Shown: piece by piece, positions 1 to 64,000 of the stretch
Position numbering within the stretch: position 1 is the stretch's first letter
How the letters are laid out: each line of letters begins with the position of its first letter
DNA from: Cornus controversa
Lineage: Eukaryota; Streptophyta; Magnoliopsida; Cornales; Cornaceae
Length of the DNA stretch: 64,000 bases
Assembly (NCBI GenBank): GCA_026545225.1
Contig: CM048846.1
Span: 90,723,270-90,787,269 of the forward strand
Direction: 5' to 3'
Notes under the pieces: generated by a model
The model's database searches: none
Told to the model about the DNA's origin: nothing
What the model saw: the letters and a program-made list of their open reading frames with translations, nothing else
Translations under genes and position numbers: made by a program

Positions 1-774
1 GGTAGAATAAGTGGTACCATCCGTTGTAAAACATTGGACCTATATAATATTGGCAGATGAAATTTAAATTTTCCAAGAACCAATAAAATTTAAGTTATTT
101 TTCTTTTGATAAATTCAATAATTATTATTATTTTTTAATCATAACTACCGTAACAGAGTACCAAATGTGGGCATGATAGTTCAAAGGAAATCTTTGGTTT
201 GATTAAAAATTGAAGTAATAAATTTGTCAAAGTTTTTGTATGAATTGGACCAACTCCTGAGTGTGGGTGTATATATATATATATATATATAATGCCACAT
301 CGATTAGTAGAATTTGACACTCCTACTATCAGTTTCTTTCCTGCTAGAAGAAGAAAATAGATCGTGCGGGAATACAAATATTCTAACATTTTCTTTCTTC
401 CTAGAAACGTTTTGGAAGAAAATAGATCGGGAATATAATTTTTTTTAAATTTCTTTTTGACGCTATCCAAGTTCCAATTTTTTTAAAATTTTTTTAGTAT
501 AGTTGATTAATGGAAAGTTGTTTTCTATTTTTGTATAAATTGAGTGACCCAAAATTTTCATTTGAAATAGTATGGATTATTAAGTTTTAAACTTTTGAAT
601 TATTCAATCTAGTTTATCCCAATTTCTATCTTTTGAACCGTTATAACAACAACCATCTAAATTTAAATTCTTTCTAACTTGATACTCAATCCATATCTAA
701 TTTTGTCAATCTCTTTCCACCTTTTTGAGGCTAAGTTTAAAGAAAAATTTTGAGAGAGAGAGATATGTGCATAC
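1..774 (-). other. Start of invertase intron 2; rest of the gene lies off the left edge
   Basis: This stretch follows the invertase mini-exon on the minus strand. I see no match to the next invertase exon, which normally encodes the sequence right after the DPNG motif, so intron 2 must be longer than 774 bases. A short (TA)n run lies near 273-292. The small reading frame at 135-470 has no recognisable homology. Confidence 0.6.
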
Positions 775-1579
775 CATTAGGATCTGAAGCAGAACGAATT
801 GGATTCCCATTTGAGCAATGGCAGTCAAAAGATGCAGAAAAAACCAAAAATGAAAACATGAGCTTATATACAAAACAATTAGATAACAAATTTAATAGAA
901 ATACTGATACACACATTTAAAATTCAATTTATTATTAAGATCAAAGTATGTGTCTAAACTATATATATTTAAAACCTTAATCTTAACATTAAACTACAGT
1001 CCACTTGCATCAATGTAATCAAATTTCAACATGAAAAAAATATATATGCATGGAAATAAGAAAAGGTACATATATATTTCAATGTATAAGTATAACTATT
1101 GGTGTTATATACATAATACACACATATTTATTAATTTATACATCCAAGTACATACATGAAAACGAAAAAATATATATGCATTATGTTGGAATGTGTGTGT
1201 GTGTATCAATGGGAAGAACCTACGTACCGTTCATCCAGTTCTCTTCAGGTTGAAAATGAAAAGCTGTTCTCTGCCAAGCCAACATGCGATCCGTCCATTG
1301 AAACGACGGCGCTCCCAACAATGGCCCAAAGGACTTCGAGGACAGCCCGTGGGGGACCCCACGTGGCATTGGCTTCATGGTCTCCGGCGAATTCGACACC
1401 CACAGCGAAACCATTCCGACCATCAACAGAAATGAGAAAAGTATGAACATTAGCTTCATTGGTATCCGGCGATTCGCCGGAACTCCGGCATCAGCCGGCA
1501 GGCGAGTGTAGGAGTGTGGGAAAATGGTGATTTGGTCCTCCGGATCATAGGAGTTACGGTATGGGTCAGGGATCTCCAT
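775..1579 (-). CDS. Vacuolar acid invertase (beta-fructofuranosidase), exons 1 and 2 only
   Basis: Vacuolar invertase hydrolyses sucrose to glucose and fructose (glycoside hydrolase family 32). Exon 1 is 1228-1579, starting at the ATG at 1579; a frame extending to 1585 would begin at TTG. Its 117 codons give a hydrophilic N-terminus, a hydrophobic anchor (LMFILFSFLLMVGMVSLWV, about residues 43-61) typical of vacuolar forms, and the start of the GH32 domain (WQRTAFHFQPEENWMN). Exon 1 ends in phase 1 at a GTACGTA donor. Exon 2 is the 9-base mini-exon 775-783 (ATCCTAATG), between a TTCTGCTTCAG acceptor and a GTATGC donor. With the last G of exon 1 it completes the DPN of the catalytic-nucleophile motif NDPNG. 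The tiny exon is conserved in plant invertase genes. Exons 3 onward are outside the window, so integrity of the gene cannot be judged. Confidence 0.9.
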
Positions 1580-1652
1580 GGTCAAGATTTTGAATGTGGC
1601 TAGATGGCTGAGAGAGATGAAGTGCTCTTGTATTTCTATGTCTCTATATGTG

Positions 1653-1672
1653 TATATATTATATTATATATG
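1653..1672 (-). promoter_or_regulatory. Candidate TATA region of the invertase gene
   Basis: A TATATAATATAATATA-like run on the minus strand lies about 75-95 bases upstream of the invertase ATG, a plausible TATA-box distance. It is AT-rich enough that the exact box cannot be fixed. Confidence 0.4.
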
Positions 1673-1727
1673 GGGACTAGATAGATAGATATATAGACAT
1701 GTATATATAGAGAGAGCATCAGACTCC

Positions 1728-1905
1728 GATTTGCCATATATTTTCCTGGTACATTTTAACTGGTATTCATGCATATGGCTGAGAGTAAGAGAGAGAGAGT
1801 ACAAGAGATCTGTCAGATTTGCCGTATATTTTCCTGGTTTTAACTGGTATTCATGCATGGCTGAGAGTGAGAGAGAGGGAGTACAAAAAAGACAATTTAA
1901 ACATA
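1728..1905. repeat. Imperfect tandem duplication upstream of invertase
   Basis: Two copies of a roughly 75-base segment occur in direct orientation about 90 bases apart. Each contains TTTTCCTGGT, TTTAACTGGTATTCATGCAT and a GAGA-rich tail. The copies differ by small indels (an extra TACA and an extra TA in the first). They lie 150-325 bases upstream of the invertase start, in the proximal promoter. Confidence 0.75.
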
Positions 1906-2913
1906 CCATAAATATATAAATGGTTGACTAGTTTATCTGGTTAGGACAATTATATAGCATGTCATGTGGAGAGATGTTTCGTCTAATGTGTGAATTTACT
2001 TGCCACAACAAAGAGAAAAAAAAAAAGGAAAAAAAAAAAAATCTAATTGAACAAATTAAGGTGCTAACATTACAAACCATGAAGCAAAAATTTATTGAAC
2101 TCAATCATTATATCAAGTTATTTTTATTTTAGGCTATGTACTCATAGCAAGTATTCATTGTGAGCACCTTTTACCTTGTCACATTACAAAAAAATTTATG
2201 AATTGAAAAATACTTTGTAAATTAGGGTCAAGTTAAATTTTATTTGATTTAATAAAATAGTTAACAAGGATGAATTTTGAAACCAATGCTTTAGATGTGG
2301 AACATTATTTCAAGAAAAAAAATGATACCTAGTCCAACAATCAAACTAATTTGACTGTTTTATGTGAGTGGAGAATGATGTTAGTAATCATGATAACATC
2401 ATTTCTTACTCACGTAAATGCACTTGGATATATGCGTTCAACTTTGGAATGCCATATTATACTCTTTCAATAAAGTGGTCCCCAACAAAGAAAATAGAGA
2501 ATAACCAATTGAATACATAAGGAGGATTGTGGCCTTGTAATGTTCTCTCTTTTTTTCAAAATAAAAAGTAAAAGGTTTAAGTCTCTAAAAATACTGCGAT
2601 AGTTATTTGTCGGAATGAATAAGAAAAATTGGATGCATTCTTACAGAAGTTTGCAGGCGGTAGTCAAACAAGTAGATATTCAGTGAGCCTGGCATACCAT
2701 TGACATGATATGCCCCGTCAATAAAAATGTATCATTCAATGAAAATGGTCTCACTTTCATATGAAAATTGCTTTTAATAAATTGAAATAGTAAATTTTCA
2801 TTGATTTGACATATCAATAACGTGATATGCTTGACTTATCGAATATCTGTTTGTAACGCACAAGGTGAGTCAAATTAGCTTCTTGAAGAAAATGTTATGA
2901 TGTTTTATTTGAA
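1906..2913. other. Intergenic, nothing recognised
   Basis: AT-rich spacer with poly-A runs near 2015-2040. I see no gene, RNA or well-bounded repeat here. Confidence 0.5.
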
Positions 2914-3892
2914 CCCATTCCTCTTGATTGGATTGGTTTACTAGTGACTGTGACTCCCTTTGAGATGTGAATACAAATCGACCTTTTTGAAAAATAAATA
3001 AATAACCCCATTTCTTTTGATTGGATTCGTTTACTTATGCTCCGTTTGGTTGGAGGAATGAAAAAATGGATGGAAGGGAGAGGGGAAGGGATGGATGAGG
3101 CATCCCTTGAGAAGGGAAGTTATCTCCCTCACTTTTTGTTTGGTTGAATGGAAGGGATAGTAGAAAGGATGGATGGAATGATCAACTCCTTTTCGTTTGA
3201 GGGATGAAAAAATGAATGAAAGGAAGGAAGAGAGGGAGGGAAAGGAAAGGAAAGTGCTTCTCTCATTTTTTTGTTTGGTTGAATGGAAGGGATAGTATAA
3301 AGAATGCATATGGTAAGACATTTTTTTGTTTGTCTGAAAGAAAGCACATGAGAGTTTTTATATATTTTTATCAATATACCTTCATTATACATAATTATAA
3401 AAAATTAAATTATATATTTGTATTCTATCATTTGCCCAATTTTGAATAATTGTAGTTTTTTTTAAAAGGATAAATTTAGAATTATATATTTGTAGGTAAT
3501 TATCCTATATTTTCTTCCTCTCTTCCGCGCAATTTTGGACAGACAAAAAACTCAAAGGAAAGATACTTCATTCCTCGTTGCTTTCTCCCTCCATCACTTC
3601 CCTTCCTTCCAATCAAACACAAGAAATTTCTTCTATCATTCATCTCTTCCATCCTTCCTTCCAACCAAACAGAGCAAAAAATAAGGAGGGATACATTATC
3701 CCTCCTTGCTTCCTCCTTCTCTTCCCATCCCTCCAACCAACTATGAAAAGAATCATCTATCCGCCTCTCACTCATCCCTTCCAACTAAATATAGATAATC
3801 CCATTCCTCTTGATTGGATCGGTTTACTTAGTGATTGTGACTCTTTTGAGATGTGAATGCAAATGGACCTTTTTGAAAAATAAATAAATAAA
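2914..3892. repeat. Foldback-like GGAAGG/CCTTCC region between 90-bp direct repeats
   Basis: Two direct repeats of about 90 bases (2914-3004 and 3800-3892, beginning CCCATTCCTCTTGATTGGAT and ending in TTTTTGAAAAATAAATAAAT) flank a strand-asymmetric core. The left half of the core is rich in GGAATGGAAGGGA and the right half in its complement, so the core can fold back. A third partial copy of the repeat lies at 3005-3035. Reading frames in this block are products of the simple sequence. It resembles a MITE or foldback element, but I cannot define clean terminal repeats. Confidence 0.55.
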
Positions 3893-5072
3893 GCGGTTTA
3901 TCAATAGACTGAAAATCTCAAGTAGTTTTATAAGTTTTTTTTATTAATTTTGTTTTCGATAAGCACTGAAAACGTCACTTTATTAAACCTCCTTTCAATC
4001 TTTGTGGTTCAAACAATAATATATATATATATAAAGTCGTTAAAAATATTTGTAACACCTACTGTAAAAAGAATTTTATGAGTATCATTTTCTTTTTTCT
4101 AATCGAAGTCTAGGATGAGTCACAATTCCAGAGATTTAAAGATACTCTCTCGTGAAGTTGCAGACCAATGAAAATGTTCTTGAGGTTCTCTTTCGGATGA
4201 TGCATTGCAGTGTGTAGAAAACTACTAAAAACTGAACCAGACACAAGGTTCTCTTTATTTTTCACCTAATTTTTTTAAAAAATTGTTAATAAAATGTTGA
4301 TCGATTTAAAAAACTATTAAAAACTGAACCAGACAGTCACCCAAAATAATCTTGTATGTCCATGATTGCAGTATGAAGTAGATTTATCCACTCTTTTATT
4401 GACTCAATAATAATAATAATAATAATAATAAAATTGCACGTGCTAGGTCTCCAAAAAACCCTGTAGTTTACAAATCCATCCATGTTAATAGGTCGGTGTC
4501 TTTTGTCTCTTTTCCCTCTTAATTCTGTTGCTTGACACTATTTTGTCTGCCAATAAAACAAAATAAAAAAACAGACAAAACAAATAGTAATACAAACCAC
4601 CAGATAGGCAGATAGCAATCCCTGTTCCTCTTCATCGTCCGCATTTATGTATATCATTCTGCATGTTTCCACATGCACATATATATAATATTCTAGCTAC
4701 CACATGCGCACACACACACACATATATATATATAGTATTCTGGCCACCACATGCACACCCATGTTTACTCACAAGCTTCCACATGCATGAACTCGTGAAT
4801 GAAAGACACTTCTGTGTGTGTGTGTGTGTGTGTTTGTAGGCGCATCCATACAAACCATTACTGGCTTCCCAACAATTAACACATGGATTAACTGCAAACT
4901 GTGTGGTTTTATTTAAGTGCTTTGACAAGAACATGTCACTAAAGATAACAACAGACTGTGCAAGAGAAAAGAAAGAGTTGAATTACCAAAAAGAAAAAGA
5001 AAACCTTGAACCAGATTTGTCAACTTGTTATTTTATCAAGCAAAGTTTTGCTTAGTGATTTGCGAGACCACT
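3893..5072. other. Intergenic, with microsatellites
   Basis: Spacer between the repeat block and the 3' end of the transaldolase gene. It holds an (AAT)n run near 4407-4431, (CA)/(TA) runs near 4705-4735, and a (TG)n run near 4813-4832. Two imperfect copies of a TATTCT...CCACATGC segment lie at 4687-4755. The part just before 5073 is probably the transaldolase 3' UTR. Confidence 0.5.
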
Positions 5073-8000
5073 TCAGACATTTGGGGGTGGCCACATCTTC
5101 CCGAACAAGTCCTCAACCCGCTTAGCTTGGTTAATATAGCCTTCCATACCACTACCCAGAAGTTCAACAGATGCAGGCCCCATGGCTGATGCAAAGCTGT
5201 ATTGGTCCCACTTTACTAGCTGAAAATGGAAGGAAAATTAGCAGGTGAATCTAATTATAAGAAAAACCCCAAATTCTAGCTGGGTTGCATGATTTAATTA
5301 AGCAAAAAGATGAATGATCTTATAGTTTTGTATTTGTTTTAGTTGATTCTTGATATTCTTGTCGGGATCTAGATCCATGTGGATGTTGGATTTGGAGGCT
5401 CGTAGAATATATACAGGAAATGAGGTTCTTTGTTCATTATGATAGAGAAGGGTACGTCCTTAAATGAGTTGCATCGGATTTTTCCAAGAGAAAGAAGGGA
5501 GTTTCTACTCAACGAAGGGATTAATGCACCATCAGTTTCTACCGCAACCTCTAATAATTTTTGAAAATAAAATGATACTTAATTCACAATATGGAAAGGA
5601 ATGGGATTTTGTTGTAAGTTTCTTCCCAAATGTTTTTATTGAGTTCATCACATGGATAGTAAGAAGATAAAAATATGGAATGAATGCTAACCTCTTCATC
5701 ACTGAACTTGTAGGTAGCAGCTGATTGTGGTGATAACCTCCTTATGAAAGAATACTTGTCATCAGGAGGAGTGACAGAGTCCTTGAGAGATTGCAATATC
5801 TTCAATGGTGTGATGATATAGTCAACCCTGAACAAGGAGGAAAACAAAGCTTGAGCAGCAAATAATCCTTCCTGAGGCCAAACTAGTTAAAACCTCCAAA
5901 TAGTAATTGAAGGTCAGTTATATAGTTACCCTAGAAGGCTAAATATATCCTGCTTGCTCCGAACTGCTGCTGCCATCAACTTTGATTTGTGTCCGTACTT
6001 GTGTATGTAATTATAAGCTTTTGTCACCTGAAATAATGGAGAAATATCAAGTGCATAGGCAATTCTTTGGCCCTAATGCTCTTTTTTCAAGTATCAAGTC
6101 ACTTAATTAATAAGAAGAAAGAAGAAAAGAACCTTCTATATTTACTGTCCAAGGTGGGTAATACTTTTATTTCCGAGTCATGGACATATAACCAATGGAC
6201 TATTTGGCAACATATAGTTCAGTAACTCAATAGGATTCTAGGAAATTTAAGTATTGAAATGAAAAAATTGAGGCAGAAATGTATGCATAAAAAGCAAAGG
6301 CTGCACCAATTGGGTAAAAGATTGATAGAAATTCGATCGAGACATGGTGGTCGTGTGTATAAAACACCAATAACTGCATGATATCACCATAAGTATAACA
6401 TGATTGAAGTCGAAGGCATTAGAAGGCCTGCGTGAAGGACAAAAGGACATTTCTGTTGATGTATAGAGAAAGCCACTCCAGGCATCAATTTAATATAAAA
6501 TAGTGCCCCGGGTAAGGAATGTTGAAATAGGAGTTGCATAATAGCTCCACCAAAGAGTTGGAATTAGGCTGCTGGACTTGGAAAGAAAATTATAAGAATG
6601 AAAGGATAAAAGTCTAACCAGACTGATTCATTTGACCACAATGGATGGGTTGGCAGCTTTGCCTGTAATTCAGTTGCCAGTTGTAATATAAACCTCGGTT
6701 CAAGTTTGCTTTGGGGCTTAAAACTTTTCTTCACCTTCTGAAATTAGCAATTAAAGAGCTTGCCAATTTTCACTTCGCCCCCAAACAATTAAAAGGAAAA
6801 AAGAAGTAGAAGAAGAAATAAAAATTCCTCTCAATTAATCTGTACTCAAGGATGCAATTGAAGCATACTAAATTTTATCAATTTAATCCTTAGTGAAAAT
6901 ATTGACTAAAAGGCTGTTAACTGTCAGCAAGTAATTAAACATTTTTTTCATACAAGCTGATGATCAACTTTCACTGGATTGCAAATAAAGTCAACTTGAG
7001 TTCAAGGAAAATGTCTTGAGCCAGTAAAGCCACCAGCTTGTCATGTCAAACAATGATATATAAAAAAGAAAAAGAAAAAGAAAAAGAAAAACAAAGAGGA
7101 ACTTCATGGACAAAAAATTGTGATATAATTAAAAACATGGATAACGTGATTAGAGGAAAGAATAAATAAAAAAGATTGTATCATTTTAAAAATAAATTGA
7201 ATTGGTACCAAAATAGAAGTTAAACCATCTAGAATAGGTTCTTGTCTCCCTTGTTAGTTCGACCAGCCACCTCATTCCAATTTTAAGAACCTAATGTAAT
7301 TGTTGACATCATCAATTACCTCTTGACGACATCTGCTCTATGAAGCATGGATATGGCTTGCTCGTAAAAGGATCAGATTTGGACCGGGCCAAGAATGATC
7401 TGATTCATCAAGGAAAAGTCTAATCTAATCCAACCCGACCTGACAATTCAGTGGATCACACATAGTTAATCCAAATTCAATAATGACCATTTATATGATC
7501 CGACAATCCAATTCGATCCGAAGAAAATCTAAAACAACTAAAAAATGGCCAAAAACCTCAAACCAGTATACCATGGATCCCCCTTTCATTTCACTAATCT
7601 GTCAATGTACAAGACCCATTAATCTAAATTTTTAAGAGTTGTTTAACTTTTCAGATAGCTCACAAAAAAGAACAAAAAGTATTTCAGACACAGAGAGAGA
7701 ATTTGAAGGTTGAAACCCAAGCATGCTATAGAAAATTTGACTTGATCAAGACACAGATGAATAGATAGATAAAGGAGAGGCTGCATTTGCCAAAATGAGA
7801 AACCCTGAAAACGTGTCCTTTTTCATATATATTATATGCTCCATTACATCACTGAAGATCTAGCAGACGGTTTGAAATAAACAAAATAAAATGATAATTG
7901 GAGCTTTACAACAATTGTTCTGTCAGCTAATGGACCTATCACATTCAAACTCTTTATCAAATTATTCAATTAACCCATCTTTACAATAACCGACTTGTGG

Positions 8001-11000
8001 ATAGAATTTTAATTAAAATCTGACCCACTAATAGGCCTAGACACCGATGTCTATACAACACAATACTGGCACCCCAATTAGACATTTCAGGACCCAAAAA
8101 AAAAGAAATAGATATGATGACAATTTAGAAGTAACAACACAACTACATGAATACATACATATATGTATGCATGTTTGTGTGTGTATATATATAGGCCATT
8201 ACTCAATTTGGTCCCACTAATGCGGTGTCCTATGAGGGATGGACTGGATATAGGCCTAACTTTCGTTATTATTTGCACAAACTAGATGTTCACACACACA
8301 AATAATTGTTTTTCATGATATTTACACATATTTTGGCAAATAAAATCTATCAAATATTTCAAAGATCCAACTTATAATTAAATTTCGTAGGAGAAAACCA
8401 ATGACTATATGTTGGGTTTGTGGCTCAAATTCAGTTGCGGTAGTTTCCTTTTCCGTTTTGGAAGCTTGAAGGCTTGTGGAGCAAGGCTGAAGACTTGGGG
8501 AGGAAGTTGTATATATCTATTTTAGAGTTGTGATTGATTTGGTAACTTCTTGTTAGACAAGCTATGAGAATCCTTGTTCAAGAAGGAATTGTGGTTTGAA
8601 GACTCTATAAAAAGGTAGGGTTAAAGGGAAAACAAAGAGAGAAAGAGGGAGAGGAAAGATGTAAGGGGTTGGTGAGTGTTGTGAGGAGGAGAGGGTATAT
8701 GTAATTCCGGGAGAAAGATGCCAAGAGATAGTGAAAGAGTGTGTGTGGCAGACATGCTTTCCGCGTGTTGTATATTCTCTTCTCAATATAGTAAAATCTC
8801 TATCTCCATGGACATAGCCCTACAGTTGGGTGATCCATGTAAAATATTGTGTTGTGCGTAGATGTGTTTGATTATTATCTTCCTATATGCTTGTGCGATT
8901 GTGGATGTGATGATATGCTTCCGTTATGCCGAACGAAAGGGGAATTAAATTCCCAACACTATATTTCAGGGACATTAACTTTTTTTTCTCAAAAAGAACT
9001 CCAAATATTTGAAACCCTTTTTATACTTTTTCTGAATAATTATACTATAATGCTACACTAGAAATGTCTTACTCATATTAAAAACATGACATGTTCCATA
9101 GTATCCAACATTGGTCCTGCCTATGTGGGGGTCAGTTGGGAGGGACATAATGGATATAGAGCTAGTATTTGCCATTTTTATGTATTATGTACAGCTCATA
9201 GACCCAAGCCAACACTCTCACACTTTTCAACTCAAACTTTTACCACTATATCAAGCTTTTAAATAAAGAATATGTTGGGAAGTTATCATACACGTCTATG
9301 AGATCTGACCATCCAAGAAATATCGGCTTTCGATACAGATACTGCTCCCTTCTCAAAGAATCCATGTCATTAAACGTTTGATATTGCCTAACATCAGCAG
9401 ACAACTAAGATCTTTCATCAACTTGGCTTATACACCAAGTTGCAAGGTAGTTTTTCAGGATACATGGAAGAAATGAAAAAAAAAATGAGAAACAACTTTA
9501 AAGATAATTTACTAAAAAAAAGAACTTTTTAAGCCCAAAATTCAAGCAACTTCATAGATAATGGATATGTCACAAGCAGAAGTAAAGGAAAATTTTGTTT
9601 CTAGTAATAATCATTCTGATTTGCTAGCATTATCAAGCTACATGAGATGATGGCACTCAATTCTTAATGCACTATAAAAACTCTTTAACAGAAAGTGATT
9701 TTCTAATTAAAACCAATCCAGTCAGTTCATACTGTACTCTAGGGTTAAAGTTCTAAACCTCATTTAGAACCTAGTCCTATATATATGCCACTCACACCAA
9801 GGCTACATGTAATTATACATAATTGACTGATAAGTATATATAAATATACATATATATTAGATATTAGATTGTTATTTTCATTGTATTTTTAGCTATGAGG
9901 GCAGAATAGTCTTTTCTCATTTTTTGTTTGGCTATATAAACCCCTTTATATGTATTCTCTTATTATTTTTACTAATAGAAACCCTAGCCCCCTTTTTCTC
10001 TTCTTTTCTCTCTTTGCAATTCTCACATGGTATTAGAGCAATGATCCAAATGAGTTCTTTGATTGGTAATAACAAGGAAGAACTGCACATCCCATCTACG
10101 CGATTCCTCCAGTGCCATGTTGACTACCTTGCTCATAAAGAGGAACATCTTGTTCAGTTTTTGATGGCCCTACATGATGATTTTGAGGGACTTCGGGAAA
10201 ATATTCTGCATCATAATCCCCATCCCCCTGTTGATGAAGTTATAAGTGAACTTGTGGCCGAAAAGACACGACTCAAGACTCAAGCAAGAAAGGGCCCTCT
10301 CCTAGTGCCTAGTCAATCTGTTTTGGCTGTCCCTCCCAAGCCATCTTTGAGCAATCAGACGAGGCTCTCTTCGAAAGTTGGTTTCCATGAATGTAGTTTT
10401 TGTAAGCAGAAAGGTTATTAGAAGACCCAATGTCCCAAATTGTTTAATAAAGCACAACCACCACAACTGCAATGGCGGCAACCCCCCACCTCAGCAACAG
10501 TGGAGGCAACCCCCACCTCTGCAGCAGTGGAGGCAACCCCCACCTCCGCAGTAGTGGTGTTCGGGAGGGCAGTCCCAACAGCGAGTTTATAGGCCTCCAC
10601 AGCCTACCACTACAGCATTTGTACCTGAAGTTGCATCTTCTTTGGATCCCAACATGGACGCTCTTGTAAAACAGTTTCAGTAATTCCTTGCTGCACACCC
10701 ACAGCCATGTGCCATGTCCACTACATCTTCAATAGGTCTGTCATCTCCTAACCCTTTAGGTATGACTAGTGGGTTTTAGACTCTAGCGCCTCTCATCACA
10801 TGTCACCTGATTCATCATCCTTTATATCTATATGTCACTCTACTTCACCTGCATCTGTTATGACTACTAATGGCACTCTCATGCCCTTGGCAGGAGTTGG
10901 TTCTATTCGTACACCTCATTTATCACTTTCTAATATCTATTGCATTCTCAACCTTGCCATGAATCTCATTTCAGTGGGTCAATTATGTGATTCTGGTTAT

Positions 11001-14000
11001 TTTGTTCACTTTTCTTCCACTTGTTGTCATGTGCAGGATCCTCAATCCCAGAAGCTGATTGGGACAGGCCTTAGGCCCCTATATGTTTTGGACAAACTGC
11101 GAGTTCCAGATGTAGCTGCTTAGAGTGTTGATTTGTCTTCCTTTCATTTAGATTCCTCTTTTTCTAGTTTTTACTTGTGGCATTCTAGACTTGGGCATGT
11201 TTCAGCCCCTCGTTTAAAATATTTGGTTTTTAGAGGAGCTTTGGGTACATTGCAATCTCATGATATTTCTGATTGTAGTGGTTATAAATTGGCTAAATTA
11301 TGTGCCCTACCTTTTAATCAAAGTGTTTCTTATTCTGTTGCACCGTTTGATTTGATTCATTCTAATGTGTGGGGACTTGCCCCTGTCGCAACAAAAGGGG
11401 GGTCGAGATATTATGTTTCTTTCATTGATGATTACACTCGATATTGTTGGTTAATCTAATGAAACGTCGTTCTAAATTCATAAACATTTATACTGTTTTC
11501 GGTCACTTGTTAGAACTCAATATTTTGCGATTATCAAGTGTTTTCGTTGTGATTTGGGTCGAGAGTATACTTCTACAGCCTTTTCAAAGTTGCTTCGCTC
11601 TGATGGTATTGTGCACCAATCCTTTTGTACTAACATTCCTCAATAGAATGGGGTTGCCGAAAGGAAGCATCGACACATTGTTGAGACAGCTCGTTCTCTT
11701 CTCTTGTCCGCTAGTATCCCTAGTGAATTTTGGGGAGAAGCTATTCTCACAGTTGTTCACTTGATCAATAAAATTCTCACATCTCACACTTCAAGTCTCT
11801 CCCCCTATGACAAGTTGTAAGGTGATGCTCCCGACTACTCATTTTTATGAGTTTTTTTTTTTTGATAAGTCATTTTTACGAGTTTTTGGTTGCACATGTT
11901 TTGTTCTTCGTCCCAGTGTCGAGCATAATAAGTTATCATCACGCTCTGTCATTTGTGTCTTTCTTGGTTATGGTGAAGGTCAAAAGGGATATCATTGTTT
12001 TTATCCTGTTGCTCATAAATTATGTCTCCCGTCATGTTTTATTCCTTGAATATATTCCTTTCTTTTCTGTTCATGCCAGCTCTTATAACATGACCAAGTC
12101 AACCCTTATCTGCATTGACCCTTTCTCTCTTGATGCAAGTGAAATTCTCCCATCTGTTGTTTCATCCTCTGCAGACGATGCACCACCTCCTACCACCCAT
12201 TCTCCTCTTCCTGTTCAGCCTTTTCCTTGTCACTTCTCTCGCAGGACTCGAGCAGCTACCGATGGTGTAGCCCGTGACGTTTCTGATGCTCCATTCTCTA
12301 TAGATGATGATTCTTACGACCACCCAAGTTCCTCTTGTGATTGTGAATCCTCCTCCTTCTTGCTTCCCCAAGCATACTTGTAAGCCACTCAGTTACCAGA
12401 TTTTGCATATTCTTGTTATTCTAGTTCATTTACTTCCTTCGTAACATCTATTCACACTCTTTGTGAGCATACCTCTTATATAGAGACAGTTCTTGATCCC
12501 CTTTGGCAGCAAGCTATAGCTAAGAAACTTTCTACTTTGCATCGAACAGATACTTGGGTTTTGGTGTCGCTCCCGCCTGATAAGAGCACAATTGGTTCTC
12601 GTTGGGTTTATAAAATTAAAACTAAATCAGATGGCTCCGTTGAGTGGTATAAAGTCAAGTTGGTTGCTAAAGGTTTTGCCCAGTAGTGTGGTTTGGATTA
12701 TGAGGAGACTTTTGCTCCAGTTGCCAAGATGACCACTGTCTGTGCTCTCATTGCAGTGGCATCTGTCCGTCAATGGCATATTTCTCAGATGGATGTTAAA
12801 AATGCTTTTTTGAATGAAGATCTTCAAGAGGAAGTTTACATGATACCTCCTCCTGGTGTCTCTCATAATCCTGGAGAAGTTTGCAGGCTCAAGAAGGTCT
12901 TATATGGTCTCAAACAAGCCCCTCAAGCCTGGTTTGAAAAGTTCTCTATGGTGGTTACTTCCCTTGGTTTTTGCTCTAGTGCTCATGATTCGGCTCTATT
13001 TATTAAGTTTACTTCTGCTGGCGTATTCTTCTTTCACTCTATGTAGATGACATAATTATTACAGGTGATGATGTTGATGGAATTACAGCATTAAAGACCA
13101 AATTAGCTAATCAGTTTAACATGAAGGATTTGGGCCCTCTACGGTACTTCTTGGGTATTGAGGAAGCCTTTTCACCTAATGGTTATCTTCTTTCTCAGTC
13201 TAAGTACATAGCGGACATCCTTCAGCAAGCTCGTCTTACGGATACTCGAACTGTTGATACTCCTATCAAGCTTAATGCTCGCTATGCTCCTACAGATGGT
13301 ATTCCTTTGCCTGATCCCACATAGTATCGGACTATTGTTGGTAGCTTAATCTATCTCACTATTACTTGAACCGACATTGCATATATTGTCCACATTGTTA
13401 GTTAGTTCATTACCTCCCTTCTACAGTTCATTGGGCTATTGTTCTTCGCATTCTACGTTATCTTCGAAGTACTCTCTGTCAGAGTCTTTTATTTCTTTCG
13501 ACGTCCTCTTTGGAGCTTTGTGCATACTCTGATGCTGATTTGGCTGGTGATCCGACTGATCGTAAGTCTACTACAAGTTTTTGCATCTTCTTGGGTGACT
13601 CTCATTTCTTGGAAGAGTAAGAAGCAGAAAGTTGTCTCTCGATCTTCCACAGAGGCTGAGTATCGTGTTATGACATCTACTACAAATGAGGTTGTGTGGT
13701 TATGTTGGTTATTAGCAGATATGGATGTCACTCTTTCTACTCCCGCCCCTCTTTACTACGATAATAAGAGTGTTAGTCAGATTACTCACAATTCAGTCTT
13801 CCATGAGCGGACCAAGCACATTGAGATCGATTGTTATACCACTCGGCATCATCTCTAACGTGGGACGATTACTTTGCCTTTTGTCTCCTCTTTCATGCAG
13901 ATTGCAGATTTCTTTACGAAGTCTTAAACCGTTCAGCGCTTTCATTTTTTGTTGGCAAACTCTCGATGCTTCTTGCTGCCTCATCGTGAGTTTGAGGGGG

Positions 14001-17000
14001 ATATTAGATATTAGATTGTTATTTTCATTGTATTTTTAGCTGTGAGGGTAGAATAGTCTTTTCACACTTTCTTGTTTGGCTATATAAACCCCTTTATGTG
14101 TATTCTCTTATTATTTTTACTAATAATAGCCCCCTTTTTCTCTTCTTCTCTCTCTTTGCAATTCTCACAATAATTACTGTATTTACCAAAGAATTTGCTG
14201 CATCCCACCACAGGATGTGAGAAACAGTGGCATAGGGCCGCATAACCGAACACGAGTGCACCCGAAGAGTAAGCAATAATCCTTACTAGCCATAATTGAG
14301 TCATGAAGTGAAAAAAGCAGGGAGATTGTGAAAACTAACCAAAGCCAACCCAGGATCTTCTCCTCTTTTAACAGCAGCTTCAATCTCGGCGTCCCCAGAA
14401 TGGTTGCGTGCCCAATCCTTAAAAAAATCACACACACCTTATTGATGCTACAAGGGTGACAATTTTCAAAACAATGTTATTTATTACCCATTAGAGGAAG
14501 GACAATACCCTAACACGACCAACAAATATCTGAATAACAGAAGCACCAGCTTGAGCTGCCGCTGCAGCTTGACAAAAGCTGAAACATGACCAAATCGTCA
14601 AGGATTGAGCAATAAGTCACCAAATGTAAGAACAAGTTTCATGGAAAATAGGAACAAAATACTGTTAACATATAATATCTAAATCAATTAGAGACTTACG
14701 AGAGCAATCTTGCTAAAACTTACCCTCATCTTATAAATTGTCGGAATAAGAGGGAGGAAATGAAAACACTAGAAGAACTTCAGTGATATAGTGAATACAA
14801 TTTTTTATAAAAAAAAAAATTCAGATTTACCCCAAACTCTGACTTGTTTACCAATTAAATATGCATGAGCCCAGAGTGTTAGTACAATAGAGATGCTCAT
14901 TGTGCCACATATATAAGGATGTTACAACAATAATTAGAGATGCTAGGAAGGGACTTGCCATTGGTGTAGATTAGACAGGAAATCACACAATGAGAGACCA
15001 AATTACTGGTATTGGAAATTTGTTGGTCAGCATCTAGCAAATTGAAGAAGTGAGCGGTACTTTGTTTCTGGATACAAAGGATAGACTAAATCCAATGAAG
15101 TCACTAGTCATTTGTTTCTGGTTACAAAGGATAAACTAAATCCAAGACTATTGCAAAAGGTATACGATAATAATTCTGTTACCGGAAATGTGAAAAAACT
15201 AAGGAGCCAACTATACAAACAGATGAGGAAAAAAAGTATACAAACAGATGAACCATTTAAAGTGGCAAAAAAGCAACACATTCAATCTGGCTCCATAACC
15301 AACCAAAGGAAGTCTTACTTAATTATTCAGGATTGGCATTTAATCCAATTCCACAAGATAACAACAAACATATCAGGGTTGAAAGAGAATGCAAAAAAAA
15401 AAAAAGAAAAAAAAAATCTCTTTTTTCATCATTGTGCCTAATGCACCTTGAATGGGTCAAAATTGACCCCTATATATTAACATATGATATACTCTTTTTC
15501 TACAAATTCCATTTGCTGCATCTGATGGACCGGCATAAGCTTAATTAAATCATGTGAACTAGTATAAATCATCATTGATTTAATAAGTGGAGTTTCAAGC
15601 TTGGTCTAACTAATGTCAAAGACTCCAAAATATAAACAATTACTTTTTATATATTAGTAACCACGGGATGAGATATTTCAAGGACAATCTGCCATTTTGT
15701 ATGTACCTATAAACAAAAGTCAGATGTGTTTGTATTCCCTCAGATTCCAGCAATCTTGATGCCTCTATTCCCTAAAAGGAATCAACATATAACAAGCAAA
15801 TAAATGACAAAAAGAATTGCAAGCATTCATTTATGAAGTAATTCTTATGATAACCAACATAACTAATTTCTTCTTAGATACTCACCTGCCAAGTTGAAGG
15901 AATTTTAAACAGCAAGCGTTCTGGAGGGACCCCAATTTTGTTATACAATTTCAACAGGTCATGCACCTGCAGATTATGATGAACTCTAAAGTGTCAAATT
16001 ATGTAGCAACTAGCAATACAATCACTAATAAAAGGACGTGTTGTGTACAATATTGGTTCAACAATCCCTGATAATAAATGTCCAATAGAGGTTCAACAAT
16101 CCATGATAATAAATGTCCACTAGAAATTGAATATGGTGGGAGTACTATACCATCTAGATTCCAACAATTAACAAAATGCCATATCTATTCAGCAGATAAT
16201 TTGTAGATACATACATTGACAGCATAATAAGGGATGATTACATGATCAGAATGAATGTCAATGGAATTTTCAATCTAACACTGTAGCATAGGACCTGCTG
16301 AGCCAGTTCCTAGGGTCACGTATCATCCTGGCATTAATCCCATATGAATGGGGTCAGCTTCATTAATTCTCTTTTTCCATCTTTTTCTATTACATGCCAA
16401 TTCATCTATTATTTAACTTTTGAAAATCATTTCTGATACCTTGACCCCACGTTAATTTTGGTCACCCTCTCCGTCTCTTACCTTCTATGAGAACTAACCT
16501 TCCCCTTCTTACTTGCGTATCTATAGGTCATCACTGTATGTGTCCATAGTCCATACCATCTAGGTCTACTCTTTCTTATTTTCTCACAAATGGGTGTCAC
16601 TCTTAATTTTTCTCACATTGTCATTTGTAACCCTATCTCTTGTAGTCACTCTGACCATCCATCTTAACATTCTCATTTACATCTTAACATTTTATGCTCA
16701 TACCTCCTTTAAATCAACTTCTACGTGGCCAATGCATCCAAGATCAAGGTGTGATTTCCAATATTTTAGTTGAATGAACATAATTAAGAAACTAAGTTAC
16801 AAAGTATAACACCATGTACAAATGCTAAATGCAAGCAGCCAACTGATCACACGTTCATGACAAGAAAGGGGAATGGTATGAGGGCCAAAACTGTCTTTTA
16901 AAAATGATTTTTTATATATTTTGAGATTATTAAACATTTTTTGACGTGTCATATATGATAAAAGTAAAGCTACGAGAAAATGGAATGTTAAATGACAAAA

Positions 17001-19901
17001 ACTATCAACCGAGTGATTTAACCGCCAAAAAGTGTATCCAAAGAAAAAACTATATTTCAAATCAAAAGATCTGCACTTGTAGACACCTCAAAGTGATAAT
17101 CAGGGATACCCTTTGTCAACATCCATCACAATAGTAACTTCTACTTCATATTCATTCCAAGCTTGATAAAACCCAGTGTCATGTGATAAATCATTAAAGT
17201 ATGATTCCTGATCTAGGTAAAGACCAAAGATCTTGTGCAAGTCTATGACGAGTTTGACATAACAACTCAAAAGACAAAGAAGTATCATTATTTTGACAAC
17301 CCATCTTTGTCTCAATATCGATGGCATGTTTTTGTTCTCTTCCCCATTGCTTTAAAATATATATATATAATAGAACCACTGGATTAGGTACAAGATGCTA
17401 TCATATTTCCCGGATATTTAGAAATTAAAAGTGTTTGTTCACTTGAAAGAAATACGACCTCTCTCAGATATACGGTTTATGCCGGCATGGTACAAAGTTG
17501 GACTAATTTGGAAATATTGGCCAATTTACCATATACCTACTATTACATCTCGCAATCCCCTCCTCTGGTGGATTCCTCCTTCTGCTCCTTAGCCTACAAG
17601 GTATTAGTGGTCATATCCAGTTGTTGTTCCCCTCCCAAAGGCAGTTTTTTTTATGAAACCGAACGCAATGCCCGTCTTCCAAATCAAAAGATAAATGGGA
17701 GAGGACTCAAAAATGGTTTCAACCCCAAGTGGGTGGAAGAGTTGACTAATAACTGCACTTATAAGGTGGACGTTTCGATTCCCCTCCCTTGAGGCCAGCC
17801 TCACAGGGATTTTCTTTGGATTAAAATTGGCCCTGTGGCATTCGGGCTTACCACTTTTCCGGAGAATAGTCTCACCCAAAGGGTGGGGAGACCCCTCTAG
17901 TCACCACACACACACACAAAACTCAAAAATGGTTTCTATTCACTTCAATTCCAAACTTTCTCTCAGTTATAAAAGCCAGTCATTATCTATAAAAGAAAAT
18001 GGTGTTGGAGGATTCTCTTACTGCTAGTGCAACAGAACAACCTTTGATCACAGTGGCAAAGTTACTAGATAGGCTCACAATCATTAAGAGTGATGAACAT
18101 GGAATCAATTTGGTGCATTCAGATGACAGGCATTTTGAAGAATAGCGTGCTAAAAATGTGATAGTGGATTTTAAGAATTGGTGGGAAAATATTCGTTTAA
18201 AAATGCATCAATTGTTAAGCTAACTATTGTGATGGTATTGTCAACAATGACTACTGATCTTCTATTATATAAATAATTACTTAGTTCCAGCCATAAAAGG
18301 GAGAGTTTAACGTTAAATGCAGGCTCATGAATGCACAAGATAGTACTTTTGTTGCCGTATACATCACTTATCTTCAAGTTAGTAAGTTGTTCTATATAAG
18401 ATGTCAAAAGTGGGGAATTAAGTGATACGCAAGTTGAGTAAATGAATGAATTTAAGTGAAATTTTCTACACATCTCTTGTATAAGAATACATTATTCCTC
18501 AACTGCTCCATTTACTGGATCTCAATAATTGAAATGTAGAGTTCACTGGGATGTTCATATTGACAGAAATGGACCTTCAACATTGACAACCAAATTAAGT
18601 ATGACTCATCAAACAAGAATCACAAAATTTCTTAAGATAAAAGGAGCTAGCCCAGTGCACAAGGCTTCCGCCATTGTGAGGTCTGGGGAGGGTCAGATGT
18701 ATACAACCTTACCTATGATCGATTAAAAACAATTGAACATTGAAAAGTGAAACTAATACCTTCTTAATAATGCCAAGTGTGTCATATGCAAGACGAGCAT
18801 CCACTTCAGTTGAAACTCGTCCAGGGACTAGCTTTGCAAGCTCACCACCAACATTGACTAAGGCCTGCAATTCCAAACTGTATGTTATCAGACCGACAAA
18901 GCAACTGCATACATTTACATTAAGGAAAGAATCAAAGATACCGACCTTGTTAACGAAACAGGACATCTGAAAATCTGAGTTCTCTAATCCATAGCACTCT
19001 GAATCAGCCAATGCAGTATCCACAGCACTCTACATCCCAAAAAAAAAAAATTCAATCAATCACATATGCTCACTGCACACACATGAACAAGAAAGGAATT
19101 GTTCATAACCACTATTACTCGAAATCCCCAATCCAAACCCAATCCAAAGGTGTATTGGCTCGGTTGTAATATACTAGATTGAGCCCATACAACTCGAAAT
19201 CACATATAATTCGATGTATGTTTACTCATACCCACAGGCTGTATGGCCTCAATCTAGTATAAATAAACATGCATCGAATTATAAACAAATAAACCTGTGG
19301 CTTTATATATATAAATTAACTGTGTGAGTGTACACACACGCATATATATTTGCAAAACTGAATACTTACCCTAAATGTTGTATCTGGAAGACTACAGATA
19401 CCAAGGAGGAGAGAGGAGCTAACGGTAGCAGCAGTTGGAGGAAACCTGTATTTCAAATCATCAAATTTCATAAATCAATCATCAAAGTTAAGCGAATCAA
19501 AATCTTCAATTGAGTAACAGCTGTAAAGAAGGGAAAAAAGAAAAAAGAGAAAATTTACCTCTCGAAGTCATCGAAAATAACGGTATCAGGAACGATCTCA
19601 CTGTAGCTCAATACAGAGTCCAATTCAGTGCTTGAACCTAAACGTACCAATAAAACATCGAAATGTTATCAAAATGATTATCTAGATTACAAAAAGACAA
19701 TAATCAAAATCAAGAGAGAGAAATGACCAGTATCGAGAGGAGATGGAAAGCCTGTGGAAGCTCGGATTTGAGGAAACAATCTCTGAGACTTGAAGATGAA
19801 AGTCCGTCTTGCGGAGTGAACAGTGAACCTCAATCTTCCCTCCTGTTAGATCAAAAACAATGAACTGGTATATACGTATAGCATATATATACATACATAC
19901 A

Positions 19902-19941
<40 letters not shown>

Positions 19942-20028
19942 AAGAGAGAGAGAGAGAGAGGGATTATTTACTTGAAGAGATGAAGAGGAGAGAGCTGAGG
20001 ATGGCGGAGATTGCAAGGAAGCTGACAT
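5073..20028 (-). CDS. TAL: Plastid transaldolase, 13 exons, 396 aa
   Basis: Transaldolase moves a dihydroxyacetone unit between sedoheptulose-7-P and glyceraldehyde-3-P in the non-oxidative pentose phosphate pathway. Exons, minus strand in gene order: 19972-20028, 19728-19842, 19559-19637, 19370-19445, 18946-19029, 18760-18864, 15886-15966, 15707-15771, 14509-14578, 14340-14417, 5930-6027, 5692-5827 and 5073-5219. All junctions are GT-AG and the joined frame has no stop. The Ser-rich N-terminus ([19 protein letters not shown]) looks like a chloroplast transit peptide. The Schiff-base lysine is Lys193 in [11 protein letters not shown]. Other family blocks are [39 protein letters not shown] and [14 protein letters not shown]. 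The protein ends [16 protein letters not shown]. It belongs to the bacterial TalB-like family (Arabidopsis At1g12230 type). The 8.3 kb intron between exons 10 and 11 carries two LTR-element insertions, yet the frame and splice sites are intact. Confidence 0.95.
8410..8958 (+). mobile_element. Solo LTR with 5-bp target duplication
   Basis: The 549-base sequence starts TGTTGGG and ends CCCAACA, a 7-base terminal inverted repeat. It is flanked by CTATA on both sides (8405-8409 and 8959-8963), a perfect 5-bp target-site duplication. A TATA box (CTCTATAAAAAG, about 8604) points to + strand LTR transcription. There is no internal region, so it is a solo LTR left by LTR-LTR recombination. Its sequence differs from the copia and gypsy LTRs in this window. 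Confidence 0.88.
9855..10027 (+). repeat. Copia 5' LTR
   Basis: A 173-base LTR with a TATA motif (GGCTATATAAACC, about 9930) and the end TCTCACA. Against the 168-base 3' LTR I count roughly eight to ten substitutions and one indel near AAACCCTAG, so the insertion is not recent. Confidence 0.9.
10028..10040 (+). other. Copia primer-binding site
   Basis: TGGTATTAGAGCA directly abuts the 5' LTR. It differs by one base from the usual plant copia motif TGGTATCAGAGC, which is complementary to the initiator Met tRNA 3' end. Confidence 0.85.
10043..10475 (+). pseudogene. Copia gag remnant
   Basis: The reading frame keeps gag-like features: a region with [18 protein letters not shown], which resembles the UBN2-type gag domain, and then a degraded CCHC zinc knuckle (CSFCKQKGY followed by a stop and CPK). 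The N-terminal part of a normal gag is missing, so this is a short, broken copy. Confidence 0.8.
10765..11790 (+). pseudogene. Copia protease-linker and integrase remnant
   Basis: The block contains the pre-integrase motif [17 protein letters not shown] (about 11175-11225) and an integrase-like stretch with [14 protein letters not shown] (about 11410-11455). Near 11645 is a frame resembling the [10 protein letters not shown] segment of copia integrases. Several frameshifts and stops interrupt it, including one straight after the first catalytic Asp region. Confidence 0.85.
12480..13858 (+). pseudogene. Copia reverse transcriptase and RNase H remnant
   Basis: Recognisable RT pieces are [15 protein letters not shown] (12693 on), [33 protein letters not shown] and the catalytic box LYVDDIIIT (about 13038-13064, after a frameshift). 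RNase H follows with [12 protein letters not shown] (about 13640) and [12 protein letters not shown], ending at 13858. Stops at about 12685 and 13322 and several frame changes show that it is non-functional. Confidence 0.93.
14002..14169 (+). repeat. Copia 3' LTR
   Basis: A 168-base copy of the 5' LTR, preceded by the polypurine tract at about 13991-14001 and ending TCTCACA at 14169. Confidence 0.9.
16325..16715 (-). mobile_element. RTE-type LINE 3' fragment in a transaldolase intron
   Basis: On the minus strand the translation, with several stops and frame changes, follows the C-terminal tail of plant RTE LINE proteins. Pieces resemble [15 protein letters not shown] and, near the 3' end, the RND-K-L...NR and KKRI-ADPI-MG pattern. 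It is related to the better-bounded copy at 45407-45635. No clear target duplication is seen. It lies in the 2.8 kb intron between transaldolase exons 6 and 7. Confidence 0.65.
17728..17900 (+). repeat. Possible tRNA-derived SINE-like repeat
   Basis: The block has a polymerase III box-B-like motif (GTTTCGATTCCCC, about 17773) preceded by a box-A-like stretch (GACTAATAACTGCACTT). The rest resembles dispersed plant repeats with CTCACCCAAAGGGTGGGGAGA. No target duplication was found, so the assignment is tentative. Confidence 0.35.
18646..18718 (+). repeat. SINE fragment
   Basis: The sequence AGCCCAGTGCACAAGGCTTC, then CCGCCATTGTGAGGTCTGGG and GAGGGTCAGATGTATACAAC, matches a widespread plant SINE body (the inner part of Au/TS-like SINEs). 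The tRNA-like head is absent and no target duplication is visible. It lies just beyond transaldolase exon 6, in the intron to exon 7. Confidence 0.6.
19907..19960. repeat. Compound (TA)n(GA)n microsatellite in transaldolase intron 1
   Basis: About 15 TA units followed by GA units lie 12 bases beyond the exon 1 donor on the minus strand. Likely length-polymorphic. Confidence 0.9.
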
Positions 20029-20089
20029 TTCGATATTGAGAGAGAGAGAGAGAGTAGTGTCTGTTGCTAAAGAGGGAGATCAGAAGATT

Positions 20090-20096
20090 ATTTATA
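20090..20096 (-). promoter_or_regulatory. Transaldolase TATA box
   Basis: TATAAAT on the minus strand lies about 62 bases upstream of the ATG at 20028. That implies a short 5' UTR containing the (CT)n tract at 20037-20055. The position fits a core promoter. Confidence 0.65.
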
Positions 20097-20904
20097 CAGA
20101 GTGGGTGTGGACTGTGATCAGTGGATATATTAGTTTGTGTAAGCAAAACAAAGATGGTTGCCGGATAAGATTCATTACTGATTTTACAATTTTACCTATG
20201 TTAGCTTCACTTATTTATTACTCCATAGGATGTAATATTAAGTGAAATTCATTGTGAAAATACGCCATGACTATTTTTGTTATAAATTGACGCTTTTAAT
20301 AATTTTGTTATCATAAATAAACACTATATTATTAAATTTTACCGTTTATATAATCATATAAAATAGGTGCTGAAGGAGACACTTGAATATATATATATAT
20401 ATATAGATATATAAAAACTTTTTGACTCTTCTCGTACCTATAAACCAATATTTTTTTCCATTACACCAAATAATGCCTAATCAATTCGAATAAAGAGTGC
20501 AAGGTATTACTACTAAATATGAATATTTATTACTACAAATAATTTGGGTATGTCTTGTTCTTTGTCTTTGACGTTCCAATTTGTTGTTTTATTGAGTCAT
20601 GTCTGTACTAGTGTCCATAAGATTGTTGATGGAAACAAGATAAATTGTTCGACACTTTGTCTATTATTTAAGTGGGCTTGATGGCAACATCTTCCCTCGC
20701 GTTCTGCGCCAGCCCATGCTAGTCCATATTCCTTAGAGGTCCAATACCTCCTTGCATAATAACTGGTCATAAAATGGAATGTAACAATCAAGATACGAGT
20801 GCAAATTAAAATCTCAATACAATAATAATAATAATTATTATTATTATTATTATTAAAGAATGTTAAGAATTGAGTCTATCATGCACCATTTTGCCATGTT
20901 GACG

Positions 20905-21440
20905 TTTCTGTTTGTTTTGAAATACATTTTCTGCAGTTTGCTTGTATAAAATATTTAGAAAAACTTTTCCCATAAAATGTTTTGCACATTTTTAAGTAAA
21001 AATGTTTTACACCTTTAAAGTCCGTAAGTCATTTTACTCCCTTACTATCACTATCTCCGAAAACCTATCATATCTCTTGCCTCTCTGAAAACTGATTGAA
21101 TGTTACGTCACTCTCGTTCGCAAATTATAACTCTCAAAATTTTAAAAAACTTTTCAACGCAAAAACAGATCTACTGTTTAAGCCAAACACCCAACAATAG
21201 AACTAAGTATTATTTATGCCAAACACCAGAAAGAATACCAACATCGTAACAATGAAAAAATTAAGTGTTACAGACAGGTGTGGATGCATGTATTTAGAAG
21301 TAACCAAATATAACAATGTAAAAACAATTTCAGAAAAATATTTTTGGAATTCAAGCCAAACGCCAAAAAATAAAAATAAAAACATTTTACGTGAGAAAAA
21401 ATTACACGAAAAATATTTTACTTCAAAACAAACGGACCCA
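20905..21440. repeat. MITE-like block with imperfect terminal inverted repeats
   Basis: The left end (CTGTTTGTTTTGAAATA) is matched in inverted orientation by the right end (complement of CTTCAAAACAAACGGACCC). Inside are AAAATGTTTT-rich segments on both arms. The overall pattern is like common plant MITEs with GGGTCCGTTTGTTTT ends. Target duplications could not be fixed. Confidence 0.5.
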
Positions 21441-22166
21441 ATCTGTAACAATTGCCAAACCCAATACACTTTTGTCTCAATAAAAAGCCCAAGTCGCAAA
21501 ATAGGCACATAATCAAATAATTCCATAATCCGAGAAATTATTATATTACTGCGGGAATTAATCCTACCACTAATAAGACTTCATCTTTTATAATTTTCTA
21601 TAATAATAAGAAATGAAATTTTATCACCGGTGGTATCCCTACATTTAAGAAATTCCCGGAGTATTGTAGAATTACTCTCATAAAGATTAACACTGAATTT
21701 GCAGACCCCTGAACAAAAGTTTCTTAAAAGTTGCATCTGAAACTGAATTTCAAGTCTGACCCCATAACATGACTTTGAATGTGATCATTATCTTCTAGAT
21801 AGGGAGAGCCTATCTAATTGTCAATTCATTGTATAGTTAGAGAACAAAAAATGAAAATAATTGAGGGAAAAAGAATGAGCTTATGAACAACAATACAAAT
21901 TTTATCTAAAATAACATGGATTTCAGTAAGATATTTAACAAGGATCATATAACAAAAATTAAATTAAAAAATTAACTTATTATGAGATGTGAAAAAATAA
22001 TAAGATGCACAATCTTGTTGGGCAAGGAAGACGAACGCTTTACAAGGTGCAGATAGAAAGAGAGCTTAAATGATAAAAAAGACGGACTACTACTTAGAAA
22101 AAAATGTCTACTCGTATTACAAATAAATGCAGCAGCTCCCACCTGCAAGGATTTATTACAAACTTC

Positions 22167-22167
<1 letters not shown>

Positions 22168-22229
<62 letters not shown>
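22168..22229. repeat. Compound (CT)n(AT)n microsatellite downstream of the TPP stop
   Basis: About 15 CT units are followed by about 15 AT units. The tract begins roughly 50 bases past the TPP stop codon on the minus strand, so it probably lies in the 3' UTR. Confidence 0.9.
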
Positions 22230-22230
<1 letters not shown>

Positions 22231-22276
22231 CGTCTGTGCTCCTCTTATGCATTTACAGTGCATGCCATTCGTTCAA

Positions 22277-24878
22277 TCACCAGGGACATGATGAATTTTT
22301 TGCACTCCTTTCCTTCCATCTCACAAGAGACATGAGGAATTCTTTGACCTGTGCAAGTAAATATTAAACAGTTTGCTCTTAAGATCTAATTGGCCAAGAA
22401 AAATGAAATGAACATGAAAATGAAAATTCACAAAAAAAAAAAAAAACATGTTTCTAGATATCAGAATCACACCTCTGAAGTGTCCCTGAGAGAGAAGAAT
22501 GCATCGGTTTCTTTAGGGATTGAAGACACGAGAATTCCATGACCTTGATTCCCCTCCCGTAATACCTGATGAAGCATCAACAGAAGCAGATTCAATGCCT
22601 TGCTAAACACATATTACATAAGAATTAAAGTCTCATTAGACCCCTGAAGCAAATAGCAGTCATACTATTATTGTTACCTTGAATGCATCTTCATCTGTCC
22701 TGTCATCTCCAATGTAGATTGGGAGCACATGGTCATTGTTACTTAGTCCTGTGACAATTTGTATAGGAATATTAATAAAGTAAAATTGCGATAACAAAAA
22801 TCAGATAATTTATATCAAGCGTACATTATTTATCAAGTAGAAATAAGTCCACTTACCAAGTGATTCAAGCAGAAACTCAACTGCTTTTCCTTTATCCCAG
22901 TTAATCACAGGACGGACCTCTAAAACCTATGTGCAGGAGAAGAAAGCCCAATATCATATATATACACAACACTAATATATATATATATATATAGGCATTT
23001 AAAACTTAAAAATTATGATCGAGAACATATGTGAATTTTTATAGAAAAAGGGAATAATTACAGTAATGATGGAAAAAATAACATTGGCATCGAAAGCAAG
23101 CTAAGGTAAATACCTTCCGTCCATGAGTAAGTCGCAATAGAGGATAATCTTTCAGAACATCATGAACACGCTGTGCAATTGTAAGCCAACTCTGAAGCCA
23201 GTCAAAGAGCAAAAGAACATACTCAACTTATGAACCATACTTGTAACAAAAGCATTGTGAGCTATTCAGTACTGTTAGGAATTATAAAGAACACAGCAAT
23301 AGGTACCTTCTCATCTACATTACGATAATGTACAGAAGCACAAAATTTATGATTCTCAACTTTTGCACCTTTGATATCTTTAGTATTCTCAATAAGGGCT
23401 CTAAAAGCCTGCACGGATATAATCAAACACCCAATTTTCTTTCTTGTTAATTAATAGAAATTGATTCTCTTCATCCTACACTAACAGATGGGATACCATT
23501 ACATACCTCATTGATCATAGGTAAAAAATCACTAGCAGGCTGGAATAGATTTACATCTTTGTCCTATGCATACAAAATAAAGACATAAATATATCAACAG
23601 AATATAGAATAAAAGGATGCACCGAACCATTGCCCTCAACACATCTATAGGGTGGAAATTTAAGGAGGCTTCTGTGAAGGACATCTGTAAATTGCAATCT
23701 CTTACCTGGTGGTCAGTAGAATTAATACAATTTGAGTGGTTAGTGGAGTCAGCGTCTCTGACTGGGCACATAATGTCCATACCATGGCTACCAGCATAAT
23801 AGAGTTCTGTTAGTCCTACCAACTCGTATACCTGAAAATGGTGGGGGGCATCAGACTCTAATGGCATCCAGAAACAGTATATGCATATTTAAACAAATAA
23901 CAAAATGAATAACAGCCGCTATCCAATTGTAATACCGCCTATGCAGGGTGATGGAATGGACATACGACACACAAACCTAACCTTTGGCGTTACTTTTGCA
24001 CAAAATGGCTGCCCCAAACTCGAACCAACATTCGCATGCTTGGCAGCCCAAGCTTTTACCATTACACTAAGCAATGGCCCCACAAATAACAAAATGAAAA
24101 AATAAAAGTAGATTCTTAAATACATAAAGCAAGAGTATTATTTCAGATTTAGGTTCCTACAGCTACCTTGTCGCGGCTTCTCCCACTAATGATTGCAGTT
24201 GGAAAATATTTTGCTACATTTCCAACAGCAGAGCGCATCTGACAACAAATTATCTAATTCAGTGTACAAATAAAACTAAAGGACTAGAGAATGAAATAAG
24301 TTACTAATACAGACAGTAATATGTAAATACTTACATCATCAGACATAAAGGCACGATCAGGGTCATCTACAATTGGAGAAAGAGTGCCATCATAATCTAA
24401 AAAAATCACTATCTTCTTATTCTTCGCATAATATATGATCTGCTCAAAAGACTTGAGGGCTGATGGATACTTAAGCTGAAAAAAAAAAAAAAAAAAGAGT
24501 AAAAAGGAACAAGGTTACAATAACTCATTTCAATAAAATTTGTGTTTGCACTGCTCGTAGAATTGTGCCTGATAAAAGAGACATCAAGCATACCATCCAG
24601 GAGCTGTAACCAATATCACTATCATCTGAAGCAACCTCAACATTAAAATCCTTCAGGATCTTCTTGCGAGGAGGAGAAGAGGATTTCATGGCATCAAGCC
24701 AACCATTAGACCGAACATCATCAAGTTTTCCTGGCTTCTTCATTGTGAGCATGCTAGTGGAGAATGATGCTGCTGATTGTGTGTAAGGCAAAAGACTGGA
24801 AGGGATGCTTAGTCTTGACTTGTTTATGGGCGTTGGGTCGGTCAGAACAGGAGAAGCGTTTGTCGACTTCAGGTCCAT
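22277..24878 (-). CDS. TPP: Trehalose-6-phosphate phosphatase, 11 exons, 388 aa
   Basis: The enzyme dephosphorylates trehalose-6-phosphate, the sugar-status signal, to trehalose. Coding exons on the minus strand: 24594-24878, 24335-24475, 24167-24238, 23706-23831, 23507-23563, 23307-23408, 23114-23191, 22857-22926, 22678-22748, 22473-22565 and 22277-22348. All junctions are GT-AG and the frame is open. The N-terminus [20 protein letters not shown] is the conserved plant TPP start; a frame reaching 24914 begins at TTG across a CAG acceptor and was not used. HAD-phosphatase motif I is [11 protein letters not shown] (Asp122, Asp124) and motif IV is [10 protein letters not shown] (about residues 324-333). 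The last exon encodes [12 protein letters not shown] and a short tail. The length is normal for plant TPPs. A SINE sits in the intron between exons 3 and 4. The last donor is GAG|GTGTGA, so failure to splice that intron adds one Val and stops. Confidence 0.95.
23910..24081 (-). mobile_element. tRNA-derived SINE with 17-bp target duplication
   Basis: On the minus strand the element starts GGGGCCATTGCTTAGTGTAA (box A) and has box B GGTTCGAGTTT about 40 bases on. It is flanked by perfect 17-base direct repeats, ACAAATAACAAAATGAA, at 23893-23909 and 24082-24098. That is diagnostic of target-primed insertion. It is 172 bases long and lies within the TPP intron between exons 3 and 4, in sense with the gene. 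Confidence 0.92.
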
Positions 24879-27664
24879 AGGATTCAAATTATTAACGAAG
24901 GATTCAAACTGCAAACTAAAGTGTGATGTCTACCAGCCACTTTAGCAAAACAGAGATGAACAAATTTTTACTACTCTCTACCCAACCCTTTTGTCTATGA
25001 AGAACCACCTCTTCAATGTTTTCTTATCACAGCTGCTGGATGAGCATTCCATCAAACACAAGCTTCCTGAAATCTGATGGCAGAAGCATAGTGTCAAATG
25101 GAAAACATAGCTTCAATAAGATGAGGTGGTTCCTTCACCAAAACAATATTTTTAGACTGAATCATACCTCATCTCCAAAGCTAAACTGCATTTATACCAG
25201 GTAAGGAAGCATTGTTCAAAATTCTCGAGAATGGTGCAGTATGTAGTTTCCGAACCAAGCAAAAAAATGAATCTCCTGTCTGCTTGAGACATGATAAACA
25301 GAGTAAGTAATTTAATTTGGTCAACATTATGACTTTTCGAAGAACAAAATATCAAATTCTATATTATTTATACACAGTAAGCCTTGTCATTCCCTAGATA
25401 ATGACTAAATGCATCTCCATATAATATCAGCATAGATTAAAGTGACAAATCATGACCATTTTCATGAGTTTTATGTAATTGTGGATTCAATCTATCTTTG
25501 CAAGAAGCTTGGGCATATGAAGATTGTGATGCTGCTGAAATTTGAAACACACTCAATCAAGCTAACAAGAAAATAAACTGAAAGGAACTCAAAGATATAA
25601 TTATTAGCATATACAGGCAGAATTTCTATACCCCTAAACCTGATTTCTAAAGGTTTTTTTTTTTTTTTTTTGAATTCTAAAGGTTCATACCATATCAGAC
25701 AGAAATCAAATGGTTGATGAAAAAGGAGTGAAAAAAAGCAGATTTGGGAAAGCTAAGCTACCATAGAGGTTTGCTTTTGATGTTTAAACCAGAACAATTC
25801 AGAAGTTGGACGATACTGCCACCTTAAATGAGTTCGAATGCATCAACTACATCCAACAGCATACATGAGGATATTGAACTCAAACAAAAAAGTAATAAGT
25901 TAATAATTTCTTATAAGAAGATACATAATATTAACAAGAGGGAAGTTATACTCACATAACAGTACTTGTGTTCTATGTCTAACAAATCAATAATGCTATG
26001 TAAAGTTACATGGAATTGATATTGACTGCTACCTATTTTGTATATGCACTAAATTCAAATTGTTTTTCGATTGTGTGACCTTTTGAGGTAACCTATATGA
26101 CATGTTAAAATCTCCCCAAGTTTAACATAATATATCCATTCCGGTAAATCATTCCTAATAAATTTTCTTCAAAAGTATTCATTTTATAAATTTCACTTTA
26201 GCCAACTTAAGTTTTTGTGGGAACAGATAACCAAATTGGAAATTGGACAACCTTTTTGAAATGCATTAGAATGTCAATAGAACTACAGCTATTCAGAACA
26301 ACAATATCAACCCCTGAGTTAGTAGGAAGGAAATCAAATAAATGTAATGACATGATCAGATTATGGGTAATAAATTTTAAACTCTCTCTCAATATGGATG
26401 GATGTCCAAAATTTGAGACGAAATACTTTCCAAAAAAATGAGTGCAAGCCCACGACATCACGGAGATGATAGCTTAATGTAAAATATATATATTTTAAAA
26501 AGTTTTAAGGTACACAACAGAGTAATCAGAACAATTTAAACTTAAAAAGAGACCGCTGAACAATTGGACCAAGCGTGGATTCAAAACTTAATATCAGGAA
26601 AAACAAAATTATAAATCCATGCAAACTTTTACTTACTACTGAATATTCCAAAAAATCCATTCTCCAAAAAACATTACATCAGTAAAATGGTTTATTCTAA
26701 CAAAAATTACAACAATTATAGACTATTTAATAACAAAACGCGTCAAACTGTTAAATGAAAAAAAGAAAAAGAAAAAAAAGAAACAAATTCAACATCACCA
26801 AAGAATCTGTTAGTTAGGAGGGCGTTATTTTCCACAAAAGAATCTGCTGACTATTTTTTTCTTTCACGTTTAAGTTTTAACCACAAAAACTGATTGGGAC
26901 ATATCTATGAGATTTCAAGAACTTCTATAGTTTACAACAACCGAAAAATAAAATATTTATACTTCAAGAAAAAAACTAAACAAATATGATGCATATATAT
27001 ATATATAGACCGACAAGCACGCATACACATATTTATGTATAGATAGTTATATTCATCACAAGATCTAATTTTTAATACAGATATGACTCATGTCATGACA
27101 AAAAGAAAAATAAATCTTGAATCTTTAAAACACTTCGTGTTTTCCAGTAAAAAGGTAAGAAAGGAAAATAAAAATAAAAGAAACCAATATACATAAGCAA
27201 TAAAAAGAACAATCAATTAAAAGGAACAAAAAATCGTTTTCTTAATCTAATTGCAACAACATTGTATAATTTGTATAAACAACCAAGAAATTTCTCTATC
27301 TCTCTCTGTTCAATGGTAACAAGAAAGAAGGCGAGAGAAAATACCTTATTCGCAATATTACTGAATTGAGGGTTCAGAAAGCGGGAATGTTTTTTTCCAA
27401 TCAACCAAACACCAGCCAATCCTTAAAATGCAGATGCGGATTCAGAAACCTGAAACTAAAAAAACAATTCTTGAAAAAGTAAGCATTTTTTTTTTATTAG
27501 AATAGAAAAAAGGAGCGGAGAAAATCAAACTTTCGCGAGAAACTAACGGAAATTTTTTAAGGAAAAAGTGGTGGTACACCTACCTCACAAAATAACGGCA
27601 GCTACAGAGAAGGCCCTAGAACTAAGCTGGAAGAGAGAGAAAGTGTAACGGAAGAGAGAGAAAA
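24879..27664 (-). other. TPP 5' UTR with long leader introns
   Basis: A CAG acceptor at about 24910 precedes the ATG exon, so the 5' UTR is spliced. Upstream, a candidate leader exon runs about 27345-27450 (CAG acceptor to an AAG|GTATTT donor). A first leader exon could end at a GAG|GTAGGT donor near 27582. The intervening 2.4 kb shows no gene. Leader introns are common in plant TPP genes. Only transcript data could fix the exact exons. Confidence 0.5.
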
Positions 27665-27695
27665 GAAAGAAGGATTTGGAAGCGAGAGGCTTAGG

Positions 27696-27703
27696 TATTT
27701 ATA
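27696..27703 (-). promoter_or_regulatory. TPP TATA box
   Basis: CTATAAATACC on the minus strand, followed downstream by a (CT)-rich stretch typical of plant 5' leaders. The predicted transcription start is about 27665. Confidence 0.6.
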
Positions 27704-28439
27704 GAGTTTGATATGCCCCAAGAAGACGTGTCAAACAAGGCAACTCGGTTATAGGGATTTGGCAACACCTTCCATTCACCGAATCAAAATTTGGTTACTA
27801 AAATATTAACACAAAAATAACGAAACCATTTAGGACCATAGTCATATATAACGTAGATGAATAAATAAACAACTTAGTAAACAGGCCACGCAAATGCTAT
27901 ATTACTATTGAACTTTAGAAAGAAAAAAAAAAAAAAAAGAGTTTAGAATTTATTGACGTTCGGGTTATTTCACTGGAAGGACATTTGCGACATGAAAATT
28001 TGCAAAACATAATTTTTTTAATAAATAAAAATAAAGCCTAAGAAGTTGAATTGATAGAAGACATCAGTTGTAATAGAATATATAAAATAAAAATATTGAT
28101 GGAGGTTGTTCCGTCAAAACCAGCACAATTTGTGCCACTCAAAGCTTAATTTGAGTTTTTTTTCATGAATAATTTAAGTACTTTTTAAGATCAGGTTCAT
28201 TTTGAATTGGTCGAATTAAACCAGAGAGCTGAATTTGTGTTGCTAATATTTTAATCATAATACTTATAATAATATATATGTTAGAGTTTAGCTTAGGCTC
28301 AAGTTACCCACAGTTTTGACTCTATATGTTAGCTATGGCTCAAGTTACCCGCAGTTTTGACCAAGTGCCACTTGAATTGTAGTTGAATTAAAAAAATAAA
28401 AAATAATTTGTCAATTTTTTTTTTGTTACGGACTCATAC

Positions 28440-28720
28440 AACAATTATTGAAATAAACATCTTTAGAGAAATTGTATTAACACTAACAAGAATATTGGAT
28501 ATTATTTATCGGAGTTGCATAAAAAAATCTATAGATATGATAATTATTGAGATAAACATCCTGAAAGGAGAGAAATTATATTAACGCTAGCAAGAGTCTT
28601 TGTTGGATATTATTTATCGGAGTTGCATAAAAAATTGATAGATATAACAATTATTGAGATAACTATCATGAAATGAGAGAAATTGAGTTGCATAAAAAAT
28701 CGATAGAGTCTCGTAGCTTT
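28440..28720. repeat. Degenerate tandem repeat, about 105-bp unit
   Basis: About two and a half copies begin ACAATTATTGAAATAAACAT (28440), ATAATTATTGAGATAAACAT (28541) and ACAATTATTGAGATAACTAT (about 28649). Each contains TTATCGGAGTTGCATAAAAA except the shortened last copy. Two further short duplications lie nearby, at 28270-28370 (GGCTCAAGTTACCC) and 29020-29200 (ATTTGATAGTCC / ATTTAATAGTCC). Confidence 0.7.
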
Positions 28721-29542
28721 ACTCTTAAAAAAATTAGAAATCAAATCTAACATAAAACAAAAAAAGAATGAAAATTAAATTATGAATAAGCTCGAATTCA
28801 TATGTTCAAGTGACAGCAATAGAGAGGAAAAATGAATAAAAAAAAAAAACTTCTATGAAAAAGTAAGATTCTTGTTAGATTAATTCTAATCATAGTCGGT
28901 ACACAACGATAGTAATCTCATTAAAGTTAAGATCTTCTACAATACAACACACTTATTGTAGCACTGCGAGGTGAAATAATCACAACCATCTAATATGGTA
29001 TAACGAGAAATTATTAAATGACCCTAAATTATTTGTCATTTGATAGTCCGGTTTATTTAAAATAAATGTTTAGCTTTCTTTGGCATACACTCTTGTTAGT
29101 GAAAATTAAAAAGTCCTAGATTATTTGCCATTTAATAGTCCAATTTAATCAAAATTAATGTTTAACTTTTTTGACATACAATCTTGTGAGTAAAAAATAT
29201 ATTAAATAATTATGAATTGATTTGTTTCAATCAATAATAACACGTGATTATCATAAATGTTGAAATAAATGATGATGCATATAATGCGCCGTTACTATTA
29301 CTCCGGCACAAATGGTTCGAAAATGCTAGTTTAGACTAGACCACCGTGGATGCGGGAGATCGAAAATTAAAGAGTAATTGACACGAGTAACAAACCTCAA
29401 CTGACTTGCCAAAACAGTGACACCTTTGACCCACCGGGCAAGACGTGGCCTCATGTAAGTGGGTCAGCCGCACAGGGTATTACTATACTCGATCGACGGC
29501 TGGCCGTCACAGGGTTGTCTACGACAGTGGAGCAGGGGGAAT

Positions 29543-29686
29543 CCACGTGGCATTAGCGCGCGTTAGAGAGAGAGTTTTTTTTTTTGGCAAATTGCGTTAG
29601 AGAGAGAGTTGGTGTCACGTAAAAGTAGGTTCGCTTTTTTGTTTGTTGTTGGGCGCCACTGGATCCTCGTGTAGACCATCACGTGA
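29543..29686. promoter_or_regulatory. Cluster of G-box/ACGT elements upstream of TPP
   Basis: Two palindromic G-boxes (CCACGTGG at 29543-29550 and TCACGTGA at 29679-29686) and a GTGTCACGT motif at 29612-29620 lie in an unusually GC-rich patch within AT-rich DNA. They are about 1.9 kb upstream of the predicted TPP start. G-boxes bind bZIP and bHLH factors. Whether they act on TPP is inference. Confidence 0.4.
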
Positions 29687-30440
29687 CAAAATGATCCGAG
29701 CTGGCAACTCGGCGTCTATATTCGGTCCCACTAGATTTAAAAGTAGTACTTAGAAATTGAAAGGCTGAGATTTCAACCTCTTACACATGAGAGGGTCCCA
29801 CAGATTAGCCTAGTTTGTTATACGGAGTACATGAATAGAATGCATTTCATATATATATATATATATATATATAGACAATAATAACTTCTTTTTTACTTTT
29901 TCTTCTAACTTAATAGACAGTGGATACCAAATGATTAAAAATCAATTATCGGATACTCTAGAAATACCGACAACTCTCAGCTATAGTAAAAAAATTATTA
30001 ATATCCGGTGCTATTCAATTAGTTTATCATAATTCAAAATGAAGAAACATGTGACATATATCAAAGTACTTAATAACTTTTTTTTGATTCGTAACGAAGA
30101 AACATGTGATTTCAAAGCACTTGATTTGAATTGAAGAAACACGTGATATCAAAGCACCAAAAGTTCTCTTTTGCTCTCTCTTGGTTAATTTATATTCATC
30201 TGTTGTGAAATAAATAAAATGTGATATCTGATTGTACTTGAATCGAACGGACCAAAAATTTCCATTTCACTATTTAGATTTAGAGCGCAAATGTCTTTGT
30301 AGGTGATTATGTCGCTACCAGGTGCACACCTAACCCAGCTAACAAAATACCATCTTTTGTAAACGAAGGAAAATCTTGATTGAGATAAAGGCCAAGAGAC
30401 GTGAATTACTAGCTTCCAAATAATACATGATTGATGCTTA

Positions 30441-30750
30441 TGTTAGGAATCTCATATTTTTAATATAATTAGGTTTTTATATAAAGTTGTATTTTAATAG
30501 GTAATTTTTTTAATATAAATTGTCTTGAGTTCTAAGAAATTGTAATTATTGTCGAACAGATAATTGGATTTGAAAACTCTATATATACAGGTGAGGTTGA
30601 GAAGATAGTAGAGAGAAAAGAGAGATAATTGTAGCGAGTGAGGTGAGTAGAGAGAAAAATATTATGTAATCAAAGTATTGAAATAAAGAGTCGTTCTTCG
30701 CTCATGTATATTTTTTTTTCTCTTTTATTGCTAATATGGTATGAGCGATC
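30441..30750 (+). mobile_element. 5' LTR and primer-binding-site fragment of a copia-like element
   Basis: The sequence starts TGTTAGGAATC and has a TATA motif (CTCTATATATACAGG, about 30578). At about 30737 it runs into TGGTATGAGCGATCC, which resembles the Met-tRNA primer site. No internal coding region or second LTR is recognisable downstream, so it is a truncated remnant. Confidence 0.55.
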
Positions 30751-32826
30751 CTAGGAGCTTATTGTGTTAACACGTATGTCTATACGTGAACAACACTAAA
30801 TTCAAAAGAAATATAATAAAATGTCTCTCGAGAAAAACTTGGGCAAGAGTGAGGTTGCTGTAAAAAAAGCTCTTCCTCTAAAGTACAGAGTGATGCGGGA
30901 ATCTAAATAAGTGAAGGGACAAATGCACACTGTATTTGCGGCTTTGAAGTTTGAACACGCCATGTAAAAAGTCTCCATGAAAGAACATTTATTTACTATA
31001 CGAAGAATCTTCTCACTTATTCTGCTGCGCGTGCTACCAATCCTAGTCATGTTACATTATGTATAGAGACACACAAACCAAGTAATACACACAAACATAT
31101 ATATATATATATACACACACACACGTAGAAGAAATCATTATTGAGACTTTTGACATTAGTGCATTACAAAAAGAAAAAAAAAGACTATATATTCACATCT
31201 TATTTTATATGAATTTTAGAATTAAAATGTCTATCATCTTCTCATATATATATATATGTAGCTGAATTTCCTACTCTAGCTTTCTATACATATACATTTA
31301 ATTTTTTTATAAATAAAACTCGAAAAACAAAAAAAAAGATAAAAGAGGACTTTCAGAGATACACATATACTCAAGTCAACTCAACACAACACAACAAAAC
31401 ACCTTTTCGAAATTATTTGACATCCACTGCATAAATATGTTTAGTCATTCTGACATGCATCTTATGCCATAATCTAACACGTTATTAGATAGTTTTAATG
31501 TTACTATCTCATAAAGGCTCCGTTTGGATGAATGTTTTGATATTAATTTTTGTTTTAGCAAATAACATAACATTAACATGACAAGTATTATGTTATATTA
31601 GTGTTTTGAAAAGGAGGATAATGGATAGAATCAACATGTTCTTTTTTGTCTTTTTGGTTATGTATCTCTTCTTGTGTGTTTTTAAATCGCTAGAGTAATA
31701 GCTTTAAATTCTTAATACAATAATTTTAAATTGAGAATGCAACAATTATATAAATGTATTAAAATTTTAATTTAATAGTGTTATGGCGATGTAATATGCT
31801 GCACAAGATGTCTTAAAGAGGAGGGAATCCGGGTTTGGTAATGGCCAACAATCATGATCAGTCAAATGATATGGTTGCAAGCTAAGCTTATGAATTTCTT
31901 AATTGGTACGAATAAAAGAATAATATTATAAGTCCATTTGCGTGATTCTACAGTTGCATCGCCGGCTTAAGAAATTTATTAGGTCTAAGAATCTAGAATT
32001 CTGACCACTTCATTGATTAGGCGGTGCCCAACATTTCGGTGAATGGACTTTTTGATATATATTATATATTATATATAATAAGTTGAAATTACTTGAAAAT
32101 GAAACCAACTTGACCAACTAATTGTGTGGTCTAATTGTGTGGTCGATTATTATATATATACGGCGTGTATGTTATTCATAACTTAGCTGCAAGTCATTGC
32201 ACGACCAATTGATTTCGACCGAAAGTTGCTTTCATATTTCCCTTTAAAATCATTGCGTCAAATCTAGAAAGTTTCAATCTAACAAAGACATTTCTCAATC
32301 ACCATCTAATAATGGCGATGTTTCTTGTTTATTTTTTTTTTTTTTTTTTTTTTGTAGTTCGTTGAACTTGGTCATATTAATGGTCGTTGGACTTCAAATC
32401 AAGAGTCATGATTCGTAGTTCGACAATCGCACTAATCTAATTGTTTGATATGAGTGAAGACTGACAAAAAGATGTCAATCGTATCATTTTACAAATATAA
32501 ACTTTTAGATAAAGTCGGAATTAATTTAAGTTAAATTTAGATTGCTTGACACTTTAATCTAAGTTAAATCTGATTTAAATGAAATTCGAATCAACCTAAA
32601 GAAATTTGAATTTGAATTTTCAACTCAGACCCAATTTAAAAACTACGAAATCGAATTGAGTTCAAATTGGTTGGTGGCAGCCTACCTCCGAGTGTTCCAA
32701 GATTATTGTTTTGATATTTACATATATAAGTAACATGACATCCCGCCGTGAATTTGTATATTTTATAGCCTACATGATCACTTTGTGAAAGCTAAAAAAT
32801 TGATTTGATATAGATTATAAAAGTAA

Positions 32827-33806
32827 GGGTTAAGTGCATTAAACTCCCATCGACTATTTTCTCTCTCTCAAAAAACTCTCATTAACTATTATTTGAACAC
32901 TTAACCCCCTGAACTATCTCTTCCTTCTCAAAAAAATTTCCTGATCTATCATTTGGATACTTAATCCCTTGAACTATCTTCTCTCAATGCAACAAACCCC
33001 AAATCGTTAAATTACTGTCCAAAATCTAACCTTAGTTGACACACATGACCCACTCCAAATTTAGAATACCAAAAATACTCTTATGACTGTTAAACCCATT
33101 ATATATATAAATACGCCTTATATCTCAACCTCTACAATCAACATAACCAACATGTCTTATTTTATTGTATTTTATTTTGTTATATCTATATTTATATTTT
33201 TTGAGTCACCAATTTTGTATTTATTCTATTTTCTAATTTTTTTATTTTTTTTATAAAATTTTAATTTATTATATTATATTTTTGAGCAAGAAATTTTTTT
33301 ATTTATTGTATTTTATAAAAAAATCATAAATGAAAACTTGAACTGAAAAATGAAATTTGAAACTAAAAGTTTCGTTATGAAGCTTTCAAATTATGCCTAA
33401 GAATTGTCAAAATTTTAACATCACTTTCATTTTTTCATAAATGAAAATTGCGTTACCAAACGCGATTTCTGCTATGACTTCCAAAAAAATGAAAATGAAA
33501 GCTGAAATTTGAAATTGAAAGTGCTACCAAACAGGATCTTAGTCTATTTCACCAACAATCATACATATTAACTAAGGACAAAAAAGTAATTTAATTTTTT
33601 TCATTAAATGTTAGTTGACGATTTGTTCTTAAGTGTATGTTTCTTATAGTTCAGGGGAGTTTATTGCAATTTAGTAATAGTTCAATGAGTTAATTTGTAG
33701 TTCAAAGGATTTCTTGCAATCTGGTAATAGTTTAAAAGTCAATTTATAGTTCAGAAAATTTCTTATAATATGATGATAGTTGAGATGGGTTTAATGCACT
33801 TAACCC
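32827..33806. mobile_element. 980-bp Mutator-like MITE with perfect 9-bp target duplication
   Basis: The element begins GGGTTAAGTGCATTAAAC and ends with the inverted complement (GTTTAATGCACTTAACCC). It is flanked by TAAAAGTAA on both sides (32818-32826 and 33807-33815), a perfect 9-bp target duplication that is the hallmark of Mutator-type elements. There is no coding capacity. Internal segments repeat a CTATCATTTGGATACTTAA-like motif. Confidence 0.88.
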
Positions 33807-34624
33807 TAAAAGTAATATTAGGAAATCAACAGCTTGTTCAAATTAAGCACTTGTTGTCAATAATTTTCATGAATTCAATGAATTCATGTGAGTATTTTAT
33901 TGTCAGTTTCTTAGAAACTTGTCAAAAGCTCACGTGCGTGGTGTGACAATGTCAAATGACTCAAATTTGTCAATAACAATAAAAGGGTCCTTGAATTTAA
34001 ATTTAAAACTCTCGTGAAACATGTTAGCCTTCTAATATTTAAGTATAAATTAGCAAGCATGAGGGAATCATCACATAGAAATAAGAATCTAGCCCCAGAT
34101 TCTAACCAACCACCACATTCAAGAAATCACCAAATAAAACTAATATGGGACATATAAATTAAATCATCTTAAAATAAAAATGTTTTAACTCAAAAAACGC
34201 ACACGAAGGTAGATACTAGAAACAAGAATAGCAAGAACAATTTGGTTACAGCTCCTAAACCCTCTTTAGAGCCTAAACACATTGTCACAGTTATGTTGAA
34301 AAAGAAAATCAGAAATATTATTCTGATTGTTTCATTTCTAGAATAGAAAATAATTAGTAAAGGAAAAGTTATCATTCAATCAGTAGTTGAATGTCTATTT
34401 ATCTATTGGATGGTGAAAGTGAAATAAATGTTTGGATTCCACGTACGCTATACGATGAATGGAGAATGATTTGATTAAGTGATAACTTTCACTATACGTA
34501 ACATTGCTCTTTTATAATTGTTACGTTTTTTAAGAGTATTAAAGATTTGAAAGTTGGATCGAAGATGAACAACTTGGTTAATTTTGGAATATCATAAGGA
34601 GAAAGCAACTCTTGAACGGACAAA

Positions 34625-34722
34625 AATCCTCTCCAGCCAAATCTCTCTCCTGAACTCCGCAAATTTCAATTCTGCGACTAATGATCTACGGAGTTTAAGA
34701 GAAAAATTTGGCTAGAGAGGAT
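34625..34722. repeat. Short foldback
   Basis: A left arm of TCCTCTCCAGCCAAAT...CTGAACTCCG pairs with a right arm of CGGAGTTTAAGAG...AATTTGGCTAGAGAGGA, giving a hairpin of about 100 bases. A small MITE is likely. Confidence 0.6.
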
Positions 34723-34945
34723 CTATTTAAACATGACAACAATTAAGGATAAAAGTACTTGTTTTGTAGCATTTTTACATAGATTGAGTGTATTAAAGAC
34801 AGTATATATGTATATATTTATAATATACTGTCACATACAATTGCAATAATGAACAATGTCGTATATTTAGGTTAGCTCCTTGTTGAAGAGTTAACTTTTT
34901 TAAATAAAGGGAATTAAGGGCCCACCATTACCTTAAATCGAAGAA

Positions 34946-35126
34946 GAGAAATGTTAAACGTCATGAAATAATTTCGTGAATTTGTATTATGAATGATGTG
35001 GCAGATGATAATATCATGGGACTTCGTGTATGGGGGGAATTCCACCAATACTAACTTTTCATGTTACCTGTCACATCATTCATGATACAAATTCATAAAA
35101 TTATTTCATGACGTGTAACATTGCTC
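34946..35126. repeat. Foldback MITE
   Basis: The left arm (GAGAAATGTTAAACGTCATG, continuing AAATAATTTCGTGAATTTG) is matched by the inverted right arm (CATGACGTGTAACATTGCTC), with about 60-base arms and few mismatches. It has no coding capacity. Confidence 0.75.
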
Positions 35127-35284
35127 ATCAAAGAAATCAAGAGAATTAAAGAATGTCACGAGAATTATCACAAAAAAAAAAAAAACATCATGATATTTAT
35201 CATTTCTCCTAATTTTTTACGGCAAAGATCTCTCTCAAATAGTCAAATGTGTATCTTGTTGATTGTTTTAACTCACATGGAGAC

Positions 35285-35597
35285 TACTGTTTCCTCTGAA
35301 CATGTTATCAAGTTTAATTATCAATTCTCACCTTTCTTAAAGTACATATATATAAATACACAACTGTTTCCTCTCAACATGTTATCAAGTTTAATTATCA
35401 ATTCTCACCTTTCTTAAAGTACATATATATATATATATATATACACACAACTGTTTCCTCTCAACATGTTATCAAGTTTAATTATCAATTCTCACCTTTC
35501 TTAAAGTACATATATATATATATACAGACAACTGTTTCCTCTCAACATGTTATCAAGTTTAATTATCAATTCTCACCGTTCTTATATATATATATAA
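35285..35597. repeat. Four-copy minisatellite with AT-repeat spacers
   Basis: Four copies of a unit beginning ACTGTTTCCTCTCAACATGT start at 35285, 35363, 35450 and 35531. The 50-base core (through TTATCAATTCTCACC) is nearly invariant. The spacing differs through variable TATATA runs between copies. Confidence 0.92.
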
Positions 35598-36639
35598 GAA
35601 ACTATGACATGTACAATATGGAAATAAACTTGTGTATATGATATTGTATGCATGTATGAATGCATTTTTAACTAACATCTCCCATCTCGAAAGTCACAGT
35701 GACACAAACACATTAAAAAAATATATATAGTAACAAAGTAAAGGTCATCTGACCTACTAGTTCTTGGGTTCCAATCATATTAAATATGCATGGATTAATT
35801 TGCTTATTTAATTTCAAGTGTCATGCATGGCAATTAAATAGATATAGCAGTATTTAGAACTCGCATTTGACCATGTCCCAAACATGACCATTAAGGGTGC
35901 CATGCCTACTGCAGCACAGATTAGGCTAGGACATGAGTACTCTAACTAGGATACAAACTGTATACAGATAATGATGAATTAGAGGAGTGAACTCTTCAGT
36001 CATCACTGTAATTCGTATGCATACAAGAAATATATGTATATGATTTATATATGTGTGATACATTAGAGCTACAATATTCAGAGATGTAAGAAATTTTGTT
36101 GTCTGTCTTCTGATGAATGAGAGAAAAAATATATATATGTTCATTGATTCAGGCCTTTCAAAGACTGAGTACTTCTTTGATATTGTAGCTAAAACTAAAA
36201 TGTGATACTATCAAATGAAGAAACTAATTGATTGCACCATTCCAAAAGTATCAATCATCACAATCAACACATATCAACTCAAAAACATCATTTAAAAGAG
36301 CATTCCAAAATTGCATGTTACCCATAACAGTGGGCAAATATATTCACCGTCTTCGATGAACTAAAATGAGAATTCTCAACATGGTCAAAGAATGACTTGT
36401 CAGATAATCATAGACAAGGTAATGCCCCGCTAATAAGGTCAATCCATGGAGAAATCAACAAATCATAAAAGTTAGCATGAAAAGGTGTAGCTTTGATCAC
36501 AACAATTTGAAATTTGAGTTGAACTTGAACCTACCTAAATAGGTCCATATCCAAAACCCCTCTTCTACTCCAATGTATGAAATAAATCACAGGATGCATG
36601 GACTAATTGCAGACAAGAAAATCAAAACCCCAATTGAAA

Positions 36640-37446
36640 TCATCGTTTGATAGGCACCTTACATCGTTTAAATTCGCCAAGAAGTTCATGATCCCGAAAC
36701 CCAACAAGGAATTGGGCAAGTCCTTCAAGAAACAGAGCAGCCTGATAAACATTAGTAGCTGCCATAATCTCTGCAAGAACACTGCTTCGAAGCTTATTCG
36801 CATCCACGAAAACAGCCATCATCTCATCCATCTGTGCCCTCATGGCCTCCCCGAGCCGTTCCTTCTCGCCTTCCTTCCCTTCACACCTCGCCCAATAATC
36901 AACCGCCACTCGGTCCACAAACCCCGCCTGCACATTCCTCACCCGACCCACCAATGACGGCACCATCAGCCTCAACCCACATTCAATCTGCTCGATTCGG
37001 GTCATCAGATCCCTCGATGGGCTCTTCCACGCCATCGCAACATTCCAGGGCTTATCGAAGAATTCACAACCTTCCCCAATTTCAATGCCTCCATCATCGT
37101 TATCGTCGTCGTCAAGAGATGATCTGAGGAGGTTGATGTAGATGTAGGGGTGGAAATCGCCGAGCCAGAGGAAGGGTTTTTCGAGGGAATTGCGCCAGTC
37201 GGGGTAGAGAACCTGAGCGACGTCGTGAGAGGCGGCGAGGTCTAGGGCATCGAAATAGGCCCGGAAGTGGCGGTAGATCATTTCGACATGGGCGGAGAGG
37301 AGACTGTGGGAGAGAGAATCCGAGGACATGGAACGGCGGAGGTGGGGGAGGAGGGTGTTCTTGAGGGTTACGATCCATTCGGCGTAGTAGTCCTTGAATG
37401 GGCGTGTGGTCTTCTTGCGACCGAAGAGAGCTGTTGGGTGATTCAT
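36640..37446 (-). CDS. INP1: DOG1-domain protein, INP1-like (pollen aperture factor), 268 aa
   Basis: A single-exon gene. The protein opens MNHPTALFGRKKTTRPFKDY and continues with the DOG1-domain pattern: an aromatic YYAEW motif, a central HFRAYFDAL region (about residues 60-68), DVAQVLYPDWRNSLEKPFLW and a C-terminal helical part with AQMDEMMAVF and LAQFLVGF. It has no bZIP region, which excludes TGA factors. An acidic run (DDDDNDDGGIEIGE, about residues 112-125) interrupts the domain. Length, absence of introns and the acidic insert fit INAPERTURATE POLLEN 1, which marks sites on the microspore surface where pollen apertures form. DOG1 membership is secure, the INP1 identity less so. The gene is much more GC-rich than its surroundings, which creates long opposite-strand shadow frames. 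A GA/TA microsatellite lies 80 bases upstream of the start. Confidence 0.85.
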   Translation of the reverse strand: MNHPTALFGRKKTTRPFKDYYAEWIVTLKNTLLPHLRRSMSSDSLSHSLLSAHVEMIYRHFRAYFDALDLAASHDVAQVLYPDWRNSLEKPFLWLGDFHPYIYINLLRSSLDDDDNDDGGIEIGEGCEFFDKPWNVAMAWKSPSRDLMTRIEQIECGLRLMVPSLVGRVRNVQAGFVDRVAVDYWARCEGKEGEKERLGEAMRAQMDEMMAVFVDANKLRSSVLAEIMAATNVYQAALFLEGLAQFLVGFRDHELLGEFKRCKVPIKR

Positions 37447-37521
37447 CCATGAAGAATCAAGTAATTAGCATTCTAGGTTTCCTGAAGAAAGTGAAAGAAA
37501 CAGAGGAAATTGTGTGTGTGT

Positions 37522-37525
<4 letters not shown>

Positions 37526-37594
<69 letters not shown>
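37526..37594. repeat. Compound (TA)n(GA)n microsatellite upstream of the INP1-like gene
   Basis: About 14 TA units followed by about 20 GA units lie 80-150 bases upstream of the ATG, in the probable 5' UTR or core promoter. On the gene strand this reads (TC)n(TA)n. Confidence 0.9.
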
Positions 37595-37596
<2 letters not shown>

Positions 37597-37833
37597 TTAC
37601 ATACTGCTTTGAACATCTTGGGAAGATGTTGATGTTGAATGTGTTCTTGGATTTCTTTCTTCCTTCTATAGCAGAGAAGAGAATGGAAGCTTTTGGAGGG
37701 AAATGGAGGGTTTCAAAAGATCGTTGCTTTTTTTTCGCTATGTAATAGTAGTTGTTTGTAAGGGACTGTTTGGAACCGGAACGATGGGACAGTGAAACAA
37801 GAATATGTTATGCATACGTGTATATACTCGTAT

Positions 37834-38640
37834 TTAGAAAGCACGGACACTTTGTATAGGGGTGCCGTGCCCGTGTCGGACACTCGGACACGTGTTGGAC
37901 ACTCAATAGAAGTGTCCTAGAATTTTTTTTTTTAGGACACGACGGTGACACGGCAAGGACACTCGGGGGACACGGCGGGGTACATTTTGTAATTTTTAAA
38001 AGTGCAAAAAAACTCCTGAACTTTTTCAAAGTTACAAAAAGACCCTTTCAACTATTTTTTTGAGCATTTCAGCCCCTCATCTTTTAAAAGTTGACATCTT
38101 GACCCCTTAAAATAACTATAATGACATATATACCATTTAATATGACTATTATGCCCTTTTCTATATAAATATAGTATTTTCTAAAATAAAAAATTTTAAA
38201 AATAAAAAATAGTTAGATAAAATTCCTAAATAATAAATTTAGAAACAAAAAAATAAAAAAGCCAATAGAACTTTATTTAACATAAAGTAATGTTAGTAAT
38301 GTTGGTTTATTTGGTATTTTGTATTTAAATTTATTTGTTTGTTATTAAAAAAATGAGTAATATGCAAGATTTTAGTAGTGGGTTTTAATATAATGAACAT
38401 CATTTTTGAAAATACATTAATTGTTTGATAATAAATTGAAGTATTTGTGTGATTTATTATTTTTTTATTGTTAGATTTATGGTATTGTGGATATTGGTTA
38501 ACTTGTTGAATATATACTAATATATTATTTCATAGCCGTATTCCCGCCGTGTCGTGTCCTATTTTTTTTAAATTTGCTGTGTCACTGTGTCCGTGTCGTG
38601 TCGTACCCGTGTCCCGTGTCCGTGTCCATGCTTCTTAGAA
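37834..38640. mobile_element. Mutator-like MITE with GTGTCC-rich inverted ends
   Basis: The left end (TTAGAAAGCACGGACAC) and right end (complement of GTGTCCATGCTTCTTAGAA) are inverted repeats, each followed inward by tandem CCGTGTC/GACACGG motifs. Flanks TACTCGTAT (37825-37833) and GTCTCGTAT (38641-38649) look like a decayed 9-bp target duplication with seven matching bases. There is no transposase; the core is AT-rich. It resembles a family that is widespread in plant genomes. Confidence 0.75.
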
Positions 38641-38879
38641 GTCTCGTATATATTTTTATGATTGATCTTTCGAGTTGGATTTAATGTCCATAGAAAGAGA
38701 GGCTAAAAAGAGAATTGTGGATCCAGTGAAAACCATAATGAGATTTGTGGTAAAGCCCACCGAATTTGTAAATATTATACTAATTGAAAAAGTTGGGCCC
38801 AAAATATAAAAGAATGGTGGTAAAGCCTGAAATGTAAATTCACTATTTTTGGATATGCTATATATATATATATATATAT

Positions 38880-40152
38880 GAGTAATGATATCTTGCTCAC
38901 CGGTGAGCAAGATAATTTATCCACACTTTGTATAGTGACCACTAGATTTAATCTAATGACCACATTCCAAACTCACTTGAACTCTTTCCAAAAATTACAA
39001 AACCACTCTCTAGCTATTTAATTTTGGAATTTTATTATTACTGGTGGATTATCAATTCCTTACCTATTGTAAATAAATAAATAAATAAATTACCAAAAGT
39101 AACCAATTTAATAATTTCTTGATATGTCATCTTCTTCTATGTTCTGCCACAACACTGAATGATTGTTAAAAATTTTATCTCTAAGCATACCAAAAATTAT
39201 TTCTAAACATATTAAAAATTATCTTGAATTTAGGGTCTTTCTGTTCGGAAGAACAAAAGAAGAATTAAAATAAAAGACATTTGAGATGAGTATATGATGA
39301 AGTGTTGTTACTATCGAATGCATACATCTATTGACTTATCATTATCAAAAAGGAAATTAATTAAAAAAATAATAATTTTAAAATATCATTCTTATTGCTG
39401 GAATTTAATGCATATGATGTAAATATATGTATAAATTTACAAGCACATACTTCTTGATTCTATAGTCATCATTTGTTTAAACATATATTTCTTGATTCTA
39501 TAGTTATAATTTGTTTAAACATATACTTTTTGATTCTACAGTCATCATTTGTTTAAACATATATTTCTTGATTCTATAGTCTTCTTGATTCTATAGTCAT
39601 GATTTGTTTAAACATATACTTCTTGATTCTACGGTCATCATTTATTTAAACATCATGTGCGTGTATATTTATACACATATTTACATCATATGCATTAAAT
39701 TAAACCAACAATAAGAATGATATTTCAAAACTATTCTTTTTTTAATTAATTTTCTTTCAAGTGATGATAGCAACAACACTTTATCATATATTAATCTTAA
39801 ATGTCTTTTATTTTAGTTTTTCTTTTGTTCTTCTGAACAAAAAGACCCTAAATTAAAAATAATTTTTGATATGTTTAGAGATGAAATTTTCAACAATGAT
39901 TTAGAGTTGTGACAGAACGAAAAAGAAGATGGCATATCAGGAAATTATTCAATTGGTTACTTTATTTATTTTTACAGAATTGGTAATCCACCCATAATAA
40001 TAAAATTCCAAAATTAAATAGTTAGATAATAGTTTTGTAGTTTTTGAAAAGAGTTCAAGTGGGTTTGGAATGTGACCGTTGGATTAAATCTAACGACCAA
40101 TATATAAAGTGTGGATAAATTATTTTGTTCACCGGTGAGTAAGAGATCACTA

Positions 40153-40155
<3 letters not shown>
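38880..40155. mobile_element. 1.28 kb near-perfect palindrome (long foldback element) in a (TA)n tract
   Basis: Arms at about 38880-39445 and 39655-40155 are inverted copies of each other with scattered mismatches and indels. The centre (about 39450-39650) is a tandem array of a CTTGATTCTATAGTCATCAT unit. The ends read GAGTA(A/G)TGAT, and just inside the left end is a perfect 20-base palindrome, CTTGCTCACCGGTGAGCAAG (38892-38911). Both sides are (TA)n runs, so the target is a TA microsatellite. Neither arm encodes a protein. Confidence 0.88.
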
Positions 40156-40197
<42 letters not shown>

Positions 40198-40694
40198 TAT
40201 TTTTGGGATATTTGGTATTGTATTAGGGTTGCAAATGAGTTGAAGTGTGAATCAACAACTTGGATTCAACTTTTTAGAAGGTTCCACCGGTGTTTGTTCA
40301 TTGAGAAATGAGTCAAGCTTGAGCCTAACCAAGAATTGCTTCAGTATTTAACAATTACTATAACACAACATATAAAGATTGATTAAAATGTTAGAGAAAA
40401 GCTATTCAATGCTGCAATAACACTAACATGTTGCGACTTGTAATGATTAAATTTATTGATAATTGAGTCTGAGGAACAAAAGAATACAATTTATTGATGG
40501 TGAAAAAGTCTAAAAACAACGAAATCCAAACAAGGAAGGCGAAAGAGACTATGCTATCAGGCTCCACAAGAAACAACATTACATATGGTGCAAGAAACAA
40601 CATTACATAGGACCCGAAAGCAAGGTTGGAAATGCCGGTTTAGTTTAGATTTTCTACTTTCATCTGTGCTATCATCAGTGAGAGAGAGAACATT

Positions 40695-43600
40695 TCATCC
40701 CCATCTAACTATAGCAGAACCCCATGTAAGACCGGCACCAAAACCTGCTGCTGCAATGGTATGACCCGACTGTATCTTCCCACTTCGAACAGCTTCATCC
40801 AACGCCAATGGAATGGATGCAGCGCTTGTGTTACCATAATTTGCTAAATTTGATATGACTCGTTCAGATGAAACTTCTAAACGCGTTGCAACTGCATCAA
40901 TGATCCTCTGATTTGCCTGCATTGACCAATTCTTTTTAGTACTCTGATCAAAATTAGATGTATAAAATTGCATTTTCAAGGAAGAATGACTTCACATTGA
41001 ACCTCTACCACTAAACTCATGTAAAATTCTTTCCTCTAAAGTATCCGATTTACATTATTGCACGGATAACAGAAATTAATTTTGGACCAAAAAACGAACT
41101 CTCACGGTGAAGTTACAGAGCCAAAGAATACACATAATCTTTGACATGTAACTCCAACTGTCATATATTCTTTTAAATGGTACGCATATGTAACATTTCT
41201 TTTACTTTTTTCCACCAAGGGAAACAGCACTGTAAATCAATTTAACAGCCACTAGATGTCATTGTTCATTACAAGTCCATATAGAACACACGCCAATGAT
41301 CACAAAAGCATATGGAAGTGAAAATCTGCACAAACACACACCATCACCCGCGCGTTTCCCTGTCTGCTACATATACGAAATCATTCCGTGCTTAAACTCG
41401 AGCATAGGAACAGTCTCACCATTCAATTTTACCTTTCCCCTAATAGTAGCAGTTGTGGTAATGACAAGTATCATACCTGATGGAGCAATAACCAATCAAT
41501 GCTAGATTTAGTGAGACCAGCCTTTTCAAGGGCAGACTCAATTGACTGCGGCACACATCGACAAGCAAAGCGGAAGACCTCTTTACCATTCATCTGGATG
41601 CAGGAATAAGAGTGTCGTCTTGGAGAGAAGCCTAACACTGACCCGTTAGAACCCAATGCATGATCCGCCTCGTTTTCTTTCATGGTGGCATTCAATTGCC
41701 TGAATAAGAAGGGGAAAAGGCAGTCAAGCCTCATTCAGCACAAAGAGGATTATAATACATCCCTATCCAAGGAGATTATAACACAAACCTTAGGCCATCA
41801 CCATCACTATGCATGTCAAACCCATATAAACCATCCTCCTCCGTATCGCAGGCCTGTAGAATAATTCTGATATCAGTATAGATGCTAGAATACTTCTCCC
41901 ACAGGCATGACCTATTTGTGGAAGAAAAGCAGATAAATCTCACTTCCAAGCAACAAGAACAGGTTATTCTGGATACCACGGTGAGAGACAAATATGATTG
42001 ACTAATTAAAGCCATCCATTATAAAGCGTTGAGGAGATTTGTCGCCTGAAGGTTGTTTCAGTTTGGTACAAAAGCATATATAAATAGCTAAAAGACAATA
42101 CAAAAGAAAACACAGTTTCAAATTGCTTATACTCGTTCTAACATCTTAGTTCACCTGCAGAGACAAGGAGTGGAGAGATGGTGTATGCAATGATGATACA
42201 TGAGGTCTCAAGATGCATAGGTCTAATTTATCAAAAAAAGAAAAGACGTGTAGGTCTAAAGCAAGGAAATATTCACTTATATGAATAAATTGCACATTAA
42301 ATGCAACTTGGGGAGCCAACATAAAACCAAATCTGGTCATTGATAGGCTTGGACAGAGCTTTTTTGTTGCTTGGGTTGAAAATTTTCAACCAACCTCAAT
42401 TTGGGTTGGCTATGACGGAGGTGCCACCAAACCGAGCATAAGTCGAATCCCATTTATATTATTATTAGTATTATTGTTAAAACAGTAGTACACGCCGCCT
42501 CGACCAATCCGAACCCGACTAGCCCAAGCCTTACCCAAGCTCATAAAAATAAGCTCAAGTTGGGCTCATCGGGTTGGAGGCCAGGTTGTACTCAGATTTG
42601 AGTTAAGAATTTTATACTTTGGGTGGAGCTTGGGTGGAACCCTCAATCCGTGCAAAGGCACAACCTACCTGAGTTGCGTTCCTAGATGGGACTCATTAAT
42701 CCTGTAGCCTCAAGTCTCATGCAAAGTACAAGTCTTCACTACTTACACATTTAAGGCCAGACAAACTTATAGTTTCAACAATCATGGGGAACCTTCAAAA
42801 GTTTGCACTCAAAAAATAAATACATAATAGAACTAAAATCAAAGACAGGAAATCGGATAATTCTTGAACAGTAAAGTATCATGTTGCCGACCAGCCATCC
42901 CATTTTGTTTAGACATCATTTTTTACAAACTCCATGAGGCAGCCCGTAGTAAGATACTATACGATCCTATGAGTTGACGAAAGATGTTAAAAGATGTTAC
43001 ATGGAATCATAACATGTGGGGTATTATTGCAATTGTGCATAATATATTATAACTATATCACTCTCTCTCATTTCTACTCTTCTGCATTTACTTTCTCCTT
43101 TGCATAAGCCCTAACACCAAGTTGACAACAGAGCGTCAAGACCACAAGAGTTACCTCTGCCATTCAAGATCATTGGTAACTGACACATTGCCAGTGTCAG
43201 CATGTATGGATGCTAATGTCAGCACTGTCTGTGACCACTATCAAATCAACATGCTATATCATCTGATAAATCTTTAGTTCAATCAATTATCTTGACATTG
43301 TAAAATATTTTTTTGTCACCAGCAATCTAGGAAGTCTTGTCATTGCAACTGGAATGATTTAGCACAAAATTTGATAGGTAAGCCATTCATAGTGTTGCTA
43401 AATTCAAAGAACACCTTCAGAGAAATTACAAGTCGTGGGTTCGAGGTGATGAATAAAGGAGGGAAGGTTTACACATGATGTGATGGAATTCCCAGGTAGG
43501 CAGGGCTGGAGTGGAAGTTGACAACTGATCCACCGGAGAGAGAGAGAGAGGTCACCAGATACTTTTCAGTTTTCAGTCTAGGCCTTATTAAGATAAATCT

Positions 43601-46600
43601 TGAGGTGTAACGAAAAAGTGATGGGGATGAGACAAGACTGGATTGAGTTTTCTAATCTCCTCTAAAGGTAGAATGAGAGTTGGGTCTATTTATAATTGAG
43701 GTAAGCAAGAAGGTGCTCATTCCAATGTCACTTGGCAGTTGGGCAATAGGATGCCTCCATGTGCACTGGAGCTGTTGGACTAGGAATGAAATAGGGGTCA
43801 CATTGCAGCTACAGCACTGATGACTTTGGCTATAGGGGTGTATGGGTGTAGTCGAAACAGCAAGCTTCGCTTATAATTCGCACCAGCAGAGCAATCTAAT
43901 TCCTCCACGTATTCAGGGACAATCCCTCGGGTGGTGGTCACGTATGGTAAATTTGGTCCGTCATAGTGTTGTCACATCATAAGGGCATATTTTATCTACA
44001 AGTCAAATGATGTCTCTCTCCAGGCAAGGTCAAGGTGTGTACAAATCTCGAGACAACATCATCTTGAAGCATCCAGAACTTCAACCACCAAACCAAACAC
44101 ACCTAGGATCCTAGTGGGCCAAGTCATGTCTGCGTACCTTGAAGTGAGGTATGGCGAGTTAGCCCTGCATTCCAGTTATTCATGTACCTTAAGGTGGATA
44201 TGATGAGTCATCTGTACATTGACTGATGAACGCCTCCTTGAATCCTGCTCCCAACTGACTTATCAAAGTGAAAGAGGTAGTTTGGGAACCTCAACACCAT
44301 GCATATTTACTTTTCAAAGTGGACATCTATTGTGGTGTATCCATAAAATGAAATATTTGCACTTTTCTGAGAGACGGTGAACTCTCAGTAGTTGTTTTAT
44401 GTGAATGTAACTAAACTACTTTTTGCATTTCCACTAATTTTTATAAATAAATCACAGCTAAAATAGTGAAAGCACAAATATAAATTTAAATATATTAAAA
44501 TTTCTTTTTCCTTTAAAAATTTGATAGCCATCTTTAAGAACTATAGGAAAGTGATACATATCAAAAAGGAAAAAGAAAAACTGTAGGACAGTGACAACGG
44601 TTTTTCTCTCAAAGTTGTTGCTTAGAAAATGAAGTTAGTTATGTTCTTAGTGGAGATTTTCCCACGTAAAGGCATTTTCTTAGGCACTATAATAGCTGTG
44701 ATTATTTTATTTTATTAAAATGTTATTCCATGGTGCAGTATCTTCTCTATAACAAAGAAATGCAATTTTTGTACTTCTTTGGTCAAGAAATCAGAATTTA
44801 ATAATTATTACATTGATCTTTGAAAACTCAAATTAAAAAATAGAGTTTCCTGGTCATTAAATGGAAGAATATAGGCAAAATAAGAATAAAAAATAGAAAG
44901 GATAGAAGAATGAGGTTTAGAAGTGTTTCTCAAGTTACTGTCAAAACCAAGTATTGAAACGGTTGCATGGTCATCCTGTGATGGCCATTGCAACACTGTC
45001 ACTGACCATAACGGTCAGTATAGTGCCATAACGAATAGTTAATAGTAACGACCGATAAATTTCATTCCAACTGCCATATTGGCATATAACACTAAGATAC
45101 TGTTGCGTAATGGCATTGCATAACGGTATCGACCAAATTTTAAAACCATGGCAAGCCCTCGTATTGATCCTATACCTTTAGACTCAACGTCTACATCTTT
45201 GCCAGTACCCTATTTATTGCATCATATTTGGTGTCTTTTTTTCGTCTGAGGAGTTAGAGATAAAATAAAAGTTTGATATTTTAGTAATTCCGCCATAGCC
45301 CTTGGTTGCTCCTACTTCATCAACTCCCTCCTGAATCATCAATTTTTAGGAGCCTCAGGTCACATGACTATATGCCATATTTATTAACTTCATACAACAC
45401 ATGCTTCATCATCATCATCACCACCTTGCCTTTATTCCATATGAATGAGGTCGGCCACATGAATTCTCTTTTTTCATTCTTTTCTATTACATGCCATCTT
45501 TCTTATAATATTTAACGTTTTAAAATCATTTCTAATGATTTCATCTCATGTCAACTTCGGACACCCTCTTTGCCTCCTACCTTCTATCCAAATTAGTCTT
45601 CCATCTTCTTAGCAGAACATCTATGGATCTTCTCTTACAACACATGCTTTAGTAGAGAAAAGGTGAGATTGGCTTCTGGTTCTTTAAATCTATGCGAAGC
45701 AAAGGTTCTATTTCAGTTTCAGATTCTATTACTTTTTCCACCCAGCCCGTGTTCCGAGTTTTTCAACAAATCTCCAATGTTGGAATAGCACTACCACAGC
45801 TTTGGAATGTAATTTTCTCCATCTCATTGCATGCTTCAGGACTTTAGCAATGATGAGAATGATTGGCACTGATAGTAAGAGGGGTGGCCTTTACTTCTTA
45901 AATTATGAACCTCCTGAACTACAACCAAGGAATTTCATTAACAGGTCATGCTGCTGACAGGTCGCTCCAATGGCACTGAATATTAGACCAACCACCTAAT
46001 TTTTTTGTTAGATATGCTGCTTTCTGCCTTATTTGTCAATATAAATGGCCTTCATTTAAATGTGAAGCTTGTGTGCTTGCAGAAAATATTTCAGTGTCCC
46101 TTATCCTCCTTGTTTGAATAGAAACTCTAGCTCGTTTCATTCTTGTTCACACCAATAAACTACAATTAATGTATCCCCAGAACACAGAAAACACATCTGC
46201 TTATATACAAGTTCATATACGTATGTTACAGAACAAAATAGAGCCGTTACCTGTACTAATACAGCACCAGCAGCATCCCCGAAGAGAATACAGGTCCCTC
46301 TATCTGTCCAATCAACATAACGAGAAAGAGCATCCGCACCAATCACAAGAACATTGTTAAATCCACCTCCTGCAGTTTACAATAGGAGTTGCTGTTACAA
46401 CCATAGAAACAGTAATTGAAATGTCAATACATTAAACAAATTGTTACCCCTTATATAACAAGCAGCAGAAACTAGGCCCAACACAAACCCGCTACAAGCA
46501 GCAGTAATATCATAAGCCAATGGATTTCTTTTGCAGCCAAGGGCTTTTTGGATCTGACATATGCAGCAAAAAAGTAGAGGAAGAACGTGTAAGAGTCTTT

Positions 46601-49600
46601 CGTTATTACACCAATTGTGGAAAAGATCAATTAATAGAAACAGACAGATAGTTCAACTAGATTTGGCTCTGTGACAGTGACAAGCTCATAATTGTTCATT
46701 TAAAAGACGAACATAAGAGTACCAAAGTGAGAAAGCCCAAAACAAGGCAAGGAATGAATTCTCAACCATATGATTACTTACTGGTCTATATTTAAGGAAT
46801 AGTTCGAAGCCCTTAATGATGGTACTACGCATAACACCATTTTAGTAAAATAAAATAATCACAGCTATTACAGTGTCTAAGAAAATGCCTTTACGAGGGA
46901 AAACCTCCACTAAGAACATAACTAACTTCATTTTCTAAGCAACAACTTTGAGAGAAAAAACCGCTGTCACTGTCCTACAGTTTTTCTTTTTCCTTTTTGA
47001 TATGTATCACTTTCCTGTAGTTCTTAAAGATGGCTATCAAATTTTTAGCCCCACCTTATTGATACAAAAGAATACAATATACAGGAATATATAATAGCCT
47101 AAACTAAAAAACTAAGGGAAAAGACAAGACTACCCTCAAATATAAAATTAATCCTCCAACACATTCAAGCTGGTTCAACAGCTAAATGAGACATGATTCA
47201 AGCTCATTTGCCTAAAAAAGTCAAGATTGAGCAACATCAGACTCGCTTTCAATTAGGCTTGTCAATGTGATATTTTAAGATAACCTGAAGGCAACTTTCT
47301 AAGAGAGCACTTTAAAAAGAAAAAATGGCTGTAGCATCTTTTTTTTTTCCCAAAAGTTCAAGCAAACGTGTGCGCACACACAATATTGCCCCTAGCGGGG
47401 CTCAAACTGTCAACCTCCCCATTGGGGAGGAGGTATAAGACCATTTGGGCCAATGCTCATTGGTAAGCTGGCTGTAATATCAAGCCATTGAGTTTGATGA
47501 AATTTTCTTAGAAGTATGCTGTAATTGTTAGTTTGCATTGTTTAAAGGTAGCGGGTGGGGAAAGGAATGCTAGATTAGAATAATGAACAAGCTAGAGTAG
47601 ACATGCAAATATGCTGAATCCACACAAACCAATTATGTGTCATCAATAGCATTGGGAATAAACACAAGCCACATATATTCCAATAACATTATAGAGACAC
47701 TATATTTCATATTTGCACCTTATATGCACATAAACTCCCACACCCAAACAGCTATAGACATACACACAAATGTACACACAAACATTCTTAATTTTTTGGT
47801 ACTTGACCTTGGTGCCATGTTATTCAACTTGTTAAACTAGATCAAAGGACATATGTCAGATTCCAATCCCACACCCATCTGCATGCAAGGGTGGTTAGAA
47901 TCACGAACAATTCATTACTAGATGGTTAAACTTGAAAGACATTCACATATATCAAGCTCAAGTACTGTTACTACTAAGTTTGATCAATCTACTTTCATAT
48001 TTTAATAAATAAAAGATTTTGCTAAAGAGCACCAAGGGAGAGCAATCCAAGTGGTCCACTTCATATTATTTATAAACCAATACCTGAGGAGCACTGCCAA
48101 ATAGATCCTCTGGAGTCGAAGTACACAACAAGACCAGGTCCACATCATCGGGATCAACCTCTGCCATCTGAAGAGCTTTATTCGCTGCCTCTACAGCTAG
48201 AGCAGTCAAGCTCTCTTTCCCTGTAAACGCACAAGTCAGAGTGAGGCCAGTTATTGTTCGCATAACTAGGACGCCACCAACAAAATAATATGCTTGCCAT
48301 GTTAAATTCCATCGCATAAATGATAGTAAGACATAAGAACACCAATATAGTGTTTATATCTGAACAAATTGTTAAGCAAAATATCATTCTAGACATTAAG
48401 TGATTCAGTACAACCATAAGATGGATCATCTAGCAAATTTCCTACCACAAAAAGTCAATCAGTTTCAATATCCTAGATATCTCAGTAATGGAAGTCAATC
48501 AGTTTCAATATTCTAGATATCTTAGTAATGGAGCTACACGACCCGTTCATGGATAGTCGGGATCAAGAAAGAATTGAAATTTGGACCGAAAGATCTCGTT
48601 GGTTTAGAAACATCAAATAGGGAATCTCGAAGCCCAAATGACCATATAACTGCATACGAGAATTCATGGGGAAAAAGGGAAAAGAAAAGGAAAAGGAAAA
48701 ATAAAAAGAAAGAAAGAAAGAAAACAAAGAGTCTGTAGAAATGTGTAAGCTTTGGCTGGGTCAGGCATACTAATATTCAAATTGGTTTGCCATCTCAGGC
48801 TTGTCAGGGTGGGGAGGATTCAGGCCCCAAACAATCCAATAATATAGGTGTTGAAATCCAAGCCTAAACACAAGCTACGGGAATATGACTATATGAGACT
48901 ATAAAAATCAAAGCTAAAACCAGAAAAATGTCCACATGCATGTACGATTGAGTAATTAACCAAGCCAACCAACCCTAGCTAGCTCAGCCTCATCAAGCTA
49001 TAAGCACCTCCCTTCAGCTTAAGCTAAGATTCTGACCCTGTAATCACGCTCGGGCTGAACCAATAGCCTGCAATGCTACCTCAAACTGTTTATATGACCA
49101 GACACATGCATGCACTACTTGTAAAACTGACCTGTAAGAATTCGTCGTCGACGAATTCCGGTGCGAACAGATATCCATTCATCGTTAGTTTCAACAACTT
49201 TTGCAAGATCGTCGTTAGAAATTTCAAGATTTGGTACTGCAGAGCCACATCCAACTAGTTTGCAACCTTTACTAACGAGCCTGTACAAATTCATTTTCAA
49301 AATTAAAACAAATGAGGAAGATTTCTTTCAATCAAATTGCCATACTATAATTTTTAGGCTTATTTCAGAGAATTAAACAAGAACGAACATCAGAAAGGCC
49401 AAGCAGCCAGGCTAGTTTTATGATATAAACATTGTGAACTTTGAAAAACAAAGTGAATAGAAGGGTCAAAACAACAAAACTATTAAGGATCTAAGTTCAA
49501 AGAAATTGAAAAATATGAAATTCTACCAAGTGAGCCCCAAATTAATGAGGCCTTGAACAGAAAACCTTAAATAGCAATATCGGAGCTTGAACAATCTGCT

Positions 49601-51435
49601 CAACTCTTAAGTACCAAAGTGTATGCATACATACACAATAATAAAAATACGTAATTGCATGTGTATGTGCTCATCTAGGTAGCATTGATACTTCCACAGC
49701 AGAATCGTATCCATAGCATAGCCAATAATGTTCTTAGAAATTCATAATTATGTCTAAAGGACCTACAATATGCCATGTGTACGTGGTCAAATTCCGGAGT
49801 TTTGCGTAGTGTTACATATCTATGGTGTCTTTTCCATCACTGAATTTTCTTATGAGTGAGTCAGTGGATTAACAGCTTCTTTTTTATTACCTCTAAAGAA
49901 ATTAGAACTAAGGTTTACAGACGCAATAAGAAAAGATTTTTACATGACCATCAAACAATAACATAGGTGGATAATTTAATAATATCATTGAAATTAGGTG
50001 GAATTTGACTAAATATTTCAATAAATGTATTTTTTATTACCTCTAAAGAAATTAGAACTAAGGTTTACAGACGCAATAAGAAAAGATTTTTACATGACCG
50101 TCAATCAATAACATAGGTTGATAATATAATAATATCATTGAAGTTAGGTGGAATTTGACTAAATATTTCAATAAATGTAAAATTCAGAGCCTAAAATCGG
50201 CCTTCCCAATTCTTCCTTGATTCAGTTAGAAGTTGTTATGGGTTTCGACATTTAGGCAAGGGTTTCATGGTTGTAACTTGTAAGATTACAAGCATAGAAT
50301 AAACCTCAACATTCAACAGTGTGGTAAAACATTCTGACTACTAATGTTAACTAACAAAGCTAAGATTAACGTGTACTCCATCCATCCTGTGGCAAATTTC
50401 CAAGGTATGTGTTCCTCAGTCCGATGCATTGTCTTCTAAACCCTTAAACTTCATAGGAATCTCATGGTAAATTTTACAGCGCCACCATGTCATGAGCTCC
50501 TATAATGCTATTCTTCAAAATTTTACAGCACCAGAATTTATTTACATCATATGTTATCATTCCATAACCACACCCCACCAGCCTAGCAGGGCAGGTGAAG
50601 TACTCAAATTCAAAGATCCAACATTTAACAAATAAATAAACACGACCTTCACATTAATCACAAGCAACAGTGAGGTACTTGTGTATTTATGTTCATTTTA
50701 TCCAATTTTACTATCTGGATTTACCATAATCATCTAGTCCGATAAATCTTGTCAACAAAAAAAGCTTAGAGGGAGAGAGGAAGGAAATGAAACATCCCCT
50801 GTACGTGGACTTGTGGACTCTAAATTATACTGTGTTCAATACCAATTGCCCATGCAAAAGGAAAAAACCCTTCCTCCCTCACTTCACTGACAACTAAGGT
50901 ACTCAAACTCATTATCAAAGCAATTCAATTGTTAGCACATAAATAACATGACATCCACATTACTCATCACCAAAAATAACAAACACCATTCGAAGTCTCC
51001 TAGGGGGCATCAACATAGAGAACCAGATAAAAGTACTAAACCCAAATGAGATGAACCCATTTTATAAAGAATTCAAATGCACAATAAAAATATTCATTTG
51101 ATTTCAGCAAACAAAGTCAGAAAATTGCGACCCAGTTGCATTAAAAACCTATGCAACTAAGAAATCATAGACTGATAGATATTTAAACAAAACCCAAGTG
51201 ATCAATTAGCAAAAGATGAAGAAATCAGGAAGAGAACATGCCTGGGTACTCGAGATTTAGATGCGGAAACGCCAGAACTAAGCTCCTCTGAGCCCTCAAT
51301 GGCGGCGGAGCAAAATACCCTTTTGGAGGTTCCCTCGGTGGAACAAAACCCAGATCGAAATATGCCTATAGACGGAGGAATCCTCCTTTTCAGACTCGGA
51401 ACTGTAGGTGAAAAGAACCCAGATGCATTTGCCAT
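40695..51435 (-). CDS. KASIII: Plastid 3-oxoacyl-[ACP] synthase III (KASIII/FabH), 8 exons, 404 aa
   Basis: KASIII condenses acetyl-CoA with malonyl-ACP to acetoacetyl-ACP, the first step of plastid fatty-acid synthesis. Exons on the minus strand: 51242-51435, 49132-49280, 48084-48220, 46448-46553, 46251-46369, 41789-41853, 41477-41699 and 40695-40916. The joined frame is open and 404 aa long, a normal plant KASIII length. The N-terminal 60 or so residues are Ser/Arg-rich and act as a transit peptide. The catalytic triad is Cys180 (ITAACSGFV), His330 (DWLLLHQ) and Asn360 (NYGNTSAAS). The C-terminus is [17 protein letters not shown]. Intron 1 begins with GC (CCCAG|GCATGT), since no GT donor keeps the frame; the other introns are GT-AG. 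Introns hold a LINE insertion, a 150-bp tandem duplication and a pair of inverted repeats flanking exons 4 and 5. Confidence 0.96.
44515..44730. repeat. Inverted repeat arm in KASIII intron 5
   Basis: About 215 bases, beginning AAAAATTTGATAGCCATCTT. They are the reverse complement of 46829-47046 at roughly 95 percent identity by eye. Confidence 0.92.
45407..45635 (-). mobile_element. 5'-truncated RTE LINE with 14-bp target duplication
   Basis: The 229-base insert is flanked by perfect direct repeats, TACAACACATGCTT, at 45393-45406 and 45636-45649. On the minus strand it encodes the tail of an RTE-type LINE protein ([24 protein letters not shown]), with stops. It ends in a (GAT)n-type 3' tail, seen as CATCATCATCATC on the + strand. 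It lies in KASIII intron 5. Confidence 0.88.
46829..47046. repeat. Inverted repeat arm in KASIII intron 3
   Basis: The partner of 44515-44730. The arms enclose KASIII exons 4 and 5 (46251-46553). Confidence 0.92.
48453..48532. repeat. 40-bp tandem duplication in KASIII intron 2
   Basis: Two adjacent units start AGTCAATCAGTTTCAATAT and end CAGTAATGGA or TAGTAATGGA, with two differences. Confidence 0.9.
49881..50179. repeat. 150-bp tandem duplication in KASIII intron 1
   Basis: Units 49881-50030 and 50031-50179 both begin TTTTTATTACCTCTAAAGAA and end in TTCAATAAATGTA. I count about five or six differences, which indicates a fairly recent event. Confidence 0.93.
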
Positions 51436-51781
51436 TTATAGAGCGAGGAAGAAAATGAAACTAGAGAGAGAAACTATTGCATAAACAGAGAAAAAATTAA
51501 GCTAAGATCTCTAGCTTATTGATGAAAGAACAAGAATGTGAGAAGAGTATATAGAGCCCATGAAAGGTTTATGGAGAGAAAGAGATCAATAGATATACAG
51601 AGAGATGGTTAATGAACGAATAGAAGAAAGAAATAGAGAAAAACAATGGTATACAGGCTTTTTCACAACCTGCGGAGAGCCCGAAGATGAGAAGAGAGAG
51701 GCGATTATGCCAACCCAAACAGAGAAAACTCCAATGCAAGAACAAGAACACAACTCTCTCTCTCTCTCTACTTTCTCACTC

Positions 51782-51793
51782 TATATATATATA
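51782..51793 (-). promoter_or_regulatory. Candidate KASIII TATA region
   Basis: A (TA)6 run next to a (GA)-rich stretch (51760-51775) on the minus strand, about 350 bases upstream of the ATG. That implies a 5' UTR of about 320 bases. Low-complexity sequence makes this tentative. Confidence 0.35.
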
Positions 51794-51799
51794 TCTCAC

Positions 51800-54700
51800 T
51801 TATGTTTTTAATTTTTACCAGGAGAGTCACTCATGCAATACTCCCCTGTTTCCAAGATTTGATTTTTTCGAAACAATCGAATTTCTTATGATTGTATGCA
51901 GCGAGCAAATAGTAATGGGACACGTAAGCAAAATACCATTGGCTTTTTTGCAATCACTGTATTAGCTCTTGATGTGTACGAAAACGACTGGTCTGGTCCA
52001 CTTCTGTTATGTATTTGACTACAGAGAAAACAATCTCAATCTTCTTCCTAATCCTAACTCTGATCTTTCTTCCAACAAGACAAGTTTGTTTAGCTACATT
52101 TGTTTACAGAGTTGTTTGATTAAGTTTGACTTTATTCATGATTTGTTTTAGAAGGTTGCTTATTGATTTAAGCCATGAACATAAATGGTCTTACTTGTAT
52201 ATCCATCGGTAAAGTTGGACACAATAAGACAATATTATACAAACACCACATGAATTAAATGATTTTGAATTTGAATTTGAATTTGAATTTGAGTTTGAGG
52301 TAAGTTGATACGTTAATAAACAGATTAACACGAATACAACAAGTAAAAAATCAGTTAAATTTAGATCTAAATTGTCTAACTCGTAACACGATTACAATAT
52401 AAGTTAATTCATATATTCTTATTTTATTCAAACTTATATATATTGTAATTATTTGTAATCTATTTGTTTGTTTACAGTATTGATGTAGGCATAAATTGTA
52501 AAAATGAGATTATTATGATTTTTTTTTAATTGTTGAATCACATGTTTTTGGACATTATACATAGATACAAAATTTATATACAGTTTAATTTTAGGGTTTA
52601 TGTATAGATATGTAATTTATTTTTGATATGATCTTCAAAGAAATTTTTAAAGGTGAAAAAACTCATATCATATAAGTTAAACGGATTAAAAATGTTATTA
52701 AACGAGTCGTATCATTATATGACATATTTATTAAACAGGTTATACGGGTCAACACGTGTAACACGTTTTATAAACAAGTTGGGTTAATGTTGAGGGTCTC
52801 TAACACTATTATAAAATGAGTCGGAATATGATTAAACTGTTTAGTAGAATACTCATAAATTGATATGACACAAACACGACACGGGAAGACAAATTGTTAC
52901 CCTTGCTTGTATTCAATTATTAAAATGAAAAATAAAATTTGTTTTATGTTTTGTAAATATGAATAGATACCATTTTGAGGAATGTTTGACACGGTGTGGT
53001 TGGCTTGTTGGGTAGGGATGGTAGAGAATTTGTGGATTCAAGTAGACAAGCCTGTATTAAAAATATGGGTGAAGTATTCATAATGCTTGACATTTATCAG
53101 TTATGCTTTATAATTTTTCAACACAATGATTAGTTGTTTGAGAGATTAAAAACTAGAGGAAATCATTTTGCAAATCATATTGAAATTTTAAGTAAAATGA
53201 ATCAGAAAGCAAATCGAATCATTTAAGTGCATGAAATTTTGAAATATGATGGGTTACGAATAACGAAATTACAATGTTACCAGAGAGACTCAAACTCTCT
53301 ATATTTTTTATATATCTAAATAAAAAAAATTGATATTCAAGTCCACAAAAACTCACCGAATAATTGGGCCCAAGGCTGCAAAACCTTCAGCCCAACCAGT
53401 CGGTGAGTTTTGTTGACTTGTGTATCAAAGTCCGTTGATTTAATGGTAAAATTAAATTTCACAAAAAGTAATTATTGAAATAATACCTTGGAGTTGGAGG
53501 CAGATAACGATCAATTTTAATATTCGGTGCGAAACTTAAATGGCATTTATTCCAACCGCAATGAGAAGTGCTGATTGATTAACGTGGACTCAGATCAATT
53601 CAGATCTTGAGTTGGGCCTTGATGACTTGGGCTGGGGTGTAGGCATTTGATTATCAGGCCATTGGAGTTGGAAAAAATTTATGATACATTTGATTAATTT
53701 GAATCATGTATGTTGTACATGCATGGTGATATTCATTACACATATTGTGCATGTTGAGGGTTGACGTGTTATCATATTTACTAAATCTTAGTCCTAGAGA
53801 TTAAAAAGGAACGTAGATTAATTTGTACAGATGTTCTATAATATTTCAAAAATTCTTTGAATGCAAGAATCCCATCACTAATAAAATACTATTTTTTATT
53901 AGGATAATGCTACTCAAATAGGATTCTTAGGCAGAATTCGTAGGCAGAAACATTTACATCCATTGGATGCATGTGGTAAGTATATGTGGTGGGACCTACC
54001 ACATACATCTAATGGATATAAATGTTTCTGCCTGAGTAGCATTATCCTATTTATTATTACGGAAAATTTTAAAAAATGGAGTTTTACTAAAAATCCCCAA
54101 TACTCAAAATTTTTGTGGTATTTAATAATTTTTGGTACTGATGAAAGCTCATCACATTTGTCACTTGTCAATTCAAACTTGATCGAGCTCTTCTCTAATT
54201 AAAATACTCTCCATTAACATATAATCCCTAAAAATCACCCAAAAATAAATTGTTTTGTTGTCAATAGATAACAATCGGCCAATAAATTCAATATATTTTA
54301 TTAATCCTGTGAAAAGTTGTTAAAAATCCTTTTTTTTCACTACTCTCTGCCAACTTTGATTGTCTAATAAGATATATGTAAAGTATTTATCAATTGAATT
54401 TAGTTCATTTCATCAAATGGTGGGTTTCAATCTAATCCAATTCAACGATCAGTAGTAATATGAGTGTACTCCAATTAATTGAGTATGCCCAAGTTAAATT
54501 CAATTGTTCATCAAAAATTAAATTCAATATTTTTTAACTGTATAGACGTATTTTAAAAATTATAATAAAAAAAATGTGCCGAACGAAATAATATCTAAAC
54601 GGTGGAGCTGGAGGACTGGAGCAGGTCAAAGCCATTCAGCAGTGTGCTAGTATGGTTTGTCATTTATTATTTACAGTTGTGGCAAGGTTGGATGCCTAAA

Positions 54701-55629
54701 AGGGTTGAAAAAGACCTGAAATGAATGGGCCGTGGGCTTAGGTAGATCTGTTTGAGAATTGGGACCCCAAAATATCCATACATTGCAGGAAGGGTATTAG
54801 TGTTATAAGTTATGACATTTTTGGCATGGGTTTTGTTTTGGTATTGTAAAAATAAAATTTATTTGGTACTGTGCACTGTGTTTAAATAGTATTAAAATGT
54901 TTTAAAATTTTGTGTCAAAATTGGAAACACTATTTTGATTTTTTATTGTGTTTCAGCAACTATAACAGGAAAAATAAAGAAAATACTTAAAACAGATTTT
55001 GCTTGTCAAACGTGTTTTTTATTTTATTTAAAACACATTCGTAATAAAATACTTGTTTTGTTTTAGACAGAAACAAAACAGTAAAAACAAAAAGCATGTC
55101 AAACGAACCCTATATAACCCACTAATTTAAGAGTGATACTTACATTGGGTTTAAACCCAAACCCAAATGTGTTCGTCTCTGTTGAGGGTGCTTTTGCCTT
55201 GCAAATGTATTTCCAATAACTTTCATTGTATGGAGGAAAGTAACTTTTTGTACAGTAATTTTATTTTAAGAAGTTTAACTTTACTGAAAAATTTACATGA
55301 AAATTTTAAAAGTTTGTTGGTAAAGAGTCTTGAATGGTCATGTAGTTTTATAGGCAGCATAGTCTTTCACAATTCAAGTACAAAGAAACTATAGTAATGA
55401 CTTGCTAATTAACTGAATTGGTAAATTGATCTTGTTAGAAAATTTTCGAAGGTGGTTGTTAGAACTCTTCATTGGAAATGCTATTTTCATAACTGACTTT
55501 AAAATGTTACCCATCATTTATGTGTCTCTTGCATGTGTAAAGCAAATAAATATTTTATTTACTTCTGACATAATTTTTTGTTTACCCGATCATTGAGATA
55601 AGATAAGATTCTATTGAGTTTCGCATTAA
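51800..55629. other. Intergenic, upstream of KASIII
   Basis: No gene is supported. A (GAATTT)n-like run lies at 52263-52295. Between about 52330 and 52890 is AT-rich sequence with CACGAC/AACACG motifs, probably an old LTR or MITE remnant. A hairpin MITE lies at 53900-54049. Another possible MITE lies at about 54820-55110, with GTTTTGTTTTGGTATT at one end and AACAAAACAGTAAAAAC at the other. The small frame at 55167-55394 shows no known family. Confidence 0.55.
53900..54049. repeat. 150-bp hairpin MITE
   Basis: The terminal inverted repeats TAGGATAATGCTACTCA and TGAGTAGCATTATCCTA lead into longer arms (AGAAACATTTACATCCATTG / GGATATAAATGTTTCT), so the whole unit folds. A duplicated GGCAGAA segment lies in the left arm. 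The flanks TTTAT/TTTAT (53895-53899 and 54050-54054) may be a target duplication. Confidence 0.8.
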
Positions 55630-55680
55630 GCACCAGTGGTAGAATACTACCCTGCCACGGTACAGACCCGGCCGGGTTGT
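55630..55680 (+). pseudogene. tRNA-Gly(GCC) pseudogene fragment
   Basis: GCACCAGTGG, then TAGAATACTACCCTGCCACG and GTACAGACCCGG, follow plant tRNA-Gly with anticodon GCC. About seven bases of the D-loop region (GTCTAGT) are missing, and the T-arm and 3' acceptor half are decayed (CCGGGTTGTATAAC). It cannot fold as a tRNA. It could be a dead gene or the head of a SINE, but no SINE body follows. Confidence 0.75.
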
Positions 55681-55711
55681 ATAACTAGATAATGCAAATG
55701 AGTTGTTTCTT

Positions 55712-56298
55712 GTCTTATTCTCTCTCCTATGTTACATTAATTCATTCAACTTAAGTTTAAGCTGAATTTAAATGACAATTTAATATGAGGAGAGACAATG
55801 TAATTACTGTATTTTTTTAGTCTCTTTAAAATAGCACATGGGTTTTTGTAAGAAAGAGACAGAGGAAAAGAAAGATAGGCACGCAATTAAGAGAGGAGAA
55901 GTCATTTTGACAATTACCTTTGTTAAATAAATATCTAGTTAGGAGTAGATATGGTCACATAAAAAAGGACGGATGATGTGAAAGATAACGATTTATCATT
56001 CATTTAGCCTACTTGAAGTTGAATGAATTAATGTAACATACGAGTAGAACTATTCCTTTGAGTATACGTAACTATTTCACATGAGTTTTTGTAAGAAAGA
56101 GACTGAGAAAAAGAAAGTATGCACACAATTAAGGGAAATGTAGTCACTTCAACCATTGCATTTGTTAAATAAATATCAAATTAGGAGTAGACATGGTCAC
56201 ATAAAAAATGATTGATGATATGAAAGATAACGATTTATAATTTATTCAGCTTACTCGAAGTTGAATGAATTAACGTAACATACGAGAGAGAATAAGAC
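55712..56298. mobile_element. MITE-like element with internal direct duplication
   Basis: The terminal inverted repeats (GTCTTATTCTCTCTC...TATGTTAC at the left; the complementary GTAACATACGAGAGAGAATA at the right) are about 45 bases long. Inside are two direct copies of about 215 bases, 55834-56049 and 56076-56287, each starting TTTTTGTAAGAAAGAGAC and ending AACATACGAG. The right end directly abuts the LTR-like sequence at 56299. Confidence 0.7.
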
Positions 56299-56565
56299 TG
56301 TACACACAAATTTTGTGTCCGAAAATCTAAGAACGAAAATGAGTAACAAATAATCAATTTTATTAATTTCAGAAAAATGGGTACAATTCTCTGTGGTCGA
56401 TTCTTTTACAACAAAAATTCTTCCTCTGATTTAATTTCCTTGATATTTGGTGCAAAGGCTTCAAAAGCTTGTTCTTAAACCGGTTGTGATAAGCTTTCTT
56501 CAAATCTTCAAGATTGAGGAAGGCTTGACTGAATTTTTGATTGAGGGTCGATAAGGCTTGATCTC
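56299..56565 (-). repeat. Left piece of an older LTR-like sequence
   Basis: Starts TGTACACACAAATTT (an LTR end in minus orientation) and is colinear with 62305-62571. It is cut at GATCTC by the gypsy-type insertion and resumes at 62106. Confidence 0.75.
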
Positions 56566-56752
56566 TGTAAATAAGGGTATAAAGGACGAGAAAGAAACCA
56601 TGCTAAAAACGTTCTTGGAAAGCTATAAGGGAGGAAAAGCTATAAGGAAGGAAGAAGGGTTTCTTTGCGGACGTACCCGCAGAAAAGGATAACTGCTATA
56701 AGGAAGGAAGAAGGGTTTCTTTGCGGACGTACCCGTAGAAAAGGATAACTGC

Positions 56753-56775
56753 GCGCGGGAACATCATTCCCGCGC
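56753..56775. repeat. Perfect 9-bp GC-rich hairpin in the LTR
   Basis: GCGCGGGAA, a CATCA loop, then TTCCCGCGC. It is conserved in the 3' LTR near 61000-61020 with one change at the edge. Confidence 0.85.
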
Positions 56776-56793
56776 ATGGGTTAAACACTTGGG

Positions 56794-56960
56794 GACATTT
56801 CCTCTCGTAGGGACCACCTCCCCGCGTAGGGACACCTCTCCCCACGTAAGGATACCACCTCCCCGCGTAGGGACACCACCTTCCCTCTTAGGGACACCTC
56901 TCCCCACGTAGGGACATACCTCCCCGTGTAGTGACACCACCTCCCCGCGTAGGGGCATTT
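56794..56960. repeat. Minisatellite within the 5' LTR
   Basis: Tandem 20-24-base units built on CACCTCCCCGCGTAGGGA. The 3' LTR has the same array (about 61038-61183), about one unit shorter, so copy number has drifted since insertion. Confidence 0.85.
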
Positions 56961-57876
56961 CTGCAAGATGACCCCCAGGGCCAACAAGGGATTGGCAAAC
57001 ATACAGGTATAAAGGGAGTGATGGATTGGGGGCAATCCTCTCTGATGGGTATGTTATGGTTAGTAGTTGGATGATATTTTTTCGGGACCAATTCTGAGAA
57101 GAGCATGTTTCCATAAAACACCTCTAAACTAACAATCATGGTATATTCTCAAGGGTTACAAGGAACCATGGATGAATGGGCCGTTATGTGGCTTGTCAGC
57201 TCATAACCCCGAGTGGTTGTCCTTATAACAGGGACTATGTAGAAGACTATTAATTTCTCTCCTTAATATGGAAAGTAACTTGTCGCGACGTTACTTCCAA
57301 CATTGAGAAGTGAAAATTAACATGAGGGTACGGTGTCCCACAGATCATTTTAGGCACAGGTACAGGCTTTGATATGGTCTGGGAGATCATAGTGTCATAA
57401 TGAAGCATATGACGTCATGGTCCCAGGCGGAAAGGTGGGTTGAGTGTGGTATGGAGGATTGAGAGGAAGGCTAGTTAGGCCATGAGCATCTGAAGCTGTG
57501 CTAGCGTGACTCTACGCGGGCACCATCACAGTGTTTCCAGCGTGTATGATTAAACCCGCGAGGGGTATAGGGGCATGGTTATAACCAAGGGTGGTGAAGG
57601 AAGGGATACGCGGCCAAGTGCCACGTAGGATGACAGCTGTCATAAGCCCCATGCCTGAGGCCTATAAATACCCCTTGGCATGGTGACATGTGGATCATTC
57701 TGGTGCCCCCTCCCTCTCCTAATCACTCTTGCTTTCTCTCTCTCCCACCTAGCACCCAGCTTACATTCCCATTGTTGATTCTCAATTACTTTATCAGCTT
57801 AATTCTTCTTAATACACTCAGTCCAATCCTGTGATAGTCATTCCTTTTAGTAAGAACATTTTCTACCTATTTACAA

Positions 57877-57896
57877 TTGGCAGCTCCACTGGGGGG
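57877..57896 (+). other. Primer-binding site of the gypsy-type element
   Basis: TTGGCAGCTCCACTGGGGGG lies one base after the LTR end. It resembles the TGGCGACTCCACTGGGG type seen after many gypsy 5' LTRs. The matching tRNA was not determined. Confidence 0.6.
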
Positions 57897-57909
57897 GATT
57901 GTCTTTCAC

Positions 57910-58923
57910 ATGGCTGGTCAGAATATTGTCAAGCGAAAAGGAAAACAAACAGCATCAGCTCCTCATATGCCTGATTCGGCCAATCCTGTCCCCCCACAAC
58001 CACGTAAGATTCAAAGGCGACAAGGTTCATCAATAGTCAACACACCACAAGGATCTCAACATGTTACTCCCATTATCCTACAAGTTCTTGCAAGTATTTA
58101 AAAAACGCAGGTACAAATCTTGCGATGTCTGAAGGACCAATGGACAATCCCAATCCCGAGAGAACAATCTCCGGTTGCTGACCACCGTCCATCACCTCAA
58201 TTAGTGATTTCTCAATACTTCGAGGACGATCCTTCTGGCAAATTAGCAGAGCCTATTGAATGCACTCGACGACAGACTGCTAACTCATTTGTAACCATTG
58301 AACAACTACAGGCCATTCTCAATTCGAAAAAAGACTTAATAACTGATGTTGAGATCCCACCACCATATAATCCTGCTATATTGTTGTTACTATATCCGGA
58401 AGAATATACGCCGCCGAAGTTCAAGCAGTTTGATGGAAAAGAAGGAGATGCACGCAAGCATGTGGCGCGTTTTATAGACGCGTTGGGAGCTCACCAAAAT
58501 AACGAGCATCTAAAATTCTCAAAATCTCTTACAGGAAGGGCTTATACCTGGTATATAAATTTAATGTCAGATACAGTCTTAACTTGGTCAGAAATGCTGG
58601 TCAGATTTTATGAAAAGTTCTTCACCGCATAGGAGCGAGTAACAATGCTATCACTAACTCGCCACAGCCACAAGCAAAGATTGGGAGAGGAAGTAGCTGT
58701 ATATGTTAAGTGTTTTCGCAAGACGTCATTAAAATACTTTGAACCAGCCTCAGAAGAGCAATTGATAAAAATCTGTGTCGATGGCATGCTCAGAGAGTAT
58801 CGAGTACATCTGGTTAACCATGAAATCAAAACTTTCTCAGCTCTAATTAATAGTGCCCGACGACTTGAAGAGATTATTCCACCACCCGCCAAGGGAAATA
58901 TGTCTCTGTTAGGGCCATCTTGA
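57910..58923 (+). pseudogene. Gypsy-type gag, one frame with two stops
   Basis: The first ATG is at 57910. The same frame stays open for 338 codons except for a TAA at 58099-58101 and a TAG at 58630-58632, with no frameshift. The central part has the Retrotrans_gag pattern: PPKFKQFDGKEGDARKHVAR, then a YTWYINL motif, then W..M...F...F. A QR.GE.V..YV segment and a terminal RRLEEIIPPP follow. The frame ends at a TGA (58921-58923) that already lies in sequence belonging to the antisense PMD gene, so the gag end was cut by that junction. It has no zinc knuckle. Confidence 0.88.
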
Positions 58924-60520
58924 GGGCGACCTTCAAAGATGAAGCGGTCTAACCAATAAACTAGGAAGGCTGCAAGTTCATATTCTTTACCAAATTATGG
59001 GCCATCCACATACTGTTTGGCACGTTGACTTTAACGAAACTCTTTGGTCTTCTTCTCATAATCGTGAAAAAAGTAGCGGTACCAAGAAGTATATGTAAGC
59101 TTTGGAGATTTGACTTTGGGACTACTTTTTAGTTTTTTTTAGAGCCCTTGAAAATTAAGTCCAAACGCATGGCCTCATCCGTAAATGCCTCTAAAGTATC
59201 TCGGAGAGATAGAACTTCTGAGGAAACTATGGGGGCATCGACTTTTCTTGAGCACAAGACAGGCAATCTGAAGAGCACAACCACGTCTTTTAGTGTGGGG
59301 GTAAACTCACATCAGGAAGTCACAAAAGTGTGATGTGTCAAGCTCCACCGCGAGATGATGGAAGTAAATCCGTCGGTGTCCCTCTTAACAGATTACTTGG
59401 AGAAAAGCTTAACGGACTGAAGGATCTTTGTCTTTTGAAGAATCTCATAGTACCTGGGACCCCTGAGAATATAGTGCAACCATTCAGTCCAGTCCATGGT
59501 TGCACCCATGTAGGACCCATATTTTGTAAAGCTGAAAGGGTAATCTCCACGTTCCAACCGAAGACGTGGAATAAACTCAGGAATAACAGCAAAGTTTTCC
59601 AAGCTATCATCTATATTTAGTATCACAAGGTCATCGAACACCTCCATATCAGGTATGAAATCCTCCATTGAACTCTAGAAGTAGTCGTGCTTTTTTTCAA
59701 AGAAGGGCGCCTTATAGGGATGGCAATTTTGTCCGCCCCGTCGAATTTTCGCCCCGTCCCGCCCCGTTTAGGGAGGGTATGGGAGCCATTTTTTTTCCGT
59801 AGGGGCGGGTTTGGGAAAAAAAATCAAAACCCGCCGCGGGTACGGGGCGGGTTCGGGACTCTATAATAACCCGCCCCGTACCCGCCCCACCCCGCCTATA
59901 TATTTTATTATTATAAATATATTTATATGTATATATATATATATATACACAAATTATAATTTTACTTTTGGTTATATTAAGACTTATGTTTTTATTTTAT
60001 CTTTTTGTTGTATTAACACTTCTTTAATTGTTGGATCAAACTTGTTACTAAGTTATTTAGTTGTGAAATATATTTTCTGTAATAGACTATTTAATTGTGA
60101 AATCTTATCATTTTACTTCTTAAACAAGGGTTATACTATTTTGAATTTAATAGTATCAAACTTAATACTACCCACTAGGCTCGTATTTTTTAAAAAATCA
60201 ATTTTTATTGATGTTTGATGTGGTTACAATTTTGTGGGGAGGGGCCCCGCCTCGTCCGTCTCGTTCCACCCCTTTTGAAATTTTAAACGGGGCGGGGCGG
60301 GGCGGGGACGGGGTGGGGTTTCTCCCAACGGGGCGGGGATGGGTTTTGAAATTCCATCCCGTTTCAAACCCGCGGCGGGTTTGGTAATTGTGTTGAAGGT
60401 AGCGGGGCGGGGACGGGTTTAGGCAAACCCATGCCGTACCCGCCCCGTTGCCATCCCTAGCGCCTTATGCCACTCAAAAGAAGGAGGAACTGGGGGAACC
60501 ACTCCATTAGTCAAAGTCAT
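58893..60520 (-). pseudogene. Captured plant mobile domain (PMD) gene, antisense, broken
   Basis: On the minus strand an ATG at 60520 (MTLTNGVVPPVPPSFEWH) starts a frame. After removal of the hAT insertion (59715-60459 plus one target copy) it continues with MEDFIPDMEVFDDLVILN, PFSFTKYGSYMGATMDWTEW and LHYILRGPRYYEIL. PMD signature blocks follow in order: SRWSLTHHTFVTS, a TGA in place of the usual Trp, CEFTPTLKDVVVLFRLPV, then SWYRYFFHDYEKKTKEF and ELAAFLVYWLDRFIF. The match reaches about 58893, inside the gag frame. Several in-frame stops and at least one frame change make it a pseudogene. PMD proteins occur both as plant genes (MAIN/MAIL1 type) and within transposable elements. Confidence 0.82.
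59715..60459. mobile_element. hAT-type MITE with perfect 8-bp target duplication
   Basis: 745 bases with the 12-base terminal inverted repeats TAGGGATGGCAA and TTGCCATCCCTA. It is flanked by GCGCCTTA on both sides (59707-59714 and 60460-60467). The subterminal regions are very GC-rich, made of CCCCGCCCCG / GGGGCGGG arrays, around an AT-rich core. It has no transposase. An 8-bp duplication is the hAT signature. It interrupts the captured PMD gene. Confidence 0.95.
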
Positions 60521-60662
60521 TTGCTTCTTCTTAGTCAGGGTAATACACAAGATGATGAGGTGTTCGAGAAGTTAACAGAGTAAAGAAAGCAAAGGAGAAG
60601 AAACAAGGAAGGAAAGAGAAGTAAGAAAGGAACAAAGTGAAAAAAATACCCAAAAATAGTGG

Positions 60663-60671
60663 CATATATAG
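60663..60671 (-). promoter_or_regulatory. TATA box of the captured PMD gene
   Basis: CTCTATATATGCC on the minus strand, about 145 bases upstream of the PMD ATG, followed by a pyrimidine-rich leader (60560-60640). It suggests that the gene was captured with its own promoter. Confidence 0.5.
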
Positions 60672-60855
60672 AGCATTGAAGGTGCGGGAACCGAAGTGAC
60701 ACGAGCGATTACTCAGCAGTCGAACAACTGCTTAGGCCAGCCGCATATGGCACTCTACCCATAAAGGGATGATTGACTCCAAAACAAGTGCTCGAAAGAA
60801 GGAAGAAGATAGGCACAGGGAGTTACAAACAAATGTTCTCATAAAAATATTATTT

Positions 60856-60868
60856 GCAAGGGGGCAAA
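60856..60868 (+). other. Polypurine tract of the gypsy-type element
   Basis: GCAAGGGGGCAAA directly precedes the 3' LTR start TGTAAATAAAGG. Confidence 0.7.
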
Positions 60869-62100
60869 TGTAAATAAAGGTATAAAGGATGGGAAAGAAA
60901 CCATGCTAAAAACATTCTTGGAAAGCTATAAGGGAGGAAAAGCTATAAGGAAAAAAGAAGGGTTTCTTTGTAGATGTACCCCAGAAAAGGATAACTGCGC
61001 GCGGGAACATCATTCCCGCGTATGGGTTAAGCACTCAGGGACATTTCCTCGATTAGAGACCACCTCCCCGCATAGGGACACCTCTCCCCACGTAGGGATA
61101 CCACCTCCCCGCGTAGGGACACCTTTCCCCGCGTAGGGACATACCTCCCCGCGTAGGGACACACCTCCCCACGTAGGGGCATTTCTGCAAGATGACCCCC
61201 AGGGCTAACAAGGGATTGACAAGCATACAGGTATACAGGGAGTGATGGGATTGGGGGCAATCCTCTCTGACGGGTATGTTATGGTTAGTAGTTGGATAAT
61301 GTTTTTTCGGGACCAATTCTGAAAAGAGCATGTTTTCATAAAACACCTCTAAACTAACAATCATGGTATATTCTCAAGGGTTACAAGGAACCATGGATGA
61401 ATGGGCCGTTATGTGGCTTGTCAGCTCATAACCCCGAGTGGTTATCCTTATAACAGGGACTATATAGAAGATTATTAATTCCTCTCCTCAATATGAAAAG
61501 TAATATATCGTGACATTACTTCCAACATTGAGAAGTGGGAATTAGCATGAGGTTACGGTGTCTCACAGACCATTTTAGGCACAGGTACATGCTGTGATAT
61601 GGTCTGGGCGATTAAGGTGTCATAATGAAGCATATGACATCATGGTCCCAGACGGGAAGGTGGGTTGAGTGTGGTATGGAGGATTGAGAGGAAGGCTCGT
61701 TGGACCATGAGCATCTGAAGCTGTGCTAGCATGACTCTACGCGGTCACCATCACAGTGTCTCTCGCGTGTATAATTAAACCCGTGAGGGGTATAGGGGCA
61801 TGGTTACAACCAAGGGTGGTGAAGAAAGGGATACGCGGCCAAGTGCTACATAGGATGACAGCTGTCATAAGCCCCATGCCTGAGGCCTATAAATACCCCT
61901 TGGCATGGTGACATGTGGATCATTCTGGTGCCCCCTCTCTCTTTGAATCACTCTTGCTTTCTCTCTCTCCCACCTAGAACTCAGCTTACATTCTCATTAT
62001 TGATTCTCAATTACATTATCAACTTAATTCTTCTCAATACACTCAGTCCAGTCCTGTGATAGTCATTCCTTTTAGCAAGAACATTTTCTACCTATTTACA
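60869..62100 (+). repeat. 3' LTR of the gypsy-type element
   Basis: 1232 bases, starting TGTAAATAAAGG and ending CTATTTACA. It is 78 bases shorter than the 5' LTR, which is explained by the single copy of the 56-bp segment and about one fewer minisatellite unit. Confidence 0.92.
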
Positions 62101-62105
62101 ATCTC

Positions 62106-62304
62106 GAACTGTGGGTTGAAGGTCTTCGAAGAAAAATGACACTTGTGTGGCGTGCTTGTTGTTCTTCGTCTTCAAATTCTTTGAGGATTTAAGGTCTTTG
62201 AAGTAGAACGACACTTATGTGGCGTACTTGATATTCTTCATCTTCAGATTCTTCATTGGTTGAAGGTCTTAGAAATAGAACAACGCTTATGTGGCGTAGA
62301 AATT
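62106..62304 (-). repeat. Right piece of the older LTR-like sequence
   Basis: Continues the sequence broken at 56565: TGTGGGTTGAAGGTC matches GGTGGGTTGAAGATC at 62575. It holds three units of a roughly 70-bp minisatellite marked by ACTTGTGTGGCGTGCTTG. Similarity to the neighbouring copy stops near 62297, just before the next LTR starts. Confidence 0.7.
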
Positions 62305-63294
62305 TGTACACACAAATTTCGTGTCCAAAAATCTATGAACGAAAATGAGTAACAAATAATCAATTTCATTAATTTAAGAAAAATGGGTACAATTTTCTGT
62401 GGTCGATTCTTTTATAACAAAAAATCTTCCTCTGATTTAACCTCCTTGATGTTTGGTACAAGGGCTTCAAAAGCTTGTTCTTGAACCGGTTGTAATGTGT
62501 TTTATTCAAATCTTTAAGATTGAGGAAGGCTTGACTGAATTTTCGATTGAGGACCGATAGAGCTTGATCTCAACGGTGGGTTGAAGATCTTTAAAGAAAA
62601 ATGACACTTGTGTGGCATGCTTGTTGTTCTTCGTCTTTAGATTCTTCAAGGATTTAAAGTCTTTGAAGTAGAACAACACTTGTGTAGCGTGCTTGAAGTT
62701 CTTCGTCTTCAGATTCTTCAATAGTTGAAGGTCTTAGAAGTAGAACGACACTCGTGTGGCGTGCTTGATATTTTTCATCTTCAGAACTTTGTTGGTTGAA
62801 GAACTTAGAAATAGAACGACACTCATGTGGCGTGCTTGATGTTCTTCATATTCAGAACTTCGTTGGTTGAAGGTCTTAGAAGTAGAATAACACTTGTGTG
62901 GCGTGCTTGATATTTTTTATTTTCAGAACTTCGAGTGTTAGTTGAGTCAGAGGTTCGGCAGAGCTTTTGTGTTCTCTTGATCTCTCTGTCTGTGTCCCCT
63001 GAATGTGTAGGGTGATCTTATATTTATAGGCGAAAAGGGTAGGGGTTTAATTTGGTAACTATTCATTAATTGTGCCAACTTCCATGAATAAAGAGATTTT
63101 GCCTCATTTTATATGGAAATATATTCAAATTTAAATTTGAATTGTCACTCATTTTTTTTAAAGGCCTGAACTTTCAGGATTTTGACTCGTGTCCATTGAC
63201 GGGACCCGCAATCATAGAATTTAATTAACCAAGAATGTTTGACTTGTTGACCAATCGGACGGTAATTAGACCATCATAAATTTATATTTCTACA
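62305..63294 (-). repeat. LTR-like sequence, about 990 bp, minus orientation
   Basis: Read on the minus strand it starts TGTAGAAATATAAATT and ends GTGTGTACA, with TGTA/TACA inverted ends. It has a TATA box (TATAAATA at 63021-63028) and, downstream of it, about five units of the 70-bp minisatellite (62572-62940). AATT lies on both sides (62301-62304 and 63295-63298). It is most likely a retroelement LTR, possibly solo. A full element extending past the right edge is not excluded. Confidence 0.6.
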
Positions 63295-63304
63295 AATTAC
63301 CCTC

Positions 63305-63360
63305 ACTTCAAGTCTCGCGCTATATCGAGCTTGTCACGTATCTAAAGCGAGACTTGAAGT
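63305..63360. repeat. Perfect 14-bp inverted repeat
   Basis: ACTTCAAGTCTCGC (63305-63318) and GCGAGACTTGAAGT (63347-63360) are exact complements around a 28-base spacer. Confidence 0.85.
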
Positions 63361-63390
63361 ATTTAATTTTCACAAAAAAAATTTTTTTGG

Positions 63391-63692
63391 CGAAAATCCA
63401 ATTGCAAAGAGGATGTCTTTATTGTCAAGTTGAATTGGAGAGTCTTGAAAATCTTATTGCAAAATAGAACTTTTTTTTTTGTCTAAGCGAAATTGAAGAC
63501 TTGAGGATCCTATTGCAAATAGGATTTTTTTTTTGTCCAAGAGAAATTGGAGACTTAAGGATCCTATTGCAAATAGAATTTTTTTTCTTGTCCAAACAGA
63601 ATAGAAGACTTAAGGATCCTATTACAAATATGATTATTTTTTTCCTTCTCCAAACAAAATTGAAGTCTTCAAAATCCAATGTCAAATAGGAT
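63391..63692. repeat. Tandem repeat of about 62 bp, four to five copies
   Basis: Units share AAATTGAAGACTTAAGGATC, then CTATTGCAAATAG and a poly-T run leading into TTGTCCAA. The poly-T length and several bases vary between copies. Confidence 0.88.
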
Positions 63693-64000
63693 TAATCCAC
63701 CATTATATATATGTAGCCTACGCTTCATACCCTTCACATCAGAGAATAATTGAGAGAAATCTCACAAACTAAAAATACTTGAGATAAGTCCCACAAACTA
63801 TTACTGAAAGAAAATTGGAAGAAACCCACACCTAACAACTATAAGCTCTTCTTTCTTTCTTTCTCTTTTTTTTTTTTTGGACTGCTGCCACTTTTTTTTT
63901 TCTCTTGACTGCCGCCACTGCCTTTTTTTTTCTTCTTCTTCTGTTATACGACTATGCCTTTTTTTTTCCTCACTGTCACCACTGCCCTTTTATTTTATTT
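63693..64000. other. Right edge: TATA-like run and low-complexity sequence
   Basis: A TATATATATG run at 63703-63712 is followed by AGAATAATTGAGAGAAATCT and two near copies of a CACAAACTA motif. From 63848 on there is poly-T alternating with a GACTGC(T/C)GCCACT motif. This could be the start of a + strand transcript, but no frame is supported before the window ends. Confidence 0.4.

Follow-up and report, generated by a model that had tools for sequence, protein, structure and literature searches.

The element and its parts

Within the 64-kb stretch of DNA analysed here (the window), positions 56566-62100 hold a plant LTR retrotransposon flanked by an ATCTC duplication, in which a gag frame gives way directly to an antisense plant mobile domain (PMD) remnant. 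Its features are as follows.

56561-56565: target site duplication ATCTC, left (direct reading, and a paralogous repeat unit as empty site)
56566-57875, plus strand: 5' LTR, 1310 bp, paired with the 3' LTR (both TGTAAATA...TATTTACA)
57878-57895, plus strand: probable primer binding site directly after the 5' LTR
57910-58923, plus strand: gag frame, cut at the junction, with in-frame TAA (58099-58101) and TAG (58630-58632)
58884-58912: deletion junction of gag and antisense PMD, at about 58898/58899, where the match to locus L049 resumes in the PMD part of that locus
58884-59714, minus strand: main part of the PMD remnant, in broken frames, approximately profile positions 7-138 of 347 as judged from family copies
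59707-59714 and 60460-60467: left and right 8-bp target duplication of a MITE, GCGCCTTA, identified by eye
59715-60459: MITE, 745 bp, with terminal TAGGGATGGCAA inverted repeats, splitting the PMD remnant and not retroelement sequence
60461-60538, minus strand: PMD remnant, 5' end, lying upstream of the MITE and matching residues 7-32 in the relative's PMD ORF
60858-60868, plus strand: presumed polypurine tract adjoining the 3' LTR (direct reading)
60869-62100, plus strand: 3' LTR, 1232 bp, paired with the 5' LTR
62101-62105: target site duplication ATCTC, right (direct reading)

The paired LTRs, the 5-bp target duplication and the polypurine tract mark the element as an LTR retrotransposon, and an empty-site comparison, in which another unit (62406-62720) of the host repeat around the element spans the joined flanks with a one-base gap at the insertion point, agrees with the limits given in the preliminary description. 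The LTR pair has diverged to K2P = 0.075 (1228 sites). Insertion of the window copy is comparatively old, about 3 million years ago at a substitution rate of 1.3e-8 per site per year. A stretch similar to the probable primer binding site occurs at the matching place in L049, which together with L050 represents a pol-bearing relative in the same genome.

The gag frame of about 1 kb runs as one plus-strand frame to 58923 but is not an intact ORF because of its two in-frame stops. In tblastn searches, it matches residues 2-332 of the 723 in the relative's gag-protease ORF; it falls under the Pfam cut-off for PF03732 (E = 0.012), whereas family copy L010 passes (3.8e-9), and the frame is open in copies L010-L012. 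Both PMD blocks singled out previously indeed lie on the minus strand, though in separate broken frames. The PMD profile expected there, PF10536, is returned from family copy L012 (5.2e-10), but the window pieces alone stay under the cut-off (E = 0.17 and 0.11). The relative's PMD nevertheless matches the window at 1.24e-90 (tblastn), and the window covers residues 7-266 of 266 in the N-terminal PMD frame of the relative and just 1-39 of 173 in the next one. As already noted from the letters alone, protease, RT and integrase appear to be missing: tblastn with the relative's proteins as queries (1e-4) found neither RT nor integrase in the 64-kb window, a search whose scope is the relative's own kind of pol and not that of unrelated families, and the gag-protease query yielded nothing beyond the gag match.

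The MITE, which we take to be hAT-like from its 8-bp duplication, is the sole insert seen within the PMD part of the window. It has at least 31 near-full relatives of 93-97% identity among the matches listed, and the eight copies of the element that were compared align over its site without an insert.

Short copies and a pol-bearing relative

The search for other copies sharing the gag-PMD junction, set beforehand as a check, found nine places besides the window; this family of non-autonomous LTR elements, all with gag and antisense PMD sequence, therefore numbers at least ten copies in the genome. All such copy numbers are lower bounds, the scored places being the best 40 of 148 gag candidates and the best 40 of 127 PMD candidates. 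The 40 scored gag places have a same-strand PMD partner at a distance of approximately zero in nine cases, 7543-7578 bp downstream in five and 4304 bp away in one, whereas 25 have none among the 40 scored PMD places; of the pairs lying within 15 kb, none is wrong in order or strand. The 7.5-kb pairs are deduced from positions, and one pol-bearing copy was read through to the PMD and the 3' LTR. A more diverged family, represented by L029, carries a different gag-to-PMD deletion with other breakpoints.

PMD sequence is found in all ten family copies, and every PMD match contains stops, 3-12 each. Three copies have LTR pairs that are 99.1-99.8% identical; in these three, the PMD matches contain 7-9 stops, and gag, free of stops, is open in all of them though the copies differ at up to 5% of sites. 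The existence of such recent copies without pol suggests trans-mobilisation by an autonomous partner. Two further observations, of minor novelty, are that a tRNA-derived stretch (a tRNA-Cys scar) replaces part of the PMD in eight of the ten copies and that the gag and PMD histories are mosaic.

A pol-bearing relative, and so a candidate for the autonomous partner postulated earlier, does exist in this genome, and the short copies may have used enzymes of such elements. The L049/L050 element encodes gag, protease and RT, along with two RNase H domains and integrase, and a long PMD ORF lies in antisense after pol and before the 3' LTR. The LTR pair of this element is 98.9% identical, and these LTRs are related to those of the window element. 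Gag, protease, RT (2.3e-30), RNase H, a second RNase H (RVT_3) and the integrase zinc-binding domain of L049 score above cut-off, with the integrase core just under it (5.5e-7). The order RVT_1, RT_RNaseH, RVT_3, followed in later ORFs by H2C2 and the sub-cut-off rve, is the arrangement of RT, RNase H, second RNase H and integrase by which the Tat clade is recognized in the relevant part of PMC6317226. The antisense PMD comprises frames of 266 and 173 aa, in phase where the two loci meet (PF10536, 6.3e-11 and 3.5e-11), with a stop at about profile position 250 and positions 275-295 in the next frame (0.0056). Given this stop and the scattering of pol over several frames, the relative is at most a putative working element.

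The relative is only about 70% identical to the family in gag and PMD, and the scored places (best 40 of 148 for gag, 40 of 127 for PMD) yielded no pol-bearing copy that matches the family as closely as its members match one another. The closest non-family gag match, L047 (85%, among the best 40 of 148), was considered as a direct parent and rejected: it has gag and most of protease (residues 114-604), its integrase matches lie on the other strand only, at about 30% identity, and the next 3 kb (L053) shows no match to the window pieces. L048, likewise set aside, matches gag-protease and also RT, the latter at 26-38% identity, and has no PMD within the 10 kb examined.

Comparison of the relative with the deleted copies reveals coding constraint on the PMD, which is absent when deleted copies are compared with one another. 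In the former comparison, the third-position ratio is 3.10 (2.66-3.70) for PMD and 2.23 (1.89-2.68) for gag; among deleted copies, it is 1.10 (0.83-1.47) for PMD and 1.35-1.36 for gag (intervals 0.99-1.79 and 1.01-1.84). For the PMD test, copies were clipped to their last 700 bp (500 for L025), so that the tRNA-replaced stretch is left out. The bootstrap intervals come from resampling of codons and do not take into account the history that the copies share. The gag value resembled weak constraint, but because arbitrary-frame LTR controls (0.78-1.36 in seven sequences: window, L010-L013, L051 and L049) reach the same level, we make no firm claim of selection on gag; being open in the three youngest copies, gag may still be maintained in the short form.

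Origin of the gag-PMD layout

We are confident, on sequence comparison, that the window element, itself non-autonomous, derives by internal deletion from a PMD-carrying Tat-type Ty3/gypsy element, its PMD inherited and truncated. The ancestor would have had gag-pol in sense orientation and, after pol and ahead of the 3' LTR, a PMD ORF in antisense. Short similar stretches, one in late gag and one in the PMD gene, would have bounded a deletion of about 7.5 kb, as judged against one relative, with loss of the 3' end of gag, of protease, RT, RNase H and integrase, and of the PMD's C-terminal portion. Two blocks of L049 (2271-2369 and 9896-9995) match the junction stretch of the window, and 30 other scored gag places (best 40 of 148) end at query positions 1008-1028 (58883-58903); the near-microhomology points to template switching in reverse transcription as a possible route. 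The short form, left with the LTRs, primer-binding region, polypurine tract and a gag of capsid length, would have multiplied with the enzymes of pol-bearing relatives in trans, as the recent pol-less copies suggest, and the window copy would later have gained the MITE that other compared copies lack. The PMD piece, stopped already in the youngest copies, is in all likelihood a passenger.

It is unlikely that the truncated PMD or its antisense RNA was kept for an activity of its own, say by acting as a dominant-negative fragment or by giving rise to double-stranded RNA. Its presence in ten of ten copies would fit, as would the antisense transcription of other elements with antisense ORFs described in part of PMC7264820, but codon-position bias is absent among deleted copies (1.10, 0.83-1.47), PMD matches are stopped in every copy (3-12 each) and part of the PMD is replaced by the tRNA-derived stretch in eight of ten, all of which count against a protein role and not against an RNA role. 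A related and rather far-fetched conjecture is that the antisense PMD is a working regulator, most likely an antisense RNA, aiding escape from PMD-linked silencing or competing with the full-length PMD of helpers; the tRNA-Cys scar would then mark a subfamily without protein and with an RNA role only.

The preliminary description proposed that, in place of pol, a gag-only element had taken up a host PMD gene in antisense orientation. PMD is known from the host genes MAIN and MAIL1 (in the portion of PMC7156037 concerned), and the window alone does show gag followed directly by antisense PMD; yet the same antisense PMD occurs downstream of pol in a pol-bearing element whose LTRs are related (the comparison being among element PMDs), and the window PMD opens mid-domain, where the gag match ends. 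Host gene transduction, in which the gene is absent from pol-bearing sisters, thus does not describe this family, and we regard capture as very improbable; deletion of pol and most of the PMD domain would explain the window form. Nor did two opposed coding units as a working layout hold up, the PMD being truncated, stopped in ten of ten copies and free of codon constraint since the deletion, and the window gag stopped twice. That a gag-only element acquired a PMD-bearing DNA transposon (MULE), through nested insertion or ectopic recombination, is conceivable since PMD occurs in MULEs too (a section of PMC9289625) but is the most improbable origin, largely contradicted by collinearity with the pol-bearing element (PMD, its upstream stretch and the 3' LTR in the same order), by the like collinearity of L051 and by the MITE at 59715-60459 being the lone insert seen in the PMD part.

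Relation to known elements

Very probably, then, the window element is a TR-GAG-like derivative of a PMD-carrying Tat-type element. With TR-GAG elements (from the portion of PMC10025401 citing Chaparro et al. 2015), the family shares LTR boundaries, gag without pol, several copies with their own LTRs and presumed trans-mobilisation; unlike them, it adds a truncated antisense PMD remnant, and its gag is cut at capsid length. PMD-carrying Tat elements are already known: the passages concerned report PMD in 57% of Ogre elements (PMC6317226) and as the commonest atypical domain of a screen (PMC9289625). L049/L050 resembles them in its second RNase H before integrase and its PMD ORF, PF10536 being above cut-off there and in L012, whereas the window element lacks pol and most of the PMD; the Tat placement is by domain order alone. 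Retand, in the part of PMC11963269 that describes it, likewise places antisense ORFs after pol and ahead of the 3' LTR; some of its elements are non-autonomous and, as is likely here, deletion derivatives stay active. The product of most of these antisense ORFs, however, is TRP28 and not PMD, and among ten defective Retand clusters, nine lack GAG (two of them also protease) and one lacks RNase H and integrase. MAIN and MAIL1 share the PMD domain but, by the same portion of PMC7156037, are domesticated working genes, in contrast to the broken remnant in the window.

The odd layout of gag and antisense gene can thus arise without gene capture, through pol deletion from an element already carrying the antisense ORF; with pol apparently lost by internal deletion and the PMD present in the longer relative too, the window element would be a genome parasite of an ordinary kind, without capture of a host gene. 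The family also provides a natural contrast, in that the same antisense PMD seems constrained when the relative is compared with the deleted copies and unconstrained after pol loss, in keeping with a working role for the PMD in the pol-bearing element.

An amplified family of short LTR elements

The element in the window carries a gag frame on the plus strand and sequence resembling the plant mobile domain (PMD) on the minus strand, and a MITE lies within its PMD part:

56566–62100: LTR element, 5-bp target duplication ATCTC
59715–60459: MITE, 745 bp, inside the PMD part of the element, 8-bp duplication GCGCCTTA

The LTRs (1310 bp and 1232 bp) are separated by a K2P distance of 0.075 (1228 sites), and the gag contains two in-frame stops. 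The MITE has at least 31 near-full genome matches at 93–97% identity and is absent from all eight family copies compared with the window element. The insertion resides in a host repeat (window 62107–62931 and 56299–56565) composed of ~72-nt units and 267-nt blocks; another unit of this repeat aligns with the joined flanks of the element, with a one-base gap at the insertion point. The adjoining sequence (window 55712–56298) contains 41-nt inverted repeats, 95% complementary and 505 nt apart, and is probably another MITE; a likely host gene (36640–37464, minus strand) encodes a 274-aa ORF with a DOG1 domain (PF14144, 2.2e-20).

The preliminary description asked whether other copies in the genome share the gag-PMD junction, and they do: among the best 40 of 148 candidates, those scored in the gag-region genome search, nine places besides the window cross the junction (query 1051–1055, beyond 58898 into the PMD side), bringing the count to ten, and the other 30 end at query 1008–1028, that is, 58883–58903. 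LTR sequence flanks the internal region on either side in all eight copies compared, although L014 has only part of it, L015 carries some of the left-hand sequence in inverted orientation, and in L016 it is interrupted. The LTR pairs are 99.1% (L010), 99.8% (L011), 99.6% (L012), 97.1% (L009, 839 bp), 95.9% (L013), 94.9% (L015, 566 bp) and 92.8% (L016, 585 bp) identical; in L014, no LTR pair longer than 300 bp was found. Target duplications, checked by eye in L009–L013, L015 and L016, are exact in L011, L012 and L016 and have one mismatch in L009 and L010; no clear one was made out in L013 or L015. In L016, the gag end and PMD start are tandemly duplicated internally, such that window query 901–1259 matches twice. 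The family is real and has been amplified in this genome.

A pol-bearing relative and the missing segment

Two adjoining loci, L049 and L050, make up a relative that retains pol:

C2:86911152–86923645: pol-bearing copy, 12.5 kb, LTR pair 98.9% identical

Its sense coding, distributed across several frames, includes gag, protease, RT, RNase H, a second RNase H and integrase zinc-binding domains above the cut-off, with the integrase core slightly under it (30.2 bits vs 32.6). The antisense PMD is split between two minus-strand frames, one of 266 aa in L050 (6.3e-11, profile 7–70) and one of 173 aa in L049 (3.5e-11, profile 106–250); they are in phase where the loci meet, and each exceeds the Pfam cut-off. 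Because the second frame stops and profile positions 275–295 continue in the next frame (0.0056), this PMD may be broken too.

The junction stretch of the window element matches L049 in two places, 2271–2369 and 9896–9995, so that ~7.5 kb is missing from the window element; by eye, the two break regions resemble each other across ~14 bases. What remains, by tblastn, is residues 2–332 of the 723 in the relative's gag-protease frame, residues 7–266 of 266 in its N-terminal PMD frame and 1–39 of 173 in the next, with no match in the window to the relative's RT or integrase. The family PMD spans approximately positions 7–138 of the 347-position profile.

When the best 40 of 148 gag places were paired with the best 40 of 127 PMD places, nine gag places had a same-strand PMD partner at about zero distance, five had one downstream at 7543–7578 bp, and one at 4304 bp; no pair within 15 kb was in the wrong order or strand. 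For the remaining 25, the 40 scored PMD places included no partner; direct reading shows PMD in three of these 25 (L025, L029 and L049). Since L029 (C2:10625001–10626068 with flanks), a member of a more diverged family with gag ~71% identical and more PMD left, shows a different gag-to-antisense-PMD deletion, such deletion seems to have occurred at least twice.

The window element derives from a PMD-bearing element of Tat type by loss of pol, and resembles TR-GAG elements. PMD is reported in 57% of Ogre elements (PMC6317226) and as the commonest atypical domain of plant gypsy elements (PMC9289625); ORFs lying antisense between pol and the 3' LTR have been described, as have Retand elements that are defective yet recently active (PMC7264820, PMC11963269), and 3,147 TR-GAG elements have been counted across 195 plants (PMC10025401). 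Among the titles and abstract openings listed in searches of the open-licence literature, none concerned an element combining gag with a truncated antisense PMD.

Subfamilies and mosaic histories

The ten copies form two subfamilies. Subfamily A (the window and L016) retains the PMD stretch at the junction; in subfamily B (L009–L015 and L025, 8 of the 10), PMD sequence gives way to ~60 bases from the 3' part of tRNA-Cys(GCA), which lie on the PMD strand. This stretch sits just inside the gag-PMD junction. An exact 31-base genome search hit 14 places, three of them family copies, vs 0 for the control; the single place excised, L052, is a tRNA-Cys gene (ARAGORN). The Rfam tRNA match is below threshold (19.5 bits vs 29). 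In seven of the eight B copies, L014 being the exception, the acceptor end is followed by one base and CCA, then by element sequence. The CCA is not encoded by the L052 gene; since the resumed sequence in subfamily A starts with CA, the argument from the CCA amounts to about one base. Misuse of a mature tRNA as an internal primer would account for the orientation, and the stretch is possibly a scar of such priming.

L051 (C6:27395000–27401000), a complete element, shares the junction of the window element. Identity to the window element is 88% in PMD but just 69% in gag; the L051 gag is closer to that of the pol-bearing copy (77.5%), with the change-over near the gag 3' end. Gag may have been exchanged once the deletion was in place, or two separate deletions may have used the same sites. 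Seven same-strand PMD places, L051 included, lie within ~0.8 Mb at C6:27.13–27.94 Mb (among the best 40 of 127); this group, in which L051 is the single place read, may be a local segmental amplification.

Coding constraint in gag and PMD

With substitutions read in the frame of the pol-bearing relative, the third-position ratio between the pol-bearing and deleted copies is 3.10 (2.66–3.70) for PMD and 2.23 (1.89–2.68) for gag. Among the deleted copies, PMD yields 1.10 (0.83–1.47) for B-B, 1.10 (0.81–1.47) for A-B and 1.23 (0.65–2.34) for A-A comparisons, and gag 1.35 (0.99–1.79), 1.36 (1.01–1.84) and 1.33 (0.83–2.04), respectively; the LTR control in three arbitrary frames spans 0.78–1.36 (nine values). 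The three copies with the most similar LTRs have no gag stops, and the other seven have 2–6; gag may still be maintained by selection. The PMD stop counts agree with the ratios: tblastn matches contain 3–12 stops per copy in all ten copies, with 7–9 in those same three, although stops in L011 and L012 may be double-counted where matches overlap. Given the flat ratio among the deleted copies and the stops in all ten, the PMD was already dead when the youngest copies moved.
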